Part shown: positions 1-64,000 of the stretch, one piece after another
How the letters are laid out: each line of letters starts with the position of its first letter
Numbering within the stretch: the stretch's first letter is position 1
Assembly: GCA_009377585.1 (NCBI GenBank)
Contig: WHTS01000025.1
Span: 1 to 64,000 of the forward strand
From: Betaproteobacteria bacterium
GTDB lineage: Bacteria > Pseudomonadota > Gammaproteobacteria > Burkholderiales > WYBJ01
Direction of reading: 5' to 3'
Length of the DNA: 64,000 bases
Position numbers and translations under genes: made by a program
The notes under the pieces: model-generated
The model's input: the letters and a program-made list of their open reading frames with translations, nothing else
Told to the model about the DNA's origin: nothing
Databases searched by the model: none

Positions 1-851
1 ACCAACCGCTCGATGAGCATCAGCCCGACGAACGTCTTGCCGAGGCCGACGCCGTCGCAGAGGAACGCCCCCCCGTGCTGGCGCGCGATCTTCATGAGCG
101 CCCAGTAGGCTTCCTTTTGATAGCGGTCGATCCGCGGAAACATCTTCGACCGGGTCTCGTCCCACTCGGTCGCCGTGAGCTCGTGGCCACGGAAGAACTC
201 TTGCAGGGCTTTCGCATAGACCTCGAACGGGGTGTAGAGGCGCGTCTGGCGAGCGACGGTGTAAATAATGGCGTCGGTGACATCGATCGCTTCGTTCCAG
301 TGTGCCTCGAACCACTCCTGGAGTTGCGCGACCTCGCGTGCGTTCTGGACCTGGATATTCAGTTCGACATTCTTCGTGAGGCCCGGCTTGGTAAAGTTGC
401 TGGAACCGACCAGGGCCTGGGCACCGACGACCTCAAGCTTTGCGTGCGTGATGTAGGCTTTCGCGTGGAACTTGTCTTTGTCGTACACGCGGCATTCGAT
501 CTGTCGGGATCGCAGCGCTTCCAGGACCGCGGGAACGCCCTGCAGGAACGGGTTGGTATCCTTGTCCGCTTCGATACTCGCGTTGAGGACTTCGATCGCT
601 CGGGCCCGGACCGCATCCAACATCGCCCTACGTGTGCGATGGTTCGTTTCCGTGCCCATCAGAATCCGGATCTTGTTGAGCGTCTGCCACTTGCCGTCGA
701 GCGAGAGCAGCGCGCCGATCTCGAAGTACCCGGTTGCGATATCGAATGCCCTGGCGATACCTGCCCATTCTTCGAGGTACCGAAGGCCGGTCCAGCCGGC
801 AACGCTGTTGTCGACGATAAAGAGGTCGCGGGGCTTAGTTTCGAGGGTCAT
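1..851 (-). CDS. PLD-domain / SNF2-type helicase, 3' end outside window
   Basis: Read on the minus strand from ATG at 851, the frame stays open to the window edge, so only the first ~283 residues are present. The N-terminal ~190 residues form a phospholipase-D-like fold with an HxK-type motif (FHAKAYI) followed by GSSNFT. After a linker comes QKEAYWALM and then DGVGLGKT, a Walker A of the SNF2/DEAD helicase type. This order is typical of restriction or defence helicases that combine a PLD domain with an SF2 motor. The gene lies 47 nt downstream of the PC4-type gene and on the same strand as the DndB-like gene, so all three are probably one operon. The helicase C-terminal half and any nuclease partner lie off-window. 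The defence role is inferred from context. Confidence 0.8.
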   Translation of the reverse strand, partial: MTLETKPRDLFIVDNSVAGWTGLRYLEEWAGIARAFDIATGYFEIGALLSLDGKWQTLNKIRILMGTETNHRTRRAMLDAVRARAIEVLNASIEADKDTNPFLQGVPAVLEALRSRQIECRVYDKDKFHAKAYITHAKLEVVGAQALVGSSNFTKPGLTKNVELNIQVQNAREVAQLQEWFEAHWNEAIDVTDAIIYTVARQTRLYTPFEVYAKALQEFFRGHELTATEWDETRSKMFPRIDRYQKEAYWALMKIARQHGGAFLCDGVGLGKTFVGLMLIERL

Positions 852-898
852 TGGTATTCGCCTTGGCCGAATGCTCGGCGCTCGCGCGTGAGCATTGG

Positions 899-1159
899 TT
901 AGTCCTTGGTGCCCGGGAGCAGCCCATCACCGCGCAGCTTCTCGCCCAACTTGAGAATGGCCTCGGCAAGGTCGCGATATCGGTCCACACCGACCGCGAA
1001 GCCTTGCTTGCCCGGCAGCCATTGGCCAGCGTCACCACGATAGTACACGCGGATATTGATGATCTTCCGGCCACGAAAATCATCGACGCTCACGCGTACC
1101 TCCTCGCGTGAATTCTTTTCGAACGTTGCGACGACCTCGCCGCGGTCGATTTCAGACAC
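899..1159 (-). CDS. PC4/p15-type ssDNA-binding coactivator domain protein
   Basis: An 86-residue protein consisting almost entirely of a PC4 (transcriptional coactivator p15) fold. It contains VRVSVDDFRGRKIINIRVYY, then a basic loop ending in GKQGFAVGVDRYRDLAEAI. Such domains bind single-stranded DNA and occur in bacteria as small stand-alone proteins, often in phage or defence loci. The start is a GTG preceded by AGGAGA at a suitable distance. It sits between the DndB-like gene (29 nt upstream) and the PLD helicase, suggesting it assists a DNA-processing complex. That function is inferred; the fold assignment is fairly secure. Confidence 0.75.
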   Translation of the reverse strand: MSEIDRGEVVATFEKNSREEVRVSVDDFRGRKIINIRVYYRGDAGQWLPGKQGFAVGVDRYRDLAEAILKLGEKLRGDGLLPGTKD

Positions 1160-1188
1160 TGCTTGGTCTCCTAAGATTCCAGGTCACG

Positions 1189-2298
1189 TCAGGCGACATT
1201 TTCGACGAGCTTCTGAAGGTCCTTCATGATCGAAGTTGCATCAGTTGCTCCCTTGAGAGAGCGCTCCTCCGAGGGCGTGAGCTTCAATCCGAACTTCAGT
1301 TTTAGGAATGATGCGGTATCTGTCCGGCTCTGGCGTCGATTTACTACGTCTGATCCAGACATCGCGATTCCCTGCCATTCCTTGTTGGTGCGCCGCCAGT
1401 CGATCGTGCGTAGAGTCTTCAGGCGATCTTTCCAATCCTCGGGATGTGCCGACATCAACGTTTGTCCCATGGCACCGATCGCCCAGAGTACGACCGCGTG
1501 CGTATGAATGAACTCCTGGCGCACCTCGACCGGCTTGAGATCATCAGCCTTCACCTTGCGCCATTCAGGAATATTGGCTGCAACCGCTTCCCAAAACTCG
1601 ATCGCGAGATCCCTCTTCTGATCGAAATCAGGCTCCGAAACCGTGCCGACGATGGCGGACGTGGCGTCGTAGAGGGCGCCTAGGGTGAACAATTTCGGCG
1701 ACCGCAAGGGAAGTGAGATTCGATCCTTGTCTACCAGCCCTTTGAACTCATCCACTCGCTCGATCAATGCGAGAGTGACCTGACTCATCAGGTCTCGGTG
1801 GTTGTACAGAATGTTGAGTGACTTCGAGGTTGTTCTTGCTGTCCGATTGAGGTCGGAGAACATCTGCTGCATCCGGTCGAGGTCTTCCCAGGGAAACAGC
1901 ACAACCGAGATTGTTTCGTCCCCGAGAGCCGGGTTCGCCTTCAATGCCTCCTCGATCGCAGCTCGTCGGTGCTGTCCGTCGTTGATCACCAAGTCGGCTT
2001 CAAAGGGAATCTCCAGAATGCCGAGGTCGCTCAGATCGCCGACGGGCTGGAAATTCGGATCACAGTCAAACGATGCGGTCAGCGAGGAGAAGAGGTAGCC
2101 GTCCTCATTCTCCAGAATGTAGTTCGTGATTTCGGGAATGCGGTTTTTCTGGATGACCCGTTGGGCGCGCTGCTCGGGGGGGAGTTCGGCCCAGTCGCGG
2201 AACTTGAAGAGCTTTGGCACAAGGTTCAGCTTCACCATCGCTACGAAATAATCGCGCTTGCCCATTCGGCCGCGGGCGGCGGGGAATGAAAGTTTCAT
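1189..2298 (-). CDS. dndB: DndB-like DGQHR-domain protein
   Basis: A 369-residue protein with the hallmark DGQHR motif (VINDGQHRRAAIEEAL, roughly residue 110) and the downstream DLNRTARTTSKSLNILY segment, as in DndB of DNA phosphorothioation loci. DndB represses dnd operons; related DGQHR proteins occur in other defence systems. The start is ATG 2298 with GGAG 6 nt upstream; an in-frame TTG lies two codons earlier. No dndA, C, D or E is visible. The downstream genes are instead PC4 and a PLD-helicase, so this is a DndB-like protein outside a standard dnd operon as far as the window shows. The symbol reflects family membership, not proven phosphorothioation. Confidence 0.8.
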   Translation of the reverse strand: MKLSFPAARGRMGKRDYFVAMVKLNLVPKLFKFRDWAELPPEQRAQRVIQKNRIPEITNYILENEDGYLFSSLTASFDCDPNFQPVGDLSDLGILEIPFEADLVINDGQHRRAAIEEALKANPALGDETISVVLFPWEDLDRMQQMFSDLNRTARTTSKSLNILYNHRDLMSQVTLALIERVDEFKGLVDKDRISLPLRSPKLFTLGALYDATSAIVGTVSEPDFDQKRDLAIEFWEAVAANIPEWRKVKADDLKPVEVRQEFIHTHAVVLWAIGAMGQTLMSAHPEDWKDRLKTLRTIDWRRTNKEWQGIAMSGSDVVNRRQSRTDTASFLKLKFGLKLTPSEERSLKGATDATSIMKDLQKLVENVA

Positions 2299-2316
2299 GA
2301 GCAACTCCTGCAGAAA

Positions 2317-2350
2317 AGTACGTGCATATATTTCACATTATCGACGTACT
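2317..2350. promoter_or_regulatory. Inverted repeat upstream of the dndB-like gene
   Basis: AGTACGT at 2317-2323 and its reverse complement ACGTACT at 2344-2350 flank 20 AT-rich bases, 19 nt before the dndB-like start. A third half-site (AGTACG) lies at 2371-2376. On the minus strand a TTGACA box (about 2353-2358) lies between them. Half-sites with a TACG/CGTA core recall, from memory, sites reported for DndB autoregulation in Salmonella, though the spacing here differs. A plausible autoregulatory operator. Confidence 0.4.
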
Positions 2351-2447
2351 ATTTGTCAATAGTCATAAACAGTACGCTTGTTTGACTGCAATTGCCTTCG
2401 GCCGATCGTCAGGCTGGCGATTAGCGGCGTTTGAAATAGTTGTTTTA

Positions 2448-2539
2448 ATCGTAGCGTGGCTACGGATATTAGAACTTTTCCAATCTTTAGATTCCCTGCG
2501 TGTTAGAAAAATGCGTACAATCGTAGTGTGACTACGATA
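2448..2539 (+). promoter_or_regulatory. Promoter and paired operators of the abiE operon
   Basis: Two related inverted repeats occur: ATCGTAG-CGTGG-CTACGGAT at 2448-2467 and a perfect ATCGTAG-TGTGA-CTACGAT at 2520-2538. They are 72 nt apart, centre to centre on the same helical face within about one base. A TACAAT -10 box (2516-2521) overlaps the second repeat; no good -35 box is seen. AbiEi antitoxins are known autorepressors that bind inverted repeats in their promoters, so these are likely AbiEi operators. The second lies within 20 nt of the start codon. Confidence 0.55.
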
Positions 2540-3265
2540 ATGGATAACAAACTAAACGCCCTTTACACCCGACTCCCCAGGGGAGCGCCGGTCACCTCTG
2601 CGCAACTCGCCAGCATGGGGATCTCCGGCGACTTGGCGGTCCACTACGCCCGGTCAGGCTGGCTCGAACGCCTTGCACGCGGGGTTTACTGCCGGCCGGG
2701 CGAAGAACTCTTGCTTCACCCGAGCTTGGTCGTACTCGAAAAGCAAATCGACGGATTGCATGTCGGCGGGAAGACTGCGCTGGAGTGGTATGGCGTCCGC
2801 CAGTACGTTGCGCAACAGGCAGTTCTTAGATTGTACGGATGGGCCGCGGCGCGACTTCCGAGTTGGTTCGTTCAGCACTTTCCCGCCGAGTACCACCGCA
2901 AGCGGCTGTTCGATGAGAAGCCCGAGCACATGCTCGCGGTGGGGCGTTTCGAAAGCCGTGATAGCGCGCCGCTCGTCTCGATGCCCGAACGAGCGCTGCT
3001 AGAACTGCTGGATGAGGTCGGAGTTCGCCAGCCACTGCAAGAGGCAAGAGAAATCGCCGAAGGTACGTACAACCTCCGTGCCGACGTCCTGACGGATCTC
3101 CTGAAGCGCTGCACGAGCGTCAAGACCGTGCGACTATCCCTCGCGCTCGGTCGTGAGTTGTCGCTGCCATGGGCCGCCAAGCTCGACGACGTGGAGTTGC
3201 CCACAGGCAGCCGCCAGCGGTGGGTATCCAAATCCAAGGATGGATTGTTGGTGCTCAAGCCGTGA
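2540..3265 (+). CDS. abiEi: AbiEi-type antitoxin / transcriptional repressor
   Basis: About 241 residues starting MDNKLNALYTRLPRG. The N-terminal winged-helix region (residues ~1-90) includes MGISGDLAVHYARSGWLERLARGVYCRPG, characteristic of the type IV antitoxin AbiEi. The C-terminal region (APLVSMPERALLELLDE) is the antitoxin domain. ATG 2540 gives the family-like N-terminus; an in-frame GTG at 2528 would add four residues but lies inside the operator. No Shine-Dalgarno is visible, so translation may be leaderless or nearly so. The stop overlaps the GTG start of the toxin gene (GTGA), which indicates translational coupling. Family role: neutralises AbiEii and represses its own promoter; abortive phage resistance. 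Confidence 0.85.
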   Translation: MDNKLNALYTRLPRGAPVTSAQLASMGISGDLAVHYARSGWLERLARGVYCRPGEELLLHPSLVVLEKQIDGLHVGGKTALEWYGVRQYVAQQAVLRLYGWAAARLPSWFVQHFPAEYHRKRLFDEKPEHMLAVGRFESRDSAPLVSMPERALLELLDEVGVRQPLQEAREIAEGTYNLRADVLTDLLKRCTSVKTVRLSLALGRELSLPWAAKLDDVELPTGSRQRWVSKSKDGLLVLKP

Positions 3266-4182
3266 ACCAGGAATACCTCGATACGGCGCGACTGCTGACG
3301 CAGGTGGCGCCCCTCGTATTCGCGGACGACACATTTGCCTTGAAGGGCGGTACCGCGATCAATCTTTTCGTGCGGGATATGCCCAGACTGTCCGTGGACC
3401 TCGATCTGGTATTCGTCGATTACCGGTCCGAGAGAGACGCCGCGCTTGCCAGGATCAATGAAGCGATCCGAAGCGCTGCCGATCGGCTCAGGAATCGAGG
3501 ATTTCAGACGCACGTGGCCAACGTGACCGGCGCCGGAGAGACGAAGCTCTTCGTGCGCCGCGACAAACTCGTAGTGAAGGTCGAGGTGAATTTCGTCCTG
3601 CGTGGCACGGTGCATCCGGTTCGCTCGGCGTCGCTCACCGCCAAGGCGACCGACGTTTTGCTTGCGGATCTCGAATTGCCCCTCGTATCCCTGGAAGACC
3701 TCTATGGAGGCAAGCTCGTTGCAGCCCTGGATCGCCAACATCCGCGGGACTTGTTCGACGTGTTGCAGCTTTTCCTCCACGAAGGAATCACGGCGGGTAT
3801 CCGCCGCAGCTTCGTCGTCTACCTCGCGTCGCATAATCGGCCTATCCACGAGGTGCTTGCCCCAACGCCACACGGTATTTCCGCCGAGTTCGACGCCAAC
3901 TTCCGGGGTATGACCGCGGAACCCGTCGAGTTGGACGCGCTGCTGTCGGTGCGAGAACGTATGATTACCGAATTGCAGTCAGGCCTGGATGCGAACGAGC
4001 GAGGCTTCCTACTATCGGTCGCGAGAAACGAGCCGGACTTTTCGTTGCTCGGAATCGAGCAACTCGAACAGTTGCCTGCCATTCGGTGGAAGCTTGCGAA
4101 TCTCGATCGGCTGGCGAGGACTAATCCGAAGAAGTTCAAGGCACAGGCGGTGGAGCTCGAACGACTTCTCATTCATGGCTAG
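3262..4182 (+). CDS. abiEii: AbiEii/AbiGii-type nucleotidyltransferase toxin
   Basis: A 306-residue protein with the nucleotidyltransferase motifs of type IV toxins: KGGTAINLF (motif I), SVDLDLVFVDY (metal-binding acidic residues), VKVEVNFV, and the later GGKLVAALDRQHPRDLFDVLQL with the K...R.xRD..D pattern. The family transfers nucleotides to cellular RNA targets (tRNA acceptor ends in the MenT relatives) and arrests growth. GTG 3262 overlaps the antitoxin stop by 4 nt and is preferred over upstream in-frame starts that would lie within abiEi. The length is normal and all key motifs look intact. Confidence 0.87.
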   Translation: MNQEYLDTARLLTQVAPLVFADDTFALKGGTAINLFVRDMPRLSVDLDLVFVDYRSERDAALARINEAIRSAADRLRNRGFQTHVANVTGAGETKLFVRRDKLVVKVEVNFVLRGTVHPVRSASLTAKATDVLLADLELPLVSLEDLYGGKLVAALDRQHPRDLFDVLQLFLHEGITAGIRRSFVVYLASHNRPIHEVLAPTPHGISAEFDANFRGMTAEPVELDALLSVRERMITELQSGLDANERGFLLSVARNEPDFSLLGIEQLEQLPAIRWKLANLDRLARTNPKKFKAQAVELERLLIHG

Positions 4183-4519
4183 ACTGGCCCCGCCTCTTCC
4201 ACCAGTCATCGCTCAAGTGTTGGCGCGTTGCGTAGAAAGCGACCTAAGCGCGGAACAGGGCGAGACCCGGTCTGCGTCTGATTGCGGCTTCTCCCTTCCG
4301 GGCAGGGCGAAGCGAAACGCTTTACCCAGTGCCGGAATGCAGGACCGGTCACGGGGCAAGACGCTGACAGGGCAGACGGCGGAGCAACAATTCCGGTGTG
4401 CCGTATTTGTGCCATGACTTCACGCGCGCGGCGTTGGATTGCCCGCGAATGAGATAGGAAATGAATTGGCAAGCGTTAGCAAGTGACTGAATAACAACGA
4501 TCAAAAATTGCGTGGTACC
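4183..4519. other. Non-coding stretch between abiE and the tRNA remnant
   Basis: About 340 nt with no ORF of recognisable character on either strand. Short antisense-type ORFs here lack a Shine-Dalgarno and known motifs. Probably degenerate DNA at the edge of the island. Confidence 0.5.
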
Positions 4520-4565
4520 ATTCGTAATCAGTAGGTCGAGTGTTCGAGTCACTCCAACAGCACCA
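4520..4565 (+). other. 3' remnant of tRNA-Thr(CGT), putative att site
   Basis: The 46 nt can be folded as the 3' half of a tRNA: anticodon loop end with CGT and the 3' anticodon-stem strand TCAGT; variable loop AGGTC; a perfect T-arm GAGTG-TTCGAGT-CACTC; and acceptor 3' strand CAACAGC followed by ACCA. The 5' half (acceptor strand, D-arm) is absent, so this is not a functional tRNA. Integrases that target tRNA genes duplicate exactly such a 3' end, so this is read as one attachment site of an integrated element, with the intact tRNA-Thr at the other end outside the window. Confidence 0.7.
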
Positions 4566-4600
4566 GAAATCAATGACTGAGGCGCTGTCAGCATGTCGGT

Positions 4601-4622
4601 AATTTGGGACATTTCCCAAATT
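4601..4622. repeat. Perfect 9-bp palindrome beside the att remnant
   Basis: AATTTGGGA (4601-4609), loop CATT, TCCCAAATT (4614-4622). It lies 35 nt beyond the tRNA remnant and ends exactly at the stop codon of the decayed integrase frame on the minus strand. It could be the integrase-gene terminator stem, though no T-run follows, or a protein-binding arm site. Confidence 0.5.
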
Positions 4623-4747
4623 CAGCGCTTCGGAAGCCTCCCGGCGCTCGCCTTGATGACGCGCTGATACAACCGCCTGGTGGTCGCTGGGTCGTAGTGC
4701 CCGAGCCTGTTGTGCGCCTCCCAATCGGTCGCCAACTTCGGGCGCAG
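4622..4747 (-). pseudogene. Tyrosine-recombinase (integrase) C-terminal remnant
   Basis: A 41-codon open stretch on the minus strand, ending at a TGA, reads LRPKLATDWEAHNRLGHYDP and then ATTRRLYQRVIKASAGRLPK. LGHYDPATTRRLY resembles the LGHsd..TT...Y segment that carries the catalytic His and nucleophile Tyr of phage-type integrases. In-frame stops lie upstream (TGA at 4748-4750 and again near 4769) and no complete gene is present. Its position immediately beside the tRNA remnant supports an integrase identity. The match is short, so this is tentative. Confidence 0.4.
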
Positions 4748-4917
4748 TCACGCATCTGCCAGTTGGCGAGATCATGCGCGGCGCGAGTACCACCGACAGG
4801 CTCGTCCAGTCTGCAGCGCCGGCTCGTGTCGTATCTCTGTTTGTTCACCGCGGATCCGTCAGAGTATTTTGTGATGGAAGGGCGTAGCGCGCCCGGCGGG
4901 CGAGGTCAATGCGGCGC

Positions 4918-4952
4918 TTGCTTGTATGTAATCGACCGATTACAATGCGCGC
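4918..4952 (+). promoter_or_regulatory. Palindromic operator within a predicted leaderless higBA promoter
   Basis: TTGCTT (4918-4923), a 17-nt spacer and TACAAT (4941-4946) make a sigma70-type promoter. The perfect palindrome TGTAATCG-AC-CGATTACA (4927-4944) occupies the spacer and most of the -10 box. The expected transcription start falls at about 4952-4953, the A of the ATG start codon, so the mRNA would be leaderless. The HigA-type antitoxin is the obvious repressor. Confidence 0.6.
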
Positions 4953-5249
4953 ATGTCCTCGATCAAGCGCACCGAGCAGTTTTCCGACTGGCTCGACGGC
5001 CTCAAAGATCGGGTGACCAAGCAACGCCTGAACGCGCGACTGCGCAAGGCCACATTGGGCAATCTGGGCGACGTGAAGTCCGTCGGTTCAGGCGTCTCCG
5101 AGATGCGCGAGCACTTCGGGCCGGGATGGCGCATGTACTACGTGCAGCGCGGCGCGCTTTTGACCGTGATGCTCGGTGGCGGACCGAAATCCACGCAAGC
5201 CGCCGATATCGCAAAGGCCATCGAGTTGGCCGCGACCTTGGAGGATTGA
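4953..5249 (+). CDS. RelE/HigB-type addiction-module toxin
   Basis: A 98-residue protein of the 'addiction module killer' branch of the RelE/ParE superfamily (Gp49-like). It begins IKRTEQFSDWLDGLKD and carries the family core REHFGPGWRMYY and LTVMLGGGPKSTQAADIAKA. Family members are ribosome-associated mRNA endonucleases. The toxin precedes the antitoxin by 3 nt, the reversed order typical of HigBA. There is no ribosome-binding site before ATG 4953, in keeping with the leaderless promoter prediction. Confidence 0.88.
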   Translation: MSSIKRTEQFSDWLDGLKDRVTKQRLNARLRKATLGNLGDVKSVGSGVSEMREHFGPGWRMYYVQRGALLTVMLGGGPKSTQAADIAKAIELAATLED

Positions 5250-5252
5250 GCG

Positions 5253-5552
5253 ATGAGCCGAAAAATCAAGATTTCTGAGTTGCCCGATTTCGACGCCGCC
5301 GAGTACCTCAAGGATGAGAAAGATGTGGCGGCGTACCTGACCGCAATCATCGAGGAGAACGATCCAGCGCTCCTGGCGGCCGCCCTGGGCGACATTGCAC
5401 GAGCGCGCGGCATGAGCGAGATTGCAAAGGTCTCTGGGCTCACGCGCGAGGCGCTGTACAAGGCACTGCGACCCGATGCGCAACCGCGATTCGAGACCGT
5501 TGCCCGCGTGTGCAAGGCGCTTGGCGTGAAGCTCGTCGCGCAGCCGATGTAG
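5253..5552 (+). CDS. HigA-type helix-turn-helix antitoxin
   Basis: A 99-residue protein with an N-terminal toxin-binding part (ISELPDFDAAEYLKDEKDVAAYL) and a C-terminal XRE-like helix-turn-helix (GMSEIAKVSGLTREALYKAL, then RFETVARVCKALGVKL), as in 'addiction module antidote' proteins. ATG 5253 lies 3 nt after the toxin stop. It is expected to neutralise the preceding toxin and repress the operon by binding the palindrome at 4927-4944. Confidence 0.88.
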   Translation: MSRKIKISELPDFDAAEYLKDEKDVAAYLTAIIEENDPALLAAALGDIARARGMSEIAKVSGLTREALYKALRPDAQPRFETVARVCKALGVKLVAQPM

Positions 5553-5656
5553 TAATACGATGCGCCCCATTTCTGAGCGCCGAACCGGCGCGCCTCGTCC
5601 GGTAGAGCTTGCTGCGGTCAATGTCGCGCCCGTCATACAGCGAACGCGGTGTCGAC

Positions 5657-6031
5657 TCAAGCCCCCGCTACCGGAGCGCTGGCATCGCGCCTGCGCTGTT
5701 CGACGGCGGCGCGGATGCGCTCCAGTACTTCGTCGTCCGGCAGATGCGATTGGTAGGCCTTGTCGCCGTCCCAGCTCGCTTCCCTGATCGCCACTTCGTC
5801 CACCTGGCCGCGTTCCCACTCGGCCCGCACGGCGGCGGCGTACTTACGCCGGTAATCGATGTACTTCCAGACGCCGAACAGAACCGTGATGACCCCGGCG
5901 GCGATGAACGCACCGATCAGCTTGGCCCAGAACGGCTCGCAGATCAGTGCGGTCGGGTTATGGTTGAAGCAATAGTCGAAAAAATTCCACCACGACTCGC
6001 CGAGGTGTTGAGCGTTCTTGATTCCGTCCAC
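5657..6031 (-). CDS. Small single-span membrane protein of unknown function
   Basis: About 124 residues from GTG 6031, chosen because GGGAGA precedes it at a good distance; an upstream in-frame ATG (6136) has no ribosome-binding site. One hydrophobic segment (FWAKLIGAFIAAGVITVLFG) is followed by WKYIDYRRKY and a charged, helical C-terminal half rich in Glu and Arg (probably cytoplasmic). Two Cys residues lie before the membrane span. No family recognised. It is convergent with the HigBA pair and may belong to the same mobile region. Confidence 0.55.
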   Translation of the reverse strand: MDGIKNAQHLGESWWNFFDYCFNHNPTALICEPFWAKLIGAFIAAGVITVLFGVWKYIDYRRKYAAAVRAEWERGQVDEVAIREASWDGDKAYQSHLPDDEVLERIRAAVEQRRRDASAPVAGA

Positions 6032-6380
6032 GGTGTTCTCCCTGCAGGAGCCTCCAGACAGAGCAATGTGCGTACCGGCGGCATGGCATGCCCGTGTCGG
6101 GCAAGCCATTGTCATCGAGAAGCACGCCTTGTTCAATAGTGCACAGTCCTACCCCGGCTCACCTGTGGCCGGCATTCCGGCCTGTCGAAATTCAGGCAAT
6201 CGGCCGCCTGCGAACGCAACCCGCCGAGGCTAGCAAGGTCTGGTCTGCGTAGTTACGATCGGGCACCGACGCAGCCGCACTTGCAGTCGCCCTGTAAGTG
6301 CGGGTCTGCGAATCGACAGCGCCCGATCTGGTCACACGCAGGCTCACGTCCTTGCCAGCGCACACGAACGAGGAGACACG
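6032..6380. other. Intergenic region without recognised genes
   Basis: About 350 nt between two divergent genes. No tRNA, repeat or conserved ORF is seen. It must hold the promoter of the dehalogenase gene; only a weak GAGGAGAC ribosome-binding site before ATG 6381 is evident. Confidence 0.5.
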
Positions 6381-7370
6381 ATGCCAACTGAATCCACAGC
6401 CACCGCGGGACTGAACCGAATGGCCGTTGCCACCCCGGCCGACTACACGCGCGACCCGACTCGCTGGGGCAGCGCGGAGATCGCGGCCCACTTTGCGGAT
6501 TTCGAGCACCTGGACGTTCGCACGCAAGGCGCCATCATCCGCTTGCGCCATGGCGGGTCGGGACCGCCGCTGCTGCTCGTCCACGGCAACCCGCAGAACC
6601 ATACCTGCTGGTACCGGATCGCCGCGCGCCTCGCACAGCGCTATCACGTGATCCTGCCCGACCTGCGCGGCTACGGCGACAGCTCGCTGCCCGACACCGG
6701 CCCGAATCACGTCAATTTCAGCTTCCGGGCGATGGCGCAGGACCTGATCGACATCATGGATCAGTTCGGCTACCGGCAGTTCTACGTGGCCGGCCACGAC
6801 CGGGGTGCGCGCACGACACACCGCATGTGCCTCGACCATCCCGGGCGCATCCTGAAGGTGTGCCTGATGGACATCGTGCCCAACCACTATGTGTGGACGC
6901 ATACCAACAAGAACTGGGTGATCGGAACCTGGCACTGGGGATTCATGGCGCAGCCCGAGCCCTTTCCCGAGCGGCTCATCAGCGCGGTACCGGCCGAGTA
7001 CTTCCTGAAGAGCCGCATGGCCATACGCGGCGGCACGGGTCTGGGCTTCCTGGCCGAATCCGCGCTCGCCGAGTACGTGCGCTGCTACACGCTCAAGACG
7101 ATAACGGGCTCGTGCCGCGACTATCGGGCGACCGCGACTTGCGACTTCGAGATGGATGCGGTGGACAAGGACACGCAGCTCACTGCGCCTCTGCTATTGC
7201 TTTGGGGGGCACGGGGCCATCCGCCGGAGCGGGCGCGCGAGTTCATCGATATCTGGCATCGATACGCCAGCCGCATCGAAGCGTTCGAAGCCATGCCGTG
7301 CGGGCATTACATGCAGGAGGAGATGCCTGAGCGGATCTACGAGCACTACGCCAGGTTCTTCGCCAGCTGA
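6381..7370 (+). CDS. Haloacetate (fluoroacetate) dehalogenase-like alpha/beta hydrolase
   Basis: A 329-residue alpha/beta hydrolase. The oxyanion motif is HGNPQ (69-73). DLRGYGDSS and the nucleophile elbow GHDRGAR (Asp140) mark the haloacetate-dehalogenase branch. Compared, from memory, with the characterised fluoroacetate dehalogenase RPA1163, with an offset of about 30 residues, it keeps the nucleophile Asp140, Arg141 and Arg144 for carboxylate binding, acid Asp164, His185-Trp186 of the halide pocket, a Tyr at 248, and catalytic His309. This predicts hydrolysis of short 2-haloacids, possibly including C-F bonds. A ~40-residue N-terminal extension precedes the core. GAGGAGAC lies before ATG 6381. 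It appears to be a single gene. Confidence 0.82.
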   Translation: MPTESTATAGLNRMAVATPADYTRDPTRWGSAEIAAHFADFEHLDVRTQGAIIRLRHGGSGPPLLLVHGNPQNHTCWYRIAARLAQRYHVILPDLRGYGDSSLPDTGPNHVNFSFRAMAQDLIDIMDQFGYRQFYVAGHDRGARTTHRMCLDHPGRILKVCLMDIVPNHYVWTHTNKNWVIGTWHWGFMAQPEPFPERLISAVPAEYFLKSRMAIRGGTGLGFLAESALAEYVRCYTLKTITGSCRDYRATATCDFEMDAVDKDTQLTAPLLLLWGARGHPPERAREFIDIWHRYASRIEAFEAMPCGHYMQEEMPERIYEHYARFFAS

Positions 7371-7610
7371 GAGGCAACGGGCCGCGGCGCACGACGCGGG
7401 CGAAAACAGCGAGAGAATCGGCCGTGCCATGCTCGCCGTCCGGTAATTCGCTTGCTTCATCCAGGCGGTTTTGGCAGAATCGCCCGGCATCACGCGCCGG
7501 GCCGCTAGCCCCGAATTCAGTCGGTACCGCGGCCGAACACCCTGTAAATCCCATCGGCAACCCGACGTCCGTTCAAGCCGGGCGTTCGCTGCACGCGCGA
7601 GAGACCGACG

Positions 7611-8282
7611 ATGTCAAGCCCCCGCATCGCCCTGATTCACGCCACGGCCGTCGCCATGGCGCCCGTTTGCGAGGCATTCCAGAGCGGCTGGCCGCAAGCC
7701 CGCATTACGCATCTGCTCGACGATTCGCTCAGCACCGATCTCGCGGCCGAAGGCTCGCTCGGCCCCCGCATGATCGAGCGGTTCGTCACGCTGGCGCGCT
7801 ATAGCGCGGGATGCGGGGCCGATGCCATCCTGTTCACCTGCTCGGCTTTCGGCGCGGCGATCGAGGCGGCCCGCGCGGCGGTCGACATTCCGGTGCTGAA
7901 GCCCAACGAAGCGATGTTCGACGAGGCCTTGGAGACGGGGCGGCGCATCGGGCTCATCTCCACTTTCGAGCCGAGCATTCCATCCATGGTGCGCGAGCTG
8001 GAAGACGCGGCGAAACGCCGCGCGATCGAGCTCGACGTGCGCTCGCGCAGCGTTCCGGATGCGCTGGCGGCATTGCGCCGCGGCGACTCGAATTTGCACG
8101 ACGAGTTGATTGCGCGGGCTGGTGCTGACTTCAAGGAGTGCGACGTGCTCATGCTCGCGCAGTTTTCGATGGCGCGTGCCGCTTCGCGTTTTGAGCCTTT
8201 TCCTGGACGACGCGTTTTGACCAGCCCCGGCTCGGCCGTATCCCGGCTCAAGCGCGATCTGGCCCAGTTCGCCGTCGCCTGA
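7611..8282 (+). CDS. Asp/Glu/hydantoin racemase family protein
   Basis: A 223-residue protein with the two-domain aspartate/glutamate racemase fold: N-terminal IALIHATAVAMAPV, the first active-site region ILFTCSAFGAAIEAAR (Cys near residue 80), IPVLKPNEAMFDEAL, and GRRIGLISTFEPSIPSM. At the second active-site position the usual cysteine is not evident (VLMLAQFSMARAA). That makes a two-base racemase doubtful and leaves room for a decarboxylase, maleate isomerase or hydrolase-like activity. It precedes the CAAX-type protease by only 37 nt. Substrate unknown. Confidence 0.72.
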   Translation: MSSPRIALIHATAVAMAPVCEAFQSGWPQARITHLLDDSLSTDLAAEGSLGPRMIERFVTLARYSAGCGADAILFTCSAFGAAIEAARAAVDIPVLKPNEAMFDEALETGRRIGLISTFEPSIPSMVRELEDAAKRRAIELDVRSRSVPDALAALRRGDSNLHDELIARAGADFKECDVLMLAQFSMARAASRFEPFPGRRVLTSPGSAVSRLKRDLAQFAVA

Positions 8283-8319
8283 GAACGCGCCAGCAGAAGA
8301 AGTCGCCGGCTTGCGCCGC

Positions 8320-9039
8320 ATGCTCCCTGAAGCAACCCAGTCCACGGTGACGGCGTGGCTGGGCTCGGACTCGGCTTCGCGCATCCTGCCCTTCGCACTT
8401 TTCATGTTGTTCGTGGCGGCCGGCTCGCTGCTGCCGCCGCCGCTGCCGGTGCCGGTGCCGCCCGGGGAATGGGACTCGCGCTGGATCTATGCGCTGCGTG
8501 CCGTCGTTGCCGGCGCCGCCCTGGTGGTGCTGTGGCCGCGCTTCGTCGAGTTGCGCGATTGGCGCCTGCCGTGGTCCGATGGGCTGCTCGCGCTTGGCGC
8601 CGGTGTCGGCGTGCTGATCATCTGGATATGGCTCGATGAGGGCTGGTTCGCGTTCGAGCTCGGTGCCGGCTTCGATCCGCGCCGGTACGGCTCCGATGCG
8701 TTCGACTGGCCGATCACCTTTTTCCGCCTCCTCGGGCTGGCGGTGGTTGTTCCGCTCGCGGAGGAATTGTTCTGGCGCTCGTTCCTGCTGCGCTGGCTGG
8801 AGAAGCAGGATTTTCTGGCCGTGCGGCCCGCAGCCGTGGGCCTGCGCGCGCTGCTGATCACCAGCGTGCTGTTCGCGCTGGAACACAATCAATGGCTGGC
8901 TGGGTTCATCGCAGGTCTGGTCTACGGCTGGATCTACATGCACACAGGCCGCCTGTGGGTTCCCGTACTTGCCCACGCAGTGACCAACGGGCTGCTCGGC
9001 GCGTATATTCTGATCACGCGCGACTGGCGCTTTTGGTGA
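8320..9039 (+). CDS. CAAX prenyl protease-related (CPBP) membrane protease, PEP-CTERM type
   Basis: About 239 residues with seven to eight hydrophobic segments. The glutamyl intramembrane protease motifs are present: EELFWRSFL (EExxxR), FALEHNQW (FxxxH) and VLAHAVTNG (HxxxN). The N-terminal half (FALFMLFVAAGSLLP, RWIYALRAVVAGAALVVLW, ELRDWRLP) matches the CAAX-protease-related subfamily that accompanies exosortase/PEP-CTERM systems. No exosortase is nearby, but a PEP-CTERM protein is encoded at 25.0-26.3 kb. The start may be ATG 8320 or TTG 8311; neither has a strong ribosome-binding site. Confidence 0.8.
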   Translation: MLPEATQSTVTAWLGSDSASRILPFALFMLFVAAGSLLPPPLPVPVPPGEWDSRWIYALRAVVAGAALVVLWPRFVELRDWRLPWSDGLLALGAGVGVLIIWIWLDEGWFAFELGAGFDPRRYGSDAFDWPITFFRLLGLAVVVPLAEELFWRSFLLRWLEKQDFLAVRPAAVGLRALLITSVLFALEHNQWLAGFIAGLVYGWIYMHTGRLWVPVLAHAVTNGLLGAYILITRDWRFW

Positions 9040-9081
9040 AACCGGCGGCGCGCACCCGCATCGTCCATGGGTTGATTAGCC

Positions 9082-9984
9082 TTGCCGTCTCGACGCCGCA
9101 TTCTGTTGCTAGCGCTCGGCGCAGCCCTGGCCGAGCCGTGCCGGGCCATCATCGGCGGTAGCGAGGACGGCACACCGCCCGACTCGCCGGCCAACCGTGT
9201 CGATCCGAACACGACCCGCTCGCCCTGGGCTGGGGTCGGCAGCCTCAGCGTCGTCATCGGAACGCTGCAGCAGCGAGAAGCTACCTACACGGCCGCGGCG
9301 CTCGATGCGCGTCATGTCATCACGGCGGCCCACGTCGTCGCCGGCCGGGATGCGACCGACGTGCGCTTCAATCTGAACTACGGGGCGGACCTCTCGCACC
9401 GGATCGACGCGGCGGCCATCATCGTCCATCCCGATTACGCGGGCTACAAGCCCGATGCGAGATCCGGCGTCGTGCACGACGATCTCGCGATCGTGCGCCT
9501 TGGCGAGTCGCTGCCGTTCGGCGTGCCTTTCTACACAATTCAGCGCACTCCGGTTCGACCGCGTACGGTGATTACGTTGGTGGGCTACGGCGCCAGCGGC
9601 GATGGCGTTCACGGCCGAAGCGTTGCGGCCTCGCCGGCGGTGAAACGCGTCGGCCGCAACGTCATCGATGCGGGGTTCCGGGACAGCGACGGCGGAGATC
9701 TGCCGGAAGTGTACCTGTTCGACTTCGACGGGCCGGATGCTTCCGCCAATCGGCTCGGCGGCGGCTCGCTCGGCAATCACATCGAAGCGACCGTCGCGGG
9801 CGGCGATTCGGGATCGCCCGCGCTGGTGCCTGCAGCGCGGGGACGTTGGCAGCTGGTCGGCGTCAATACCTTCGTCGCACCTCGGTCAGCGCTCAACCAG
9901 CGCTTCGGTGGCTTCGGCGGCGGCGTACTGCTTTACCCGTATGTCGGCTGGGTGAATTCGGTGCTGGCCGGTACGGCTGGCTGA
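9082..9984 (+). CDS. Secreted trypsin-like serine protease
   Basis: A 300-residue S1-family protease with a signal peptide (RRRILLLALGAALAEPCRA) directly before the IIGGSEDG activation-type N-terminus. The triad is visible: His in VITAAHVV, Asp in HDDLAIVRL and Ser in AGGDSGSPAL. The cleaved form would start near residue 23, so little or no propeptide is present. The start is a TTG (9082) without a strong ribosome-binding site. It probably acts in the periplasm or outside the cell. Confidence 0.83.
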   Translation: MPSRRRILLLALGAALAEPCRAIIGGSEDGTPPDSPANRVDPNTTRSPWAGVGSLSVVIGTLQQREATYTAAALDARHVITAAHVVAGRDATDVRFNLNYGADLSHRIDAAAIIVHPDYAGYKPDARSGVVHDDLAIVRLGESLPFGVPFYTIQRTPVRPRTVITLVGYGASGDGVHGRSVAASPAVKRVGRNVIDAGFRDSDGGDLPEVYLFDFDGPDASANRLGGGSLGNHIEATVAGGDSGSPALVPAARGRWQLVGVNTFVAPRSALNQRFGGFGGGVLLYPYVGWVNSVLAGTAG

Positions 9985-10134
9985 GCTCATTCGTTCGGCA
10001 TGCGAGACGGATCGCATTGCGGAACATCGGCAAGCAGGCTACAGTCCGCATGCGGACTACACACCAAGCTGAGCGCTGCGCGCATGGCACGTCGATTGCG
10101 GCATTGAGGTAATCCCTGCGCCGGGAGGTGTTGG

Positions 10135-11211
10135 ATGTGCGCTTCCGTTTCCTTTCTCTCGCGTGCTCTCTTGACGATGGGCACGGCAATGCGGCGCGCG
10201 GGATATGGCGTGCGTCTCATAGTACTCGCCACCTTTGTATCGGTTGCTCCGCCCCCGCTTCATGCCGCAGAAGGCGCGCCGCTGGAAGAAGCCAAGCCGG
10301 ACCGGCAGATTCGCAACATGGACGCGCTCTCGGTCGTGCTGCTGCGCGCGACTGCGCCCAAGGATGCGCGCAGCGCAGCCACGCTCGGCGTGCAGCGGCA
10401 AGGCAGCGGGATCGTCATCGACAACAGCGGCCTCATCCTGACGATCGGCTACCTCATCCTGGAAGCCGATGGGATCGAAGTCATTCCCGCCGACGGCAAG
10501 GCGGTGCCTGCGACCATGGTGGGATACGACCATGCAACCGGATTCGGCCTGGTGCGTGCTTCGGCGCCGCTGACGATCAAGCCGATCGAGCTGGGCGATT
10601 CGGCCACCTTGCCCGAGCGTGAGCCCGTTTTGATCGCCGGTTTCGACGGCGTGGCGCCGGCCTATGTGGTTTCCAAGCGTCAGTTCGCCGGCTTCTGGGA
10701 GTATCTGCTCGACAGCGCGATCTTTACTGCGCCGGCCACGGTGAACTGGAGCGGGGCGGCGCTCATCGGCCGCGACGGCAAGCTCTATGGCGTGGGCTCG
10801 CTGGTCGTAACCGATGCGGTCAAGCCGCAAACCTACTCGCCCGGCAACATGTTCGTGCCGATCGATCTGCTGAAACCGATCCTGGGCGATTTGATCGATA
10901 CCGGCCGAGTCAGCGGTCCGGCACGTCCCTGGATCGGCGTCAACACGCAGGAGATGCAGGGTCACCTGGTCGTCACGCGCGTCACCCGGGACGGTCCGGC
11001 CGAGAAAGGCGGTTTGAAGGTGGGCGACATCATTCTGCGCATCGGCGGCCAGCAGATCGCCGGTCAGGTCGATTTCTATCGCAAGCTATGGTCGAAAGGG
11101 CCGGCCGGCACCGAAATTCCGCTGTCGGTCCTGCAGGGCGCACAGATGAAGGACTTCGTGATCCAATCGATGGATCGCGCCAAGCACGTGCGCACGCGGA
11201 CAACGTATTAG
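10135..11211 (+). CDS. HtrA-like PDZ protein lacking the protease triad
   Basis: A 358-residue exported protein: basic N-terminus, hydrophobic signal (LIVLATFVSVAPPPLHAA), a trypsin-fold domain (residues ~70-250) and a C-terminal PDZ domain (~265-345, including RVTRDGPAEKGGLKVGDIILRIGG). The fold matches DegP/HtrA, with QGSGIVIDNSGLILTIGYLI in place of GSGvii...G.iLTNNHV. The His is missing (TIGYL), the Asp motif DLAvlki is GFGLVRA, and the nucleophile motif GNSGG is NWSGAAL. The protein is therefore probably a non-proteolytic scaffold or chaperone. GGGAGGTG precedes ATG 10135. Confidence 0.82.
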   Translation: MCASVSFLSRALLTMGTAMRRAGYGVRLIVLATFVSVAPPPLHAAEGAPLEEAKPDRQIRNMDALSVVLLRATAPKDARSAATLGVQRQGSGIVIDNSGLILTIGYLILEADGIEVIPADGKAVPATMVGYDHATGFGLVRASAPLTIKPIELGDSATLPEREPVLIAGFDGVAPAYVVSKRQFAGFWEYLLDSAIFTAPATVNWSGAALIGRDGKLYGVGSLVVTDAVKPQTYSPGNMFVPIDLLKPILGDLIDTGRVSGPARPWIGVNTQEMQGHLVVTRVTRDGPAEKGGLKVGDIILRIGGQQIAGQVDFYRKLWSKGPAGTEIPLSVLQGAQMKDFVIQSMDRAKHVRTRTTY

Positions 11212-11345
11212 CCCGTGTGAGTCAGTGAGAGGCTTCCCGGGCCGCGACTCGGCGGCGTGCGAGTCCGACGCTATCGGCCACTGCTTCCTGCACGCCTTCC
11301 TGCTATCATTTTCCGCTTGACTCAGCCGCTACAGGAGCCGTTTTG

Positions 11346-12278
11346 ATGGCCCAGGATCGAATCAGGGGCGTGCTCTCGCCCGTCGTCACGCCGTTCAACG
11401 AAGATCTTTCCCCCGATGCCGAGCGCTTCATCCGGCATTGCAAATGGCTGGTATCCCAGCGCGTCGGTCTTGCCGTCTTCGGCACCAACAGCGAAGCGAA
11501 CTCGCTGTCCGCCAACGAACGCATGGCGCTGCTCGAGGCGCTGGTGAACGCCGGCGTCGATCCCAAGCGCATGATGCCCGGCACGGGGTGCTGCGCGTTG
11601 TCCGATTCGGTGCGCCTCACCGAGCATGCGGTCAAGCTGGGCGTGGCCGGGGCGCTGATGCTCCCGCCCTTCTACTACAAGGGCGTGAGTGACGAAGGCC
11701 TGTATCGCAACTTTTCGGAAGTCATTCAGCGCGTGGGCGATTCGCGCCTTCGCATCTATCTCTACCACATCCCGCCCGTCTCGCAGGTCCCCATCACGTT
11801 GAACCTGATCGAGCGGCTGCTCAAGGCTTATCCCGGCACCATCGCAGGGCTGAAGGACAGCTCGGGCGACTGGAACAACACCAAGGCGGTGTTGGATCGA
11901 TTCGGAAAGTCGGGCTTCGACGTGTTCGCCGGCAGCGAATCGTTCCTGCTGCAGAACATGCGCAACGGCGGCGCCGGCTGCATCACCGCCGGGGCGAACG
12001 TGAATCCGGCGCAGATCACTTCGCTCTACGATGCCTGGCAGGGCGCCGGCGCCGATTCGATGCAGAAGGCGATCGACGACGTTCGCAATGTCCTGCAAAG
12101 CGTGCCGATGATTCCGGCGCTGAAGCGCACCATCTCGCACTACTCGGGCGATAAGGAATGGAATCGGCTGCGTCCACCGCTCACGGAGCTCACCGCGCAG
12201 CAGGAGCAGCAGCTGCTGCAGGGGCTGGAGAAGCTGGACTTCGGCATGCCGGGCGTGCGCGAAGCGGCGCTCGCCTGA
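11346..12278 (+). CDS. Dihydrodipicolinate synthase / N-acetylneuraminate lyase family aldolase
   Basis: A 310-residue class I aldolase of the DapA superfamily. The Schiff-base lysine is in TIAGLKDSSGDWNN and the assisting tyrosine in IYLYHIPP. The N-terminal GVLSPVVTPFNEDLSPD and VFGTNSEANSLSANER strand-loop motifs are canonical. GTNSE replaces the GTTGE loop of true DapA, so the substrate is more likely another 2-oxo acid aldol than aspartate semialdehyde. ATG 11346 follows AGGAG; a TTG one codon earlier is less likely. Confidence 0.85.
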   Translation: MAQDRIRGVLSPVVTPFNEDLSPDAERFIRHCKWLVSQRVGLAVFGTNSEANSLSANERMALLEALVNAGVDPKRMMPGTGCCALSDSVRLTEHAVKLGVAGALMLPPFYYKGVSDEGLYRNFSEVIQRVGDSRLRIYLYHIPPVSQVPITLNLIERLLKAYPGTIAGLKDSSGDWNNTKAVLDRFGKSGFDVFAGSESFLLQNMRNGGAGCITAGANVNPAQITSLYDAWQGAGADSMQKAIDDVRNVLQSVPMIPALKRTISHYSGDKEWNRLRPPLTELTAQQEQQLLQGLEKLDFGMPGVREAALA

Positions 12279-12332
12279 CGCGCACTCGGCTGGCGGTGGC
12301 TGCAAGCGCCCCTGCCGTTCCAACTCGCCGAC

Positions 12333-12353
12333 CCGAGGCGAGCCACGCCTCGG
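12333..12353. terminator. Hairpin between convergent genes
   Basis: CCGAGGCG-AGCCA-CGCCTCGG forms a perfect 8-bp GC-rich stem between the aldolase (+) and crotonase (-) stop codons. No clear T-run follows on either strand, so it would be an imperfect bidirectional terminator or an mRNA-stabilising stem. Confidence 0.45.
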
Positions 12354-12360
12354 CGCAAAT

Positions 12361-13164
12361 CTAACGGCCGCGGAATACGGGACGGCGCTTTTCCATGAAG
12401 GCGCTGCGGCCTTCCTCGTAATCGGCGCTTGCGAAGCAGGCGTCGACCATGTCCTGGCAGCGCTCGAGATCGCGGACACTGGAGTCCTTGTGCCGCTCCA
12501 GGACGCAGCGCTTGACCGCCGCCAGCGTGAGCGGCGCATTGTCGGCGATCATCTCCGCGTAGCCGCGCGTGTACGATTCGAGCTCGCCGACCGGCACCAG
12601 CCGATTGATGAGCCCCATCGTCACGGCTTCCTGCGCATTGAACTTGCGCGCAGTGAAGAAGATCTCGGCAGCGAACGACGGGCCGACCAGGTCGATCAAG
12701 CGCCGGATTCCGTCGTAGCGATAGCCCAGGCCCAGCCGGCCGGCCGGAATCGCGTAGATCGAATCGTCGGCAGCGATGCGGATGTCGCAATCGATGGCCA
12801 CCGCGCAGCCGCCGCCGATGCAGTAACCGCGGACCATCGCGATGGTCGGCTTGGAAAATTCCTGCAGTGCTTTGTGCGCGGCCTCGCCGGCCGCGTTGTA
12901 CGCTTCGGCCGCCTGCGTGCTCGCGCGCTTTTCCTTGAACTCGGAGATGTCGGCCCCGGAGATGAACGCCTTTTCGCCGGCGCCCTTCAGGATGACCACG
13001 CGGACGTCCGGGTCCTTCTCGAACGACGCCAGGGCGCGCGGCACCGATTCCCACATCGACATGGAGACGGCATTGTGGCGTGCCGGATTGTTGAACGTGA
13101 TCCAGCCGATCGCGCCTTCCTTGTGCGCCAGCAGTTTTTCGGTCGTGGTCTCCACTGTGTCCAT
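12361..13164 (-). CDS. Enoyl-CoA hydratase/isomerase (crotonase) family protein
   Basis: A 267-residue crotonase-fold protein. The CoA/oxyanion motifs are AFISGADISEF and KPTIAMVRGYCIGGGCAVAIDCDIRIAADDS. The two catalytic glutamates of true enoyl-CoA hydratases are not seen: GGGCE is GGGCA, and the second Glu region reads YAIPAGRLGLGY. It should therefore stabilise a thioester enolate but is unlikely to be a simple hydratase; a decarboxylase, isomerase or C-C hydrolase is possible. It diverges from the acyl-CoA ligase gene at 13.26 kb, so a shared CoA-thioester pathway is plausible. Confidence 0.85.
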   Translation of the reverse strand: MDTVETTTEKLLAHKEGAIGWITFNNPARHNAVSMSMWESVPRALASFEKDPDVRVVILKGAGEKAFISGADISEFKEKRASTQAAEAYNAAGEAAHKALQEFSKPTIAMVRGYCIGGGCAVAIDCDIRIAADDSIYAIPAGRLGLGYRYDGIRRLIDLVGPSFAAEIFFTARKFNAQEAVTMGLINRLVPVGELESYTRGYAEMIADNAPLTLAAVKRCVLERHKDSSVRDLERCQDMVDACFASADYEEGRSAFMEKRRPVFRGR

Positions 13165-13260
13165 GGCAATCCTCGAGAGTCGACGGGCGGAAGCGCCCGA
13201 TTATAATCGGATGCGGATCTGGCGGGACGAAACCGATACGAAACAATGCGGAGACCATCG

Positions 13261-14961
13261 ATGCAAGAGCCTCAGTTCCCGGCGCACGGGCAAGCGGACG
13301 CCGTGGCGGGAAAGCTTTCTCCGCTCGACGTGCTGCGGCTGTATCCGCTGCACGATGGCACCCTCCTGGGCGCACTCGAAAGCCGCATCCAGGCCGACCC
13401 GGAACGGCCGTTTCTGCGCTACCGCGGCCGGACCTGGTCGCGACGTGCGTTCCATGCGGCGGCTCTCGATCTGGCGCGCGCGCTCACCGCACGCGGCATC
13501 AAGAGCGGGGACCGCGTCGGCATCGTGGCGCGCAATCACGAAGGGCACGTGCTGCTGTTGTTCGCCTTGGCACGGATCGGCGCCATCCTGGTTCCAACCA
13601 ATCCGGAGTTCGGTGTCACCGAAACCCGCTACCTGCTCGGCAAGGCCGAAGTGAGCGCGGTTGCCGCCTCGCCCGAGTGTCTTGCGAACGTTCGTGAGAC
13701 GGTTGCCGAGCTCGCCGTGGCGCCGTGGTTGATCGTGCTCGACGGGATAGCCGACGGCGCGGTCCCTCTCGCCGAGCTGCTCGGAGACGCGGCGGAAGGC
13801 GCAGTGTCCTTCTCGGAGCTGCCCGGCGGCGCGCCGGCGCGCCTGTCGCCCAATCTGCCGCCCAATCCGCCGGCCGACACGAGCTGCCTCATCATCTTCA
13901 CCTCCGGCTCGACCGGGTTCCCGAAAGGCGCGCTGCACAGTCAGCGCAACTTCGTGACCGCGGGCGAGGCGAACGTGGCGCGGCTATGGCTGCAGCCGGA
14001 CGACCGGCTGATGACCGTGCTGCCGATGTTCCATGTCAACGCGCTGTTCTACTCGCTCGCCGGCGCACTGGCGGCAGGTGCCTGCTGCGTGCTGATCGAG
14101 CGCTTCTCGGCCTCCGCGTTCTGGGACACAGCGGTCGAAACCGGCGCGACCACGCTCAATATCATCGAAGCGATCGGCCGTATTCTCGTTGCTCGCCCGC
14201 TCGCCGAGTTTCGCCCCGGGCATCGCATCCGCAGCGTCTACGGCGCGCGAGCGGACGTGCGCGAGCATTTCCGCAAGGCCTTTCACATTCCGCATCTGCT
14301 GACCGGCTTCGGCATGACCGAGATTCCGGGTGTGTGCTGCGCGCCGTTCGACGGGCCGGACATGCCGGGCGCGATGGGCCCGGCGGGCCGCCACCCGGAT
14401 CCCGAACGGCCGTGGGCGCAACTGCGCGTGGTGGACGAAGAAGGCCGCGACGTGCCCGACGGCATCGAAGGCGAGCTCTGGGTGAAGCACCCGATCGTCA
14501 TGCAGGGCTATTTCCGCGACGACGAGCAAACGCGGGCCTCCTTTCACGAAGGCTGGTTCAAGACCGGAGACCTGGTGCGGCGCGACTCCGACGGCTGCTT
14601 CTGGTTCGTCACGCGCAAGAAGGACATCATCCGTCGCCGCGGCGAGAACATCGCCGGAGCCGAGCTCGATCGCGTCATTTGCGAGCACCCGAGCGTGGTG
14701 GAAGCGGCTGCGATTCCGGTGCCCTCGGAATTGGGCGAAGACGAGATTCTCGTCTGCGTGGTGCCGCGCCCGGGAGCAGCGCTCAGCGCCGAAGAGATCG
14801 CCGGCTGGTGCCGGGCTCGGCTCGCGCCGATGAAGGTGCCGCGCTTCGTGCTCCTGACCTCGGATCTCCCGCACACGCCGACGCACAAGGTCAACAAGCA
14901 GGTGCTGAAGAGCGATCCGACGCTGAAAGCGCGCGCCGTGGATCTCTCCGCGGCGCGCTAA
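13261..14961 (+). CDS. AMP-forming acyl-CoA synthetase
   Basis: A 566-residue ANL-superfamily ligase similar to crotonobetaine/carnitine-CoA and medium-chain acyl-CoA ligases. The AMP-binding P-loop is LIIFTSGSTGFPKG; others are LTGFGMTEIPG (motif A5), GWFKTGDLVRRD (A7), RKKDIIRRRGENIAG (A8) and a C-terminal catalytic lysine in THKVNKQVLK. It activates a carboxylic acid to its CoA thioester. ATG 13261 has GGAG upstream; an in-frame ATG at 13246 has none. It diverges from the crotonase gene. Confidence 0.87.
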   Translation: MQEPQFPAHGQADAVAGKLSPLDVLRLYPLHDGTLLGALESRIQADPERPFLRYRGRTWSRRAFHAAALDLARALTARGIKSGDRVGIVARNHEGHVLLLFALARIGAILVPTNPEFGVTETRYLLGKAEVSAVAASPECLANVRETVAELAVAPWLIVLDGIADGAVPLAELLGDAAEGAVSFSELPGGAPARLSPNLPPNPPADTSCLIIFTSGSTGFPKGALHSQRNFVTAGEANVARLWLQPDDRLMTVLPMFHVNALFYSLAGALAAGACCVLIERFSASAFWDTAVETGATTLNIIEAIGRILVARPLAEFRPGHRIRSVYGARADVREHFRKAFHIPHLLTGFGMTEIPGVCCAPFDGPDMPGAMGPAGRHPDPERPWAQLRVVDEEGRDVPDGIEGELWVKHPIVMQGYFRDDEQTRASFHEGWFKTGDLVRRDSDGCFWFVTRKKDIIRRRGENIAGAELDRVICEHPSVVEAAAIPVPSELGEDEILVCVVPRPGAALSAEEIAGWCRARLAPMKVPRFVLLTSDLPHTPTHKVNKQVLKSDPTLKARAVDLSAAR

Positions 14962-15089
14962 CCGATCGTAAGACTGAAGCACTCCGAGCGCGCCGTAAAT
15001 CCTGGCCGGAGTCGCGCTAGCCCAACCTGGCGGAAGCTGGGCCAGCTCAAACTGTGAAGTCGCTAGTGCTCTGAGTCAGAAGTTCGTCA

Positions 15090-15149
15090 CCCCCGCGAAC
15101 GCGGGGGTCCAGGTGGCGTCTCGTTCTGGATTCCCGCTTGCGCGGGAAT
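15090..15149. repeat. Two adjacent palindromes (dRS3-like ATTCCCGC repeat)
   Basis: CCCCCGC-GAAC-GCGGGGG (15090-15107) and ATTCCCGC-TTGC-GCGGGAAT (15130-15149) form strong stems between the converging acyl-CoA ligase and exoprotein genes. The ATTCCC...GGGAAT form recurs at 55.5 kb. It may serve as a bidirectional terminator. The rest of 14962-15181 holds nothing recognisable. Confidence 0.6.
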
Positions 15150-15181
15150 GACGAATTACGACGAAATTACGATTCACCACA

Positions 15182-18100
15182 CTAGCTGCAGCTCTGCGTG
15201 CCGCGCTTCCTCTGTTCTTCCCGATCGCGCTCTTCCGCTTCGTCCTTGCGGTCTTCGGCGGACTTCTTCAGGTCCTCTCCGGGGTTGCCGGCCTTCTCCA
15301 GTCCGACCAGCACCGCGTTGCTGGGATCGAGCAGACCGATGGACGAGCCCGAGGGCGGCGCCGGCGACGGCTGCGCGGTTCTGACCAGGACCTTGCCGCT
15401 GGCGAATATGCCGGACACATTCTGCAGGCGCAGCGGCGTGATGTTGTTGAAGACGAAGTTGTTGTCCGTGCCCGATGCGCTGCCCGAGATCGACACCGCG
15501 ATGTCGTTCGCTTCCGGCAGGTTTATCGTTCCGCCCGCGGACACGGTCAGCGAGCCCGTGACGTTGCTGGGGTCGTTCGGATCGACGTTGCGCACGGTGA
15601 TGGTGGCGCCGGGCGCCTGAGAAACATCCCCGCCCGAACGCAGCACGAGCGAGCTGAAGGAGAAGGGCCCGATCGGGGCATTCACCATCAGATCACCAGC
15701 GTTGTTGCTGCCGACCGTAAGCTGACCGGCGTCGATCAGCGCGAGCTCCGCGGTGTCGACGCTGAAAGCGCCGACGGATTCGGCGCCGAGGCTCACCGCC
15801 GTGCCGTTGCTGCGTGGCTGCAACGTGACCGCGAAGCCGCTCTCGAGCGGCGCATTGAGCGCCAGGCTGTCGGTCGTGATAGTGATCGAGCTGCCGGCCG
15901 TGATCGCGCCGTTGACCGTTGCCGAGCTGCCGCTCGCGCCCGTGGGCGCGGAAAGGTTGACCGACGAGAGCTGTGACGTGATGGGCGCGTTCACCGCGAT
16001 CGTTCTGGCGGTGACATTGATGCTGCTCCTGGCGTTGATCGCGCCGCCGACGTTCACCGAGCCGTTCGTTCCGACATTGCTCAGGAAGACGCCGCCGAAA
16101 TCGGACGTGATGGGCTGGCTGGTGTTGATCGCGTCCGCGGTGACGGCTACGTTGCTGGACGATACGACGGGGGCGGCGATCGCGACGCTTCCTCCCGCGC
16201 CCGCATTCATCGAGATGGCACCGGTGCTGGCAGAGCCGAGCGCGGCGTTGACTGCGATGCTGCTGCCGGGTGCGGTGAACAGATTGAGGCTGCCGGAGCT
16301 GCGATCCACCGGCGCGCTGACGGTAATCGGGCCGCTCGGGTTGGTCGTGTTGCTGCCGATGTTCAGGGTGAAGGCGAACACCTTGTCCAGCTCGGCGTCC
16401 GTCAGGCCGAAGCCGACATCGGAGCCGAGGTCGATCGCCGTCCCGGCGAGCCGCGGCGCCAGCGTGACCGTACTTGCCGTGATGGGATCGACGATGTTAA
16501 GCCCGTCGGCGCGCAACGTCACCGTGCCCGAGCTCGCCGTCACGCCGACCAGACTATCCACCGTACCGATCGTGAGCGGGGCCGCATTGGTGAAGCTGAA
16601 GGTGTTGAACGAGCCCGCGAGCCCCGCTAGCGTCGTGACGGCGTTGTTCTCCGTCAGCGTCACCGAGCCGGAATTGCTTTGCACGCCAAGCTTCGATGCG
16701 GTGATGATGGAGCCCGCGGTCTGGCTGATGTTGCCGCTCGCGGTGAGCAGCAAGCCGGCCCATCCGGCGCCTGCGCTCAGCGGCTGCGCGATGGTCAGCG
16801 CGGCGGTGTTGCTGTCGCCCAACTCGACGAAGCCTGAAGTCGAAAGCTGAGCGAGCGTGGTGCTGTTGAGGAGTCCGCCCGCACCGAACGTCATCGGGCC
16901 CGACCGCGGCGCAACCTCGATGTCGCCGCCGCCGCTACTGGATGCGGTTTTCCCGGCTGCGATGTTCAATGCCGCGTCGGAACGTAGCGCCAGATCGCCT
17001 GTGACCGCGAGCGATTCGTTGATATTGATCGTGCCCGCGCTCAAGCTCAGATCGTTCGCGGGAATGACAAGACCCGCTGTGCTCACCGTGATGGTGCTGG
17101 CTCCCGGCGCCGAGAACGACAGCGTGTCGGTGATCATAAGCTTCGCCAGCGTGGCCACGTCCAGGCCCATGAACGTACCGACCCCCGAGGTTCCGAGATC
17201 GATCGTTCGTCCTGACGTGACGGTGCTGACGGCGAGGTTGGCCGCGGTGAGGCTCACCCCGGCGCTCGGGATCGTGAAGTCGTCGGCGATCAGTTGCACC
17301 GAGCGCGTGGTCGAGACCGGCGCCGTGACGTCCACCCGAGGCGTGGGACCGAACACGACGGTCGGTGCCATCAGATTGATCATTTCGGCCGCAGTGATGC
17401 CGAGGACGCCCGCACCATCGGCGCCGCCGAGGTCGATTCTCACCGCGCCCGTCAGCGGGCGCACGGTGATGCTGTTGAAGGCGTTCGCCGCGGCGCCCAG
17501 GGTGAGCGCGTCGGTAACCAGGGTGACGTTACCGCCGGTACCGGTAAGCGCTGCCGACGTGGTGAGCGATGACGCGGTGATGGAAAGATTGCCCGGAACC
17601 GTGATCATCGAAGCCACGTTTGCCGTGTTCCCCGATACCAACGTCAGGTCGTTGAAGGTCGTTACGTTGATCGGCGCAGTGATGGTGATGTCGTCCGAAG
17701 CCGCTTCGCCGATGGTCACCGAGGCTGCGATGATGCGGTCGAAATCCGCCTGCGCGAAGCCGAAGCCCGAACGGGTGCCAACATCGATCGAGGTACCCGC
17801 AGTTGGCAGCAAAGTCACGCTGCTGCCGCGGATCGTCTGGTCGATGTCGATCTGATCCGCGCGCAGCGAGACCGGCATCGGCGAGGCGAACGATCCCGAG
17901 CCGGCAAATATGCCGGTCAGCCCATCGACGCTGCCGACCACGAGCGGTGCGCCCGGCGCGCGCGTGAACGCGACGGAGGAGAAATCGCTGTGCAGCGCCA
18001 CCGTGCCGACCTGGTTCAGCTCGTTGAGCGCGATCGCGCCCGTGGCCTTCGCAGCGAGGCTCGCTGCGGTCAGGATTGCGCCGGCAGTTTGCGAAATGCT

Positions 18101-21100
18101 GCCCGAACCGGTCTTCAGACTCAACGTCCGCCCCGGCAACGAGACTGCGCTCGACAGGAAGATATTGCTCGTGAATCCGAGGGTCTCGCCGATCCGCAGC
18201 ACGCCCGTGGGCGTCATGGTCGCCAGTTCCGAGTTGTCCAATCCGATCGCGCTGCCCGAACCGGCGCCGCCCAGATCGATCGAGCGGAAATCGCGCGGCA
18301 TGACGTTGATGTCGCCGCCCGCCGTGATCGTGGTGCCGGACGGATTGATCGTGAGCGTGTTGCCCGTGAGCGTCAGGCTGCCCGTGCCGCCTGCGCTCAT
18401 CGAGGTCATGCCCTGAATGTCGATGATCGGTGCGCGCACCGAAAGCGCTCCGCCCGACGAAAGCGCTCCGGCAGAGAGCAGGGTGAAGGTGCCACCGGCA
18501 TCCAGCGCGAGAGCCATGACGTTGGGGAAGGAGACCGTTCCGGTCACGTCGATGTTGCCGCTCGAGGTGCTGAAGAAAATCGTTCCGGCCGGCGCGCTGA
18601 GCAGGCCGATCTCGATGGTGGTGAGGCCCAGGCTCGTGCCCGGATCCGTGCCCAGATCGATCGTGCGCGTCGGGGTGTGGGTCGCGATCTCGATGCTGCC
18701 GTTCGAGGAGCTCACGGCCGACTGCAAATCCACGCTATCGGCCGTGATGCCGATGCTGTTCGTGGCGCTCAACGGCGTGCTCGATCCGACCGTCACGCTG
18801 CTGGTTGTGGCTGGATTGCTGCCGCCGCTGTGCAGGACGAGCTTGTTGATCGTGTTCGGTACCGCAGTCGTCGACTGGACGCTGACCGGGCCCGCATTCG
18901 CACCGCCCAGGACGACGGTCGCGCCGGTCAGGTTGTTCAATTCCGCGGGCAGCAATTCGAGTGCGCTGCCGCCCTTCGCGCCGACGATCGCGACGGCGCG
19001 GTCGGCCGTCACCGGTCCCAGCGTCGTGGTCGTGGCGGGAAACGTCACGGCGGCCGCGATGTCCATCAGGTCGCCGGCGATCGCCACATCGGTGCCTTGT
19101 ACCAGCAGCAGCTCCGGCCCGGTCAATCCCAGCGTGCCCGCGACATCCGCGCCCAGCGTCACCGTCCTTGCTGGCGTCATCGGCAACAGCTTCACGCTGC
19201 CGGTGTTGGTGAGAACCGCTTGTGCGATGTTGAGATCGTCGGCCTGCAGCTTGATGTTGCCGGTGCCGAAGAAATTGTTCACCCGCACGCCGCTGAGGCC
19301 GTCGACCGTGCCGATGTTGACCAGCTTGCCCGCCGCCGCGACGAAGTTGATGTCCCCGCCCGAGCAGCAGACGATCTGCGCCGCCAGGTTGTCGACATTG
19401 TTGCCCTGCTGCAGATCGATCAGACCAAAAGCAGAGACGGCGAGGTTCGGCACCGTGATTGCGGCACCCAGCGCCTGGGTCACATTATTGCTCGACGAGG
19501 AAAGGCTCAAGGTGCTGGCGAGCGCGGGCGAGATGGGGCCGGCGATCGTGATCGGCCCGGCGCCGCTGAAGCGCAATCGAGTCGGCGTGCTCAACAGGTC
19601 GAGCTGCCCATCGGTCAATTCGAGCGCGGTTCCGGTAGCCGCCGCGATGCCAAGCTGAATCGGCTGGCTGAAGGTGCGCGTGGCGATGTCGAGGTTGCCG
19701 CCGCTGGTCACGGCGCTGCCGACGCTCAGGCTGTCGGTGGTGAAGGTAATGCCCGAAGTCCCTGCCGTGAGCGGCGCGCCGATCGTCATCGCCGGCGCAT
19801 TGATCGAGAGCCCACCGCTGAGCGTTACGCCCGCGTTCTGGGTGTAGGAAGCTCCACTGGTAACGGTGACGAACGACGGCGAGATGATGCTCACCATGCC
19901 GTTCACCGTGATAGCTCCGCTCGCGGTGTTGCCGAGGGAGAATGTACCGGTGGTGAGCAGGCGGTCGAGCTCGAGCTGGGTCAGCGACAAGGCGCTCCCG
20001 ATCTCGGTTCCGAGATTGATCGCGCGGCCGGAGTTGTTTTGCCGCACCGTAATCGTGCCGTTGCCGGCGTTGACGACACCCTGGATGTCCATGTTGTCCG
20101 CGGTGAGCGTCGCGCCGCGCGACGTGACCGAGGCGCCCGCACCGACGGACACCGCCGCGCCCGGGTCGGTCGCGGTGGCCGAGAAACTGCCGAAGGTGCC
20201 GGTGGCGATCGAGGCTCCCGCGGCGACATTGACCCCGGCGCTGCCCGACAGCGAAACGCTGCTGGTGCTGGTGATGGCGCTGGCTACGGTGACCGCACCG
20301 TTCTGAGCGAAGGCCGAAAAGAAGCCGCCGGCAACGGGCGCGGCGATGTTCACGCCCCCATCGATCGAATTGAACTGCACCGAGCCGCCGAAGGTTCCGG
20401 CCGGGTTCATGGTGTTGATCGAAGCGTTCGCCGCGATCGCATCGGCGCCCGATGCGGTGAACGATCCGCCGCGGGTGATGATCGCGCCCCCGATCGTGAT
20501 ACCGCCGCCGCCCGTCGCATCCGAGTTCGCCTGCAGGACGACGTTGAGCGGATCACCCGTGGAAGTGATCGACGCGCCTGGCATGATGACGATGTTGTTG
20601 TGCGCCTGCATCGTCAGGCTGGTGGTGCCGATGAACACGTCGTCGCTCGACGAGGCCGATTTGAGGATCGGGGCATGGATCGTGATGTTGCCCTGCTGCG
20701 TGCCCTCGGTCGGGCCGACGCTGGTGGTGGTCAGTATGACGTTGCTGCCGAAGTCGAGCTGGGCGTTGAGCAGGTCGACACCGACCATCGAGCTATCGGT
20801 CAGCGGAGCGAAGAACGGCGCGCCGGTGTTGGTGGTCGGGTCCAGCCCCGCTCCGGCCACGACATCGAGATCATTGGGATCCAGCAGCCAGGTGCCGGAT
20901 TTGCCCGCCGGCGCCCGCAGATCGGGACCGCGGCGCACGTCGAGACCGAGCTTGCCGGAGGTCTCGACGAACCCGCCGTTGCCCGCATTCTTTCCGCCGC
21001 GCGCGCTGATGCTGCCGTAGCTGCGCGTGGTGTCGTCGGCCCACACGATCACCTTGCCGCCGTCACCGCTCGCGCCGGCGTCTGCCTTGATGCTGGCGCC

Positions 21101-22186
21101 CTCGCCGACATAAGTCATCTGCGCGTTGCGAACCGCCGCATTGGCGCCTTGCAGGTCACCCCCGACCAGTGCCGCGCCGCCGCCGCGCTCGCCGGATACG
21201 TCGACGGCTGCCTCCCCGACCAGCCCGACGCGCTCGCCGAGCAGTCGAACTTCACCGCCGCTGCCTGCGTTCCCGGTCGCCGTCACGCTGCCGGCCACCA
21301 GGGTCGTTCCTTGTCCGGCGTCGACTTCCACGCTGCCGCCGCTCGCACCGCTGGCGCTCGTGATGCTGCCGGCCTCGAGGTTGGCTGCGTGCGTGGCTTT
21401 GAAGACGATCTTGCCGTTCTCGCCGACCACCGCAGTATCGGCGCTGACCACGCCGCGATTGGCGACGACCGCGCCGTAGATGCCGACCCGGCCGGACTCG
21501 GCAACGATCTTGCCGAGATTGAGTGCTCTTGCCTCGGGTGCGGAGATCTCGATCCGGACCTCGGAGTTGGCCGAGTCGGTCAGCTCCACCGATTTGCCGG
21601 CGGCCAGGATGACTTCGCCCTTGGGGGAGTGGATGATGCCGGTGTTTTCCACGCCTTCCGGCGAAATCAGCAATACGCGTCCGCCCATGGGCGTGCGGAT
21701 CTCGCCGGCGTTGCTGAGCGGACCGGCGCCCGGCGTGTTGCCGAAGCGCATCCGGCCCATCAGGAAATCGGCGTCCATGATGTCGAGCGTTGACGCGACC
21801 AGGCCGGCGGTATTGATCTGGGCGCCGGCGCCGAACAGGATGCCGTTGGGATTGATGAGAAATACGCGGCCGTTCGATTGCAGCGCACCGAATATCGCCG
21901 AAGGGTCGCGCCCGACCACGCGGTTCAATACGGCGCTGGCGGTGCTCTGCTGGACGAAGCGGGTGGTTTCGCCCGCACCGATGGAAAAGCCCTTCCAGTT
22001 GATGATCGTTCCCGGCGAATTGGTAATCGTCAGGGACTTGCCCTGGGCGTTGAAGCTCGCCTGGCCGTGCGTGACGGCCGGGCCTACGGGATTGGCCCAG
22101 GCGAGGGCGGGAGCGAAGCAGCAGGCGACGGCGCTGGCGAGTACGCTGCGACGGATGTTCCGTGGATGCAGACGCGTGCAGTTCAT
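15182..22186 (-). CDS. Giant filamentous-haemagglutinin-like TpsA exoprotein
   Basis: 2334 residues. A long signal peptide (NIRRSVLASAVACCFAPALAWA) is followed by a two-partner-secretion domain (residues ~32-270) containing the diagnostic NPNGILFGAGAQI (from 112) and typical PEGVENTGIIHSP and SGGSVEVDAGQGT beta-helix turns. From residue ~720 onward a unit of about 110-150 residues recurs roughly a dozen times, marked by (T/A)IDLG...GxxLGLTxxEL...L followed by an IG...ITVxAPV strand. The C-terminus (SAEDRKDEAEERDREEQRKR) is charged and has no known toxin or anchor domain. It should be exported through an outer-membrane TpsB transporter, yet none lies next to it. GGGAGTGA precedes ATG 22186. 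Likely adhesin or surface fibre. Confidence 0.88.
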   Translation of the reverse strand: MNCTRLHPRNIRRSVLASAVACCFAPALAWANPVGPAVTHGQASFNAQGKSLTITNSPGTIINWKGFSIGAGETTRFVQQSTASAVLNRVVGRDPSAIFGALQSNGRVFLINPNGILFGAGAQINTAGLVASTLDIMDADFLMGRMRFGNTPGAGPLSNAGEIRTPMGGRVLLISPEGVENTGIIHSPKGEVILAAGKSVELTDSANSEVRIEISAPEARALNLGKIVAESGRVGIYGAVVANRGVVSADTAVVGENGKIVFKATHAANLEAGSITSASGASGGSVEVDAGQGTTLVAGSVTATGNAGSGGEVRLLGERVGLVGEAAVDVSGERGGGAALVGGDLQGANAAVRNAQMTYVGEGASIKADAGASGDGGKVIVWADDTTRSYGSISARGGKNAGNGGFVETSGKLGLDVRRGPDLRAPAGKSGTWLLDPNDLDVVAGAGLDPTTNTGAPFFAPLTDSSMVGVDLLNAQLDFGSNVILTTTSVGPTEGTQQGNITIHAPILKSASSSDDVFIGTTSLTMQAHNNIVIMPGASITSTGDPLNVVLQANSDATGGGGITIGGAIITRGGSFTASGADAIAANASINTMNPAGTFGGSVQFNSIDGGVNIAAPVAGGFFSAFAQNGAVTVASAITSTSSVSLSGSAGVNVAAGASIATGTFGSFSATATDPGAAVSVGAGASVTSRGATLTADNMDIQGVVNAGNGTITVRQNNSGRAINLGTEIGSALSLTQLELDRLLTTGTFSLGNTASGAITVNGMVSIISPSFVTVTSGASYTQNAGVTLSGGLSINAPAMTIGAPLTAGTSGITFTTDSLSVGSAVTSGGNLDIATRTFSQPIQLGIAAATGTALELTDGQLDLLSTPTRLRFSGAGPITIAGPISPALASTLSLSSSSNNVTQALGAAITVPNLAVSAFGLIDLQQGNNVDNLAAQIVCCSGGDINFVAAAGKLVNIGTVDGLSGVRVNNFFGTGNIKLQADDLNIAQAVLTNTGSVKLLPMTPARTVTLGADVAGTLGLTGPELLLVQGTDVAIAGDLMDIAAAVTFPATTTTLGPVTADRAVAIVGAKGGSALELLPAELNNLTGATVVLGGANAGPVSVQSTTAVPNTINKLVLHSGGSNPATTSSVTVGSSTPLSATNSIGITADSVDLQSAVSSSNGSIEIATHTPTRTIDLGTDPGTSLGLTTIEIGLLSAPAGTIFFSTSSGNIDVTGTVSFPNVMALALDAGGTFTLLSAGALSSGGALSVRAPIIDIQGMTSMSAGGTGSLTLTGNTLTINPSGTTITAGGDINVMPRDFRSIDLGGAGSGSAIGLDNSELATMTPTGVLRIGETLGFTSNIFLSSAVSLPGRTLSLKTGSGSISQTAGAILTAASLAAKATGAIALNELNQVGTVALHSDFSSVAFTRAPGAPLVVGSVDGLTGIFAGSGSFASPMPVSLRADQIDIDQTIRGSSVTLLPTAGTSIDVGTRSGFGFAQADFDRIIAASVTIGEAASDDITITAPINVTTFNDLTLVSGNTANVASMITVPGNLSITASSLTTSAALTGTGGNVTLVTDALTLGAAANAFNSITVRPLTGAVRIDLGGADGAGVLGITAAEMINLMAPTVVFGPTPRVDVTAPVSTTRSVQLIADDFTIPSAGVSLTAANLAVSTVTSGRTIDLGTSGVGTFMGLDVATLAKLMITDTLSFSAPGASTITVSTAGLVIPANDLSLSAGTININESLAVTGDLALRSDAALNIAAGKTASSSGGGDIEVAPRSGPMTFGAGGLLNSTTLAQLSTSGFVELGDSNTAALTIAQPLSAGAGWAGLLLTASGNISQTAGSIITASKLGVQSNSGSVTLTENNAVTTLAGLAGSFNTFSFTNAAPLTIGTVDSLVGVTASSGTVTLRADGLNIVDPITASTVTLAPRLAGTAIDLGSDVGFGLTDAELDKVFAFTLNIGSNTTNPSGPITVSAPVDRSSGSLNLFTAPGSSIAVNAALGSASTGAISMNAGAGGSVAIAAPVVSSSNVAVTADAINTSQPITSDFGGVFLSNVGTNGSVNVGGAINARSSINVTARTIAVNAPITSQLSSVNLSAPTGASGSSATVNGAITAGSSITITTDSLALNAPLESGFAVTLQPRSNGTAVSLGAESVGAFSVDTAELALIDAGQLTVGSNNAGDLMVNAPIGPFSFSSLVLRSGGDVSQAPGATITVRNVDPNDPSNVTGSLTVSAGGTINLPEANDIAVSISGSASGTDNNFVFNNITPLRLQNVSGIFASGKVLVRTAQPSPAPPSGSSIGLLDPSNAVLVGLEKAGNPGEDLKKSAEDRKDEAEERDREEQRKRGTQSCS

Positions 22187-22593
22187 GGCTCACTCCCTGA
22201 GTCTCGATACGTCCTTAAGCTTTCGGACGCAATTGCCTGATCATCTTATCAGTTTAGTGATCGGGCACTGCCTGTCCAGGGGTCGAAGCAACGTTCGAAC
22301 CAGGGGCGAGACGTTGCTTGTTGGCAACGGTCGCAATGCCGGCGGAATGGCCCAGTCCGGACTCGGGCCGCCGCGGAGGATGCCGGTGCTATCGAATCAA
22401 GGTCTTATGGCGCTTGCCAAAAGCTTGTCGAACACGTTGCACTCGAAGCCGTCCTCTACCCAGGAACCTGCCCGCCCCAGCGGGCACTGGATGCTCCCTT
22501 CTCCCTCCGGGAGAAGGGTTGGGGATGAGGGAAGAGACGCCCGCTTCCAGGGCGCAAGTCGGGCGCGCATCGTGGCGTCTCTCCCGCAGGCGC
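22187..22593. other. Upstream region of the exoprotein gene, no gene
   Basis: About 400 nt with no supported ORF. The part next to 22186 is AT-richer and should contain the exoprotein promoter, though no convincing -35/-10 pair stands out. The distal part carries a dispersed palindromic repeat (22494-22531). Confidence 0.5.
22494..22531. repeat. Dispersed 'CTCCCTCCGGGAG' palindrome, copy 1
   Basis: CTTCTCCC-TCC-GGGAGAAG stem followed by a GGTTGGGGATGAGGG tail. The same stem-plus-tail design recurs at 23585 and 34238, with a looser variant near 50020. Intergenic REP-like element just after the Bug receptor gene. Confidence 0.65.
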
Positions 22594-23565
22594 CTAGTCG
22601 ATTCGAGTACCGGTTGCCCGGATGATCTTGCCATACCTGGCGAACTCCTCCTTGACGTAGGCGCCGAAGGCGTCCGGCGCGATGCCGCCGGGCGTGGATA
22701 CCAGCTGCCGCAGTCGCTCGCGGATATCCGCGGTGGCGAGAACGGCGACGATGTCGCGCTGGATCTTCGTCACCACGGCTGCGGGCGTGCCGGCTGGCGC
22801 GTGCAAGGAATACCACGAATCGACGTTGTACTGCGGCAGCCCCGATTCGGCGAAGGTCGGCACGTCGGGCAGGTCCGGATAGCGCTTGGGCAGACCGATC
22901 GCCAGCGCGCGCATCTTGCCGGCGCGCACGTGCGGGCTCGCCGAGGCCGCCGTATCGAACATCACCTGCACCCGTCCGGCCATGAGGTCGATATGCGCCG
23001 GCCCGCCGCCCTTGTACGGCACGTGCGTCATCTGCACGCCGGTCACCGACTTGAACACTTCGCCCGCGATGTGGGGCGTGGTGCCGTTGCCGCCCGAGGC
23101 GAAGCGGATGTCCTCGGGCTTCGCTTTCGCTGCGGCGATCAGCTCCTTGATCGTTTTGGGCGGGAAGCTCGGCGCGGCAACGCATAGCGTCGGCGCGACC
23201 GCCAGGGTCGTGATCGGGGTGAAGTCCTTGATCGGATCGTAGCCCGGCTTGCTATAGAGCGCGGGTGCGAGCGCATGCGTCGCGATCGAGCTCAAGAGCA
23301 ACGTGTAGCCGTCGGCGGCCGCGCGAGCGACCAGTTGCGCGCCGATGGTGGTGCCAGCGCCGGGACGGTTGTCGATCACGAGCTGCTGGTTCCAGCGCTC
23401 GGTCAGTTTGTGCCCGAACAGGCGCGCGAGCGTGTCGTTGCCGCCCCCGGGCGGGTAGGGCACGACCAGGCGCACCGGCCGGTTGGGATAATCGGCCGTT
23501 GCGGCGAGCACGCCGGCCGGCGCCAGCAGCGTGAGCAACGCGCCCGTGATCCAGGTCATTCGCAT
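22594..23565 (-). CDS. Bug/TctC-family periplasmic substrate-binding protein
   Basis: 323 residues with signal peptide MRMTWITGALLTLLAPAGVLA and the family signature YPNRPVRLVVPYPPGGGNDTLAR, then VIDNRPGAGTTIGAQLVARAAADGYTLLL, THVPYKGGGPAHIDLMAGRVQVMFD and GLPKRYPDLPDVPTFAESGLPQY. Such proteins bind carboxylates and usually work with a TctAB permease; none is adjacent. ATG 23565 has AGGAGG directly upstream. It follows the CoA-transferase gene on the same strand, the common Bug-CaiB pairing in Burkholderiales-like genomes, which suggests uptake of a carboxylate that is then activated as a CoA ester. Confidence 0.9.
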   Translation of the reverse strand: MRMTWITGALLTLLAPAGVLAATADYPNRPVRLVVPYPPGGGNDTLARLFGHKLTERWNQQLVIDNRPGAGTTIGAQLVARAAADGYTLLLSSIATHALAPALYSKPGYDPIKDFTPITTLAVAPTLCVAAPSFPPKTIKELIAAAKAKPEDIRFASGGNGTTPHIAGEVFKSVTGVQMTHVPYKGGGPAHIDLMAGRVQVMFDTAASASPHVRAGKMRALAIGLPKRYPDLPDVPTFAESGLPQYNVDSWYSLHAPAGTPAAVVTKIQRDIVAVLATADIRERLRQLVSTPGGIAPDAFGAYVKEEFARYGKIIRATGTRID

Positions 23566-23584
23566 TCGATCCTCCTCCAGCCTG

Positions 23585-23611
23585 CTCCCCTCTCCCTCCG
23601 GGAGAGGGAAG
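23585..23611. repeat. Dispersed 'CTCCCTCCGGGAG' palindrome, copy 2
   Basis: CCTCTCCC-TCC-GGGAGAGG stem located between the CoA-transferase and Bug receptor genes, just ahead of the receptor ribosome-binding site. Same family as 22494-22531 and 34238-34275. Confidence 0.6.
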
Positions 23612-23666
23612 ACAAGCATACAAGCGGTTGAGTGAATGGACGAGCTCGCCATTTGCCGCAATCCTG

Positions 23667-24890
23667 CTAAATGGCTCCGCAATTTCTCAAAGCCGCCAGT
23701 TCGCCTTCGCTCTTTTCCAACAGGTTGCGCAAGACTTCGTCGGTGTGCTGCCCCAGCAACGGGGGTGGGTCCTGATACTGGATCGGCGTGCGCGAATACT
23801 TGATCGGATTGGCGACCAGCGGGAGCCGGCCGGCGAGCGGGTGCGGCATCTCGATTCGCAAGCCGCGATGCACCACTTGCGGATCGGCAAACACCTGGTC
23901 GAGGCGGTTGATCGGCCCGCATGGCACGCCGAGCGGTTCCAGCAATTCGATCCACTGAACCGTGGTGCGCCCTCGCATCGCGGGCTCGAGCAAGGCTTTC
24001 AGCTCGGTGCGATGGGCGACCCGCGAAGGGTTGTCCTTGAAGCGGGCATCGGCGATCAGCTCGGCTGCCCCGGCCGCCTCGCAGAAGCGGGCGTACTGGG
24101 CGTCATTGCCGATCGCGATGATGATGTCGCCGTCGCGGGTCTTGAACGCATCGTAGGGCGTGACGTTGGGATGCGCGTTGCCGAGCCGCTGGGGAGGCTC
24201 GCCCGAGATGAGGTAGTTCAGGTTCTGGTTCGCGAGCCAGCCGACCTGCGTGTCCAGCAGCGCCATATCGATGTGCTGGCCTTCACCGCTGGCGTTCCTT
24301 TCCCACAACGCGCCCAGGATCGCGACCGTCGAGTACATGCCGGTCATGAGATCCACGATGGCGACCCCGACTTTCTGCGGCCCGCCGCCGGGCAGATCGT
24401 CGCGCTCGCCGGTGACGCTCATGAGCCCGCCCATCGCCTGGATCATGAAATCGTAACCGGCCCGGTCGCGGTAGGGCCCGGTCTGGCCGAACCCGGTGAT
24501 CGAACAGTAAATGATGCGCGGATTGATCGCCCGGATATCGTCGTAGCCCAGGCCGTAGCGGGCCAGATCGCCCACCTTGAAGTTCTCCAGTAGCACGTCG
24601 CAGCGCGCTGCCAGCTCGCGCACCAGCGCCTGGCCCTCGGGCTTGGCGATGTCGATCGTCACCGACTTCTTGCCGCGATTCGCGCACTGGAAGTAAGCCG
24701 CGTCGGGCGCATCGCGTCCGCTCGCATCGCGGATGAAGGGCGGCCCCCAGCCGCGCGTGTCGTCGCCCTTGCCGGGGCGTTCGATCTTGATGACTTCGGC
24801 GCCCAGGTCGGCAAGGATCTGCGAGCACCAGGGGCCGGCGAGGATGCGCGATAAATCGAGGATGCGAACGTTGGCCAGCGGTTGAGACAT
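23667..24890 (-). CDS. CaiB/BaiF CoA-transferase family III protein
   Basis: 407 residues with the family III fold. The N-terminal motif is LDLSRILAGPWCSQILADLGAEVIKIE. The catalytic aspartate lies in VGVAIVDLMTGMYS. Other motifs are LVRELAARCDVLLENFKVGDLARYGL and YCSITGFGQTGPYRDRAGYD. It transfers CoA between a donor thioester and an organic acid. It lies upstream of the Bug receptor on the same strand with ~100 nt and a palindromic repeat between. Substrate not determinable. Confidence 0.9.
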   Translation of the reverse strand: MSQPLANVRILDLSRILAGPWCSQILADLGAEVIKIERPGKGDDTRGWGPPFIRDASGRDAPDAAYFQCANRGKKSVTIDIAKPEGQALVRELAARCDVLLENFKVGDLARYGLGYDDIRAINPRIIYCSITGFGQTGPYRDRAGYDFMIQAMGGLMSVTGERDDLPGGGPQKVGVAIVDLMTGMYSTVAILGALWERNASGEGQHIDMALLDTQVGWLANQNLNYLISGEPPQRLGNAHPNVTPYDAFKTRDGDIIIAIGNDAQYARFCEAAGAAELIADARFKDNPSRVAHRTELKALLEPAMRGRTTVQWIELLEPLGVPCGPINRLDQVFADPQVVHRGLRIEMPHPLAGRLPLVANPIKYSRTPIQYQDPPPLLGQHTDEVLRNLLEKSEGELAALRNCGAI

Positions 24891-25013
24891 GTCGATCGCC
24901 GAGGGAAAACCGCGGCGATCGTGCCGGCAATCCCCGGCAGTGTCAAATTGCGCGGCAGGACGCTCTTGCGACCGCGCAGAGCGCGCCCGGCTGCGGCCCG
25001 GCTGCGAAAACGG

Positions 25014-26297
25014 TCAGCTGCATTGTCCTCTGCGACGACGCGCGGCCCAGCCGACCACGGCGAGTCCCGCGAGGCTGAGGAGCCAGGTGTGCGGTTCGGG
25101 GATGAGGGCGATGCGATAGACCGTATCGGCGCCAAGGGCGGTGAGGTAGATCGCGCCGTCCGGCCCGGTCTGGATGTCGGTGATGACGCTGAATCCCGTG
25201 CCGAATGGTGTGAAGGCGTCGCCCGGATCGAGAACGCCGTCGGCGAGGTCGCCGCTCAGCACGAATCCGTCGCGGTTCGCGTTCAACCGCAGCAGCCACA
25301 GGTTGGGACTGTTCGCTTCGCCGTAGATCAGCGCGTCGGCGTAGCCCGCGCCGAGCGCGGACCCGTGCAGGAAGCCCAGTGCGGCGATGCCGATCGGGTC
25401 CTGGATGGAGAATTTCGGATCCTGGTAGCTCGCGCCCTGAAGCATGACCAGATCGCCCGGCGCGTTCTGCGGATCGCGCGCGTCCGGACCCATGATTTGC
25501 TCCCAGCCGCTGTTCATGCCAGCCGGGACCATGTTGATCTCGTCGTACGCGTTGGGACCGTTCTCGGTGATCCAGATGCCGCCTCCCAAGGTGGGGTGCG
25601 GATCGACCGTGACGCCGAACGAATTGCGCACGCCATAGGCATGCCAGCGCCGCACATCCGGATTGCTGTTGCTCTGGAATGGATTGTCGGCCGGAATGCT
25701 GCCGTCGGCATTCAGCCGGTAGACGCCACCAGTCAGCGCGCTGGTCGTGGCCGACTGGTTCTGCTCGATGCCGTTGCGGTTGAGGTCGCCCGTCACGCCA
25801 TAGAGCTTGCCGTCCCGGCCGAACACGAGCGGCCCACCGTTGTGATTCGGGCCATTGCCCGGGATGGTGTCGGTTGCGGCGCCGAACGTGCCGAGCGGCG
25901 TCGGGTTGATCAGAGTGCTGCCGTTCCAAGTGTAACGCGTCAGCCGATTGTCGACCCATGCGCCGGTGGCAGTTCCGGCCGAGTGGTACAGATATACGGA
26001 GCCGTTGGAGGAGAAGCTGGGATCGATCGCGATCCCGAGCAAGCCGCGTTCGAAGCCGTCGGTGGCGACCGGCAGATTCAACGCCGTGGATGTTGTTGCA
26101 TTGCCCACGAAGCGCTTGACGGCGCCCCCCTTCTCGATCAGGAATCCTTCGCCGGGCCCGGTGAAGCGAATGCCGGTGGGATCGTTGGCCGACAGGAACG
26201 GCGTGACGGTGAGCGTTGAATCGGACAACGCCGGAGCCGCAAGGGCGCCGGGCGTTATCGTGGTTGCGATCAATGCGGCAGCGGCGACCAGGCGCAT
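25014..26297 (-). CDS. PQQ-dependent sugar dehydrogenase-like protein with PEP-CTERM anchor
   Basis: 427 residues. A signal peptide (MRLVAAAALIATTITPGALA) leads into a six-bladed propeller of the soluble glucose/aldose dehydrogenase type: ERGLLGIAIDPSF, NHNGGPLVFGRDGKLYGVTGD (candidate catalytic His), RRWHAYGVRNSFGVTVDP, WITENGPNAYDEIN and GPDGAIYLTALG. The last 26 residues are a textbook PEP-CTERM signal: PEPHTWLLSLAGLAVVGW followed by AARRRR. It should be processed by an exosortase and delivered to the envelope or exopolysaccharide. ATG 26297 follows AAGGAGAG. The quinone cofactor is inferred from the fold. Confidence 0.87.
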   Translation of the reverse strand: MRLVAAAALIATTITPGALAAPALSDSTLTVTPFLSANDPTGIRFTGPGEGFLIEKGGAVKRFVGNATTSTALNLPVATDGFERGLLGIAIDPSFSSNGSVYLYHSAGTATGAWVDNRLTRYTWNGSTLINPTPLGTFGAATDTIPGNGPNHNGGPLVFGRDGKLYGVTGDLNRNGIEQNQSATTSALTGGVYRLNADGSIPADNPFQSNSNPDVRRWHAYGVRNSFGVTVDPHPTLGGGIWITENGPNAYDEINMVPAGMNSGWEQIMGPDARDPQNAPGDLVMLQGASYQDPKFSIQDPIGIAALGFLHGSALGAGYADALIYGEANSPNLWLLRLNANRDGFVLSGDLADGVLDPGDAFTPFGTGFSVITDIQTGPDGAIYLTALGADTVYRIALIPEPHTWLLSLAGLAVVGWAARRRRGQCS

Positions 26298-26402
26298 GAC
26301 TCTCTCCTTTGAAGGACTCTCTTTGGGGTCCATTGGAGAAAAGTATGCGCTCGGACCAGTGCCAGCAGCGTGCGCGAGTTCACATGCGCCGTGCGATAGT
26401 GC

Positions 26403-27629
26403 TCAGCCGCAGACGCGATGCATCAACCGGTGCAGAAACGCTTCGCACTGGGCGAGCTGGTCGAGGCTCACGTATTCGTTGGGCTTGTGCGCCTGCTCGA
26501 TGCTGCCGGGGCCGCAGACGATTGCCGGCATTCCGGCCTGCTGGAAAAGCGAAGCCTCGGTGCCATACGAGACCTTGCCGATATCGCGAAAGTCGGTAAG
26601 GCCCAGCGCCAGGCGCGCCGGGTTCGAGTCGCTAGCAACGTCCAGGCCCGGCATGACGGCAAGCACTTCCCATTCGAACCCGCTGACCGGATCGACGCGC
26701 TTCATCTCCGGCAGCAGCGTTTGCTCGGCGAAGGTCTTCACTTCCTCGAACAGCGCCGCCGGATCGTCGCCGGGCAGATGGCGGAACTCGAAATCGAAGC
26801 TGCATTCCTTGGGCACGATATTGAGCGCGGTGCCGCCGCGGATGACGCCCGTGTGTACGGTGGTGTGGGTGACGTCGAACAGGGCGTCGTGCGGCCCGCG
26901 GTCGCGAAAACGGCGCGCCATGCCCTTCAGGTAAGCGATGATTTCCGCGGCCGCTTCGACCGCATTCACGCCCTGCGGTGCGTAGGCCGAGTGGCACGAC
27001 AAGCCGCGCACGGTGCAGCGGTAGCCGTGTTTGCCCTTGTGACCAATCACCACCCGCATGCTGGTCGGTTCGCCGACGATGACCGAATCAGGTTTGATCC
27101 CGGCGTGCGCCAGGTCGGCGATCAGGTCGCGCACGCCGATGCAGCCGATCTCTTCATCGTACGAAAACGCGAAGTGCAGCGGCTGGCGCAATCCGTTCGC
27201 GACGAATTCCGGCGCGAGCGCGAGCGCCGTGCCGACGAAGCCTTTCATGTCGGCGGCGCCCCGCCCATACAGGCAATCCTGTGCAACCTCGGCGCGGAAC
27301 GGATCGGTGTCCCAGGCTTGTCCGTCCACCGGCACGACGTCGGTATGGCCCGAGAGCGCCACGCCGCCATCCTGCTCCGGACCGAGGCTCGCGAACAGGT
27401 TGGCCTTGCGCCGCTCGCTGTCGTAGGTGAGCCGGCACCGTGCGCCGAGCCCCTCGAGGTGCGCGCGCGCCCATTCGATGAGAGCGAGATTCGAATCCCG
27501 GCTCACCGTGGTGAAGCCGATGGTGCGGGCAATGGTGTCGACGACGTGTTCGGATGGGGCCGGCATGATGGGTTGAGACAGCTTGCTCGCGTCGGATGCA
27601 AGACGACGCATCGAGGATAGGTCGGTCAC
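26403..27629 (-). CDS. argE: Acetylornithine deacetylase (M20 family)
   Basis: 408 residues from GTG 27629 (an ATG at 27611 would remove six). M20 metal and catalytic motifs are complete: SGHTDVVPVDGQ (His ligand and Asp), GRGAADMKGFVG (bridging Asp), SYDEEIGCIG (catalytic Glu and ligand Glu), IVGEPTSM, and the C-terminal ligand His in SIEQAHKPNEYV. It resembles ArgE more than succinyl-diaminopimelate desuccinylase (VIGHKGKHGYRCTVRGLSCHSAYAP). Predicted to deacetylate N-acetylornithine or a similar N-acyl amino acid in the cytoplasm. Confidence 0.86.
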   Translation of the reverse strand: MTDLSSMRRLASDASKLSQPIMPAPSEHVVDTIARTIGFTTVSRDSNLALIEWARAHLEGLGARCRLTYDSERRKANLFASLGPEQDGGVALSGHTDVVPVDGQAWDTDPFRAEVAQDCLYGRGAADMKGFVGTALALAPEFVANGLRQPLHFAFSYDEEIGCIGVRDLIADLAHAGIKPDSVIVGEPTSMRVVIGHKGKHGYRCTVRGLSCHSAYAPQGVNAVEAAAEIIAYLKGMARRFRDRGPHDALFDVTHTTVHTGVIRGGTALNIVPKECSFDFEFRHLPGDDPAALFEEVKTFAEQTLLPEMKRVDPVSGFEWEVLAVMPGLDVASDSNPARLALGLTDFRDIGKVSYGTEASLFQQAGMPAIVCGPGSIEQAHKPNEYVSLDQLAQCEAFLHRLMHRVCG

Positions 27630-27683
27630 TTCGATCGTGTCAAACGCATTCGCGCCAGGTGTGGGAGAGATTCCTGCAGCTTT

Positions 27684-27797
27684 CCCCTCCTCTCATGAGG
27701 AGGGGTGGCGCGCAGCGCCGGGGTGGTGTGGTTCTCGATCGCACGAGACCACCCCGTCCGCGACAATGTCGCGTCCCGCCCCTCCTTGGTAAGGAGC
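27684..27797. repeat. Dispersed GGTGGTGTGG palindromic repeat, copy 1
   Basis: CCCCTCCTC-TCAT-GAGGAGGGG (27684-27705) is followed by GGCGCGCAGCGCCGGGGTGGTGTGG and the complementary CCACCCCGTCCGCGAC further on. The same blocks recur near 47.95 kb and 51.3-51.5 kb. It lies between divergent argE and the ABC binding-protein gene. Confidence 0.6.
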
Positions 27798-27870
27798 GGA
27801 ATCGCGCAGGTCTCGGTTCGACGCTATGGTAGGCTTGCCGCCAGCCGTTCGTGCATTCAGAGGGAGCGCC

Positions 27871-29436
27871 ATGGCGTCGCGATTTCTCATTGCCGTTCTC
27901 GTACTTGGTTTTGCCGTCTGCAGTCACGCGCAGCAGATCGCCATCGGCCTCGGCGGCGATGTCACCTCGATCGATCCGCACTATCACAATCTCACACCCA
28001 ACAACAACATCGCCGACCACATCTTCGGCACCCTGGTGCAGAAGGACGAGCGCCAGCGACCCAAGCCCGGACTGGCCGAATCCTGGCGGCCCATCGACGA
28101 TCTGACGTGGGAATTCAAGTTGCGCAAGGGCGTGAAGTTTCACGACGGCTCGGATTTCACCGCCGAAGACGTCGCCTTCTCGATCGAGCGCACCGGCAAG
28201 GTGCCCTCCAGCCCCGCGCCGTTCACCATCTATACCAAGCAGGTGACCGAAACGGTCATCGTCGATCCGTGGACGATACGGCTCAAGTCTGCCGCTCCGT
28301 ATCCGAATATGGCGATCGACATATCGACGGTGCAGATCGTGTCGAAGAAGGCCGCGGCCAATGCGAGCACCGACGATTTCAATTCCGGCAAGGCGGCGAT
28401 CGGCGCGGGCCCGTACAAGCTCGTGCGTTACGTCCGCGGCGATCGGATCGAGCTCGCACGCGACGACGCATACTGGGGGCCGAAGCCGCACTGGGAGCGG
28501 GTGACCTTTCGTCTTTTGACGAGCGATCCGTCGCGCGTCGCAGCCTTGCTCGCCGGCGATGTGCAGGCGATCGAGAACATCCCGACCGCCGACATGGCGC
28601 GCTTGGCGAAGGACCCGAGCTTCGGAATCTATCGCACGGTATCGAACCGGGTGATCTACTTGCACATCGATTCCAACCGTGACAAGTCGCCGTTCGTCAC
28701 CGACAGGGCCGGCAAGCCCATGGAGCGTAACCCGCTCAAGGACGTGCGCGTGCGCCGCGCGATGTCGAAAGCGATCAACCGGCAGGCCATCGTCGATCGC
28801 GTCATGGAGGGCCTGGCGATACCCGCCGGCCAGCTTCTGCCCGACGGGATGTTCGGCACCAGCCCCGCGATCAAGCCCGAGGCTTACGATCCCGACGGGG
28901 CGAAGAAGCTGCTCGCCGAAGCGGGGTATCCCGACGGCTTCGGACTCACCATCCACTCGCCCAACAATCGTTATGTCAACGACGAGCAGATCGCCCAGGC
29001 GGTGGCCCAGATGCTCGCCCGCGTGGGCATTCAGACCAAGGTCGAGGCGATGCCCGCGAACATCTTCTTCTCGCGCGGCAGCAAGCTCGACTTCAGTTTC
29101 ATGCTGGTGGGCTGGGGCGCCGATACGGGCGAAGTGTCGTCGCCGCTCAAGTCGCTGCTCGCGACCTACAGCAAGGAGAAGGGCATGGGCGCGGCCAATC
29201 GCGGCCGCTACTCCAATCCGAAGATGGACGCGGTGCTGGCGCAGGCGCTCGCGACCGTGGACGACGGCAAGCGCGAGAAGCTGCTGCAGCAGGCGGTCGA
29301 GATCGCCATGAGCGACGTGGGCGTGATCACGACGCACTTCCAGGTCAACACCTGGGCCGCGCGCAAAGGTATTGCCTACACTCCGCGCACGGACGAGCGC
29401 ACCCACGCGTTCGCGTTCGTGCCCGGGAAGCAGTGA
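27871..29436 (+). CDS. Peptide/opine-type ABC transporter substrate-binding protein
   Basis: 521 residues of the SBP family 5 (DppA/OppA-like). Signal peptide MASRFLIAVLVLGFAVCSHA is followed by the N-terminal signature DVTSIDPHYHNLTPNNNIADHIFG, WEFKLRKGVKFHDGSDFTAEDV, GAGPYKLVRY, and RRAMSKAINRQAIVDRVMEGLAIPAGQLLP. It binds oligopeptides or related solutes in the periplasm. AGGGAG lies before ATG 27871. Two permease genes follow on the same strand after a 134-nt repeat-bearing gap. Confidence 0.9.
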   Translation: MASRFLIAVLVLGFAVCSHAQQIAIGLGGDVTSIDPHYHNLTPNNNIADHIFGTLVQKDERQRPKPGLAESWRPIDDLTWEFKLRKGVKFHDGSDFTAEDVAFSIERTGKVPSSPAPFTIYTKQVTETVIVDPWTIRLKSAAPYPNMAIDISTVQIVSKKAAANASTDDFNSGKAAIGAGPYKLVRYVRGDRIELARDDAYWGPKPHWERVTFRLLTSDPSRVAALLAGDVQAIENIPTADMARLAKDPSFGIYRTVSNRVIYLHIDSNRDKSPFVTDRAGKPMERNPLKDVRVRRAMSKAINRQAIVDRVMEGLAIPAGQLLPDGMFGTSPAIKPEAYDPDGAKKLLAEAGYPDGFGLTIHSPNNRYVNDEQIAQAVAQMLARVGIQTKVEAMPANIFFSRGSKLDFSFMLVGWGADTGEVSSPLKSLLATYSKEKGMGAANRGRYSNPKMDAVLAQALATVDDGKREKLLQQAVEIAMSDVGVITTHFQVNTWAARKGIAYTPRTDERTHAFAFVPGKQ

Positions 29437-29543
29437 AGAGTGGGTGAAGAGTGAAGAGTGAAGTGAGCGCAGGTGCCTGGATCGCCGGCCGAGCGCGCAA
29501 GATCGGCAACCGTCCTTTCACCTTTCACCTTTCACCCTTCACT
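29433..29543. repeat. GTGAAGAGT direct repeats facing complementary CCTTTCAC repeats
   Basis: GTGAAGAGTG-type units recur three to four times at 29433-29467, overlapping the binding-protein stop codon. CCTTTCA/CCCTTCACT units at 29514-29543 are roughly their reverse complement. The two blocks can pair into a long imperfect stem between the binding-protein and permease genes, a place where differential mRNA stability or attenuation is common. Confidence 0.5.
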
Positions 29544-29570
29544 CATGATCCGCGTTAGCGGAGCGCGCGA

Positions 29571-30554
29571 ATGGTCGCCTATATTCTGCGCCGCCTGGCG
29601 GCGAGCGCGATCCTGCTGCTGGTGATGTCGCTGCTGGTCTTCGTCGGCGTCTATGCCATCGGCAATCCGGTCGACCTGCTGATCAGCCCGGAGGCCGACC
29701 AGCAGGAAATGGAGCGTGTGATCGCGGCACTCGGGCTGGACAAGCCGCTGTGGCAGCAATACCTGATCTTCCTCGAGCGGGCGCTTTCCGGAGATCTCGG
29801 TAGATCGTTCGCTTTCAATACGCCGGCGATCGAGCTGATCCTCAATCGCATGCCGGCCACGCTCGAGCTCGCGCTCGCGGCGATGCTGATCGCCATCGCG
29901 CTCGGCATTCCGCTCGGGCTCTATGCGGGATTGAAGCCCGATTCGCTCCTCGCCAAGTCGATCATGGCGGGCTCAATCCTCGGCTTCTCGCTGCCGACCT
30001 TCTGGGTCGGGCTCATTCTCATCATGTTCTTCTCCGTCCATCTGGGCTGGCTGCCGTCGACTGGTCGCGGCGAGACGGTGGAGCTCTTCGGCGTGCAATG
30101 GAGCGTGCTCACCTGGGACGGGTTGCGTCATCTCGCGATGCCTGCCTTCAATCTCGCCCTTTTCAAGCTCTCGCTGCTGATCCGGCTCACGCGCGCCAGC
30201 ACCCGCGAAGCGCTGCTGCAGGACTACGTCAAGTTCGCGCGCGCGAAGGGGCTGCGCATGCGCCGCGTGGTCGGCGTGCACGTGCTCAAGAACATCATGA
30301 TTCCGATCGTGACGGTGATCGGGCTGGAGTTCGGCTCGGTGCTCGCGTTCTCGATCGTCACCGAGACCATCTTCGCCTGGCCGGGCATGGGGAAGCTCCT
30401 GATCGATTCCATTCAGGTGCTCGATCGGCCGGTGGTGGTCGCCTATCTGCTGGTGATCGTGTTCATGTTCGTCTTCATCAATCTGCTGGTGGACCTGGTG
30501 TACTCGGCGCTCGATCCGCGCGTGCGACTGGCGCATGAGCATGCTGCGGGCTGA
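29571..30554 (+). CDS. ABC transporter permease, DppB type
   Basis: 327 residues with six predicted membrane helices and the N-terminal MVAYILRRLAASAILLLVMSLLVFVGVY of DppB/OppB permeases. The EAA loop is TREALLQDYVKFARAKGLRMRRVVGVHVLKN. It forms the inner-membrane channel with the DppC-type protein encoded next, whose start overlaps by 20 nt. No ATP-binding subunit gene follows. Confidence 0.9.
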   Translation: MVAYILRRLAASAILLLVMSLLVFVGVYAIGNPVDLLISPEADQQEMERVIAALGLDKPLWQQYLIFLERALSGDLGRSFAFNTPAIELILNRMPATLELALAAMLIAIALGIPLGLYAGLKPDSLLAKSIMAGSILGFSLPTFWVGLILIMFFSVHLGWLPSTGRGETVELFGVQWSVLTWDGLRHLAMPAFNLALFKLSLLIRLTRASTREALLQDYVKFARAKGLRMRRVVGVHVLKNIMIPIVTVIGLEFGSVLAFSIVTETIFAWPGMGKLLIDSIQVLDRPVVVAYLLVIVFMFVFINLLVDLVYSALDPRVRLAHEHAAG

Positions 30555-31482
30555 GCACCCGGGCGCGCACGCGGTCGGCGAACCGGTCGGCGAGTCGGGA
30601 CCGAGCCGCGCCGAAACGCCGCTCAAGCGCTTCGTTTCGCTCTACGCCGAAAGCCGCCTCGCCCTGGTCGCGCTCGCCGTACTCCTGCTGATCGTGATCG
30701 CCGCCCTTGCCGCGCCCTGGCTCGCGCCGCAGAACCCATACGACCTGGAACAGCTCGATATTCTGGACGCGCGGCTGCCGCCAGGCGAGAAAAGCGGCGC
30801 CGGCATGACCTTCTGGCTCGGAGCCGATGCACAGGGCAGGGACATGCTGTCCGCCATCCTGTACGGGCTGAGGATCAGCATCAGCGTGGGCGCGATTGCG
30901 ACCATCGCGGCCTTGGCGATCGGGCTTTCGCTGGGCCTGATCGCTGCCTATGCCGGCGGGCGCACCGAATCGCTCATCATGCGCGTCGTCGACCTGCAGC
31001 TCTCCTTCCCGTCCATTCTGATCGCGCTGGTGCTGCTCGCGGTGGTCGGTCAGGGCGTGGACAAGATCATCATCGCGCTCGTCACCGTGCAGTGGGCCTA
31101 CTACGCGCGCACGGTGCGCTCGTCCGCGCTGGTCGAGCGCAACAAGGAATACGTCGAGGCGGCGCGCTGCCTGCGCCTTTCGCCCGCGCGCATCCTGTTT
31201 CGTCACATCATGCCCAACTGCCTGCCGCCGCTCATCGTGGTGGCCACCGTGCAGATTGCCCATGCCATCGCGCTCGAAGCGACCTTGTCGTTTCTCGGGC
31301 TGGGGCTGCCGATCACGCAGCCCTCGCTCGGGCTGCTCATCTCCAACGGCTTCTCCTACATGCTGAGCGGCAAGTACTGGATCAGCTTCTATCCGGGCGT
31401 GGCGCTGCTCGTGACGATCATGGCGATCAACCTGGTCGCCGATCAGCTGCGCGACGTGCTCAATCCGCGCCTGGCGCGATGA
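30535..31482 (+). CDS. ABC transporter permease, DppC type
   Basis: 315 residues: a short N-terminal cytoplasmic part, then LALVALAVLLLIVIAALAAPWLAPQNPY, the DppC signature FWLGADAQGRDMLSAILYGLRISI, and the EAA loop VERNKEYVEAARCLRLSPARILFRHIMPN. It pairs with the preceding DppB-type permease; the 20-nt overlap implies coupled translation. The next gene is on the opposite strand, so the transporter has no local ATPase. Confidence 0.9.
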   Translation: MSMLRAEHPGAHAVGEPVGESGPSRAETPLKRFVSLYAESRLALVALAVLLLIVIAALAAPWLAPQNPYDLEQLDILDARLPPGEKSGAGMTFWLGADAQGRDMLSAILYGLRISISVGAIATIAALAIGLSLGLIAAYAGGRTESLIMRVVDLQLSFPSILIALVLLAVVGQGVDKIIIALVTVQWAYYARTVRSSALVERNKEYVEAARCLRLSPARILFRHIMPNCLPPLIVVATVQIAHAIALEATLSFLGLGLPITQPSLGLLISNGFSYMLSGKYWISFYPGVALLVTIMAINLVADQLRDVLNPRLAR

Positions 31483-31492
31483 GGGGTGCGTT

Positions 31493-32467
31493 TCAGCGCG
31501 GGCTCAAGCCGAGGCTCTTCCAGAGCTGATTGTGCTTCGCGAACTCGGTCTTGATGAACGCGGTGCACTCCTCGGGTGAGTTGCTCGCAGTGAGCTCCAC
31601 GCCCTGCGCCAGGAACTGATTGCGCAGCTCCGGGATCCGCACCGCTCTTACGATCTCGCCGTGCAGGCGAGTGCGGATTTCGGGCGGCGTTCCGGCCGGC
31701 GCCAGCATGACGTTCCAGATGACCGCCTCGTAGCCCGGCACGCCGGCCTCGGCGATGGTCGGCACGTCCGGAAACGCGGGCGAGCGTTCGCGGCTGGTGA
31801 GCCCAAGCGCGCGGATGCGTCCGGACTTGATGTGAGGAAGTGCGGTGCTTACGGTCGCGAACATGAGCGAGACTTGACCGCCGACCAGATCGATCATCGC
31901 CGGGCCGCCGCCCTTGTACGGGACGTGCAGGAAGCGCGCTCCGGTTTTCTGCGTGAAGAGCTCGGCGGCGATGCGTCCGGTCGAGGCTTCGCCCTGGGTC
32001 GCATGCACGAGCGCTTCGGGACGTGCCCGCGCCAGGGCGATCAGCTCCTTCACCGAGCGCGCCGGCACCGACGGATGGACCACGAGCGCCTGCGGCAGCG
32101 TTGCGATCAGGCTCACGCCGGCGAAATCCTTTACCGGGTCGAACGGCACCTTGGCAACCAGCCCGTGCAGCGCAACCAGGCTGTTGGCCGCGGTGAGCAG
32201 CGTATAACCATCGGGTGCCGAGCGGGCGACGATCTCGGCGCCGATCACGCCGTTGCCGCCGGGGCGGTTGTCGACGATGAGCTGGTGGCCGAGCGCTTCG
32301 CTCAGCTTGTGCGCGAGCGCACGCGTTACGATGGTGACGTTGCCGCCGGGCGATAGCGGCACGACAATGCGTACGGTACGCGTCGGATAGGTCTGCGCTT
32401 GCGCCGCACCCACCACCGTCACCGTCACCGCGGCGAGCGCGAGCATCGGAAGAAACAGCAAACGCAT
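31493..32467 (-). CDS. Bug/TctC-family periplasmic substrate-binding protein
   Basis: 324 residues with signal peptide MRLLFLPMLALAAVTVTVVGAAQA and the family motifs YPTRTVRIVVPLSPGGNVTIVTRAL, IVDNRPGGNGVIGAEIVARSAPDGYTLL, FLHVPYKGGGPAMIDLVGGQVSLMF, and SPAFPDVPTIAEAGVPGY. PLSPGGNVTIV replaces the usual PFPPGGxxD, so the ligand-contacting Asp is changed. ATG 32467 follows GGTGAGGGG; an ATG 30 nt upstream is possible. It lies 26 nt after the TPP-enzyme gene, probably one transcript. Confidence 0.9.
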   Translation of the reverse strand: MRLLFLPMLALAAVTVTVVGAAQAQTYPTRTVRIVVPLSPGGNVTIVTRALAHKLSEALGHQLIVDNRPGGNGVIGAEIVARSAPDGYTLLTAANSLVALHGLVAKVPFDPVKDFAGVSLIATLPQALVVHPSVPARSVKELIALARARPEALVHATQGEASTGRIAAELFTQKTGARFLHVPYKGGGPAMIDLVGGQVSLMFATVSTALPHIKSGRIRALGLTSRERSPAFPDVPTIAEAGVPGYEAVIWNVMLAPAGTPPEIRTRLHGEIVRAVRIPELRNQFLAQGVELTASNSPEECTAFIKTEFAKHNQLWKSLGLSPR

Positions 32468-32493
32468 CCCCTCACCCTCGATCCCTCTCCTGT

Positions 32494-34179
32494 TCATGCC
32501 TTCCCTTTCAGCGCTTGGGTCCGTATTCCCGACAAGGTCGCGCGCGGCGTGATCGCTTCCGGGTCGATTCGGATCTCGATCACCGCGGGCTTGCCGGAAG
32601 CAAGCGTGCGCTCCAGCGCCGGCTCGAAATCCGCCGTCGCCGTCACCAGTTCGCCGTGCGCGCCGTAGGCGCGGGCCAGCGCCGGGAAGTCCGGATTGCG
32701 CAACCCCGTGCCCGAGACGCGGCCGGGGTATTCGCGCTCCTGGTGCATGCGGATCGTGCCGTACATGCCGTTGTTGACGACAAGGACCACGATCGGCAGA
32801 TCGTACTGCACGGCGGTGGCGAGCTCCTGGCCGGTCATCATGAAGCCGCCGTCGCCGCAGAAGGCGAGCACCGGCCGGTCGGGGTGCACCAGCTTCGCGG
32901 CCACCGCGGACGGAACGCCGTAGCCCATCGCGCCCGAAGTCGGCGCGAGCTGGGTGCGAAAGCCGGTATAGCGGTAGAAGCGGTGGACCCAGATCGCAAA
33001 GTTGCCCGCATCGTTGGTCACGATCGTCTCGGGCGGCATACGCCGGTTCAGGATCGCCATGATCTCGGCCAGATTGACCGCGCCCGGCATGGGCGTGGGT
33101 TCCTGCCAGCGCTCGAAATCGGCACGCGCCTGTGAGGTCCACCCTGCCCATGCCTTCGAATCGACCGGTGTGAGCGCCCTGGCGGCGGCCGCGAACTCCG
33201 GCATGCCGGCATTGATCGGAAGCTCGGCCTGGTACACGCGCCCGAGCTCTTCGGCGCCGGCGTGCACGTGGATAAGCTTCTGCGCCGGACACGGCACGTC
33301 GAGCAGCGTGTAGCCGTTGGTGGTGAATTCGCCCATGCGTGCGCCGACCACCAGCAACAGGTCGCAGTCGCACACGCGCACCTGCAGCGCCGGATTCATC
33401 CCGACGGCGACATCGCCGGCGTAATGGGCATCGCGGTTGTCCAGCAGATCCTGGCGGCGGAAGGCCGCCGCGGCCGGCAGATTGTTGGCGACGATGAACG
33501 CCTTGATATCCTCGCACGCTTCGCGCGACCAGCCGTTGCCGCCGAGCACGAGCAGCGGTTTTTTCGCCTGGGCGAGCAGCGCGCGCAGCCGCTGCATGTC
33601 CTCGGCACCGGCGTGCGCGGCCACACGCTTGTACGGCGCGGTATCGGCTACCGTCGCGGTATCGGTCAGCATGTCCTCGGGAAGCGCAAGCACGACCGGA
33701 CCGGGCCGCCCCGCGACGGCGGTGTGAAACGCCCGGCTCACGAATTCCGGCACACGATCCGCGCGATCGATCGATGCGACCCACTTCGACAGCGGGCCGA
33801 ACATGCGGCGAAAGTCGACTTCCTGGAACGCTTCGCGCTCGACCGCTCCAGAGCCGACCTGGCCGATGAAGAGGATCATCGGCGTCGAGTCCTGCTTGCC
33901 GGTATGAATGCCGACGCTGGCATTGGTCGCGCCCGGCCCGCGCGTTACGAAGCAGATGCCTGGGCGCCCGGTGAGCTTGCCGTACGCTTCGGCCATGTTC
34001 GCGACACCGCCTTCCTGGCGGCACACGATCAGGCGAATGTCGCGGTGATCGTGGAATGCGTCCAGGGCAGCGAGATAGCTCTCGCCCGGGACGCAGAACA
34101 CGGTGTCCGCGCCGTGCACCTTGAGCGCGTCCACCAGCAATTTGCCGCCGCTGCGCGCGGCATGAGCACGATCGTTCAC
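32494..34179 (-). CDS. Acetolactate synthase-like thiamine-diphosphate enzyme
   Basis: 561 residues with the three-domain ThDP-enzyme layout. The activating Glu is in IVCRQEGGVANMAEAYG, followed by GICFVTRGPGATNASVGIHTGKQDSTPMI. The C-terminal ThDP motif runs GDGGFMMTGQELATAVQYDL ... NNGMYGT. It is closest in style to acetolactate synthase large subunits and sulfoacetaldehyde-type relatives, but no small regulatory subunit is nearby, so it is more likely catabolic than a branched-chain biosynthetic enzyme. GTG 34179 is chosen because GGAGG precedes it. Likely co-transcribed with the Bug receptor downstream. Confidence 0.85.
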   Translation of the reverse strand: MNDRAHAARSGGKLLVDALKVHGADTVFCVPGESYLAALDAFHDHRDIRLIVCRQEGGVANMAEAYGKLTGRPGICFVTRGPGATNASVGIHTGKQDSTPMILFIGQVGSGAVEREAFQEVDFRRMFGPLSKWVASIDRADRVPEFVSRAFHTAVAGRPGPVVLALPEDMLTDTATVADTAPYKRVAAHAGAEDMQRLRALLAQAKKPLLVLGGNGWSREACEDIKAFIVANNLPAAAAFRRQDLLDNRDAHYAGDVAVGMNPALQVRVCDCDLLLVVGARMGEFTTNGYTLLDVPCPAQKLIHVHAGAEELGRVYQAELPINAGMPEFAAAARALTPVDSKAWAGWTSQARADFERWQEPTPMPGAVNLAEIMAILNRRMPPETIVTNDAGNFAIWVHRFYRYTGFRTQLAPTSGAMGYGVPSAVAAKLVHPDRPVLAFCGDGGFMMTGQELATAVQYDLPIVVLVVNNGMYGTIRMHQEREYPGRVSGTGLRNPDFPALARAYGAHGELVTATADFEPALERTLASGKPAVIEIRIDPEAITPRATLSGIRTQALKGKA

Positions 34180-34237
34180 GCGCTTTTCCTCCGATTGAGC
34201 TCTCGCAAAGCCGAAGACATCCACGAGGCGCCGTACG

Positions 34238-34275
34238 CTCCCCTCTCCCTCCGGGAGAGGGGCTGGGGGTGAGGG
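34238..34275. repeat. Dispersed 'CTCCCTCCGGGAG' palindrome, copy 3
   Basis: CCCCTCTCCC-TCC-GGGAGAGGGG followed by CTGGGGGTGAGGG, between the divergent TPP-enzyme and MmgE/PrpD genes. Best-preserved copy of the family in the window. Confidence 0.65.
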
Positions 34276-34437
34276 ATCAAGAGGCGCACGGGAAAACTCG
34301 GTAGGCTCGTCCGGCGCCGGCCTGCGAAATCACGGGTGTATGATAACAGTCGGTCGTCGCCGATCCGGCTCCCGGATCTGCACGAGCAATCCGTGTATCT
34401 GGCGGCATTTGCCATTCCGCTCATCGAGGAGGTCACC

Positions 34438-35844
34438 ATGCTCACTCAGCGCCTGGCCGAGTTCGCGCTCGAAACCAAGCCGTCCGCTATTCCAAGCGAT
34501 GTCATGGATGCGGCGCGCGACGCCCTGATCGACACGCTCGGCGTCGGTATCGTCGGCTCGACCGAGGAAGTGGGCGAGATCGCGCTGCGTTACGTGGCGG
34601 GCATGGAAGCGCGCCGCGAGGCTTCGGTGTGGGGCACGCACGTCGGGACCACGATGACCGAGGCGGCATTCGTCAACGGTATTCTCGGCCATGCGCTCGA
34701 TTTCGACGACGTGCATGCGAGCGTGCATGGGCATCCCAGCACCACGATGATTCCGGCCGCGCTCGCGGTCGGCGAGGCGGCCGGCGCGTCGGGTGAGGCA
34801 CTGCTCGCCGCTTATGCCGTCGGGCTCGATGTCGCGGGCAAGCTCGGCACCGCGTTCGGTAACGGTCACTACCAGCGTGGCTGGCACAGCACCGCGACGG
34901 CGGGGATATTCGGTTCCACCACCGTTGCGGCGCGGCTGCTCGGGCTCGACGTGACGCAGCTGCGCCATGCCCTGGGGCTGGCCGCCTCGCAGGCTTCGGG
35001 ACTGCTGAAGAACTTCGGCACCATGACCAAGCCGTTCCACGCCGGTCATGCCGCACGTTGCGCGGTCCAGTCGGCGCTGCTGGCCCGCGCCGGTTTCAGC
35101 GCCGATACCTCGATCTTCGACGGCGCCGACAGCTTCCTCAAGACCTATGGCGAGAAGGACTCGCAGCCGCTCGAGCCCTTGATCGACCGGCTGGGCAAGC
35201 CGTGGGAAGCGCTCGATCCGGGGATCAGCTTCAAGCGCTGGCCGTGCTGCTACTGCAATCACCGCTCGATCGGCGTGCTGCTGGAGATGATCAAGCAGCA
35301 CGGCATTCGCGGGCGCGACGTACAAGCGGTCGAGATCGGCTTCCCGCCGGGCAGCGACACGGCGCTCATCCATACCAATCCGCAGACGGGTCTCGAAGGC
35401 AAGTTCAGCATCGAGTACGTCGCCGCGGCCTGCCTGCTCGACGGCAAGGTGGGGATCGACACGTTCACCGACGTGATGGTGAATCGCCCCGAGGTGCGCG
35501 CGCTCATGAAGAACATCAAGCGCTATCGCATCCAGGACAGCAAGATGTACTCGGGGGCGGTCGGCTACAACGACGTCATGGTGCGCACCAGCCAGGGCGA
35601 GCATCGCGTGCGCGAGGACCGCGCCCCGGGTTCGCCCGCATGGCCGATGAGCGCCGCCGAGCGCGACGAGAAGTTCCTCGATTGCGCCGGGCGCGTGCTG
35701 GGCGATGTCGGCGCGCGGCGGGTTCTGGATCTCGCGATCGGAATCCGCGGGCTCGACGACGTGGCCAAGCTTGCGCGCGCGATGGTGCCGGCCGAATCCG
35801 TCGCGCGCGCGGACCGGGGCGCAAGCGCCGTGTTGGCGAAGTAG
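34438..35844 (+). CDS. MmgE/PrpD family protein
   Basis: 468 residues with the MmgE/PrpD (2-methylcitrate dehydratase-like) all-helical domain: ARDALIDTLGVGIVGSTEE, GILGHALDFDDVHASVHGHPSTTMIPAALAVGE, GWHSTATAGIFGSTTVAARLLGLD, KNFGTMTKPFHAGHAARCAVQSALLARAG, and the small C-terminal domain with KRWPCCYCNHRS. It lacks prpB/prpC neighbours, so it is probably a dehydratase or isomerase of an unidentified tricarboxylate-like acid. GAGGAGG precedes ATG 34438. Confidence 0.88.
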   Translation: MLTQRLAEFALETKPSAIPSDVMDAARDALIDTLGVGIVGSTEEVGEIALRYVAGMEARREASVWGTHVGTTMTEAAFVNGILGHALDFDDVHASVHGHPSTTMIPAALAVGEAAGASGEALLAAYAVGLDVAGKLGTAFGNGHYQRGWHSTATAGIFGSTTVAARLLGLDVTQLRHALGLAASQASGLLKNFGTMTKPFHAGHAARCAVQSALLARAGFSADTSIFDGADSFLKTYGEKDSQPLEPLIDRLGKPWEALDPGISFKRWPCCYCNHRSIGVLLEMIKQHGIRGRDVQAVEIGFPPGSDTALIHTNPQTGLEGKFSIEYVAAACLLDGKVGIDTFTDVMVNRPEVRALMKNIKRYRIQDSKMYSGAVGYNDVMVRTSQGEHRVREDRAPGSPAWPMSAAERDEKFLDCAGRVLGDVGARRVLDLAIGIRGLDDVAKLARAMVPAESVARADRGASAVLAK

Positions 35845-35867
35845 GTCTCTCGCGCCAGACACGCGCA

Positions 35868-36407
35868 ATGCCGGACGAGAAGTCCTACGAGCGCATCACG
35901 CGCAACGATCTGAAGCGCTTGCTCTCGATCGCGCGCCAGGAGCGCGAGGACTTCTTCTCCCGGCACAAGGAGTACGCGATCCTCTATGGCAAGCGCATGC
36001 TGTGCGCGGCGCTATGCGACGGCGCGGCGTTGCATTTCACCAATGGCCAGACGGGTGTGCGCACTTTCGACGTCTTTACGTTCTACGCCGAGCATCCGGA
36101 GGCGTCTTTTCCCCACTGGCACGAAGAGCGTTACGACTTCGGGCCGGGCCGCAAATTCGGCCGCTTGCCCGACGCGCCGGAGTCCTTCCGCGGGCGACCG
36201 GTGAATCTCGCCGGCCGCTCGATCGATGCTTCGCCGGCCGACGACCCGATCGAGGCGCTGCAATACTACCTGCGCCGCGGGGCTTCGCCGGTTGCGCGGC
36301 GGCTGGCCGAGCAGGCCGTCGTGCTGCTCGAACCGGAGAAGCTCATGGGCTACGTGGCATGGCCGACGCTGGTGCCGGCGCGCCCGGCGCCGATCGGCGC
36401 GCAGTGA
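35868..36407 (+). CDS. Hypothetical protein, 179 aa
   Basis: ATG 35868 to TGA 36407, 23 nt after the MmgE/PrpD stop and 18 nt before the DUF488 gene, so probably in the same transcript. It is soluble, with a basic helical start (ERITRNDLKRLLSIARQEREDFFSRHKEYAILYGKR) and a central part with FPHWHEERYDFGPGRKFGRLP. There is no signal peptide or membrane span. I do not recognise a family. Codon composition matches its neighbours, so it looks like a real gene. Confidence 0.65.
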   Translation: MPDEKSYERITRNDLKRLLSIARQEREDFFSRHKEYAILYGKRMLCAALCDGAALHFTNGQTGVRTFDVFTFYAEHPEASFPHWHEERYDFGPGRKFGRLPDAPESFRGRPVNLAGRSIDASPADDPIEALQYYLRRGASPVARRLAEQAVVLLEPEKLMGYVAWPTLVPARPAPIGAQ

Positions 36408-36425
36408 GTCGACCCGAGAGTCGAG

Positions 36426-37037
36426 ATGGAACCGCTCGTTTTCACCCTCGGCCATTCCACGCGCTCGCTGGACGATTTCATCGCCTTGTTGACGGCGCAC
36501 GGCGTTGAGCGCCTGGTGGACGTGCGCACGGTACCGCGCTCGCGCCACAACCCGCAATTCAACCGCGACACCTTGCCGCAGGCCTTGCAGGCCGCGGGCA
36601 TCGGCTATGTGCACATGGCGGGGCTCGGCGGGCTGCGAAAGCCGCGAGCCGATTCGGTGAACGCGGGATGGCGCAATCTGTCGTTTCGCGGCTACGCCGA
36701 TCACATGCAGAGCGCCGAGTTCGCCCAGAGTCTCGCCGAGCTGATGGCCTCGGCGCGCAAGCAGCAGCTCGCGCTCATGTGCGCGGAGGCCGTGCCGTGG
36801 CGCTGCCACCGTTCGCTGATCGGCGACGCTTTGCTGGTGCACGGCGTGCCGGTGGAAGAGATCGTGGATGCGAAGCGGCGCGAGCCGCACCGATTGACGC
36901 CGTTCGCCGTGGTCGACGCAACGACGATCACGTATCCGTCCGCGGACGCCGCGGAGCCGCACCAGACCGAGCTGTTCCCGCCGCCGCCTGGTAGCGCGCC
37001 GACGCAGCGCAGACTAGCCCGACTTCGGAAGTCGTGA
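36426..37037 (+). CDS. DUF488 family protein
   Basis: 203 residues with the DUF488 core: FTLGHSTRSLDDFIALLTAHGVERLVDVRTVPRSR, NPQFNRDTLPQALQAAGIGYVHMAGLGG, and LALMCAEAVPWRCHRSLIGDALL with its conserved CxE...CHR motif. The function of the family is uncertain. A ~40-residue C-terminal tail (HQTELFPPPPGSAPTQRRL) follows the domain. It is in a run of same-strand genes after MmgE/PrpD. Confidence 0.82.
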   Translation: MEPLVFTLGHSTRSLDDFIALLTAHGVERLVDVRTVPRSRHNPQFNRDTLPQALQAAGIGYVHMAGLGGLRKPRADSVNAGWRNLSFRGYADHMQSAEFAQSLAELMASARKQQLALMCAEAVPWRCHRSLIGDALLVHGVPVEEIVDAKRREPHRLTPFAVVDATTITYPSADAAEPHQTELFPPPPGSAPTQRRLARLRKS

Positions 37038-37097
37038 TTGGCCCGTGTTGCCCGAGTATCTCGCACCGTAGTATCCGTAGTGAAAGAGGGCCTGAAA

Positions 37098-37481
37098 ATG
37101 AATCCTGCCGACACGACGCAGCCAGAGTTGTTTCGCGCGCTGGTGGAGCAATCGCCGGACGCGCTCATCTTCGCCGATCCCGAGGGCAACGTTCGCGTCT
37201 GGAATGTCCAGGCGCAGGCGATGTTCGGCTACACGGCGGCCGAGGCGATCGGCCAGAACCTCGACTTCATCATCCCCGAGCACCTGCGGGCCAGGCACTG
37301 GGAAGGCTACGCGCGCGCAATCGCGGCCGGGCGAACCCGGCCGGATGCGAGGCCGATGCTGACGCGCGCGACGCACAAGGACGGAAGCAAGCTCTACGCG
37401 GAGTTCGCGTTCGGGATCGTGACCGACGGGCAGTGCGTGCTCGGTGCGCTCGCTACGGCGCGGCCCGCCTCGAAGCCTTGA
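37098..37481 (+). CDS. Stand-alone PAS-domain protein
   Basis: 127 residues, essentially one PAS fold: ELFRALVEQSPDALIFADPEGNVRVWNVQAQAMFGYTAAEAIGQNLDFIIPE, then the PAC-like end ATHKDGSKLYAEFAFGIV. There is no kinase, cyclase or DNA-binding output domain, so it would have to act through a partner. AAAGAGGG lies upstream of ATG 37098. It converges with the rnk-type gene 8 nt away. Confidence 0.78.
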   Translation: MNPADTTQPELFRALVEQSPDALIFADPEGNVRVWNVQAQAMFGYTAAEAIGQNLDFIIPEHLRARHWEGYARAIAAGRTRPDARPMLTRATHKDGSKLYAEFAFGIVTDGQCVLGALATARPASKP

Positions 37482-37489
37482 GGCAGGCG

Positions 37490-37912
37490 TCAAAGCTCGA
37501 AATCGCCCTCGGCCTCCGGCTGGTAGAGCACGTCGACGATGCGGATGCGGCGAGTCTGGCCATGCGGAACCGGCAGCTCGACCTCCGCGCCCTGGGCCTC
37601 GCCGATCAGGGCGGCGCCCACCGGCGACAGGATCGATATGCGGCGCGTCGACACGTCCGCCTCCGCCGGATAAGCGATCGTGACGGTGCCTTTCTCGCCG
37701 CTGCGCACGTCCTCGAACAGCACGCGCGAATTCATCGTGACGGTGTTCGCGGGCACCTTCTCGGGTCGCACGACGTGGGCGAGATCCAGGATTTCCTCGA
37801 GCGTCTCGAGCCCGGTCTGCGAGCCTTCGGCCTGGCGGGAGAGGTCGGCCAGCAAATGCTTCAGCCGGCTGTAATCGTTTTCGGTGAGTACGATGGATTC
37901 GTGGGTCAACAT
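37490..37912 (-). CDS. rnk: Rnk-type regulator of nucleoside diphosphate kinase (GreA/GreB C-terminal fold)
   Basis: 140 residues. A short N-terminal coiled coil (LTENDYSRLKHLLADLSRQ) precedes a GreA/B C-terminal FKBP-like domain (VTMNSRVLFEDVRSGEKGTVTIAYPAEADVSTRRISILSPVGAALIG). This short-coil form is Rnk, which binds RNA polymerase and affects nucleoside diphosphate kinase levels, rather than a transcript-cleavage factor. ATG 37912. Confidence 0.8.
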   Translation of the reverse strand: MLTHESIVLTENDYSRLKHLLADLSRQAEGSQTGLETLEEILDLAHVVRPEKVPANTVTMNSRVLFEDVRSGEKGTVTIAYPAEADVSTRRISILSPVGAALIGEAQGAEVELPVPHGQTRRIRIVDVLYQPEAEGDFEL

Positions 37913-38407
37913 GTTCGAGCCTCATGATCGTTGAACAACGACGGCAAGGCGTGCAACGCCATCGCAGTCGGCTTGATGGATCCGGACCTTATCGTTCGCG
38001 CAAAATGCGAGAAACCGACTCACACAGACGGGCCGGGAATGCGGTTACGGTTCGAGGCCCGGTAACCCGCGCCTGAATTCGGAATGATCGAGGAGGCGAA
38101 GACTACCGGGCTAAGGCGACGAAGGCGTCAGGTCCTTCATCGCGCCGCGCGACACGTTTACTACTGACGCCAGGACGAGACGCAGCAGCGGCTTCAGGAG
38201 AAGCCGCGACACGAGCGTCGCGCCTGCATTCGAGATGGGAGAAAAAATGCATCATCAGCGTCAGTGTCGCGAGAGTATTGCCGTATGAATGGTAGAGGCA
38301 GTATAGCCTATCGATGATTCGGAACATGGCTGCCAGGCCGCCTTCCGCCCATGCCGATGCGGCCACTGCTAGTGAGGAGGCGGGGGTCGGCAATTTGGTG
38401 AAGCTCG
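37913..38407. other. Intergenic region without recognised genes
   Basis: About 495 nt. An open frame on the minus strand (38103-38393) has no ribosome-binding site and no family character and is probably spurious. A 13-codon mini-ORF, MHHQRQCRESIAV (38247-38288, +), has a strong GGGAG before its ATG, but nothing obvious lies downstream to regulate. The rest appears empty. Confidence 0.5.
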
Positions 38408-38859
38408 TTAGTACGACCCGTCTTTCGCCGCAAGGTTCTTCACCCGCAATCCGGCGATGCTGAATCCGCCGTCCACCGCGATCGTCTGGCCGGTGATGTA
38501 TGTTGCGTCGTCGGAGGCGAGAAACAAGGCCGCAGCGGCCATCTCGGCCGGCTCACCGTAGCGGGCCAGCGGGAGCCGATGCCGGCATTGTTGATGAGAA
38601 TGTGCGCCGGGCCGAAGCGATCGCGCGCGCAGGCGACCATCGCTTCGACCAATTCGGGGTTGCAGATGTCGACCTTGCAGGCAGCCGCTTTGCCGCCCGC
38701 GGCGACGATCTTCTCGCACACCGCCTTGGCCGCTGCCTCTTCCTTGTCGGCCAGGACCACGCTCGCGCCTTCGGCCGCGAGGCGGGTGGCGATGGCGGTG
38801 CCGATTCCGTTGCCGGCTCCGGTGACGATGGCGACCTTGTTGGCGAATCGCTGGGACAT
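38408..38859 (-). pseudogene. Short-chain dehydrogenase with internal deletion and frameshift
   Basis: The N-terminal 95 residues are an intact SDR Rossmann start: KVAIVTGAGNGIGTAIATRLAAEG (TGxxxGxG) through GPAHILINNAGIGS (NNAG). The text then jumps, in a different frame, to the SDR C-terminal part LPLARYGEPAEMAAAALFLASDDATYITGQTIAVDGGFS. The ~90 residues that hold the catalytic Ser and YxxxK are missing. The junction lies near 38572-38582. The original gene lost about 270-300 nt with a frame change, so no active enzyme can be made. Confidence 0.8.
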
Positions 38860-38904
38860 GGGTAATCTCGCAGGTGGATGAAATGGCGTACGCCGCGGCA
38901 GCCG

Positions 38905-39095
38905 AGTGTCCTGAGTCCGAAATTCGCCGCGCAAAAGATGCCGAGAATCGACGCCATACATTGTCGCGAATCCTCGCCAGGTGTCCAACCTGGCTGTGGT
39001 ATCGCTTCGCGTCTGGCGCCGATTTCGACACTTTTGCCCGCTTGGCCTCAGGGCAGATGCTCGATTTCTGCGACGAATCTCGGACTCAGGACACT
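38905..39095. repeat. 22-nt inverted repeat pair flanking ~150 nt
   Basis: The sequence at 38905-38926 (AGTGTCCTGAGTCCGA then AATTCG) matches the reverse complement of 39074-39095 in 21 of 22 positions. They lie in the gap between the broken dehydrogenase and the selenoprotein gene. They could be ends of a small non-autonomous element or a long-range stem. Confidence 0.55.
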
Positions 39096-39165
39096 AGCAC
39101 GCGGGCCGATGACGCGCGAGTAGCGTGGCAGGCATGTGGGCAAGCAGAGGCGACGCCGGCAAGAG

Positions 39166-39225
39166 GAGAAGGCAGTGGCGGAGAAGGCAGTGGCGGAGAA
39201 GGCAGTGGCGGAGAAGGCAGTGGCG
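39166..39225 (+). repeat. Four perfect 15-nt tandem repeats containing RBS and GTG
   Basis: GAGAAGGCAGTGGCG is repeated four times without mismatch (39166-39180, 39181-39195, 39196-39210, 39211-39225). In the selenoprotein frame each unit reads EKAVA. Each unit also carries a GGAGAAG-type ribosome-binding site seven bases before an in-frame GTG. Copy-number change keeps the frame. Confidence 0.8.
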
Positions 39226-40950
39226 GTTCGATACGAAGCATTGTGGCCGCGCAGTCCGCGGCAAGTGGGCGTGAAGCCGTTGGCGCGGCGACTCGATACG
39301 CTCGAAGGCAAGACGGTCGCGCAATTGTGGGACTACGTGTTTCGCGGCGATGAAGTGTTTCCGTTGCTCGAAGAAGGGCTCAAGCAGCGCTTCCCCGGCG
39401 TGCGGTTCGTGAGCTGGAAGGAGTTCGGCAGCACGCACGGCAGCGACGAGCGTGAGGTGCTGGCCTCGCTGCCGCGCAAGATCAAGGCGCTCGGGGTCGA
39501 CGCCGTCATCTCCGGAATGGGTTGTTGAGGGAGCTGCACGCCCGCCGTGTTGCGGGCATCGGCCGTCGGCGAAGAAGCCGGCATTCCCTCCTCGACGCTC
39601 GTGTGCGAGGGATTTCTCGGACTGGCTGCGGCCTCGTCGGTCGGGCTGGGCATGCCCAACCTGCCGGTTGCGCTGGTTCCCGGGCATACCGGTGTACAGA
39701 GCGACGAGGTGCTCCGGCGCAATATCCTCGGCGTCACGCTCGATCGCGTGGTCGAGAACCTCATGCGTCCGCCTTCCGAGCCGCTCATCGACGACGAGCC
39801 GGGCGCGCGCGATGTCGTCTGCCGCGGCAGCTTCGAGGAGATCAACGAGTATTTCGAAGCCAACGACCTGAGCGACGGCCTGCCGATCGTGCCGCCGACG
39901 CGCGACAAGGTCGAGGCGTTCCTGCGCTGCACCGATCGCGATCCCGACGAAGTCCTCGGCATTCTCTTGCCCGACAACCGCGCCGCCACGGTATGGAGCG
40001 TCGCGGTGAACGGCGTCATGGCCGGCTGCCGTCCCGAGTACATGCCGGTGCTGATTGCGCTGATCGAGGCGATGGCCGACCCGTACTACGGGGTGGAACA
40101 TAGCGGCAACACGCCGGGAGGGGAGACGCTCATCATCCTGAACGGCCCGATCATCAAGGAGCTCGGCTTCAACTACACGCAAGGCGTCATGCGCGACGGC
40201 TTTCGCGCCAACACCTCGGTCGGACGCTTCTGGCGGCTGTACCTGCGCAACGTCGCGGGCTTCCTGCCGCACAAGAACGACAAGGCAACCTTCGGCAACA
40301 CCTGGCGCGTGGTGGTGGCGGAAAACGAGGACGTGCTGGCGAAGATCGGCTGGGAGCCGAACAGCGCCGAGTTCGGCTATCCGGCCGGCTCGAACACCGT
40401 CACGATCGCGCGCTACACCGGCGGCAATCACATCTCGTCGGTGTCGGGCAGCACGCCCGAGCGGCTGATGCCCTACATCGACGATGCGATGGTGCGGCAA
40501 TACTCGTGGCAGCTCATGTTCACCGTCGGCCAGGGCATGGGCACGCTGCGCCCGCTGGTGCTGCTCTCGCCCATCATCGCCGAGACCATCGCCTCGTGGG
40601 GATGGAGCAAGCGCGATCTCAAGCAGCACCTGTACGACCACGCGCGTTTGAGCGCCGACCAGTTCTCGCGCATCCTGCGCGATTGGACGCTCAAGCCCAC
40701 CTGGGACTTGCAGCAGGAGCACATGCTGGGGCGTATCCCCAAGGTGTTCCACGAGTCCGATGATCCGAACCGGCTGGTGCCGCTGGTGTGGGAGCCCGAC
40801 GACTACATGATCGCGGTCACCGGCGATCTCATGCGCAACAGCATCTACATCTTCGCCCACAACGGCGTGCTGGGTTATCCGACCGGCAAGGAGATCCGCC
40901 TGCCGAAGAACTGGAACGCGCTGCTCGACAAAGCGAGGCGCAAGGCATGA
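39175..40950 (+). CDS. UGSC-family selenoprotein, N-terminal UGSC domain plus long C-terminal domain
   Basis: One frame runs from the GTG starts at 39175-39220 to TGA 40950, interrupted only by TGA at 39526-39528. Around that codon the protein reads AVISGMGC-U-GSCTPAVLRASA, the UGSC motif of a predicted redox (seleno)protein family, in which the TGA encodes selenocysteine or is replaced by Cys. Family similarity continues on both sides (LARRLDTLEGKTVAQLWDY before; AGIPSSTLVCEGFLG after), and a SECIS-like hairpin follows. The C-terminal ~430 residues (FEANDLSDGLPIVPPTRDKVEAF onward) contain GNTPGGETLIILNGP and GRFWRLYLRNVAGFLP and are of unknown function. The total is about 591 residues with Sec near 118. 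The true start is uncertain; GTG 39175 follows AGGAG, and 39136 is a further upstream GTG. The stop overlaps the reductase gene (ATGA). Confidence 0.85.
39526..39564 (+). promoter_or_regulatory. Predicted bacterial SECIS element
   Basis: UGA (39526-39528) is followed by 11 nt, then a GC-rich stem GCCCGC (39540-39545), loop CGUGUU (39546-39551) and GCGGGC (39552-39557). A lower helix can form between GCUG (39533-39536) and CGGC (39560-39563) across a small internal loop. The hairpin size (about 38 nt), the 11-nt spacing from UGA to the upper stem-loop and GU in the apical loop agree with the known SelB-binding element of E. coli fdhF. Confidence 0.7.
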
Positions 40951-41876
40951 CTTCGCGGCGACGGCGCGATGTGTGGGACCTGGTCGTGATCGGCGGCGGC
41001 ATCGCGGGCCTCACCGCAGCCTGGCACGGCATGCGGCGCGGTCTTGCGACGGCACTGTTCGAGCCGGGGCCGGGCTACGGCGGGCAGGTGGCGACCGTGA
41101 ACGCGCTCGACGACTGGCCGGCGACCGGACCGGTCTCGGGTGTGGAGCTCGCGGCTACGCTCGCCAACGCGCTGGACGGGGAAGTGGTCGAAGCGATGCA
41201 CGAATCCGTCGCGGCGGTCCGGGTCGAAGGCGAGCACCTGCGGGTGGAATCGGCCACGCACAGCGTGCGCAGCCGCCGCGTCATCGCCGCCAGCGGCGCG
41301 GCGCTCAAGTCGCTCGGCGTTACCGGCGAGGGAGCGCTGCGCGGCAAGGGCGTCTCACAATGCGCGCATTGCGACGGCGGCTTCTTCCGCAACCAGGATG
41401 TGGTCGTGGTCGGCGGCGGCGATGCGGCGCTGCAGGAGGCGCTGGTGCTCGCCGGGGTGTGCCGCTCGGTCACCATCGTCGCGCGCTCGCGGCTCAAGGC
41501 ACGTGCCGCGTACACCGAGCGTGCGGCGAGCAAGACCAATGTCGTGTTCGTGTGGGAGAGCGAGGTCACTGCAGTGCTCGGCGAAGCCGGCGTGACCGGC
41601 GTGCGCCTGCGCAACGTGAAGACGGGCGCGCAGACCGATTATCCGTGCAGCGGGGTGTTTCCGTTCATCGGCGTGGCAGCCGAGACCTCGTATCTGCCCT
41701 TGCAGGTGAAGCGGAATGCAGCCGGCCTCGTCGTCACGGATGGCGAGATGCGTTCTTCATTGCCGGGTCTGTACGCGATCGGTGCGCTGCGAGCAGGTTA
41801 TGGCGGCGACCTGGTGAGCGCCGCGGGGGAGGCGGCGCTCGCCGTCGCGAACGTTACGCGCGAGCTTTCGCTGTGA
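40947..41876 (+). CDS. Thioredoxin reductase-like FAD/NAD(P) oxidoreductase
   Basis: 309 residues of the low-molecular-weight thioredoxin-reductase fold. The FAD motif is VVIGGGIAG (13-21), the NAD(P) motif VVVGGGDAALQEA (from 153) and the redox-active pair CAHC (139-142) is intact; a second FAD contact is LYAIGALRAGYGGDLVSAAGEAA. ATG 40947 overlaps the selenoprotein stop codon, so translation is coupled. It is the obvious electron donor to the UGSC protein. The partner and the NADPH/NADH preference are inferred, not shown. Confidence 0.87.
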   Translation: MTSRRRRDVWDLVVIGGGIAGLTAAWHGMRRGLATALFEPGPGYGGQVATVNALDDWPATGPVSGVELAATLANALDGEVVEAMHESVAAVRVEGEHLRVESATHSVRSRRVIAASGAALKSLGVTGEGALRGKGVSQCAHCDGGFFRNQDVVVVGGGDAALQEALVLAGVCRSVTIVARSRLKARAAYTERAASKTNVVFVWESEVTAVLGEAGVTGVRLRNVKTGAQTDYPCSGVFPFIGVAAETSYLPLQVKRNAAGLVVTDGEMRSSLPGLYAIGALRAGYGGDLVSAAGEAALAVANVTRELSL

Positions 41877-41912
41877 GCGCCGCGAGGCAAGTGGTCTTGC
41901 CAGACTGAAACG

Positions 41913-42710
41913 TCAGTAGAAGAACGGCCCGGCGAAATCGCCGATCGGCACGTTGTGGCTGACGAGCCCCTGCCCGGGCGCCCAGTAGTGGAGCTGCAGT
42001 CCCGGCGGCTCCTGCAGGGTTGCGAGCGGTGCATCGGCGGCGAACGTCAGCTGCACCTGTTCCACCGTGCTCGACGGCACCGAGACCACGGTTCCCCGCC
42101 AGCGCACGTGCATCGCGCGATGCAGGTGCCCGCATAGCACGCGCTCGATGTTGGGATGGCGCGAGACGATCTCGCCGAAGCGATCGCAATCGATGAGCTT
42201 CATCGAATCCATGATCGCGATGCCGCTGTCGACCGGCGGGTGGTGCAGCATGACGATGACCGGTCGCGGCGCGGCCGCCACCAGTCGCTCTTCCAGCCAA
42301 CCCAGTTGCGCCTCGCCCAGCATGCCGTGATCTTCGCCCTCGACCAGCGTATCGAGCGCGATCAAGACGAGCTCGCCCAGGCGAACCTCGTAGCACAACG
42401 GCGCACCGATCTTCGAGGGCATCCAGGCGCAATCGCCAAACGCCTGCCGCATGGCTTCGCGCCGATCGTGATTGCCGGGGATGGCATACACCGGCATCGG
42501 CAGTGCGGCGAGCGTGCTGCGCAGCACGGCGTAGGCTTCCGTTTCGCCGCGATCGGTGAGATCGCCGGTTGCGAGAACGCAATCCGGCGCGACGTCCAGC
42601 GCCTGGATCGTGCGAACGGCGCACGCCAGCTGCGCTGCGCTGTCGATCCGACCCGCAAGGCGCTGGCCGGGCGGCGTGAGATGGGTATCGCTGATGTGCG
42701 CGATCAACAT
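41913..42710 (-). CDS. Calcineurin-like phosphodiesterase, CpdA type
   Basis: 265 residues with all metallophosphoesterase blocks: HISDTHL, ATGDLTDRG, IPGNHDRR, VMLHHPPV and LCGHLH. These match class III cyclic-nucleotide phosphodiesterases (CpdA/Rv0805-like). ATG 42710 is the first good start; earlier in-frame sequence overlaps the neighbouring gene. Likely hydrolyses cAMP or another phosphodiester in the cytoplasm. It lies 25 nt after the Mrr-like gene on the same strand. Confidence 0.85.
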   Translation of the reverse strand: MLIAHISDTHLTPPGQRLAGRIDSAAQLACAVRTIQALDVAPDCVLATGDLTDRGETEAYAVLRSTLAALPMPVYAIPGNHDRREAMRQAFGDCAWMPSKIGAPLCYEVRLGELVLIALDTLVEGEDHGMLGEAQLGWLEERLVAAAPRPVIVMLHHPPVDSGIAIMDSMKLIDCDRFGEIVSRHPNIERVLCGHLHRAMHVRWRGTVVSVPSSTVEQVQLTFAADAPLATLQEPPGLQLHYWAPGQGLVSHNVPIGDFAGPFFY

Positions 42711-42735
42711 AGGCCGGCAGCGTCTCTTTCGGCGT

Positions 42736-43353
42736 TCATGTCGCCGCCCGCTCGGCGCTCGCCCGCCGCAGCGCCGAGCGCGCGCCGCGCGTGCGTCCCA
42801 CCAGATCGGCCAGGGCGAAGCCTTCGACAAATGTCACGTCGGCTTCTCCGGCCCGCTTGCGCGCGCTCTCGGTCACGGTTCCGGCGGTGATGTAAACGCC
42901 GTGATCGGCCTTGCGCGCGCGCATCGCGGAGCGCAGCTCGTCGATCGCCGCCGGCCCCGTGCTTTGCGCCCGCCAGCGCCGAAAGCGCACCAGCGTCAGG
43001 TAGCCGTTTCGCTGCAGCTCCAGGTCCCCGCTGGCGCCGTCTGCAATCTCGTAGCGCGCGCGATCGTACGCTTCGGCCAGCATCGCGCGCATGTCGTCGG
43101 GCGAGGCACTGCGCAACGCCTTGAGCAGCGATGGCGCGTCGAGGCTCGGACCGCGCCGGATGCGCAACCACCCGGTGTAGACGCCGACGCCGAGGAAGGG
43201 CAGGGCAGCGGCCGCGCCGAGCACGTGCGGATTCGCGTCGCCCGGGAACAGCCGCGAAAGCAGCGCGCCGACGGCGTACGTCGGCACGGCGGCGAGCAGG
43301 CTCACCCACCAGGGCGACTCGATCAGGGTTCTGAACAGGGAACGTTGGGCCAC
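42736..43353 (-). CDS. Membrane-anchored Mrr/restriction-endonuclease-like protein
   Basis: 205 residues. Two N-terminal membrane helices (WWVSLLAAVPTYAVGALLSRL and VLGAAAALPFLGVGVYTGW) are followed by a restriction-endonuclease-like domain: SGDLELQRNGYLTLVRFRRWR and DELRSAMRARKADHGVYITAGTVTESARKRA. The D...QxK nuclease core reads D...RFRRW, so the usual Gln and catalytic Lys are replaced by Arg, and activity is doubtful. This design (two TM segments plus Mrr-type domain) is known in bacterial proteins of uncertain role. Confidence 0.72.
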   Translation of the reverse strand: MAQRSLFRTLIESPWWVSLLAAVPTYAVGALLSRLFPGDANPHVLGAAAALPFLGVGVYTGWLRIRRGPSLDAPSLLKALRSASPDDMRAMLAEAYDRARYEIADGASGDLELQRNGYLTLVRFRRWRAQSTGPAAIDELRSAMRARKADHGVYITAGTVTESARKRAGEADVTFVEGFALADLVGRTRGARSALRRASAERAAT

Positions 43354-43451
43354 GATTCGGCTCGGCAGAATGAGGCTTTATGCCAAGCCGCCGGCAGTCG
43401 GTCAAGGGCGGACGTATACTTTGCGCGCACAGCCTGGAGGAGTTGGAAGCC

Positions 43452-44654
43452 ATGGAGGAGAACGCCGCACAGCCGCTCGCCGGCGTGAAAGTGCTGGAGC
43501 TGGGCAACATGATCGCGGCACCGTTCTGCACCCGCATCCTGGCCGAGTTCGGCGCCGACGTGGTCAAGATCGAGGATCCGAAGGGCGGGGATCAGCTGCG
43601 GCAGTGGCGCAAGATGTACCAGGGCACGTCGCTGTGGTGGCTGGCGCAGGCCCGCAACAAGAAATCGGTGAGCGTGAACATGCGCGCGGCCGAGGGCCAG
43701 GAGATCGTGCGCCAGCTGGCTGGCCGCTGCGACATCGTGGTGGAAAACTTCCGGCCTGGCACGCTGGAGCGCTGGGGCCTGGGCTGGGAAGCGTTGCACG
43801 CGCTGCACCCGGGGCTCGTGATGGTGCGCCTGTCGGGCTACGGCCAGACCGGCCCGTACAAGGACCGGCCCGGCTTCGGCGTGATCGGCGAGGCGATGGG
43901 CGGCATGCGCTACATCACCGGCTACCCCGAGCTGCCGCCGGTGCGCATGGGCATCTCCATCGGCGACTCGATCGCCGCCCTGTACGGCGCGATCGGCGCC
44001 CTGGTCGCGCTGCATCATCGCAAGGTCAACGGCGGCAGCGGACAGATGGTCGATCTCGCGCTCTACGAAGCGGTCTTCAGCGTGATGGAAAGCCTGGTGC
44101 CGGAGTTCGACGTGCTCGGATTCGTGCGCGAGCGCGCCGGCAATGCGCTGCCCGGGATCGTGCCCTCGAATACTTATCCCACGCGCGACGGCAAGTACGT
44201 CATCATCGGTGCGAACGGCGACAGCATCTTCAAGCGCCTGATGAGCGCGATCGGCCGCCAAGACCTGGCGAACGATCCGGGGCTGGCGAGCAACGAAGGC
44301 CGCGTCGCTCGCACCGAGGAGCTCGATGCCGTCATCGGCGGCTGGACGCAATCGCACGAGCTCGCCGCGGTATTGCGCGTGCTGCACGAGGCCGACGTGC
44401 CGTCCAGCAAGGTGTACGACGTGCGCGACATCATGGCCGATCCGCATTACGCCGCACGCGGCATGATCGAGCAGTTCCGTCTTGCCGACGGCCAGGGCCT
44501 GAAGCTGCCGGCCATCGTGCCGAAGCTTTCGGCCACACCCGGGCGCACGCGCTGGCTCGGGCCGAAGCTGGGCGCGCATACCGACGAGGTGCTGGGCGAG
44601 ATCGGCTACGACGAGCAGCGCCGCAACGCCCTGCGTGCGGCCGGGGTGATTTGA
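43452..44654 (+). CDS. CaiB/BaiF CoA-transferase family III protein
   Basis: 400 residues from ATG 43452, preceded by GGAGGAG. Motifs: LELGNMIAAPFCTRILAEFGADVVKIE, RQLAGRCDIVVENFRPGTLERWGLGW, VRLSGYGQTGPYKDRPGFGVIGEAMGG, the catalytic Asp in MGISIGDSIAALYG, and the C-terminal RTRWLGPKLGAHTDEVL. It is a family III CoA-transferase for an unidentified organic acid; it is distinct from the copy at 23.7 kb in sequence and strand. Confidence 0.9.
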   Translation: MEENAAQPLAGVKVLELGNMIAAPFCTRILAEFGADVVKIEDPKGGDQLRQWRKMYQGTSLWWLAQARNKKSVSVNMRAAEGQEIVRQLAGRCDIVVENFRPGTLERWGLGWEALHALHPGLVMVRLSGYGQTGPYKDRPGFGVIGEAMGGMRYITGYPELPPVRMGISIGDSIAALYGAIGALVALHHRKVNGGSGQMVDLALYEAVFSVMESLVPEFDVLGFVRERAGNALPGIVPSNTYPTRDGKYVIIGANGDSIFKRLMSAIGRQDLANDPGLASNEGRVARTEELDAVIGGWTQSHELAAVLRVLHEADVPSSKVYDVRDIMADPHYAARGMIEQFRLADGQGLKLPAIVPKLSATPGRTRWLGPKLGAHTDEVLGEIGYDEQRRNALRAAGVI

Positions 44655-44749
44655 CGCAGAACGAAACCGGGCCGCTGTGACCGCGGTGCGAGTGCGTGGC
44701 CCGTGCGGCCGGATTGGGCTAAGATGGGCCGACGCTGCAGGAGAAGCCG

Positions 44750-45202
44750 ATGCAGATCCGCGACATTCTCGGGATGAAAGGGAGCACGATATTCAGCATC
44801 GAGCCCGAGGGCCGTCTCGCCGCTGCCGTCGACCTGATGGTGTCGAACGACATCGGCTCGCTGGTGGTGATGCGCGACGGCGAAATGACCGGGATGCTGA
44901 CCTTTCGCGAAGTGCTGCAGGAGCTGAAGGCGCGTGCCGGCAATCTCGGCGATGCGCGCGCGGGCGATGTCATGAACACCGCGCCGATCACCGGAACGCC
45001 GTCCGACACCGTCGACCAGGTGCGCGAGACCATGACGGCCAATCACGTGCGCTACCTGCCTATCCTCGATCAAGGGCGCCTGCTCGGCGTCATCTCGTTT
45101 CACGACATTGCCAAGGCGGTCATCAAGCAGGCCGACTTCGAGAACCGGCTGCTCAAGCGCTACATCAAGCACTGGCCGGAGGAGCAGGACAAGGCGCTCT
45201 GA
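44750..45202 (+). CDS. CBS-domain pair protein
   Basis: 150 residues made of two CBS motifs (residues ~5-60 and ~72-125): FSIEPEGRLAAAVDLMVSNDIGSLVVMRDGEMTGMLTFREVL and VMNTAPITGTPSDTVDQVRETMTANHVRYLPILDQGRLLGVISFHDI. Stand-alone CBS pairs bind adenine nucleotides and modulate partners. GCAGGAGAAGCC lies before ATG 44750. Confidence 0.87.
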   Translation: MQIRDILGMKGSTIFSIEPEGRLAAAVDLMVSNDIGSLVVMRDGEMTGMLTFREVLQELKARAGNLGDARAGDVMNTAPITGTPSDTVDQVRETMTANHVRYLPILDQGRLLGVISFHDIAKAVIKQADFENRLLKRYIKHWPEEQDKAL

Positions 45203-45221
45203 GCCACGATCTGAGCCCTTT

Positions 45222-45293
45222 GTCCCGAGCTGCCCGACCCCGACCCGCTCGTCCCCAGCTGCCCGACCGCGACCCGCTCGTCCCGAGCGCCGG
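45222..45293. repeat. 29-nt direct tandem repeat, about 2.4 copies
   Basis: GTCCC(G/C)AGCTGCCCGACC begins at 45222 and 45251, and a third partial copy starts at 45280. The two full units differ at two positions. Located between the CBS and MFS genes. Confidence 0.6.
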
Positions 45294-45319
45294 CGCGACG
45301 ATGCGTTTTCGGCTCACGC

Positions 45320-46660
45320 ATGAGCTCCGGGACTGAAGACCGGGTGCTCGCACCCGGCGTTCGCCCGCGCGAGGCATGGGCCTGGGCGATGTTCGATTTC
45401 GCCAACTCGGGCTACACCACGGTCGTCATCACCGCGATCTACAACGCGTATTTCGTCGCCGTCATCGCCGGCAACAGCCACTGGGCGACGCTCGCGTGGT
45501 CCGGCGCGCTCGCTGTGTCGTATCTGCTCATCATGCTGACGGCTCCGGCGATTGGCGCGCTCGCGGACGCCTATGCGTGCAAGAAGAAGCTCCTGGCCGC
45601 GACCACCGTGGGGTGCGCGCTCTTTACCGCCGCGCTGGCGGGCGCCGGTCCCGGCGAGCTTGCGGCTGCGCTGCTTTTTCTGGTCTTGAGCAATTTCTTC
45701 TTCGGCAGCGGCGAGAACCTGATTGCGGCCTTCCTGCCGGAAATCGCCGACGGCAGACATCTCGGCCGGGTTTCCGGCTGGGGCTGGGGCTTGGGCTACC
45801 TGGGCGGGATGCTGACGCTCGGGCTGTGTCTCGCCTACGTCACGAGCGTGCAGACCGCGGGCGGCGGCGCCGAGGCGTTCGTCCCCGGGACGCTATGGAT
45901 CACGGCCGCGATGTTCCTGCTCGCTTCGCTGCCCACGTTCCTCTTCTTACGCGAACGGGCGCGACCGCAACCACATGTGCTAGGCGCCGGCGCGCTCACC
46001 GAATCGATGGCGCGGCTTGCGCGCACATGGCGGGAGAGCCGGCGCTATCGCGACCTCGCGCGCTTCCTGCCTTGCCTCGTGTGCTACCAGGCAGGGGTCC
46101 AGGCCGTGGTTGCGCTCGCTGCGATCTATGCGCAGCAGGTCATGAAGTTCGACACGGGGCAGACCATCGTGCTCATCCTGGTGGTGAACGTGGCGGCGGC
46201 GATCGGCGCGGCTGCGTTCGGGTATGTGCAGGACCGGCTCGGCCACAAGCGCGCAATCGCGCTCACCTTGGCCGGTTGGCTCGCGACGGTCGTTCTCGCC
46301 TCGGTGGCGGAATCGAACGTCACCTTCTGGCTGGCAGCCCACCTGGCGGGACTGTGCCTCGGCTCCAGCCAGTCGGCCGGCCGCGCCCTGGTCGGCTATC
46401 TGAGCCCGCCGGAGCGCCAGGGCGAGTTCTTCGGCCTGTGGGGCCTGGGCGTGAAGCTCTCGTCGATCCTGGGGCCCATCACCTACGGCGCGATCGTCGC
46501 CATCACCCAGGGCGAGCATCGCATCGCCTTCCTCGTCACGGGCATCTATTTTCTTGCGGGCCTCGCGCTGCTCGCGGGCGTGGACGTGCGCCGGGGGAGG
46601 GAGGCGGCGCTGGTCGCCCCGCTGCCCGCTACTGCAGAACCTGCTGCAGCCAGCGGCTGA
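45320..46660 (+). CDS. MFS transporter, UMF1/Atg22-like
   Basis: 446 residues with about twelve membrane helices and the UMF1-type N-terminus REAWAWAMFDFANSGYTTVVITAIYNAYFV. Further motifs: LTAPAIGALADAYACKKKLL (MFS motif A-like), SNFFFGSGENLIAAFLPEIA, and LCLGSSQSAGRALVGYLSPPERQGEFFGLW. The subfamily includes vacuolar amino-acid effluxers in fungi; in bacteria the substrate is unknown. Its 3' end overlaps the convergent esterase gene by 32 nt. Confidence 0.85.
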   Translation: MSSGTEDRVLAPGVRPREAWAWAMFDFANSGYTTVVITAIYNAYFVAVIAGNSHWATLAWSGALAVSYLLIMLTAPAIGALADAYACKKKLLAATTVGCALFTAALAGAGPGELAAALLFLVLSNFFFGSGENLIAAFLPEIADGRHLGRVSGWGWGLGYLGGMLTLGLCLAYVTSVQTAGGGAEAFVPGTLWITAAMFLLASLPTFLFLRERARPQPHVLGAGALTESMARLARTWRESRRYRDLARFLPCLVCYQAGVQAVVALAAIYAQQVMKFDTGQTIVLILVVNVAAAIGAAAFGYVQDRLGHKRAIALTLAGWLATVVLASVAESNVTFWLAAHLAGLCLGSSQSAGRALVGYLSPPERQGEFFGLWGLGVKLSSILGPITYGAIVAITQGEHRIAFLVTGIYFLAGLALLAGVDVRRGREAALVAPLPATAEPAAASG

Positions 46661-47294
46661 TGTCCTCGATCTCCTCCAGGCAGACCGAGTGCGGCATCGG
46701 ATATTCGTGCCATTCCACCGGGTAACCTCGTTCGGCCAGCAGGGCGCGCGAGCGTTGACCGAGCTCGATGTCGATGACCGGATCGTCCGTGCCGTGCGCC
46801 ATGAAGATCGGCGTTGCGGCGTTCGCCTGGGCCGCTTCGGCAGCGAGGGTTTCCGGCAGCGGCAGGTAGCTCGAAAGCACCATCAGTCCGGCCAGCCTCT
46901 GCGCATGGCGCAGCCCGGCTTGCAGCGTGATCGCGCCGCCTTGCGAAAACCCGGCCAGCACGATGCGCTCGGATGCAATCCCGCGCGCCTGCTCGCGCGC
47001 AGCCAGGGCCTCGATGGCGGCCTGCGAGGCGACGATGCCGCGCGCGTCCGGACGCCGGTCCAGTCCATCGAAGGTGACGTCGTACCACGCGCGCATGACG
47101 TAGCCGTTGTTGATGGTGACCGGCATCATGGGCGCGTGCGGGAACACGAAGCGGACGCGCAGCTGCGGTGGCAAGCGCAGCTCCTTCACGATCGGAACGA
47201 AATCGTTGCCGTCGGCGCCGAGCCCGTGCAGCCAGACCACGGCTGCGGCGGGGCTAGGGCCGGTCTCTATCTCGATGGTCTCCAGTTCATTCAT
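46629..47294 (-). CDS. Carboxylesterase / phospholipase (EstB/YpfH-type)
   Basis: 221 residues of the dienelactone-hydrolase-like carboxylesterase group. The oxyanion strand is VVWLHGLGADGNDF, the nucleophile Ser lies in VLAGFSQGGAITL, the acid Asp in FMAHGTDDPVIDI, and His in YPMPHSVCLEE. Length and motifs match type II carboxylesterases. ATG 47294 overlaps the 3' end of the Mog-type gene by 8 nt, suggesting co-transcription. Confidence 0.88.
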   Translation of the reverse strand: MNELETIEIETGPSPAAAVVWLHGLGADGNDFVPIVKELRLPPQLRVRFVFPHAPMMPVTINNGYVMRAWYDVTFDGLDRRPDARGIVASQAAIEALAAREQARGIASERIVLAGFSQGGAITLQAGLRHAQRLAGLMVLSSYLPLPETLAAEAAQANAATPIFMAHGTDDPVIDIELGQRSRALLAERGYPVEWHEYPMPHSVCLEEIEDISRWLQQVLQ

Positions 47295-47895
47295 TGCGCG
47301 TTGTGGGCCGGGGGCGAAGGGCGGACTTGGGACGGAACGCCTTGCATACCTCGTCGCGGGTCTCGATGTAGGGGCCGCCGATCAAATCGACGCAGTACGG
47401 CACAGCAGCGAATATACCCGGCACCAGCGTCTCGCCCTGCGGCCCTTTCAGGCCCTCGAGCGTTTCGCGGATCGATTTTGGCTGTCCGGGAAGGTTGATG
47501 ATGAGGCAGCCCTTGCGGATGACGGCAACCTGCCGCGACAGGATCGCGGTGGGCACGAAGCGAAGGCTGATCTGGCGCATCTGCTCGCCGAATCCCGGCA
47601 TCACGCGATCGGCCACCGCAGCCGTCGCTTCCGGCGTGACGTCGCGCGGGGCGGGGCCGGTGCCGCCGGTGGTGAGCACGAGGTGACAACCCTCGCGGTC
47701 GGCCAGGTCCTTCAGATTCGCCTCGATCACCGGCTGTTCGTCGGGAACGAGGCGCGTGACCGTGCGCCAGGGGCTCGCGAGCGCGACCCGGAACCATTGC
47801 TCCAGCGCGGGGATGCCCTCGTCGCGATAGACGCCTTGCGAGGCGCGGTCGCTGATCGAAACCAGGCCGATGACGAGCGTGTCGGGCGCGTCCAT
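47287..47895 (-). CDS. mog: Molybdopterin adenylyltransferase (MogA-type)
   Basis: 202 residues: IGLVSISDRASQGVYRDEGIPAL at the start, LVLTTGGTGPAPRDVTPEAT with the molybdopterin-binding TTGGTG, GFGEQMRQISLRFVPTAILSRQ, and LIINLPGQPKSIRETL. It activates molybdopterin by adenylation during molybdenum-cofactor synthesis. Start ATG 47895. Upstream of the esterase gene on the same strand. Confidence 0.9.
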   Translation of the reverse strand: MDAPDTLVIGLVSISDRASQGVYRDEGIPALEQWFRVALASPWRTVTRLVPDEQPVIEANLKDLADREGCHLVLTTGGTGPAPRDVTPEATAAVADRVMPGFGEQMRQISLRFVPTAILSRQVAVIRKGCLIINLPGQPKSIRETLEGLKGPQGETLVPGIFAAVPYCVDLIGGPYIETRDEVCKAFRPKSALRPRPTTRNE

Positions 47896-47940
47896 GGCGG
47901 CAGAGTATAGCGCTGCCGCTCGCCGCCCGGACGCCTCGCG

Positions 47941-47995
47941 CAAACCACACCACCCCGTCGGCTCTGCCGACACCCCTCCTCGAGAGAGGAGGGGA
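47941..47995. repeat. Dispersed GGTGGTGTGG palindromic repeat, copy 2
   Basis: CAAACCACACCACCCCGTCGGC...GCCGAC followed by CCCCTCCTCGAGAGAGGAGGGG. Shares its blocks with 27684-27797 and 51312-51510. Lies between mog and yjgA. Confidence 0.6.
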
Positions 47996-48003
47996 ATACG
48001 AGG

Positions 48004-48543
48004 CTAGCCGATGTCGGCGCCGCCGGATTCGCCTGCGGGAGGGTCGCCCAGGCAATCGCGCAAAGCCCGAAACAAGGCACGATTGGCTTTCGGCGGGTCG
48101 CCGCGGGCGAGCTCGCGGCGCGCATTGCGTACCAGCGTATGCAGATGCTGCGTGTCGAGCCCCGGATGGGTGGCGGCAAGCTCGGTGAGCGCAGAATCCT
48201 CGGCCAACAGGCGCTCGCGCCAGCGCTCCGCTTCGTGATGGCGGGTGTTGTCGCGCCGGCGCTCGTTGCGCATGAGCGACAGGCGCTGCGCGATCGGTTC
48301 GGCATCCACCTCGCGCATCAACCGGCCGATGTATTGCATCTGCCGCCGGCGCGCTTCGAAGGTCGGTATCCGCCTTGCCTGGGCGATCGCATCGGCGAGC
48401 CGCTCCGGCAGATCGAGGCCCGCAAGCTGCGCGGACGGCAGCGCGACCAGTGCTTCGCCGAGCGCCTGGAGCGCGTGCATGTCCTTTTTGCGGCGGGTTT
48501 TGCTGACCGGCTGGGGGTCGTCGTTGCCGGGCGGTTCGGTCAC
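48004..48543 (-). CDS. yjgA: Ribosome biogenesis factor YjgA (DarP, DUF615)
   Basis: 179 residues from GTG 48543: a short acidic/polar N-terminus (TEPPGNDDPQPVSKTRRKKDMHALQALGEALV), then the all-helical core with IPTFEARRRQMQYIGRLMREVDAEPI and HLHTLVRNARRELARGDPPKANRALFRALRD. E. coli YjgA acts in late 50S ribosome assembly. Divergent from pmbA, a conserved arrangement in beta- and gammaproteobacteria. Confidence 0.9.
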   Translation of the reverse strand: MTEPPGNDDPQPVSKTRRKKDMHALQALGEALVALPSAQLAGLDLPERLADAIAQARRIPTFEARRRQMQYIGRLMREVDAEPIAQRLSLMRNERRRDNTRHHEAERWRERLLAEDSALTELAATHPGLDTQHLHTLVRNARRELARGDPPKANRALFRALRDCLGDPPAGESGGADIG

Positions 48544-48607
48544 GGGATGCGGGCAGTTGCGGTCGGTCGAGCTGCTATGATAGCCCTCTTTGCGACGCGA
48601 GCCTTCA

Positions 48608-49948
48608 ATGCCGGACACGCGTTTCAGTTTTACCCCCGACCGCTTCCAGGAAATCGTCGGCGACGTGCTCGCCAAAGCGCGTGCGCGGGGCGCCACCGCC
48701 GCCGAGACCGAGGTGTCCGAGAGCCTCGGTCAAAGCGTGACGGTGCGCCAGGGTGAAGTCGAGACCATCGAGTACACCCGCGACAAGGGGCTTGCGCTCA
48801 CGGTCTATATCGGCCAGCAGCGTGGCCACGCGAGCAGCACCGATCTGTCGCCGCAGGCGATCAGCGATACCATCGACAAGGCCCTGACCATCGCGCGCTT
48901 CACCGCCGCCGACGATTGCGCCGGCCTCGCGGACGAAGACCTGCTCGCGCGCGACATTCCGGATCTCGATCTGTATCGGCCCTGGGGCATCAGCGTCGAA
49001 CGCTCGATCGAGCTCGCGCAAGCTTGCGAGGCGGCGGCTTTCGCGGTGGACAAACGCATCACCAACTCCGAAGGCGCTTCGGTGGGAACGCACGACGCGC
49101 ACTTCGTCTATGGCAACTCGGCTGGGTTCATGGCCGGCTACCCGAGCTCGCGCCATCATATTTCCTGCGCCGTCATCGCTGGCAAGGACGACGCGATGCA
49201 GCGCGACGACTGGTACACCTCGGCGCGCGATCCGGAAACGCTCGATCCGGCCGATCGCGTCGGTACCATCGCCGGCGAGCGCACGCTCAAGCGGCTGGGC
49301 GCGCGCAAGATCGATACGACCCAAGCCCCGGTGCTGTTCGAGGCGCCGCTCGCGAGCGGCCTGCTCGGGCATTTCGTTTCGGCGGCGAGCGGGGGAAATC
49401 TCTACCGCAAGTCATCCTTCCTGGTCGATGCGCTGGGGAAGCCGATTTTTTCTCCCTGCGTGACGATTGCCGAGCGGCCGCATCTGCCGCGTGGGCTCGC
49501 GAGCACCGCGTTCGACGAGGAGGGCGTGGCAACCCACGCACGCAACGTGGTCGAGGCGGGCGTTCTGCAGGGCTACTTCCTCGGCACCTATTCGGGGCGC
49601 AAGCTCGGCATGCGCTCGACCGGAAACGCGGGCGGCAACCACAATCTCGTGCTCGAGCCGGGCGAGCTCGACCTCGCCGGGATGCTCAAGCGCATGGGGC
49701 GCGGGTTGCTCGTGACCGAGCTGCTCGGCATGGGCGTGAGCATGGTGAGCGGCGATTATTCGCGCGGTGCCGCCGGATTCTGGGTCGAGAACGGGACGAT
49801 TGCTTTCCCCGTGCAGGAGGTGACCATCGCCTCGAACCTGAAGGACATGTTCCTCGGCATCGACGCGGTAGGCAACGACGTCATGGTGCGCGGCTCGCGC
49901 GTCAGCGGCTCGGTGCTGATCGGCCAGATGACGATCGCCGGCGATTGA
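48608..49948 (+). CDS. pmbA: Metalloprotease subunit PmbA (TldE)
   Basis: 446 residues with the TldD/PmbA fold: ESLGQSVTVRQGEVETIEYTRDKGLALTVY near the N-terminus, GFMAGYPSSRHHISCAVIAG, TAFDEEGVATHARNVVEAGVLQGYFLGTYSGRKLGMRSTGNAGG, and MGVSMVSGDYSRGAAGFWVENG. With TldD it forms a Zn protease that processes modified peptides and degrades unfolded peptides. ATG 48608; divergent from yjgA. Confidence 0.92.
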   Translation: MPDTRFSFTPDRFQEIVGDVLAKARARGATAAETEVSESLGQSVTVRQGEVETIEYTRDKGLALTVYIGQQRGHASSTDLSPQAISDTIDKALTIARFTAADDCAGLADEDLLARDIPDLDLYRPWGISVERSIELAQACEAAAFAVDKRITNSEGASVGTHDAHFVYGNSAGFMAGYPSSRHHISCAVIAGKDDAMQRDDWYTSARDPETLDPADRVGTIAGERTLKRLGARKIDTTQAPVLFEAPLASGLLGHFVSAASGGNLYRKSSFLVDALGKPIFSPCVTIAERPHLPRGLASTAFDEEGVATHARNVVEAGVLQGYFLGTYSGRKLGMRSTGNAGGNHNLVLEPGELDLAGMLKRMGRGLLVTELLGMGVSMVSGDYSRGAAGFWVENGTIAFPVQEVTIASNLKDMFLGIDAVGNDVMVRGSRVSGSVLIGQMTIAGD

Positions 49949-50105
49949 GACGCTTGGCCGCGTCCCCGTATCGATCGTTTCGTGCTGGAGGCAGGCGATA
50001 CGGACACGACGCTCCGCCTCTCCCTTGAGAGAGGGTCGGACGTGAGCGTCGAACAGTGTCGTGAAACACGAAACAGTTCGATAGGTTCGAGATGGGAGGA
50101 GATCG

Positions 50106-51275
<1,170 letters not shown>

Positions 51276-51311
51276 TACCGCGTAGTGCGTCTGCATAGCG
51301 CCTGGCGTCTC

Positions 51312-51510
51312 GAGACCACCCCGTCCGCGCCATTGTCGCGTCCAGCCCCTCTTGGCAGGAGGGGAATGCTTTGGATCTCCGCTCCTCTCAGAACCACCCC
51401 ATCCGCGACATTGTCGCGTCCAGCCTCTCCTTGGCAGGAGGGGAATGCTTTTGAATCTCCCCTCCTCTCAGGAGGAGGGGTGGCGCGAAGCGCCGGGTGG
51501 TGTGGTTTTC
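51312..51510. repeat. Dispersed GGTGGTGTGG palindromic repeat, tandem copy 3
   Basis: ACCACCCC(G/A)TCCGCG-C(C/A)ATTGTCGCGTCCAGCC and TTGGCAGGAGGGGAATGCTTT occur twice in tandem (from ~51315 and ~51402), then CCCCTCCTC-TCAG-GAGGAGGGG, GGCGCGAAGCGCC and GGTGGTGTGG. Fills most of the gap between the convergent DctP and DctM genes. Confidence 0.65.
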
Positions 51511-51558
51511 CGGCGAGGCGCGATGCCAGTCGCATCGCGTCGCCGCGAAGCAGACCTT

Positions 51559-53094
51559 CTACTGCTTCGCAGGCTCCCGCAACAGATCCCGCTCGAGGGC
51601 CTTGGCCGCGTCCTGGTCCTCGCCGTGGGACGATTCGGTGGGGCCGGCGCCAGGCTCGCGGGGCGTGGATTCGGACTTTCCGGGCGGCAGGAACTGATTC
51701 GGATCGGGCGGCACGAACTCCGGCATCGGAATCTCGATCTTCACCTTGTCGAGGTCGATCTTGTCTTCCGTGTCCAGCCACATCGTGACCAGGCCCGGCC
51801 ACAGGATCACGATGGCCACCATCACGAGCTGCAGCCCGACCCACGGAATCGCGCCCCAGTAGATGTCGCTGGTCTTGACCTCCTTCGGCGCAATCCCGCG
51901 CAGGTAGAACAGCGCGAAGCCGAACGGCGGGTGCATGAACGAGGTCTGCAGCGTCACGCACAACAGCACGCCGAACCAGATGAGATCGATGCCCATCTTG
52001 TCCGCCACGGGCGCCAGCAGCGGAATGATGATGAAGGCAATCTCGAAGAAGTCGAGAAAGAACGCGAGAAAAAAGACGAACAGGTTGACGAAGAGCAGAA
52101 ACCCGACCGTGCCGCCGGGCAGGTTCGAGAGATGATGTTCGATCCAGAGCGAGCCGTCGACCCCCTGGAACACCAGGCTGAATACCGTCGAGCCGATCAG
52201 GATGAAGATCACCATGGCGGTGATGCGCATGGTGATCTCCATGCCTTCGCGCACGAGCCGCCAGGTGAGTCGGCGATGCAATGCCGCCAGCGCGATTGCA
52301 CCCACGGCGCCGAGCGCACCGGCTTCGGTCGCCGTGGCGATCCCCATGAAGATCGTCCCCAGCACGAGGAAGATGAGCACGATCGAAGGCACCATGCCCC
52401 ACAGGACGCGATTGACCAGCGCCCAGCCGTGCAACGTGCGCGCTTCCTTCGGCAGCGGCGGCACCCAGTGCGGGCGGAAGAACGCAACGACGGCGATGAA
52501 GGCGAGGAAGATCAGCGTCTGCACGATCGAGGGCCCGAGTGCGCCCTTGTACATGTCGCCCACCGAACGCCCGATCTGATCGGCCAGCACCACCAGCACG
52601 AGCGAGGGCGGAATGAGCTGCGTGATCGTGCCCGATGCGGCGATCGTGCCGGTGGCGATGCGCCTGTCGTAGCGGTAGCGCAGCATGATCGGCAGCGAGA
52701 TGACGCCCATTGCGATCACCGATGCCGCCACCGTGCCGGTGATCGCGCCGAGGATCGCGCCCACCACGATGACGGCATAGGCGAGCCCTCCCGGCAGCGG
52801 CCCGAACAACTGCCCGCAGCCTTCGAGCAGATCTTCGGCCAGCCCGCAACGCTCCAGGATCGCGCCCATGAAGGTGAAGAACGGGATCGCCAGCAGCAGC
52901 TCGTTCGACATGATGCCGAAGATGCGAAACGGCAGGTTGTACAGATACTCGGGCGGGAAGAAGCCGAGGTGGATGCTGGCGAGGCCGAAGGCGAGCCCGA
53001 GCGCCGCGAGCGAGAATGCTACCGGAAAGCCGATCAGCATGATCACGATCAAGCCACCGAACATGAGCGGCGGCATCAGCTCGCGCGTGATCAT
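51559..53094 (-). CDS. dctM: TRAP transporter large permease DctM
   Basis: 511 residues with about twelve or more membrane helices. Signatures: MPPLMFGGLIVIMLIGFPVAFSLA, LAIPFFTFMGAILERCGLAEDLL, GGLAYAVIVVGAILGAITGTVAASVIAMGVISLPIMLRYRYD, and ASGTITQLIPPSLVLVVLADQ. A ~60-residue polar C-terminal tail (PEFVPPDPNQFLPP ... EPAKQ) is longer than usual. ATG 53094 overlaps the DctQ stop (ATGA). It works with DctQ and a DctP receptor to import organic acids with a cation gradient. Confidence 0.92.
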   Translation of the reverse strand: MITRELMPPLMFGGLIVIMLIGFPVAFSLAALGLAFGLASIHLGFFPPEYLYNLPFRIFGIMSNELLLAIPFFTFMGAILERCGLAEDLLEGCGQLFGPLPGGLAYAVIVVGAILGAITGTVAASVIAMGVISLPIMLRYRYDRRIATGTIAASGTITQLIPPSLVLVVLADQIGRSVGDMYKGALGPSIVQTLIFLAFIAVVAFFRPHWVPPLPKEARTLHGWALVNRVLWGMVPSIVLIFLVLGTIFMGIATATEAGALGAVGAIALAALHRRLTWRLVREGMEITMRITAMVIFILIGSTVFSLVFQGVDGSLWIEHHLSNLPGGTVGFLLFVNLFVFFLAFFLDFFEIAFIIIPLLAPVADKMGIDLIWFGVLLCVTLQTSFMHPPFGFALFYLRGIAPKEVKTSDIYWGAIPWVGLQLVMVAIVILWPGLVTMWLDTEDKIDLDKVKIEIPMPEFVPPDPNQFLPPGKSESTPREPGAGPTESSHGEDQDAAKALERDLLREPAKQ

Positions 53095-53630
53095 TGCAGG
53101 GGCATTTCGTACTGCGCGTTCATTTCGATCAGCCCGAGCAGGAAGCCGATGCGCTTGATCACTTCGGCGATCCCTTGCAAGACCATCAGTGCGAATCCGA
53201 CCGGGATGACGAGCTTCACCGGCCAGCGCAGCAGCCCGCCGGCGTTGCCGGAAACTTCGTTGTCGAGGTACGACTCGACGAAGAACGGCCACGACATCAC
53301 CATCAGGGCGATCATCACCGGCAACAGGAACAGAGCCAGGCCGGCCAGGTCGATCCAGGCGCGGGTACGCGGCGAAGCCTGACCGTAGAGAATATCCACG
53401 CGCACGTGGCCGTTCACTTTGAGCACGAACGGAGCGCCCAGCATCACCATGCCGGCGAACATGTACCACTGCAGTTCCAGCCAGGCATTGGAGGACAGAT
53501 CGAAGGCATAACGCGATACGGCGTTGCCCGCGCTGACCGCGCAGGCGAGCAGCACGAGCCATACCGCAATGCGCCCGAACGCGGCGTTCGCCGCGTCGAT
53601 TCCGCGTGCAACCTTCAGTAGAGCTCGCAT
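53091..53630 (-). CDS. dctQ: TRAP transporter small permease DctQ
   Basis: 179 residues with four membrane helices; DctQ pattern: FGRIAVWLVLLACAVSAGNAVSRYAF, NAWLELQWYMFAGMVMLGAPFVLKVNGHVRVDILYG, LLPVMIALMVMSWPFFVESYLDNEVSGNAGGLLRWPVKLVIPVGFALMVLQGIAEVIKRI. Precedes and overlaps dctM by 4 nt. ATG 53630. Confidence 0.9.
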   Translation of the reverse strand: MRALLKVARGIDAANAAFGRIAVWLVLLACAVSAGNAVSRYAFDLSSNAWLELQWYMFAGMVMLGAPFVLKVNGHVRVDILYGQASPRTRAWIDLAGLALFLLPVMIALMVMSWPFFVESYLDNEVSGNAGGLLRWPVKLVIPVGFALMVLQGIAEVIKRIGFLLGLIEMNAQYEMPLQ

Positions 53631-53806
53631 CCGCTTGCCCGATGGCTTCGGTGTACCGATTGTCCAACAGGATGGGGAGCGGCCGCAAAGCCGCGCAACC
53701 GCTCGCGCAATGTTGATTGCTTTGCAGCGGACTTCAGCCGATCCAGCATGCGGCCGGCCCGAAGCCGGGCTAGAATGACGCGTTTGCCAGCACCGGGTGG
53801 AGTCGC

Positions 53807-55054
53807 ATGGATCGCCGTAAGATCACGGATCGCGCGCTCGCGCGCGCGCTCGACAAGGAGGCGCAGCGCCAGGAGGATCATATCGAGCTGATCGCCTCGG
53901 AAAACTACGCGAGTCCGCAGGTGATGGAGATCCAGGGCTCGGTGCTGACCAACAAATACGCCGAGGGTTATCCCGGGCGGCGCTACTACGGCGGCTGCGA
54001 GTTCGTCGACATCGCCGAGCAGCTCGCGATCGATCGGGCCAAGAAGCTGTTCGGAGCGCAGTTCGCCAACGTTCAACCCCATTCCGGCGCGCAGGCGAAC
54101 CAGGCGATCTATGCGGCCATCATCAAGCCGGGCGATACCATCCTCGGCATGTCGCTCGCGCACGGCGGTCACCTCACCCACGGTTCGCCTGTCAACTTCA
54201 GCGGCAAGCTCTACAAGGTGGTCGCCTACGGTCTCGATCCCGAAACCGAGCGCATCGACTATGCGCAGGTCGAGCGACTGGCCGAGGCGCACAAGCCGCA
54301 GGTGATCGTTGCAGGCGCCTCGGCCTACGCGCCCGTGATCGACTGGGCGCGATTCCGCAAGGTCGCCGACGCCATCGGCGCCAAGCTCTTCGTCGACATG
54401 GCACACTATGCCGGTCTCATCGCCGCTGGCCTGTACCCGAGCCCGGTCGATGTCGCGCACGTGATCGGCAGCACCACGCACAAGACGTTGCGCGGGCCGC
54501 GCGGGGGCTTCATCCTCGCCGATGCCGAGCTCGCGCAGCCGATCAACTCGGCGGTATTCCCGGGCGCGCAGGGCGGCCCGCTCATGCACGTGATCGCCGC
54601 CAAGGCAGCGGCGTTCCACGAAGCGATGACCCCGGCGTTCAAGCGCTATCAGAAGCAGGTGCTGGCGAACGCCAAGGCGCTGGCCGAAGTGCTGGTCGCG
54701 CGCGGATGCCGGGTCGTATCGGGCGGCACCGATTGCCACATGTTCCTGCTGGACCTGCAGCCGAAGCGGCTTACCGGCAAAGAGGTCGAGGCGCTGCTCG
54801 GCAAGGTCGGCATCACGGTGAACAAGAACGCGATCCCGAACGATCCCGAGAAACCGGCGGTCACCAGCGGCATCCGGCTCGGCTCTCCCGCGATGACCAC
54901 CCGCGGCTTCGGGCTCACGGAAGCGCGCAAGGTCGGGGAACTGATCGCGGACGTGCTCGATGCGCCGGGCAACCGGCGCAAGATCGGACAGGTGGCGGCG
55001 GAAGTGCGCAAGCTCTGCCGGCGCTTCCCCGTGTACACGCGGCGCGGGCGTTGA
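53807..55054 (+). CDS. glyA: Serine hydroxymethyltransferase
   Basis: 415 residues, full length. The family block [44 protein letters not shown] is intact; the PLP lysine lies in [32 protein letters not shown] and [21 protein letters not shown] follow. It interconverts serine and glycine with tetrahydrofolate. It is the first gene of the glyA-nrdR-rib series, with nrdR starting 9 nt after its stop. Confidence 0.97.
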
Positions 55055-55063
55055 GATGCCATC

Positions 55064-55537
55064 GTGAAGTGCCCCTTCTGCAACGCGCCCGACACCCAGG
55101 TGGTCGATTCGCGCGTGAACGAGGAGGGCACGAGCGTGCGCCGGCGCCGGCGCTGCCCCAAGTGCAGCAAGCGCTTCACCACCTACGAGACGATCGAGCT
55201 GCGCCTGCCGCAGGTGATCAAGCAGGACGGGCGGCGCACCGAGTTCAGCCGCGACAAGCTCGTGACCGGCTTTCGGCGCGCGCTGCACAAGCGCACGGTG
55301 CCGACGGAGAAAGTCGACGCGGCGGTTGAGCGCATCGTCCAGAATCTGCTGGCGCTGGGCGTGCGCGAGGTGCCCGCACGCCAGATCGGCGACATGGTGA
55401 TGGAGGAGCTCTATCAGCTCGACCAGGTCGCCTACATCCGGTTCGCGTCGGTCTATCGCTCGTTTCAGGATATCGAGGACTTCCGTAACGTGATCCAGGA
55501 AGTGCAGAAGCCGAACAGCCGGCGCAAGGCGAGTTGA
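55064..55537 (+). CDS. nrdR: Transcriptional repressor NrdR
   Basis: 157 residues. The zinc ribbon [17 protein letters not shown] ... [17 protein letters not shown] is followed by an ATP-cone domain ([29 protein letters not shown]). It represses ribonucleotide-reductase genes in response to (d)ATP. GTG start at 55064. Between glyA and the riboflavin genes, the usual proteobacterial place. Confidence 0.96.
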
Positions 55538-55540
55538 TGT

Positions 55541-55657
55541 CGTCATTCCCGTGTAAACGGGAATCCAGGATAGCCCTGGCGATATGCAGGACGCGATTTT
55601 GGTGTCCTGGACTCCCGCCTGCGCGGGAGGTCACTTCCGCTAGAGCGGGAGTGACAG
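55541..55657. repeat. Palindromic repeat cluster (dRS3-like ATTCCCG) before ribD
   Basis: ATTCCCGT-GTAA-ACGGGAAT (55545-55564), CTCCCGC-CTG-CGCGGGAG (about 55612-55629) and CACTTCCGC-TAGA-GCGGGAGTG (55632-55654) follow one another. Outer GTCATTCCCG/CGGGAGTGAC ends make the whole block roughly symmetrical, like a small non-autonomous element. Relative of 15130-15149. Confidence 0.6.
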
Positions 55658-55667
55658 CAAGAGCCGA

Positions 55668-56807
55668 ATGAATCGTTCGTTTCCAGGATTTTTTCCCGAT
55701 CGCACAGCAGTCGTGTCCATACCCGCCGACCAGGAATTCATGGCTCGTGCGCTCCGGCTTGCCGAGCGCGGCCTCAACACGACCATGCCGAATCCGCGTG
55801 TGGGATGCGTGCTGGTGCGCGCAGGTGCGGTCGTCGGCGAGGGTTGGCATGAGCGCGCCGGCGAGGCGCACGCCGAGATCGCGGCGCTGCGCGCGGCGGG
55901 CGAAGCGGCGCGAGGCGCGGTCGCCTATGTGACGCTGGAGCCGTGCTGCCACCACGGCCGCACGCCGCCGTGCGCCGACGCGCTGATCGATGCCGGTGTC
56001 GCGCGCGTGGTCGCGGCCATGAAGGATCCGAATCCGCTCGTGTCCGGGGCTGGGTTGGCGAAGCTGCAAGCCGCCGGGATCGTGGCCGAGGCGGGCGTGC
56101 TGGAGGAAAAGGCGCGCGAGCTCAATATCGGGTTCGTAAGCCGCATGCAACGCGGCCGGCCCTGGGTGCGACTCAAGATCGCCACGACGCTGGACGGAAA
56201 GACCGCGCTTTCGAACGGCGCGAGCCAATGGATCACCGGCCCCGAGGCGCGTGCGGACGGTCACGCGTGGCGGGCCCGCGCCTGCGCGATACTCACCGGT
56301 ATCGGCACGGTGCGCGCGGACGATCCTCGCCTGACCGTGCGCGATGTGACCGCATCGCGCCAGCCCTTGCGGATCGTCGTCGACTCGCGCATGACCATCG
56401 GGCCGCAGGCGAACGTCCTGGCGGGCGGCGGAGCGCTGGTGGTTGCGGCCCATCAGGACACGGCAAAGGCGGCGACGTTGCGTGCGGCCGGCAGCGAAAC
56501 GCTGGTCATTCCCGGGGCGGACGGTCAGGTCGATCTGGCGGCGCTCATGGCCGAGCTGGGCACGCGCGCGATAAACGAAATCCATGTCGAAGCGGGGCCC
56601 ATCTTGAATGGTGCGTTGCTGCGCGAGAGGCTGGCCGACGAAATACTGCTCTACTTTGCGCCGAGCCTGCTCGGGGATCGTGCGCGTGGCATGTTCGACC
56701 TGCCGGAACTGAATTCACTTGGCGAGCGCCATGCGCTGGACCTGCGCGACGTGCGCCGCATCGGAGCGGACTTGCGTATCCTCGCCCGTATGCTGGATTC
56801 GCGATGA
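55668..56807 (+). CDS. ribD: Riboflavin biosynthesis deaminase/reductase RibD
   Basis: Up to 379 residues. The deaminase domain has the zinc site HAEIAAL ... LEPCCHHGRTPPC; the reductase domain starts near WVRLKIATTLDGKTALSNGASQWITGPEAR and ends with LDLRDVRRIGADLRILAR. It performs the second and third steps after GTP cyclohydrolase II. Either ATG 55668 or GTG 55713 may be used; the latter gives the shorter family-like start (SIPADQEFMARALRLAERG). No strong ribosome-binding site decides. Confidence 0.95.
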   Translation: MNRSFPGFFPDRTAVVSIPADQEFMARALRLAERGLNTTMPNPRVGCVLVRAGAVVGEGWHERAGEAHAEIAALRAAGEAARGAVAYVTLEPCCHHGRTPPCADALIDAGVARVVAAMKDPNPLVSGAGLAKLQAAGIVAEAGVLEEKARELNIGFVSRMQRGRPWVRLKIATTLDGKTALSNGASQWITGPEARADGHAWRARACAILTGIGTVRADDPRLTVRDVTASRQPLRIVVDSRMTIGPQANVLAGGGALVVAAHQDTAKAATLRAAGSETLVIPGADGQVDLAALMAELGTRAINEIHVEAGPILNGALLRERLADEILLYFAPSLLGDRARGMFDLPELNSLGERHALDLRDVRRIGADLRILARMLDSR

Positions 56808-56828
56808 ATCGCTAGAAGGAGTTGCGCT

Positions 56829-57425
56829 GTGTTCACTGGAATCGTTGCCGCCGTGGGCCGCATCCGCAGTCTCGATCCGGCCGGGCAGGGCGCCTGCTTG
56901 GCGATCGAGGCCGGTAACCTGCCGCTGGACGACGTTGCGATCGGCGACAGCATCGCGGTCGACGGCGCCTGCCTGACGGTGACCCGCATGCAGCCGGGCG
57001 CATTCGAAGCCGACGTGTCGGCCGAGACGGCTGCGTGCACAGCAGGCTTTGCGGCCGGCGCTGCGGTCAACCTGGAAAAGGCGTTGCGGCTATCCGATCG
57101 CCTGGGCGGTCACCTGGTGAGCGGTCATGTCGACGGCACCGGAGAGGTGGTCCGCTTCGAGCCCATCGGTGATGACCGGTTGCTTGGCGTGCGCGTCGCC
57201 GCTGACCTCGTGCGTTATGTCGCGCGCAAGGGCTCGGTGACGGTGAACGGCGTGAGCCTCACCGTGAACGAGATCGGGGACGACACGTTTTCGGTCAATC
57301 TCATTCCCCATACGCTCGCTGCCACCAATCTCGGTGCGCTCGCGCCCGGCAGGCGGGTGAACATCGAGGTCGACATACTGGCTCGCTATATCGAGCGGTT
57401 TTTAATCGTTTCGAAGGGCGTCTGA
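56829..57425 (+). CDS. ribE: Riboflavin synthase alpha chain
   Basis: 198 residues with the MFTGIVAAVGRI start and two lumazine-binding barrels: IGDSIAVDGACLTVTRM and KALRLSDRLGGHLVSGHVDGTGEVV in barrel one/two, KGSVTVNGVSLTVNEIGDDTFSVNLIPHT in the second. It dismutates 6,7-dimethyl-8-ribityllumazine to riboflavin. GTG 56829 follows AAGGAG. Immediately after its stop the sequence changes to a foreign-looking remnant. Confidence 0.96.
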   Translation: MFTGIVAAVGRIRSLDPAGQGACLAIEAGNLPLDDVAIGDSIAVDGACLTVTRMQPGAFEADVSAETAACTAGFAAGAAVNLEKALRLSDRLGGHLVSGHVDGTGEVVRFEPIGDDRLLGVRVAADLVRYVARKGSVTVNGVSLTVNEIGDDTFSVNLIPHTLAATNLGALAPGRRVNIEVDILARYIERFLIVSKGV

Positions 57426-58348
57426 CCACGATCCAAAGGCTTCCTCAATGGTTCCAATACCTATAACGGCCCAACGGCCGTGTCCAACGCAGCTGACGCT
57501 CTAATTTCTGCCTTGAAGCCAACATCGTGGCGGTTTTCCGGGATACGCGGTTATGGCTACGGTGCGGACATTTATAGGTTCGTCGTCACGGACTATCACT
57601 ATGACGCAAGGTTTGGCACGAGTACCGTGTTGAATCTGCAAGATATCTTTAATATCTCTTGGCCGAGCCTGATTTGACGTTCAAGAATGTTTCGCAAGCT
57701 GAGTTGTATCAACTGGCGAAGGACGCGTATCTCCTGGTCAAGCAAATACGACCGGACGCCAAAACCGTCGGCCCAAGCATCGTGTCGTTCAAGCCGAAGG
57801 TATTGAATGCGCTGATCGACCAAATGGCGCGAGATGGCATTCGCTTCGATGCCATCTCCTGGCATGAGCTTGGCAAGGACCCCGACGTGATTGGGCAGCA
57901 TGTGGCTACCATGAGAGCTTTTTTCAAAGAGCATCCGGGGATTTGCCAGCCGTCCTGCCCTGAAATTCATATCAATGAATATCACGGGGAAGACACGATG
58001 TTCATTCCGGGGCACGCAGTGGGATGGCTCAGTAACCTGGAATCGTCGAATGTCGACCAGGCCAATAAGGCCTGTTGGGGCGGAGATGTCGGATCGCCTA
58101 TTTCTTACCAGTCCTGTTGGTATGGCTTTTCGGGACTCCTCGTGCCAAATAAGTTGACGCCTCAGCCTCTCTACTGGGTCTACAAGTTTTACGCCGAGAT
58201 GAACGCGTCCAGGTTTGCAGCAAAGAGCACGCCCAAAGCCGATAGCATGACCAGCTTCAATGCGGCGCCGGCAAATTCAGTGCTGTCCCTGCAGTTCGAT
58301 CGTTTTCCAGCAGGGGACGCTTTCTGGGTAGTCGTCACGCCGAAATGA
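57426..58348 (+). pseudogene. Broken glycosidase-like (GH39-type) remnant inside the riboflavin cluster
   Basis: Two partial frames. The first begins right after the ribE stop (GFLNGSNTYNGPTAVSNAAD ... SWRFSGIRGYGYGADIYRFVVTDYHYD) and stops at 57675. The second, in another frame, runs from about 57659 to 58348: RPDAKTVGPSIVSFKPKVLNALIDQM, FDAISWHELGKDP, PEIHINEYHG (candidate catalytic Glu), NLESSNVDQANKACWGG, and a beta-rich end. The pattern resembles GH39/beta-xylosidase-like enzymes, but that assignment is tentative. No start codon with a ribosome-binding site exists, and a middle segment is missing. G+C looks clearly lower than in flanking genes, suggesting transfer. Confidence 0.55.
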
Positions 58349-58640
58349 TCCGGCGTAGTGAACGATGAATCGAACCCGTGCGGTCTGGGATTTCACGGCA
58401 CTGAACCGACCTGCCTGCCTGACCGCCGACCGCCAAGAACGTGTTTGAGCCGCCGGAGGGAGTCCGGTAGGTTCATGTGGCCGAGGCGGCGCGCTGGAGC
58501 AAGGGTTCTGAACGAGGCGCGAGTCGGGCCCGAAATGGGACAGCCATAACGGGCTCCGCGGACGCTCGCTGGGCGCGCAATGCTAGAATCCTCGCATTCG
58601 TGACGGGCGCGCCCGCGCTCGCGCCGCAAAGTTGCACATC

Positions 58641-59738
58641 ATGGCCGTCAGCCCAATTCCGGAAATCATCGCCGACATGCGCGCCGGCAAGATGGTGATC
58701 CTCGTCGACGACGAGGAGCGCGAGAACGAAGGCGACCTGGTGCTCGCAGCCGACTTCGTCAGCGCCGAAGCGATCAACTTCATGGCGCGCTACGGCCGCG
58801 GCCTCATCTGCCTGACGCTCACCGAAGAGCGTTGCCGTCAGCTCGAGCTGCCGCCCATGGTGGCCAACAACCGGGCGCCGCACCGAACGGCGTTCACCGT
58901 GTCGATCGAAGCCGCCGAAGGTGTGACGACCGGCATCTCGGCGGCCGACCGCGCGCAGACCGTGCGTGCAGCCACCCGGGCCGACGCGAGCGCGCACGAC
59001 ATCGTCCAGCCCGGCCACATCTTTCCGCTCACGGCGCAGCCCGGCGGGGTGCTGGTGCGGGCGGGGCATACCGAGGCGGGCTGCGATCTGGCCTCGCTCG
59101 CCGGGGTTTCTCCAGCGGCGGTGATCTGCGAGGTGCTGAAAGAGGACGGCGAGATGGCGCGGCTGCCGGACCTGCTCGAGTTCGCCGCCCTGCACGGGCT
59201 CAAGGTCGGCACGATCGCCGATCTCATCCACTACCGCAGCCGCACCGAGAAGCTGGTCGTTCGCCTGTACGAGCGCGAGGTCGAGACGTTTCACGGTCCT
59301 TTCCGGCTCGTGGCCTATGGCGACAAGATCGCCGCCACAATCCATTTTGCCTTGGTGCGCGGAACGATCTCGCCGCAGGCCGAGACGCTGGTGCGCGTGC
59401 ACGAGCCGCTTTCGGCCATCGATCTGCTCGACATTCGAAGCCAGCGCCACTCGTGGAATCTCAACGACGCAATGGCCGCGGTCGCGCGCGAAGGCGCGGG
59501 CGTCATCGTGCTGTTGCACCGGCCAGAGACCGGGCAGGATCTGCTCGAACGCGCTCGTGCCGCGGATGTGGCCGACACGGGCCCGAGCTCGGTGACGTTG
59601 CGCACCTACGGCATCGGTGCGCAGATCTTGCGCGACCTGGGCGTCGCTCGCATGCGGCTCATGGCGCTTCCGCGCAAGATGCCGAGCATGGTGGGATTCG
59701 ATCTGGAAGTGACCGGCTATCTGCTGCCGGCAGACTGA
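58641..59738 (+). CDS. ribBA: 3,4-dihydroxy-2-butanone-4-phosphate synthase with degenerate GTP cyclohydrolase II domain
   Basis: 365 residues. The N-terminal RibB domain is complete: [19 protein letters not shown], and [27 protein letters not shown]. The C-terminal domain keeps the RibA fold ([20 protein letters not shown] ... [19 protein letters not shown]), but the zinc-site cysteines of GCHII (SxRCDCG) are absent; the matching stretch reads [18 protein letters not shown]. It should therefore make the four-carbon precursor only, with a separate RibA elsewhere. No FMN riboswitch is evident in the ~290 nt upstream. Confidence 0.93.
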
Positions 59739-59757
59739 CGCAGACGAGGGGTTCGCG

Positions 59758-60237
59758 ATGGCACGCTCGAACGCAATCCAAGAGCTCGAACCGAAACCGG
59801 ACGGGACCGGCCTGCGCATCGGCATCGCCGTGGCCCGGTTCAACGCGGAAGTCGGCGAGGGACTGCTGTCCGCGTGCACCGCGGCGCTGCGCAAGCACGG
59901 GGTGAATGATTCCGATGTCCTGATCGTCACCGTCCCGGGCGCCCTGGAGCTGTCGCTGGTCTTGCAGAAGCTGGCGCAAAGCCGCCGTTTCGACGCCTTG
60001 ATCGCGCTCGGCGCCGTCATCCGCGGCGAGACCTATCACTTCGAGATCGTCTCGAACGAATCGGCCAGCGGGATCACGAGCGTGCAACTCGACACGGGCA
60101 TACCGATCGCCAACGGTGTGCTCACCTGCGATACCGACGACCAGGCGGCCGAACGCGTGCAACAAAAGGGCGCCGAGTGCGCCGCGGCCGCGATCGAGAT
60201 GGTGAACCTGCTGCGCGGCATCGACGCGCTGCGCTAG
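59758..60237 (+). CDS. ribH: 6,7-dimethyl-8-ribityllumazine synthase
   Basis: 159 residues: [20 protein letters not shown] (substrate pocket Phe-Asn), [36 protein letters not shown] with the catalytic His, and [20 protein letters not shown]. Condenses the RibB and RibD products. It lies 19 nt after ribBA. nusB, usually next, is replaced by an ECF sigma gene. Confidence 0.96.
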
Positions 60238-60253
60238 TGCCAGGGCCCAGATC

Positions 60254-60820
60254 GTGACCCCATCCGGCGAGCTGCAGGAGCTCCTGAGCCGCGTCGCGCT
60301 GCAGGATCGGGCCGCTTTCCGCCGCTTGTACGATGCCACCGCACCGTATCTGTTGGGCGTCGCGCTTCGTATAGTGAGACAAAGGGAGCGCGCAGAGGAA
60401 GTGTTGCAGGATGCCTTCGTCAACGCATGGAACCGGGCCGGCGCCTATCAGGCGGCGCTGAGCCAGCCCATGACGTGGCTCACCGCCATCGTGCGCAACC
60501 GGGCCCTGGACGAGCTGCGCGGCGCTTCCCGGCGCAGGACCGAGTCGCTCGACGATGACGGCGAGCGGCAGGCGCGCGAGATCGCCGACGACGGACCGAA
60601 TCCCCTCGGCCTGCTGGAAAAGGCCGCCGATGCGCTCGCCATCCGCGATTGCCTTGCGCTCATCGAAGGGCCGCAGCGGCAGTGCCTCGCACTCGCCTAC
60701 TACCAGGGACTCAGCCACTCGGAAGTCGCGCAAACCATGGGTTCTCCCATCGGCAGCGTCAAAGTCTGGCTGCGGCGCGGGCTGGAGCGCCTGAAGCGCT
60801 GCCTCGACCGGCTTGCATGA
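60254..60820 (+). CDS. ECF-type RNA polymerase sigma factor
   Basis: 188 residues. Region 2: RAAFRRLYDATAPYLLGVALRIVRQRERAEEVLQDAFVNAWNRAGAY ... MTWLTAIVRNRALDELRG. Region 4: RQCLALAYYQGLSHSEVAQTMGSPIGSVKVWLRRGLERLKRCL. Resembles SigK-like group IV factors. GTG 60254, 16 nt after ribH, so read-through from the riboflavin genes is possible. The stop overlaps the anti-sigma start (ATGA). Confidence 0.92.
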   Translation: MTPSGELQELLSRVALQDRAAFRRLYDATAPYLLGVALRIVRQRERAEEVLQDAFVNAWNRAGAYQAALSQPMTWLTAIVRNRALDELRGASRRRTESLDDDGERQAREIADDGPNPLGLLEKAADALAIRDCLALIEGPQRQCLALAYYQGLSHSEVAQTMGSPIGSVKVWLRRGLERLKRCLDRLA

Positions 60821-61539
60821 ATTACGACCGTCCCGATCTGCTGGATCGGCTCGCTGCCGAATACGTGCTCGGCACCATGAGCGGACGCGTGCGGCGTCGC
60901 TTCCAGGCGATCCTGCGTGTCGTCCCGCGTGCGGTCGAGGCGGTCACGGCGTGGGAGCGGCGGCTCAATCCGTTGGCGCAATCGGTGCCGCCGGTCGAGC
61001 CGGCCGCGGCGAGCTGGGGAGCGATCGAGCGCCGCATCGGCGCCGCCGTGCGCCCTGCGGCTTCGCCGCGATGGTACGGCTGGCTCGCACCGATTCTGGG
61101 AGTGGCGTTCGGCGTGGTCGCGACGGTCGGCCTGGTGCGCCTCTACCCGACCGTGCTGGTGCCGGTGGACGAGATCATCCAGGAGCGCGCGACGCTGCCT
61201 GCGAGCTACGTCGGCCTGCTGACGGATTCGACCGGGGCGCCGGTCGTGCTGGCGAGCTCGATGCGACATGGCCGAACGCTGTCGGTCAAGATCCTGCGCC
61301 GAATCGACGTTCCGGCCGGCAAGGTGTTGCAGCTGTGGGCGCTTCCCGCCAAGGGCGAGCCATTCCCGCTTGGGGTCATTCCCGCCGAGGGCAAAGGCAG
61401 CTTCCGGATGGCCGACACTTCGGAGAAACTCCTGTCCAACGTGCCGCGCCTGATGGTTACGCTGCAAGACGTTCCCGCCAAGCCGGGCGACAAGCCGGGC
61501 GAAGCGATTCTCAGCGGCAACTGCGTCAAGCTCTGGTAG
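60817..61539 (+). CDS. RskA-type membrane anti-sigma factor
   Basis: 240 residues: an N-terminal cytoplasmic anti-sigma segment (DLLDRLAAEYVLGTMSGRVRRRFQAILR), one membrane helix (WLAPILGVAFGVVATVGLVRL), and a periplasmic RskA domain (YVGLLTDSTGAPVVLASSMRHGRTLSVKIL ... LQLWALPAKGEPFPLGVIPAEGKG). It should hold the preceding sigma factor inactive until a periplasmic signal; a 4-nt overlap couples the two. Confidence 0.9.
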   Translation: MNYDRPDLLDRLAAEYVLGTMSGRVRRRFQAILRVVPRAVEAVTAWERRLNPLAQSVPPVEPAAASWGAIERRIGAAVRPAASPRWYGWLAPILGVAFGVVATVGLVRLYPTVLVPVDEIIQERATLPASYVGLLTDSTGAPVVLASSMRHGRTLSVKILRRIDVPAGKVLQLWALPAKGEPFPLGVIPAEGKGSFRMADTSEKLLSNVPRLMVTLQDVPAKPGDKPGEAILSGNCVKLW

Positions 61540-61641
61540 ACGAAAATCGTTCGTGCGGCTGTCTCCGAGTGGGGAGGCGGCAACGTATATCGGCCTGGAA
61601 ACGCAATTGCGCGTTGCCTTCGAACAGCCGGGAGACGATCG

Positions 61642-62058
61642 ATGAACAAGATGGTCATGGCCGCATTGGCGGCCGCATTCGCCAGCGGATTGACTCAGGC
61701 CCAGACGGTCGGGCAGCAGCACGGCCTGCTCGCCGACGCAACCGAGCGCACGCTCTACACCTTCACCCAGGATGCGCCGAACAAAATCAATTGCAACGCA
61801 GCTTGCGCCGCTGCCTGGCCGCCGTTCCTGACCAAGGAGGGCGAGCGGAAGCGTGCCGGGTTCGAGGCGATCGTGCGCGACGACGGGACCAGGCAGTGGG
61901 CGCTGCACGGAAAACCGCTGTACTACTTCGCGGCCGACACGCAACCCGGCGATGCGAAGGGCGACGGTCAGGGCGGGGTATGGCATGTCGTGCGCGAAGG
62001 CAAGGCTTCTGGTACACCGGCTGCGAACTCGAGCAGCAGCTCGTACGGCGGCTATTGA
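61642..62058 (+). CDS. Secreted COG4315-type repeat protein
   Basis: 138 residues with signal peptide MNKMVMAALAAAFASGLTQA. The family repeat appears twice: ERTLYTFTQDAPNKINCNAACAAAWPPF (Y-x-F-x-x-D with a Cys pair) and HGKPLYYFAADTQPGDAKGDGQGGVWHVV. The family is often encoded with ECF sigma/anti-sigma pairs. Function unknown. A Ser/Gly/Tyr-rich tail ends the protein. Confidence 0.83.
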   Translation: MNKMVMAALAAAFASGLTQAQTVGQQHGLLADATERTLYTFTQDAPNKINCNAACAAAWPPFLTKEGERKRAGFEAIVRDDGTRQWALHGKPLYYFAADTQPGDAKGDGQGGVWHVVREGKASGTPAANSSSSSYGGY

Positions 62059-62111
62059 GCCATTCGAAGATCGCCAGAGATAAGAGCAAAGAGAGCAACG
62101 AAGGAGGCACC

Positions 62112-63431
62112 ATGAGACACGACGCCCGCGGCGTGCCGGTCAGCGCCGGCTGCAGCGAATCATTGCAACACTACGAGACGGCCCTGCGCCAGTTCCAGTC
62201 CTACGTCGGCGACCCGATCGCGACGCTCGATGCGGCGCTGGCGGAGGATCCGGACTTCATCACCGGTCACCTCATGAAGGGGCTCGTTCTATACTCGCTC
62301 GGCGAACGCAAGTACGGTCCCACGATCGATGCGTGTTTGGGCGCCGCCGCCGAGCGCAACGAGCTTGCGAACGACCGCGAACGGATGTTGCTGCAAGCGC
62401 TGCGGCAATTCCGGGCGGCGCAATGGAACGACGGTTGCCGTACACTCGATCGAATCCTGACCGAATATCCACGCGATGCGCTCGCATTGCAGTCGGCACA
62501 TCTGATGGATTTCTTTCGCGGCGATGCGCTCAATTTGCGCAATCGCGTGACCCGGGTGCTGCCGCACTGGGACAGCGCCGTGCCCGGTTACTCTTACGTG
62601 CTCGGCATGCACGCGTTTGGCCTGGAGGAGATGAACCAGTATCCGCAGGCCGAGGCCGAGGCGCGGCGCGCGCTCGAGATCGAAGTGTGCGACGGCTGGG
62701 CTGTGCATGCAGGAACGCACGTGATGGAGATGCAGGGGCGCATCGGCGAAGGCATCGCGTGGCTCGAATCGCGCCGCGGCAACTGGGCGCCCGACAATGC
62801 GTTCGCGTTCCACAACTGGTGGCATCTCGCCCTGTTCTATCTCGACGGTGCGCAGTACGACAAGGTGCTCGCGCTCTACGATAGCGAGATACATCCGGAG
62901 CGCTCGCAGATCGTTCTTTCGCTGGTGGATGCGACTGCGCTCTTGTGGCGTCTTTACCTGGAAGGCGTCGATACCGGCGCCCGCTTCGAGGTTATTGCCG
63001 ACGAATGGGAGCAACAGCTTGCGGACGAGGCCGGGTTCTACGCCTTCAACGATTTCCATGCGGCGATGGCGTTCGCCGCTTGCGGCCGCGGCAAGGCGCT
63101 TGCCCACGTGAAGGACGCCACGGCGCGCACGGCGCAGGGCAGCGACGACCTGGCCCGCATGGCGCGGGAGGTCGGGATCCCTCTCGCGGAGGCGGTGGAA
63201 GCCTTCAGCCTCGCGAAGTATGCACAAGCGATCGATCGGATGGAGCCGGTGCGCGACATTGCGAACCGCTTCGGCGGCAGCCATGCCCAGCGCGATCTCA
63301 TCACGTTGACGCTGATCGAAGCGGCGCTGCGCGGCGGGGACCGGGCGCGGGCGAAGCACTACCTGGCGGAACGGCGCATGCTCAAGTCCGACGCGAGCCG
63401 TTGGGGTCCTCGCCTGGAGGCGCGTGCCTGA
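62112..63431 (+). CDS. Tetratricopeptide-repeat protein
   Basis: 439 residues, no signal peptide. Helical repeats of TPR type cover most of the length: ALAEDPDFITGHLMKGLVLYSLGERK, ANDRERMLLQALRQFRAAQWNDGCRTLDRILTEYPRDALALQSAHLMDFF, YSYVLGMHAFGLEEMNQYPQAEAEARRALEI, and FHNWWHLALFYLDGAQYDKVLALYD. It resembles bacterial TPR proteins of unknown function. GGAGG lies before ATG 62112. Confidence 0.82.
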   Translation: MRHDARGVPVSAGCSESLQHYETALRQFQSYVGDPIATLDAALAEDPDFITGHLMKGLVLYSLGERKYGPTIDACLGAAAERNELANDRERMLLQALRQFRAAQWNDGCRTLDRILTEYPRDALALQSAHLMDFFRGDALNLRNRVTRVLPHWDSAVPGYSYVLGMHAFGLEEMNQYPQAEAEARRALEIEVCDGWAVHAGTHVMEMQGRIGEGIAWLESRRGNWAPDNAFAFHNWWHLALFYLDGAQYDKVLALYDSEIHPERSQIVLSLVDATALLWRLYLEGVDTGARFEVIADEWEQQLADEAGFYAFNDFHAAMAFAACGRGKALAHVKDATARTAQGSDDLARMAREVGIPLAEAVEAFSLAKYAQAIDRMEPVRDIANRFGGSHAQRDLITLTLIEAALRGGDRARAKHYLAERRMLKSDASRWGPRLEARA

Positions 63432-63554
63432 GGCGGGTGTCGGCGAACGCATTGCGCGCTTCGGCGCTTTCTGCGACAGTTCGAGCGCGCAGCCGCCGCC
63501 CGCGACGCGGTACGGCGGTTGCACACACGCTTGGGTGAGAGGGAGACGCCGCAT

Positions 63555-64000
63555 ATGCCAATCGCACTCGACGAAACGCACGACCCGAAGCGCACGAGCT
63601 GGCTCGAATCGGCGCAAGGGCATTCCGAGTTTCCGCTTCAGAATCTGCCGCTCGGCGTTTTTAGCCGCGCTTCGTCCGAGCTACGGGCTGGCGTCGCGGT
63701 CGGAGACAGCATCTTCGACATCGCGGCCGCGCTCGAAGCGGGCCTTTTCACGGGCGAGGCGAAGCGAGCCGCCGAGGCGGCAAGCGGCGGCGCCCTGAAC
63801 GCACTGCTGGCGCTGGGGCCCGCGTCGCGCATCGCGTTGCGCCGCCGAGTCTCTTCGCTGCTTGCCGTCGATGGTCCGGAGCGCGGACAGGTCGAAGGCT
63901 TGCGCGAGCACTTGATCCATGAGGCTGGCGCATGCACGCTGCATCTGCCGGCTGCGATCGGCGCCTATACCGATTTTTTCGCGGGCATCGAGCACGCGGC
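63555..64000 (+). CDS. fahA: Fumarylacetoacetase, N-terminal part (cut by window end)
   Basis: The first ~148 residues of fumarylacetoacetate hydrolase: SWLESAQGHSEFPLQNLPLGVFSRASSELRAGVAVGDSIFDIAAALEAG, followed by LREHLIHEAGACTLHLPAAIGAYTDFFAGIEHA, the start of the catalytic domain (DF.A..HA). It performs the last step of tyrosine/homogentisate degradation. ATG 63555; the metal-binding catalytic part lies beyond the edge. Nothing notable in the 123 nt before it. Confidence 0.92.
   Translation, partial: MPIALDETHDPKRTSWLESAQGHSEFPLQNLPLGVFSRASSELRAGVAVGDSIFDIAAALEAGLFTGEAKRAAEAASGGALNALLALGPASRIALRRRVSSLLAVDGPERGQVEGLREHLIHEAGACTLHLPAAIGAYTDFFAGIEHA

Follow-up and report, generated by a model that had tools for sequence, protein, structure and literature searches.

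A probable UGSC-family selenoprotein with a second conserved domain, encoded in a betaproteobacterial genome rich in UGSC genes

In glycine, sarcosine and betaine reductase, substrate-specific GrdB paralogues receive electrons via thioredoxin reductase. UGSC proteins, whose U-x-x-C motif is aligned with that of GrdB by a profile comparison given below, have been a predicted selenoprotein family since at least 2008 (PMC2398784), are included in later reviews (PMC9312934, PMC13188914), and are among the commonest predicted selenoproteins of water metagenomes (PMC2398784). The protein described here is a member of this known family, and a fusion of UGSC to a conserved domain of unknown function was already published in 2008 (PMC2398784). 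Like that UGSC/Unknown_1 fusion of the Global Ocean Sampling study, with which it was compared by description only, our protein joins a UGSC domain to a conserved unknown domain. It has in common with the UGSC family (PF24696; NF041046) the UGSC domain itself, with selenocysteine (Sec) predicted in U-G-S-C, and differs in being divergent by its NF041046 score, fused to a second domain, and one of 24 copies in its genome.

The features of the locus within the window (the whole stretch of DNA analysed, 64,000 nucleotides) are as follows.

39165..39225, + strand: four 15-bp direct repeats at the gene start, each with GGAG and GTG (from the sequence).
39175..40950, + strand: probable UGSC/second-domain fusion selenoprotein gene (in-frame read-through; homologues continuous across the same span).
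39241..39726, + strand: UGSC domain, PF24696 (genome search with PF24696, 83 bits; hmmscan of the joined protein, 86.5 bits).
39526..39528, + strand: TGA codon very probably read as selenocysteine, in a C-U-G-S-C motif (conserved TGA; Cys homologues).
39540..39557, + strand: SECIS hairpin GCCCGC-CGUGUU-GCGGGC (fold, conservation, synonymous-codon resampling, compensatory pairs in a paralogous subfamily).
39859..40947, + strand: second domain, without a Pfam or NCBIfam family, with a near-invariant Cys in N-x-V-M-A-G-C-x-P (alignment, profile scans).
40947..41876, + strand: thioredoxin-reductase-like FAD protein with a CAHCDG active site (Pyr_redox_2, TIGR01292 below cut-off; directly downstream in orthologous loci).

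The open reading frames flanking TGA 39526-39528 (39136..39528 upstream, 39547..40950 downstream) share one frame and join in one protein, which reads ...SGMGC-U-GSCTPAVLRAS... through the TGA and terminates at TGA 40948-40950. The preliminary description, made from the sequence alone, had given this reading as GMGC-U-GSCTPAVLRA and had seen one conserved domain on both sides of the TGA; both are found here, the joined protein matching PF24696 across the TGA with 86.5 bits by hmmscan, above the gathering cut-off of 25. Its assignment to UGSC holds as well, with the refinement that the protein scores 38.3 bits on the NCBIfam equivalog NF041046, under the curated cut-off of 125, and so represents a divergent subfamily. 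The start is ambiguous among four GTGs (39175, 39190, 39205 and 39220), one in each of four copies of the 15-bp unit GGAGAAGGCAGTGGC; as every copy carries both GGAG and GTG, they offer four equivalent start sites. The start at 39175 given earlier is therefore one of four candidates, but the orthologues suggest a start near 39220, the last of them.

The source genome (G000; 242 contigs, 99.4% complete, 4.85% contamination estimated) contains 24 UGSC domains above the PF24696 cut-off, 23 of which have exactly one in-frame TGA, the lone Cys copy (C44:7810-8313) using the codon TGC. Eight related genomes contain a further 114 domains above this cut-off (6 to 24 per genome), every one with exactly one TGA. 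In pairwise comparisons with five orthologues, changes cluster at the third position of codons, before the TGA as well as after it; against orthologue L048, changes at positions 1/2/3 number 4/1/18 upstream and 24/9/116 downstream. This bias, together with the retention of the TGA in 114/114 and 23/24 domains, confirms at the level of sequence comparison that the TGA lies in frame inside one gene and not by chance. In the homologues this residue is either Sec or Cys, and no case turned up in which a stop here separated two genes.

Homologues in plasmid records of four haloarchaea reading GDCGSC (Natrinema, Halorientalis, Halalkalicoccus and Haloterrigena), of two Variovorax and of Neorhizobium have Cys at the Sec site, so that the in-frame UGA aligns with Cys as it does in selenoprotein genes. 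The lone Cys copy of the source genome (L087) reads C-G-T-S, the motif's second Cys being gone too. On plasmid p2-T1 of Acidovorax sp. T1 (NZ_CP021650.1, L128), an IncP conjugative plasmid, there is a UGSC gene with an in-frame TGA that, like the window gene, continues from the UGSC domain into the second domain; it is 32% identical, and this Sec-type gene is mostly unannotated, entered only as a short hypothetical protein. The record annotates a fragment of about 96 residues, ending at the TGA region, which shows how such genes go missed.

The genome has the means to decode UGA as Sec. The search proposed in the preliminary description, for selA, selB, selC (tRNA-Sec) and selD, recovered all four genes, the set expected of a bacterium that makes selenoproteins. 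The tRNA-Sec scores 75 bits and is confirmed by ARAGORN (anticodon TCA); selA (559.5 bits) and selB (442.8 bits) adjoin each other on the same contig as the tRNA-Sec. The selD gene (412.5 bits; G000:C2:81361-82290, L018) itself has one in-frame TGA in the context GGG-U-GCK, so selenophosphate synthetase is a probable selenoprotein too. A flavoprotein relative of the window's thioredoxin-reductase-like protein sits between selB and tRNA-Sec (L020).

Three elements absent from the preliminary description came out of the analysis: a SECIS hairpin, a second domain and the expansion to 24 copies. The hairpin begins 11 nt past the TGA, the bacterial SECIS position. Its loop is kept in 23 of 24 distinct sequences of the window gene's subfamily, at a fixed distance from the TGA, and all but one sequence of this subfamily have in the hairpin the Leu codon TTG, an uncommon choice (8.6% of Leu codons, with eight window genes as the reference). 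A second subfamily has the hairpin GUCGUGGA-GUG-UCCACGAC at nearly the same place after the TGA, and in nearly all its sequences Ser is encoded here by the seldom-used AGT (2.2% of Ser codons). Here 96% of cells are paired, versus 15-48% in slid controls, and at four pairs both bases have changed; one of these is a switch between G-C and C-G, seen in 9 of 23 sequences.

Synonymous-codon resampling weakens the hairpin in 49 of 62 homologues at p<=0.05 (median z -2.4), the 62 sequences being related and the 49 therefore not independent tests. The other 13 of the 62 lie above p 0.05, and L097, L088, L098 and L059 have no hairpin better than random. All four loci keep the in-frame TGA, yet the segment tested past it shows no clear hairpin. 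The signal emerges only when codons are taken into account or sequences are compared; folded against dinucleotide shuffles, the 59 nt of the window itself are unremarkable (z -0.43), and an Rfam scan of the window returned no RNA family. Position, synonymous-site and covariation tests agree in placing a SECIS hairpin directly downstream of the UGA.

Every computational test set beforehand came out in favour of the selenoprotein interpretation, and we consider it very likely that TGA 39526-39528 encodes selenocysteine. The other accounts of this codon are far less probable. A true stop, giving a 117-130-residue protein and a separate 467-residue protein from GTG 39547, would suit the availability of that GTG and the outcome of standard gene calling, which, as the preliminary description foresaw, would break the gene into these two pieces; the Acidovorax record, with only its fragment of about 96 residues annotated, looks the same. 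Yet this GTG falls within the SECIS loop, the TGA lies inside the conserved UGSC domain, it is kept as TGA in every above-cut-off domain of the eight relatives, the Cys homologues read straight through, and the codons past the TGA are under synonymous constraint, so we regard a true stop as highly improbable. The same low standing applies to a TGA read as Trp or Cys, through another genetic code or leaky read-through, which would equally leave the frame open on both sides; against it, TGA also terminates the same gene at 40948, there are a dedicated tRNA-Sec, selA and selB and a hairpin at the SECIS position, and the genome's own Cys homologue uses TGC. Least probable of all is a sequencing error or decaying pseudogene. 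An assembly in 242 contigs with an estimated 4.85% contamination might invite that explanation, but the same TGA recurs in independent assemblies and on an isolate's plasmid, with third-position-biased changes on both sides of it, and the relatives with the same TGA refute it.

Read as a selenocysteine codon, the TGA would yield one selenoprotein of roughly 575-590 residues, the ribosome inserting Sec at UGA 39526 under the direction of the downstream SECIS hairpin, SelB and tRNA-Sec. The second domain, of about 380 residues, has no match in Pfam or NCBIfam scans. The Cys of its N-x-V-M-A-G-C-x-P motif is kept in 80 of 84 aligned sequences from bacteria and haloarchaea, and the domain is also found as a separate gene adjoining UGSC genes. 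This conservation and the gene context make it probable that the second domain either binds substrate or contributes to the active site.

The flavoprotein gene shares 4 nt with the end of the selenoprotein gene, including its stop, and the same flavoprotein lies directly downstream in orthologous loci (L034-L038, L040, L041, L044, L046-L049, L052). More distant homologous loci of Neorhizobium, Variovorax SRS16 and Haloterrigena have a flavoprotein relative with a CxxCDG motif, and that of V. boronicumulans has a related flavoprotein without CxxCDG; in Haloterrigena, which is of the Cys type, the order is the same, with UGSC gene, second-domain gene and flavoprotein. The recoding signature, the machinery and this conserved gene neighbour can all be read directly from the DNA. 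The flavoprotein is a probable electron donor.

AlphaFold2 models the protein with a pLDDT of 91.5 overall and 91.7 for the UGSC domain, in which beta and alpha elements alternate and the Sec stands just ahead of a helix (103-116), after a strand (92-98). In the PDB the UGSC domain model matches proteins of flavodoxin-like and Rossmann-like type, at low TM-scores; its top 50 matches contain no thioredoxin. The UGSC fold is thus predicted to be a flavodoxin-like/Rossmann alpha/beta fold and not thioredoxin-like, a prediction at odds with the thioredoxin-like one put forward in 2008 (PMC2398784). As queries in structure searches, neither the whole model nor the UGSC domain found a match close enough to assign a function, and a sequence search of solved structures gave no convincing match. 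The hydantoin/aspartate-glutamate racemase superfamily offers a weak sequence match (2eq5, E 0.4) and is among the top structure matches of the UGSC domain model, but with TM-scores below 0.4.

A possible link to GrdB comes from profile comparison. The UGSC and GrdB-family profiles align with an hhalign probability of 88% and a score of 46.5, over only about 68 columns but with the U-x-x-C motifs of UGSC and GrdB (PF07355) aligned; no score above 18.8 arose in 60 column shuffles, and reversed or unrelated profiles scored 12-16. The window protein differs from GrdB in that Pfam scans of the joined protein (P0001) and of A1 gave no match to PF07355. No GrdE-type subunit (PF09338) was matched in the genome, by a search that also matched in no control genome. 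The source genome's own GrdB-family protein (L101), from an open reading frame at G000:C3:149660-150019 on the minus strand, reads VLLSPV-U-PNCTC across a TGA, giving U-P-N-C at the motif, and is probably a GrdB-like selenoprotein.

In the mechanism we propose, a helix of the flavodoxin-like/Rossmann domain would begin with the U-x-x-C motif, whose Sec would probably cycle between the selenol form and a selenenylsulfide bond to the Cys that follows. Electrons from NAD(P)H, passed on by the overlapping FAD protein, would probably regenerate the selenol, and the second domain with its conserved Cys would provide substrate binding or part of the active site. If GrdB, with its separate subunits for the reduction of glycine, sarcosine and betaine, is taken as the model, the UGSC paralogues might be reductases that each act on a substrate of their own; many of them are encoded beside tripartite-transporter receptors and genes of CoA or organic-acid catabolism. 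This substrate-specific role we put forward tentatively, at somewhat below even chance. Equally conjectural is the wider proposal that UGSC, the second domain and the thioredoxin-reductase-like flavoprotein may form a GrdB-related selenium-dependent reductase system, with 14-24 Sec-UGSC copies per genome in some betaproteobacteria, each for another substrate and many with their own transporter receptor.

The alternative to this role casts the Sec protein as a thiol or peroxide reductase of stress defence, with paralogues that are backups instead of substrate-specific catabolic enzymes. It is consistent with the UxxC motif and the thioredoxin-reductase-like partner, and with the marine selenoprotein families, of which the majority either are homologous to thiol oxidoreductases or adopt a Trx-like fold (PMC2398784). 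However, the paralogues are old and divergent, and the predicted fold is not thioredoxin-like. Tripartite-transporter receptors also occur in 12 of 18 source-genome regions with UGSC or second-domain copies, versus 2 in 94 kb elsewhere, a small background sample, and CoA transferases, a CoA ester lyase, PEP-mutase-like proteins, an amidase and LysR regulators are encoded near UGSC copies in several genomes. Because of these neighbours, which are indirect evidence, we prefer catabolic, substrate-specific reductases and judge stress defence unlikely, while giving it far more weight than any of the non-selenocysteine readings of the TGA. The 24 copies, the flavoprotein neighbour, the haloarchaeal Cys versions and the possible GrdB link together provide a testable idea of UGSC function.

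The expansion itself appears old. In a tree of 70 domains the source genome's copies are interspersed with those of other genera, which indicates their age, and four Sec/Cys changes are required. In a phylum sample of 398 genomes including the source, with at most eight candidates scored per genome, only four further genomes had a UGSC domain. Counting 23 UGSC genes, SelD and one GrdB-like gene, there are at least 25 probable Sec genes in the source genome, which is no record, since 57 and 63 genes have been published for the largest selenoproteomes (PMC13188914). In the literature examined, selenoprotein-rich organisms are mostly anaerobes (PMC5029168, PMC13188914), so such a number in a betaproteobacterium would be unexpected if its life is aerobic. 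The literature searched, which excluded the selenoprotein-neighbourhood paper of Haft and Tolstoy (2025) that may describe part of these findings, yielded no account of the 24 copies (23 with TGA; 114 in eight relatives), of the flavodoxin-like/Rossmann UGSC fold and GrdB profile link, or of a thioredoxin-reductase-like gene adjoining the module in alphaproteobacteria, betaproteobacteria and one haloarchaeon. One UGSC fusion comes from a metagenome-assembled genome titled Bordetella parapertussis (L042); its UGSC domain is near-identical to those of related environmental betaproteobacterial genomes, and the species label is probably wrong.
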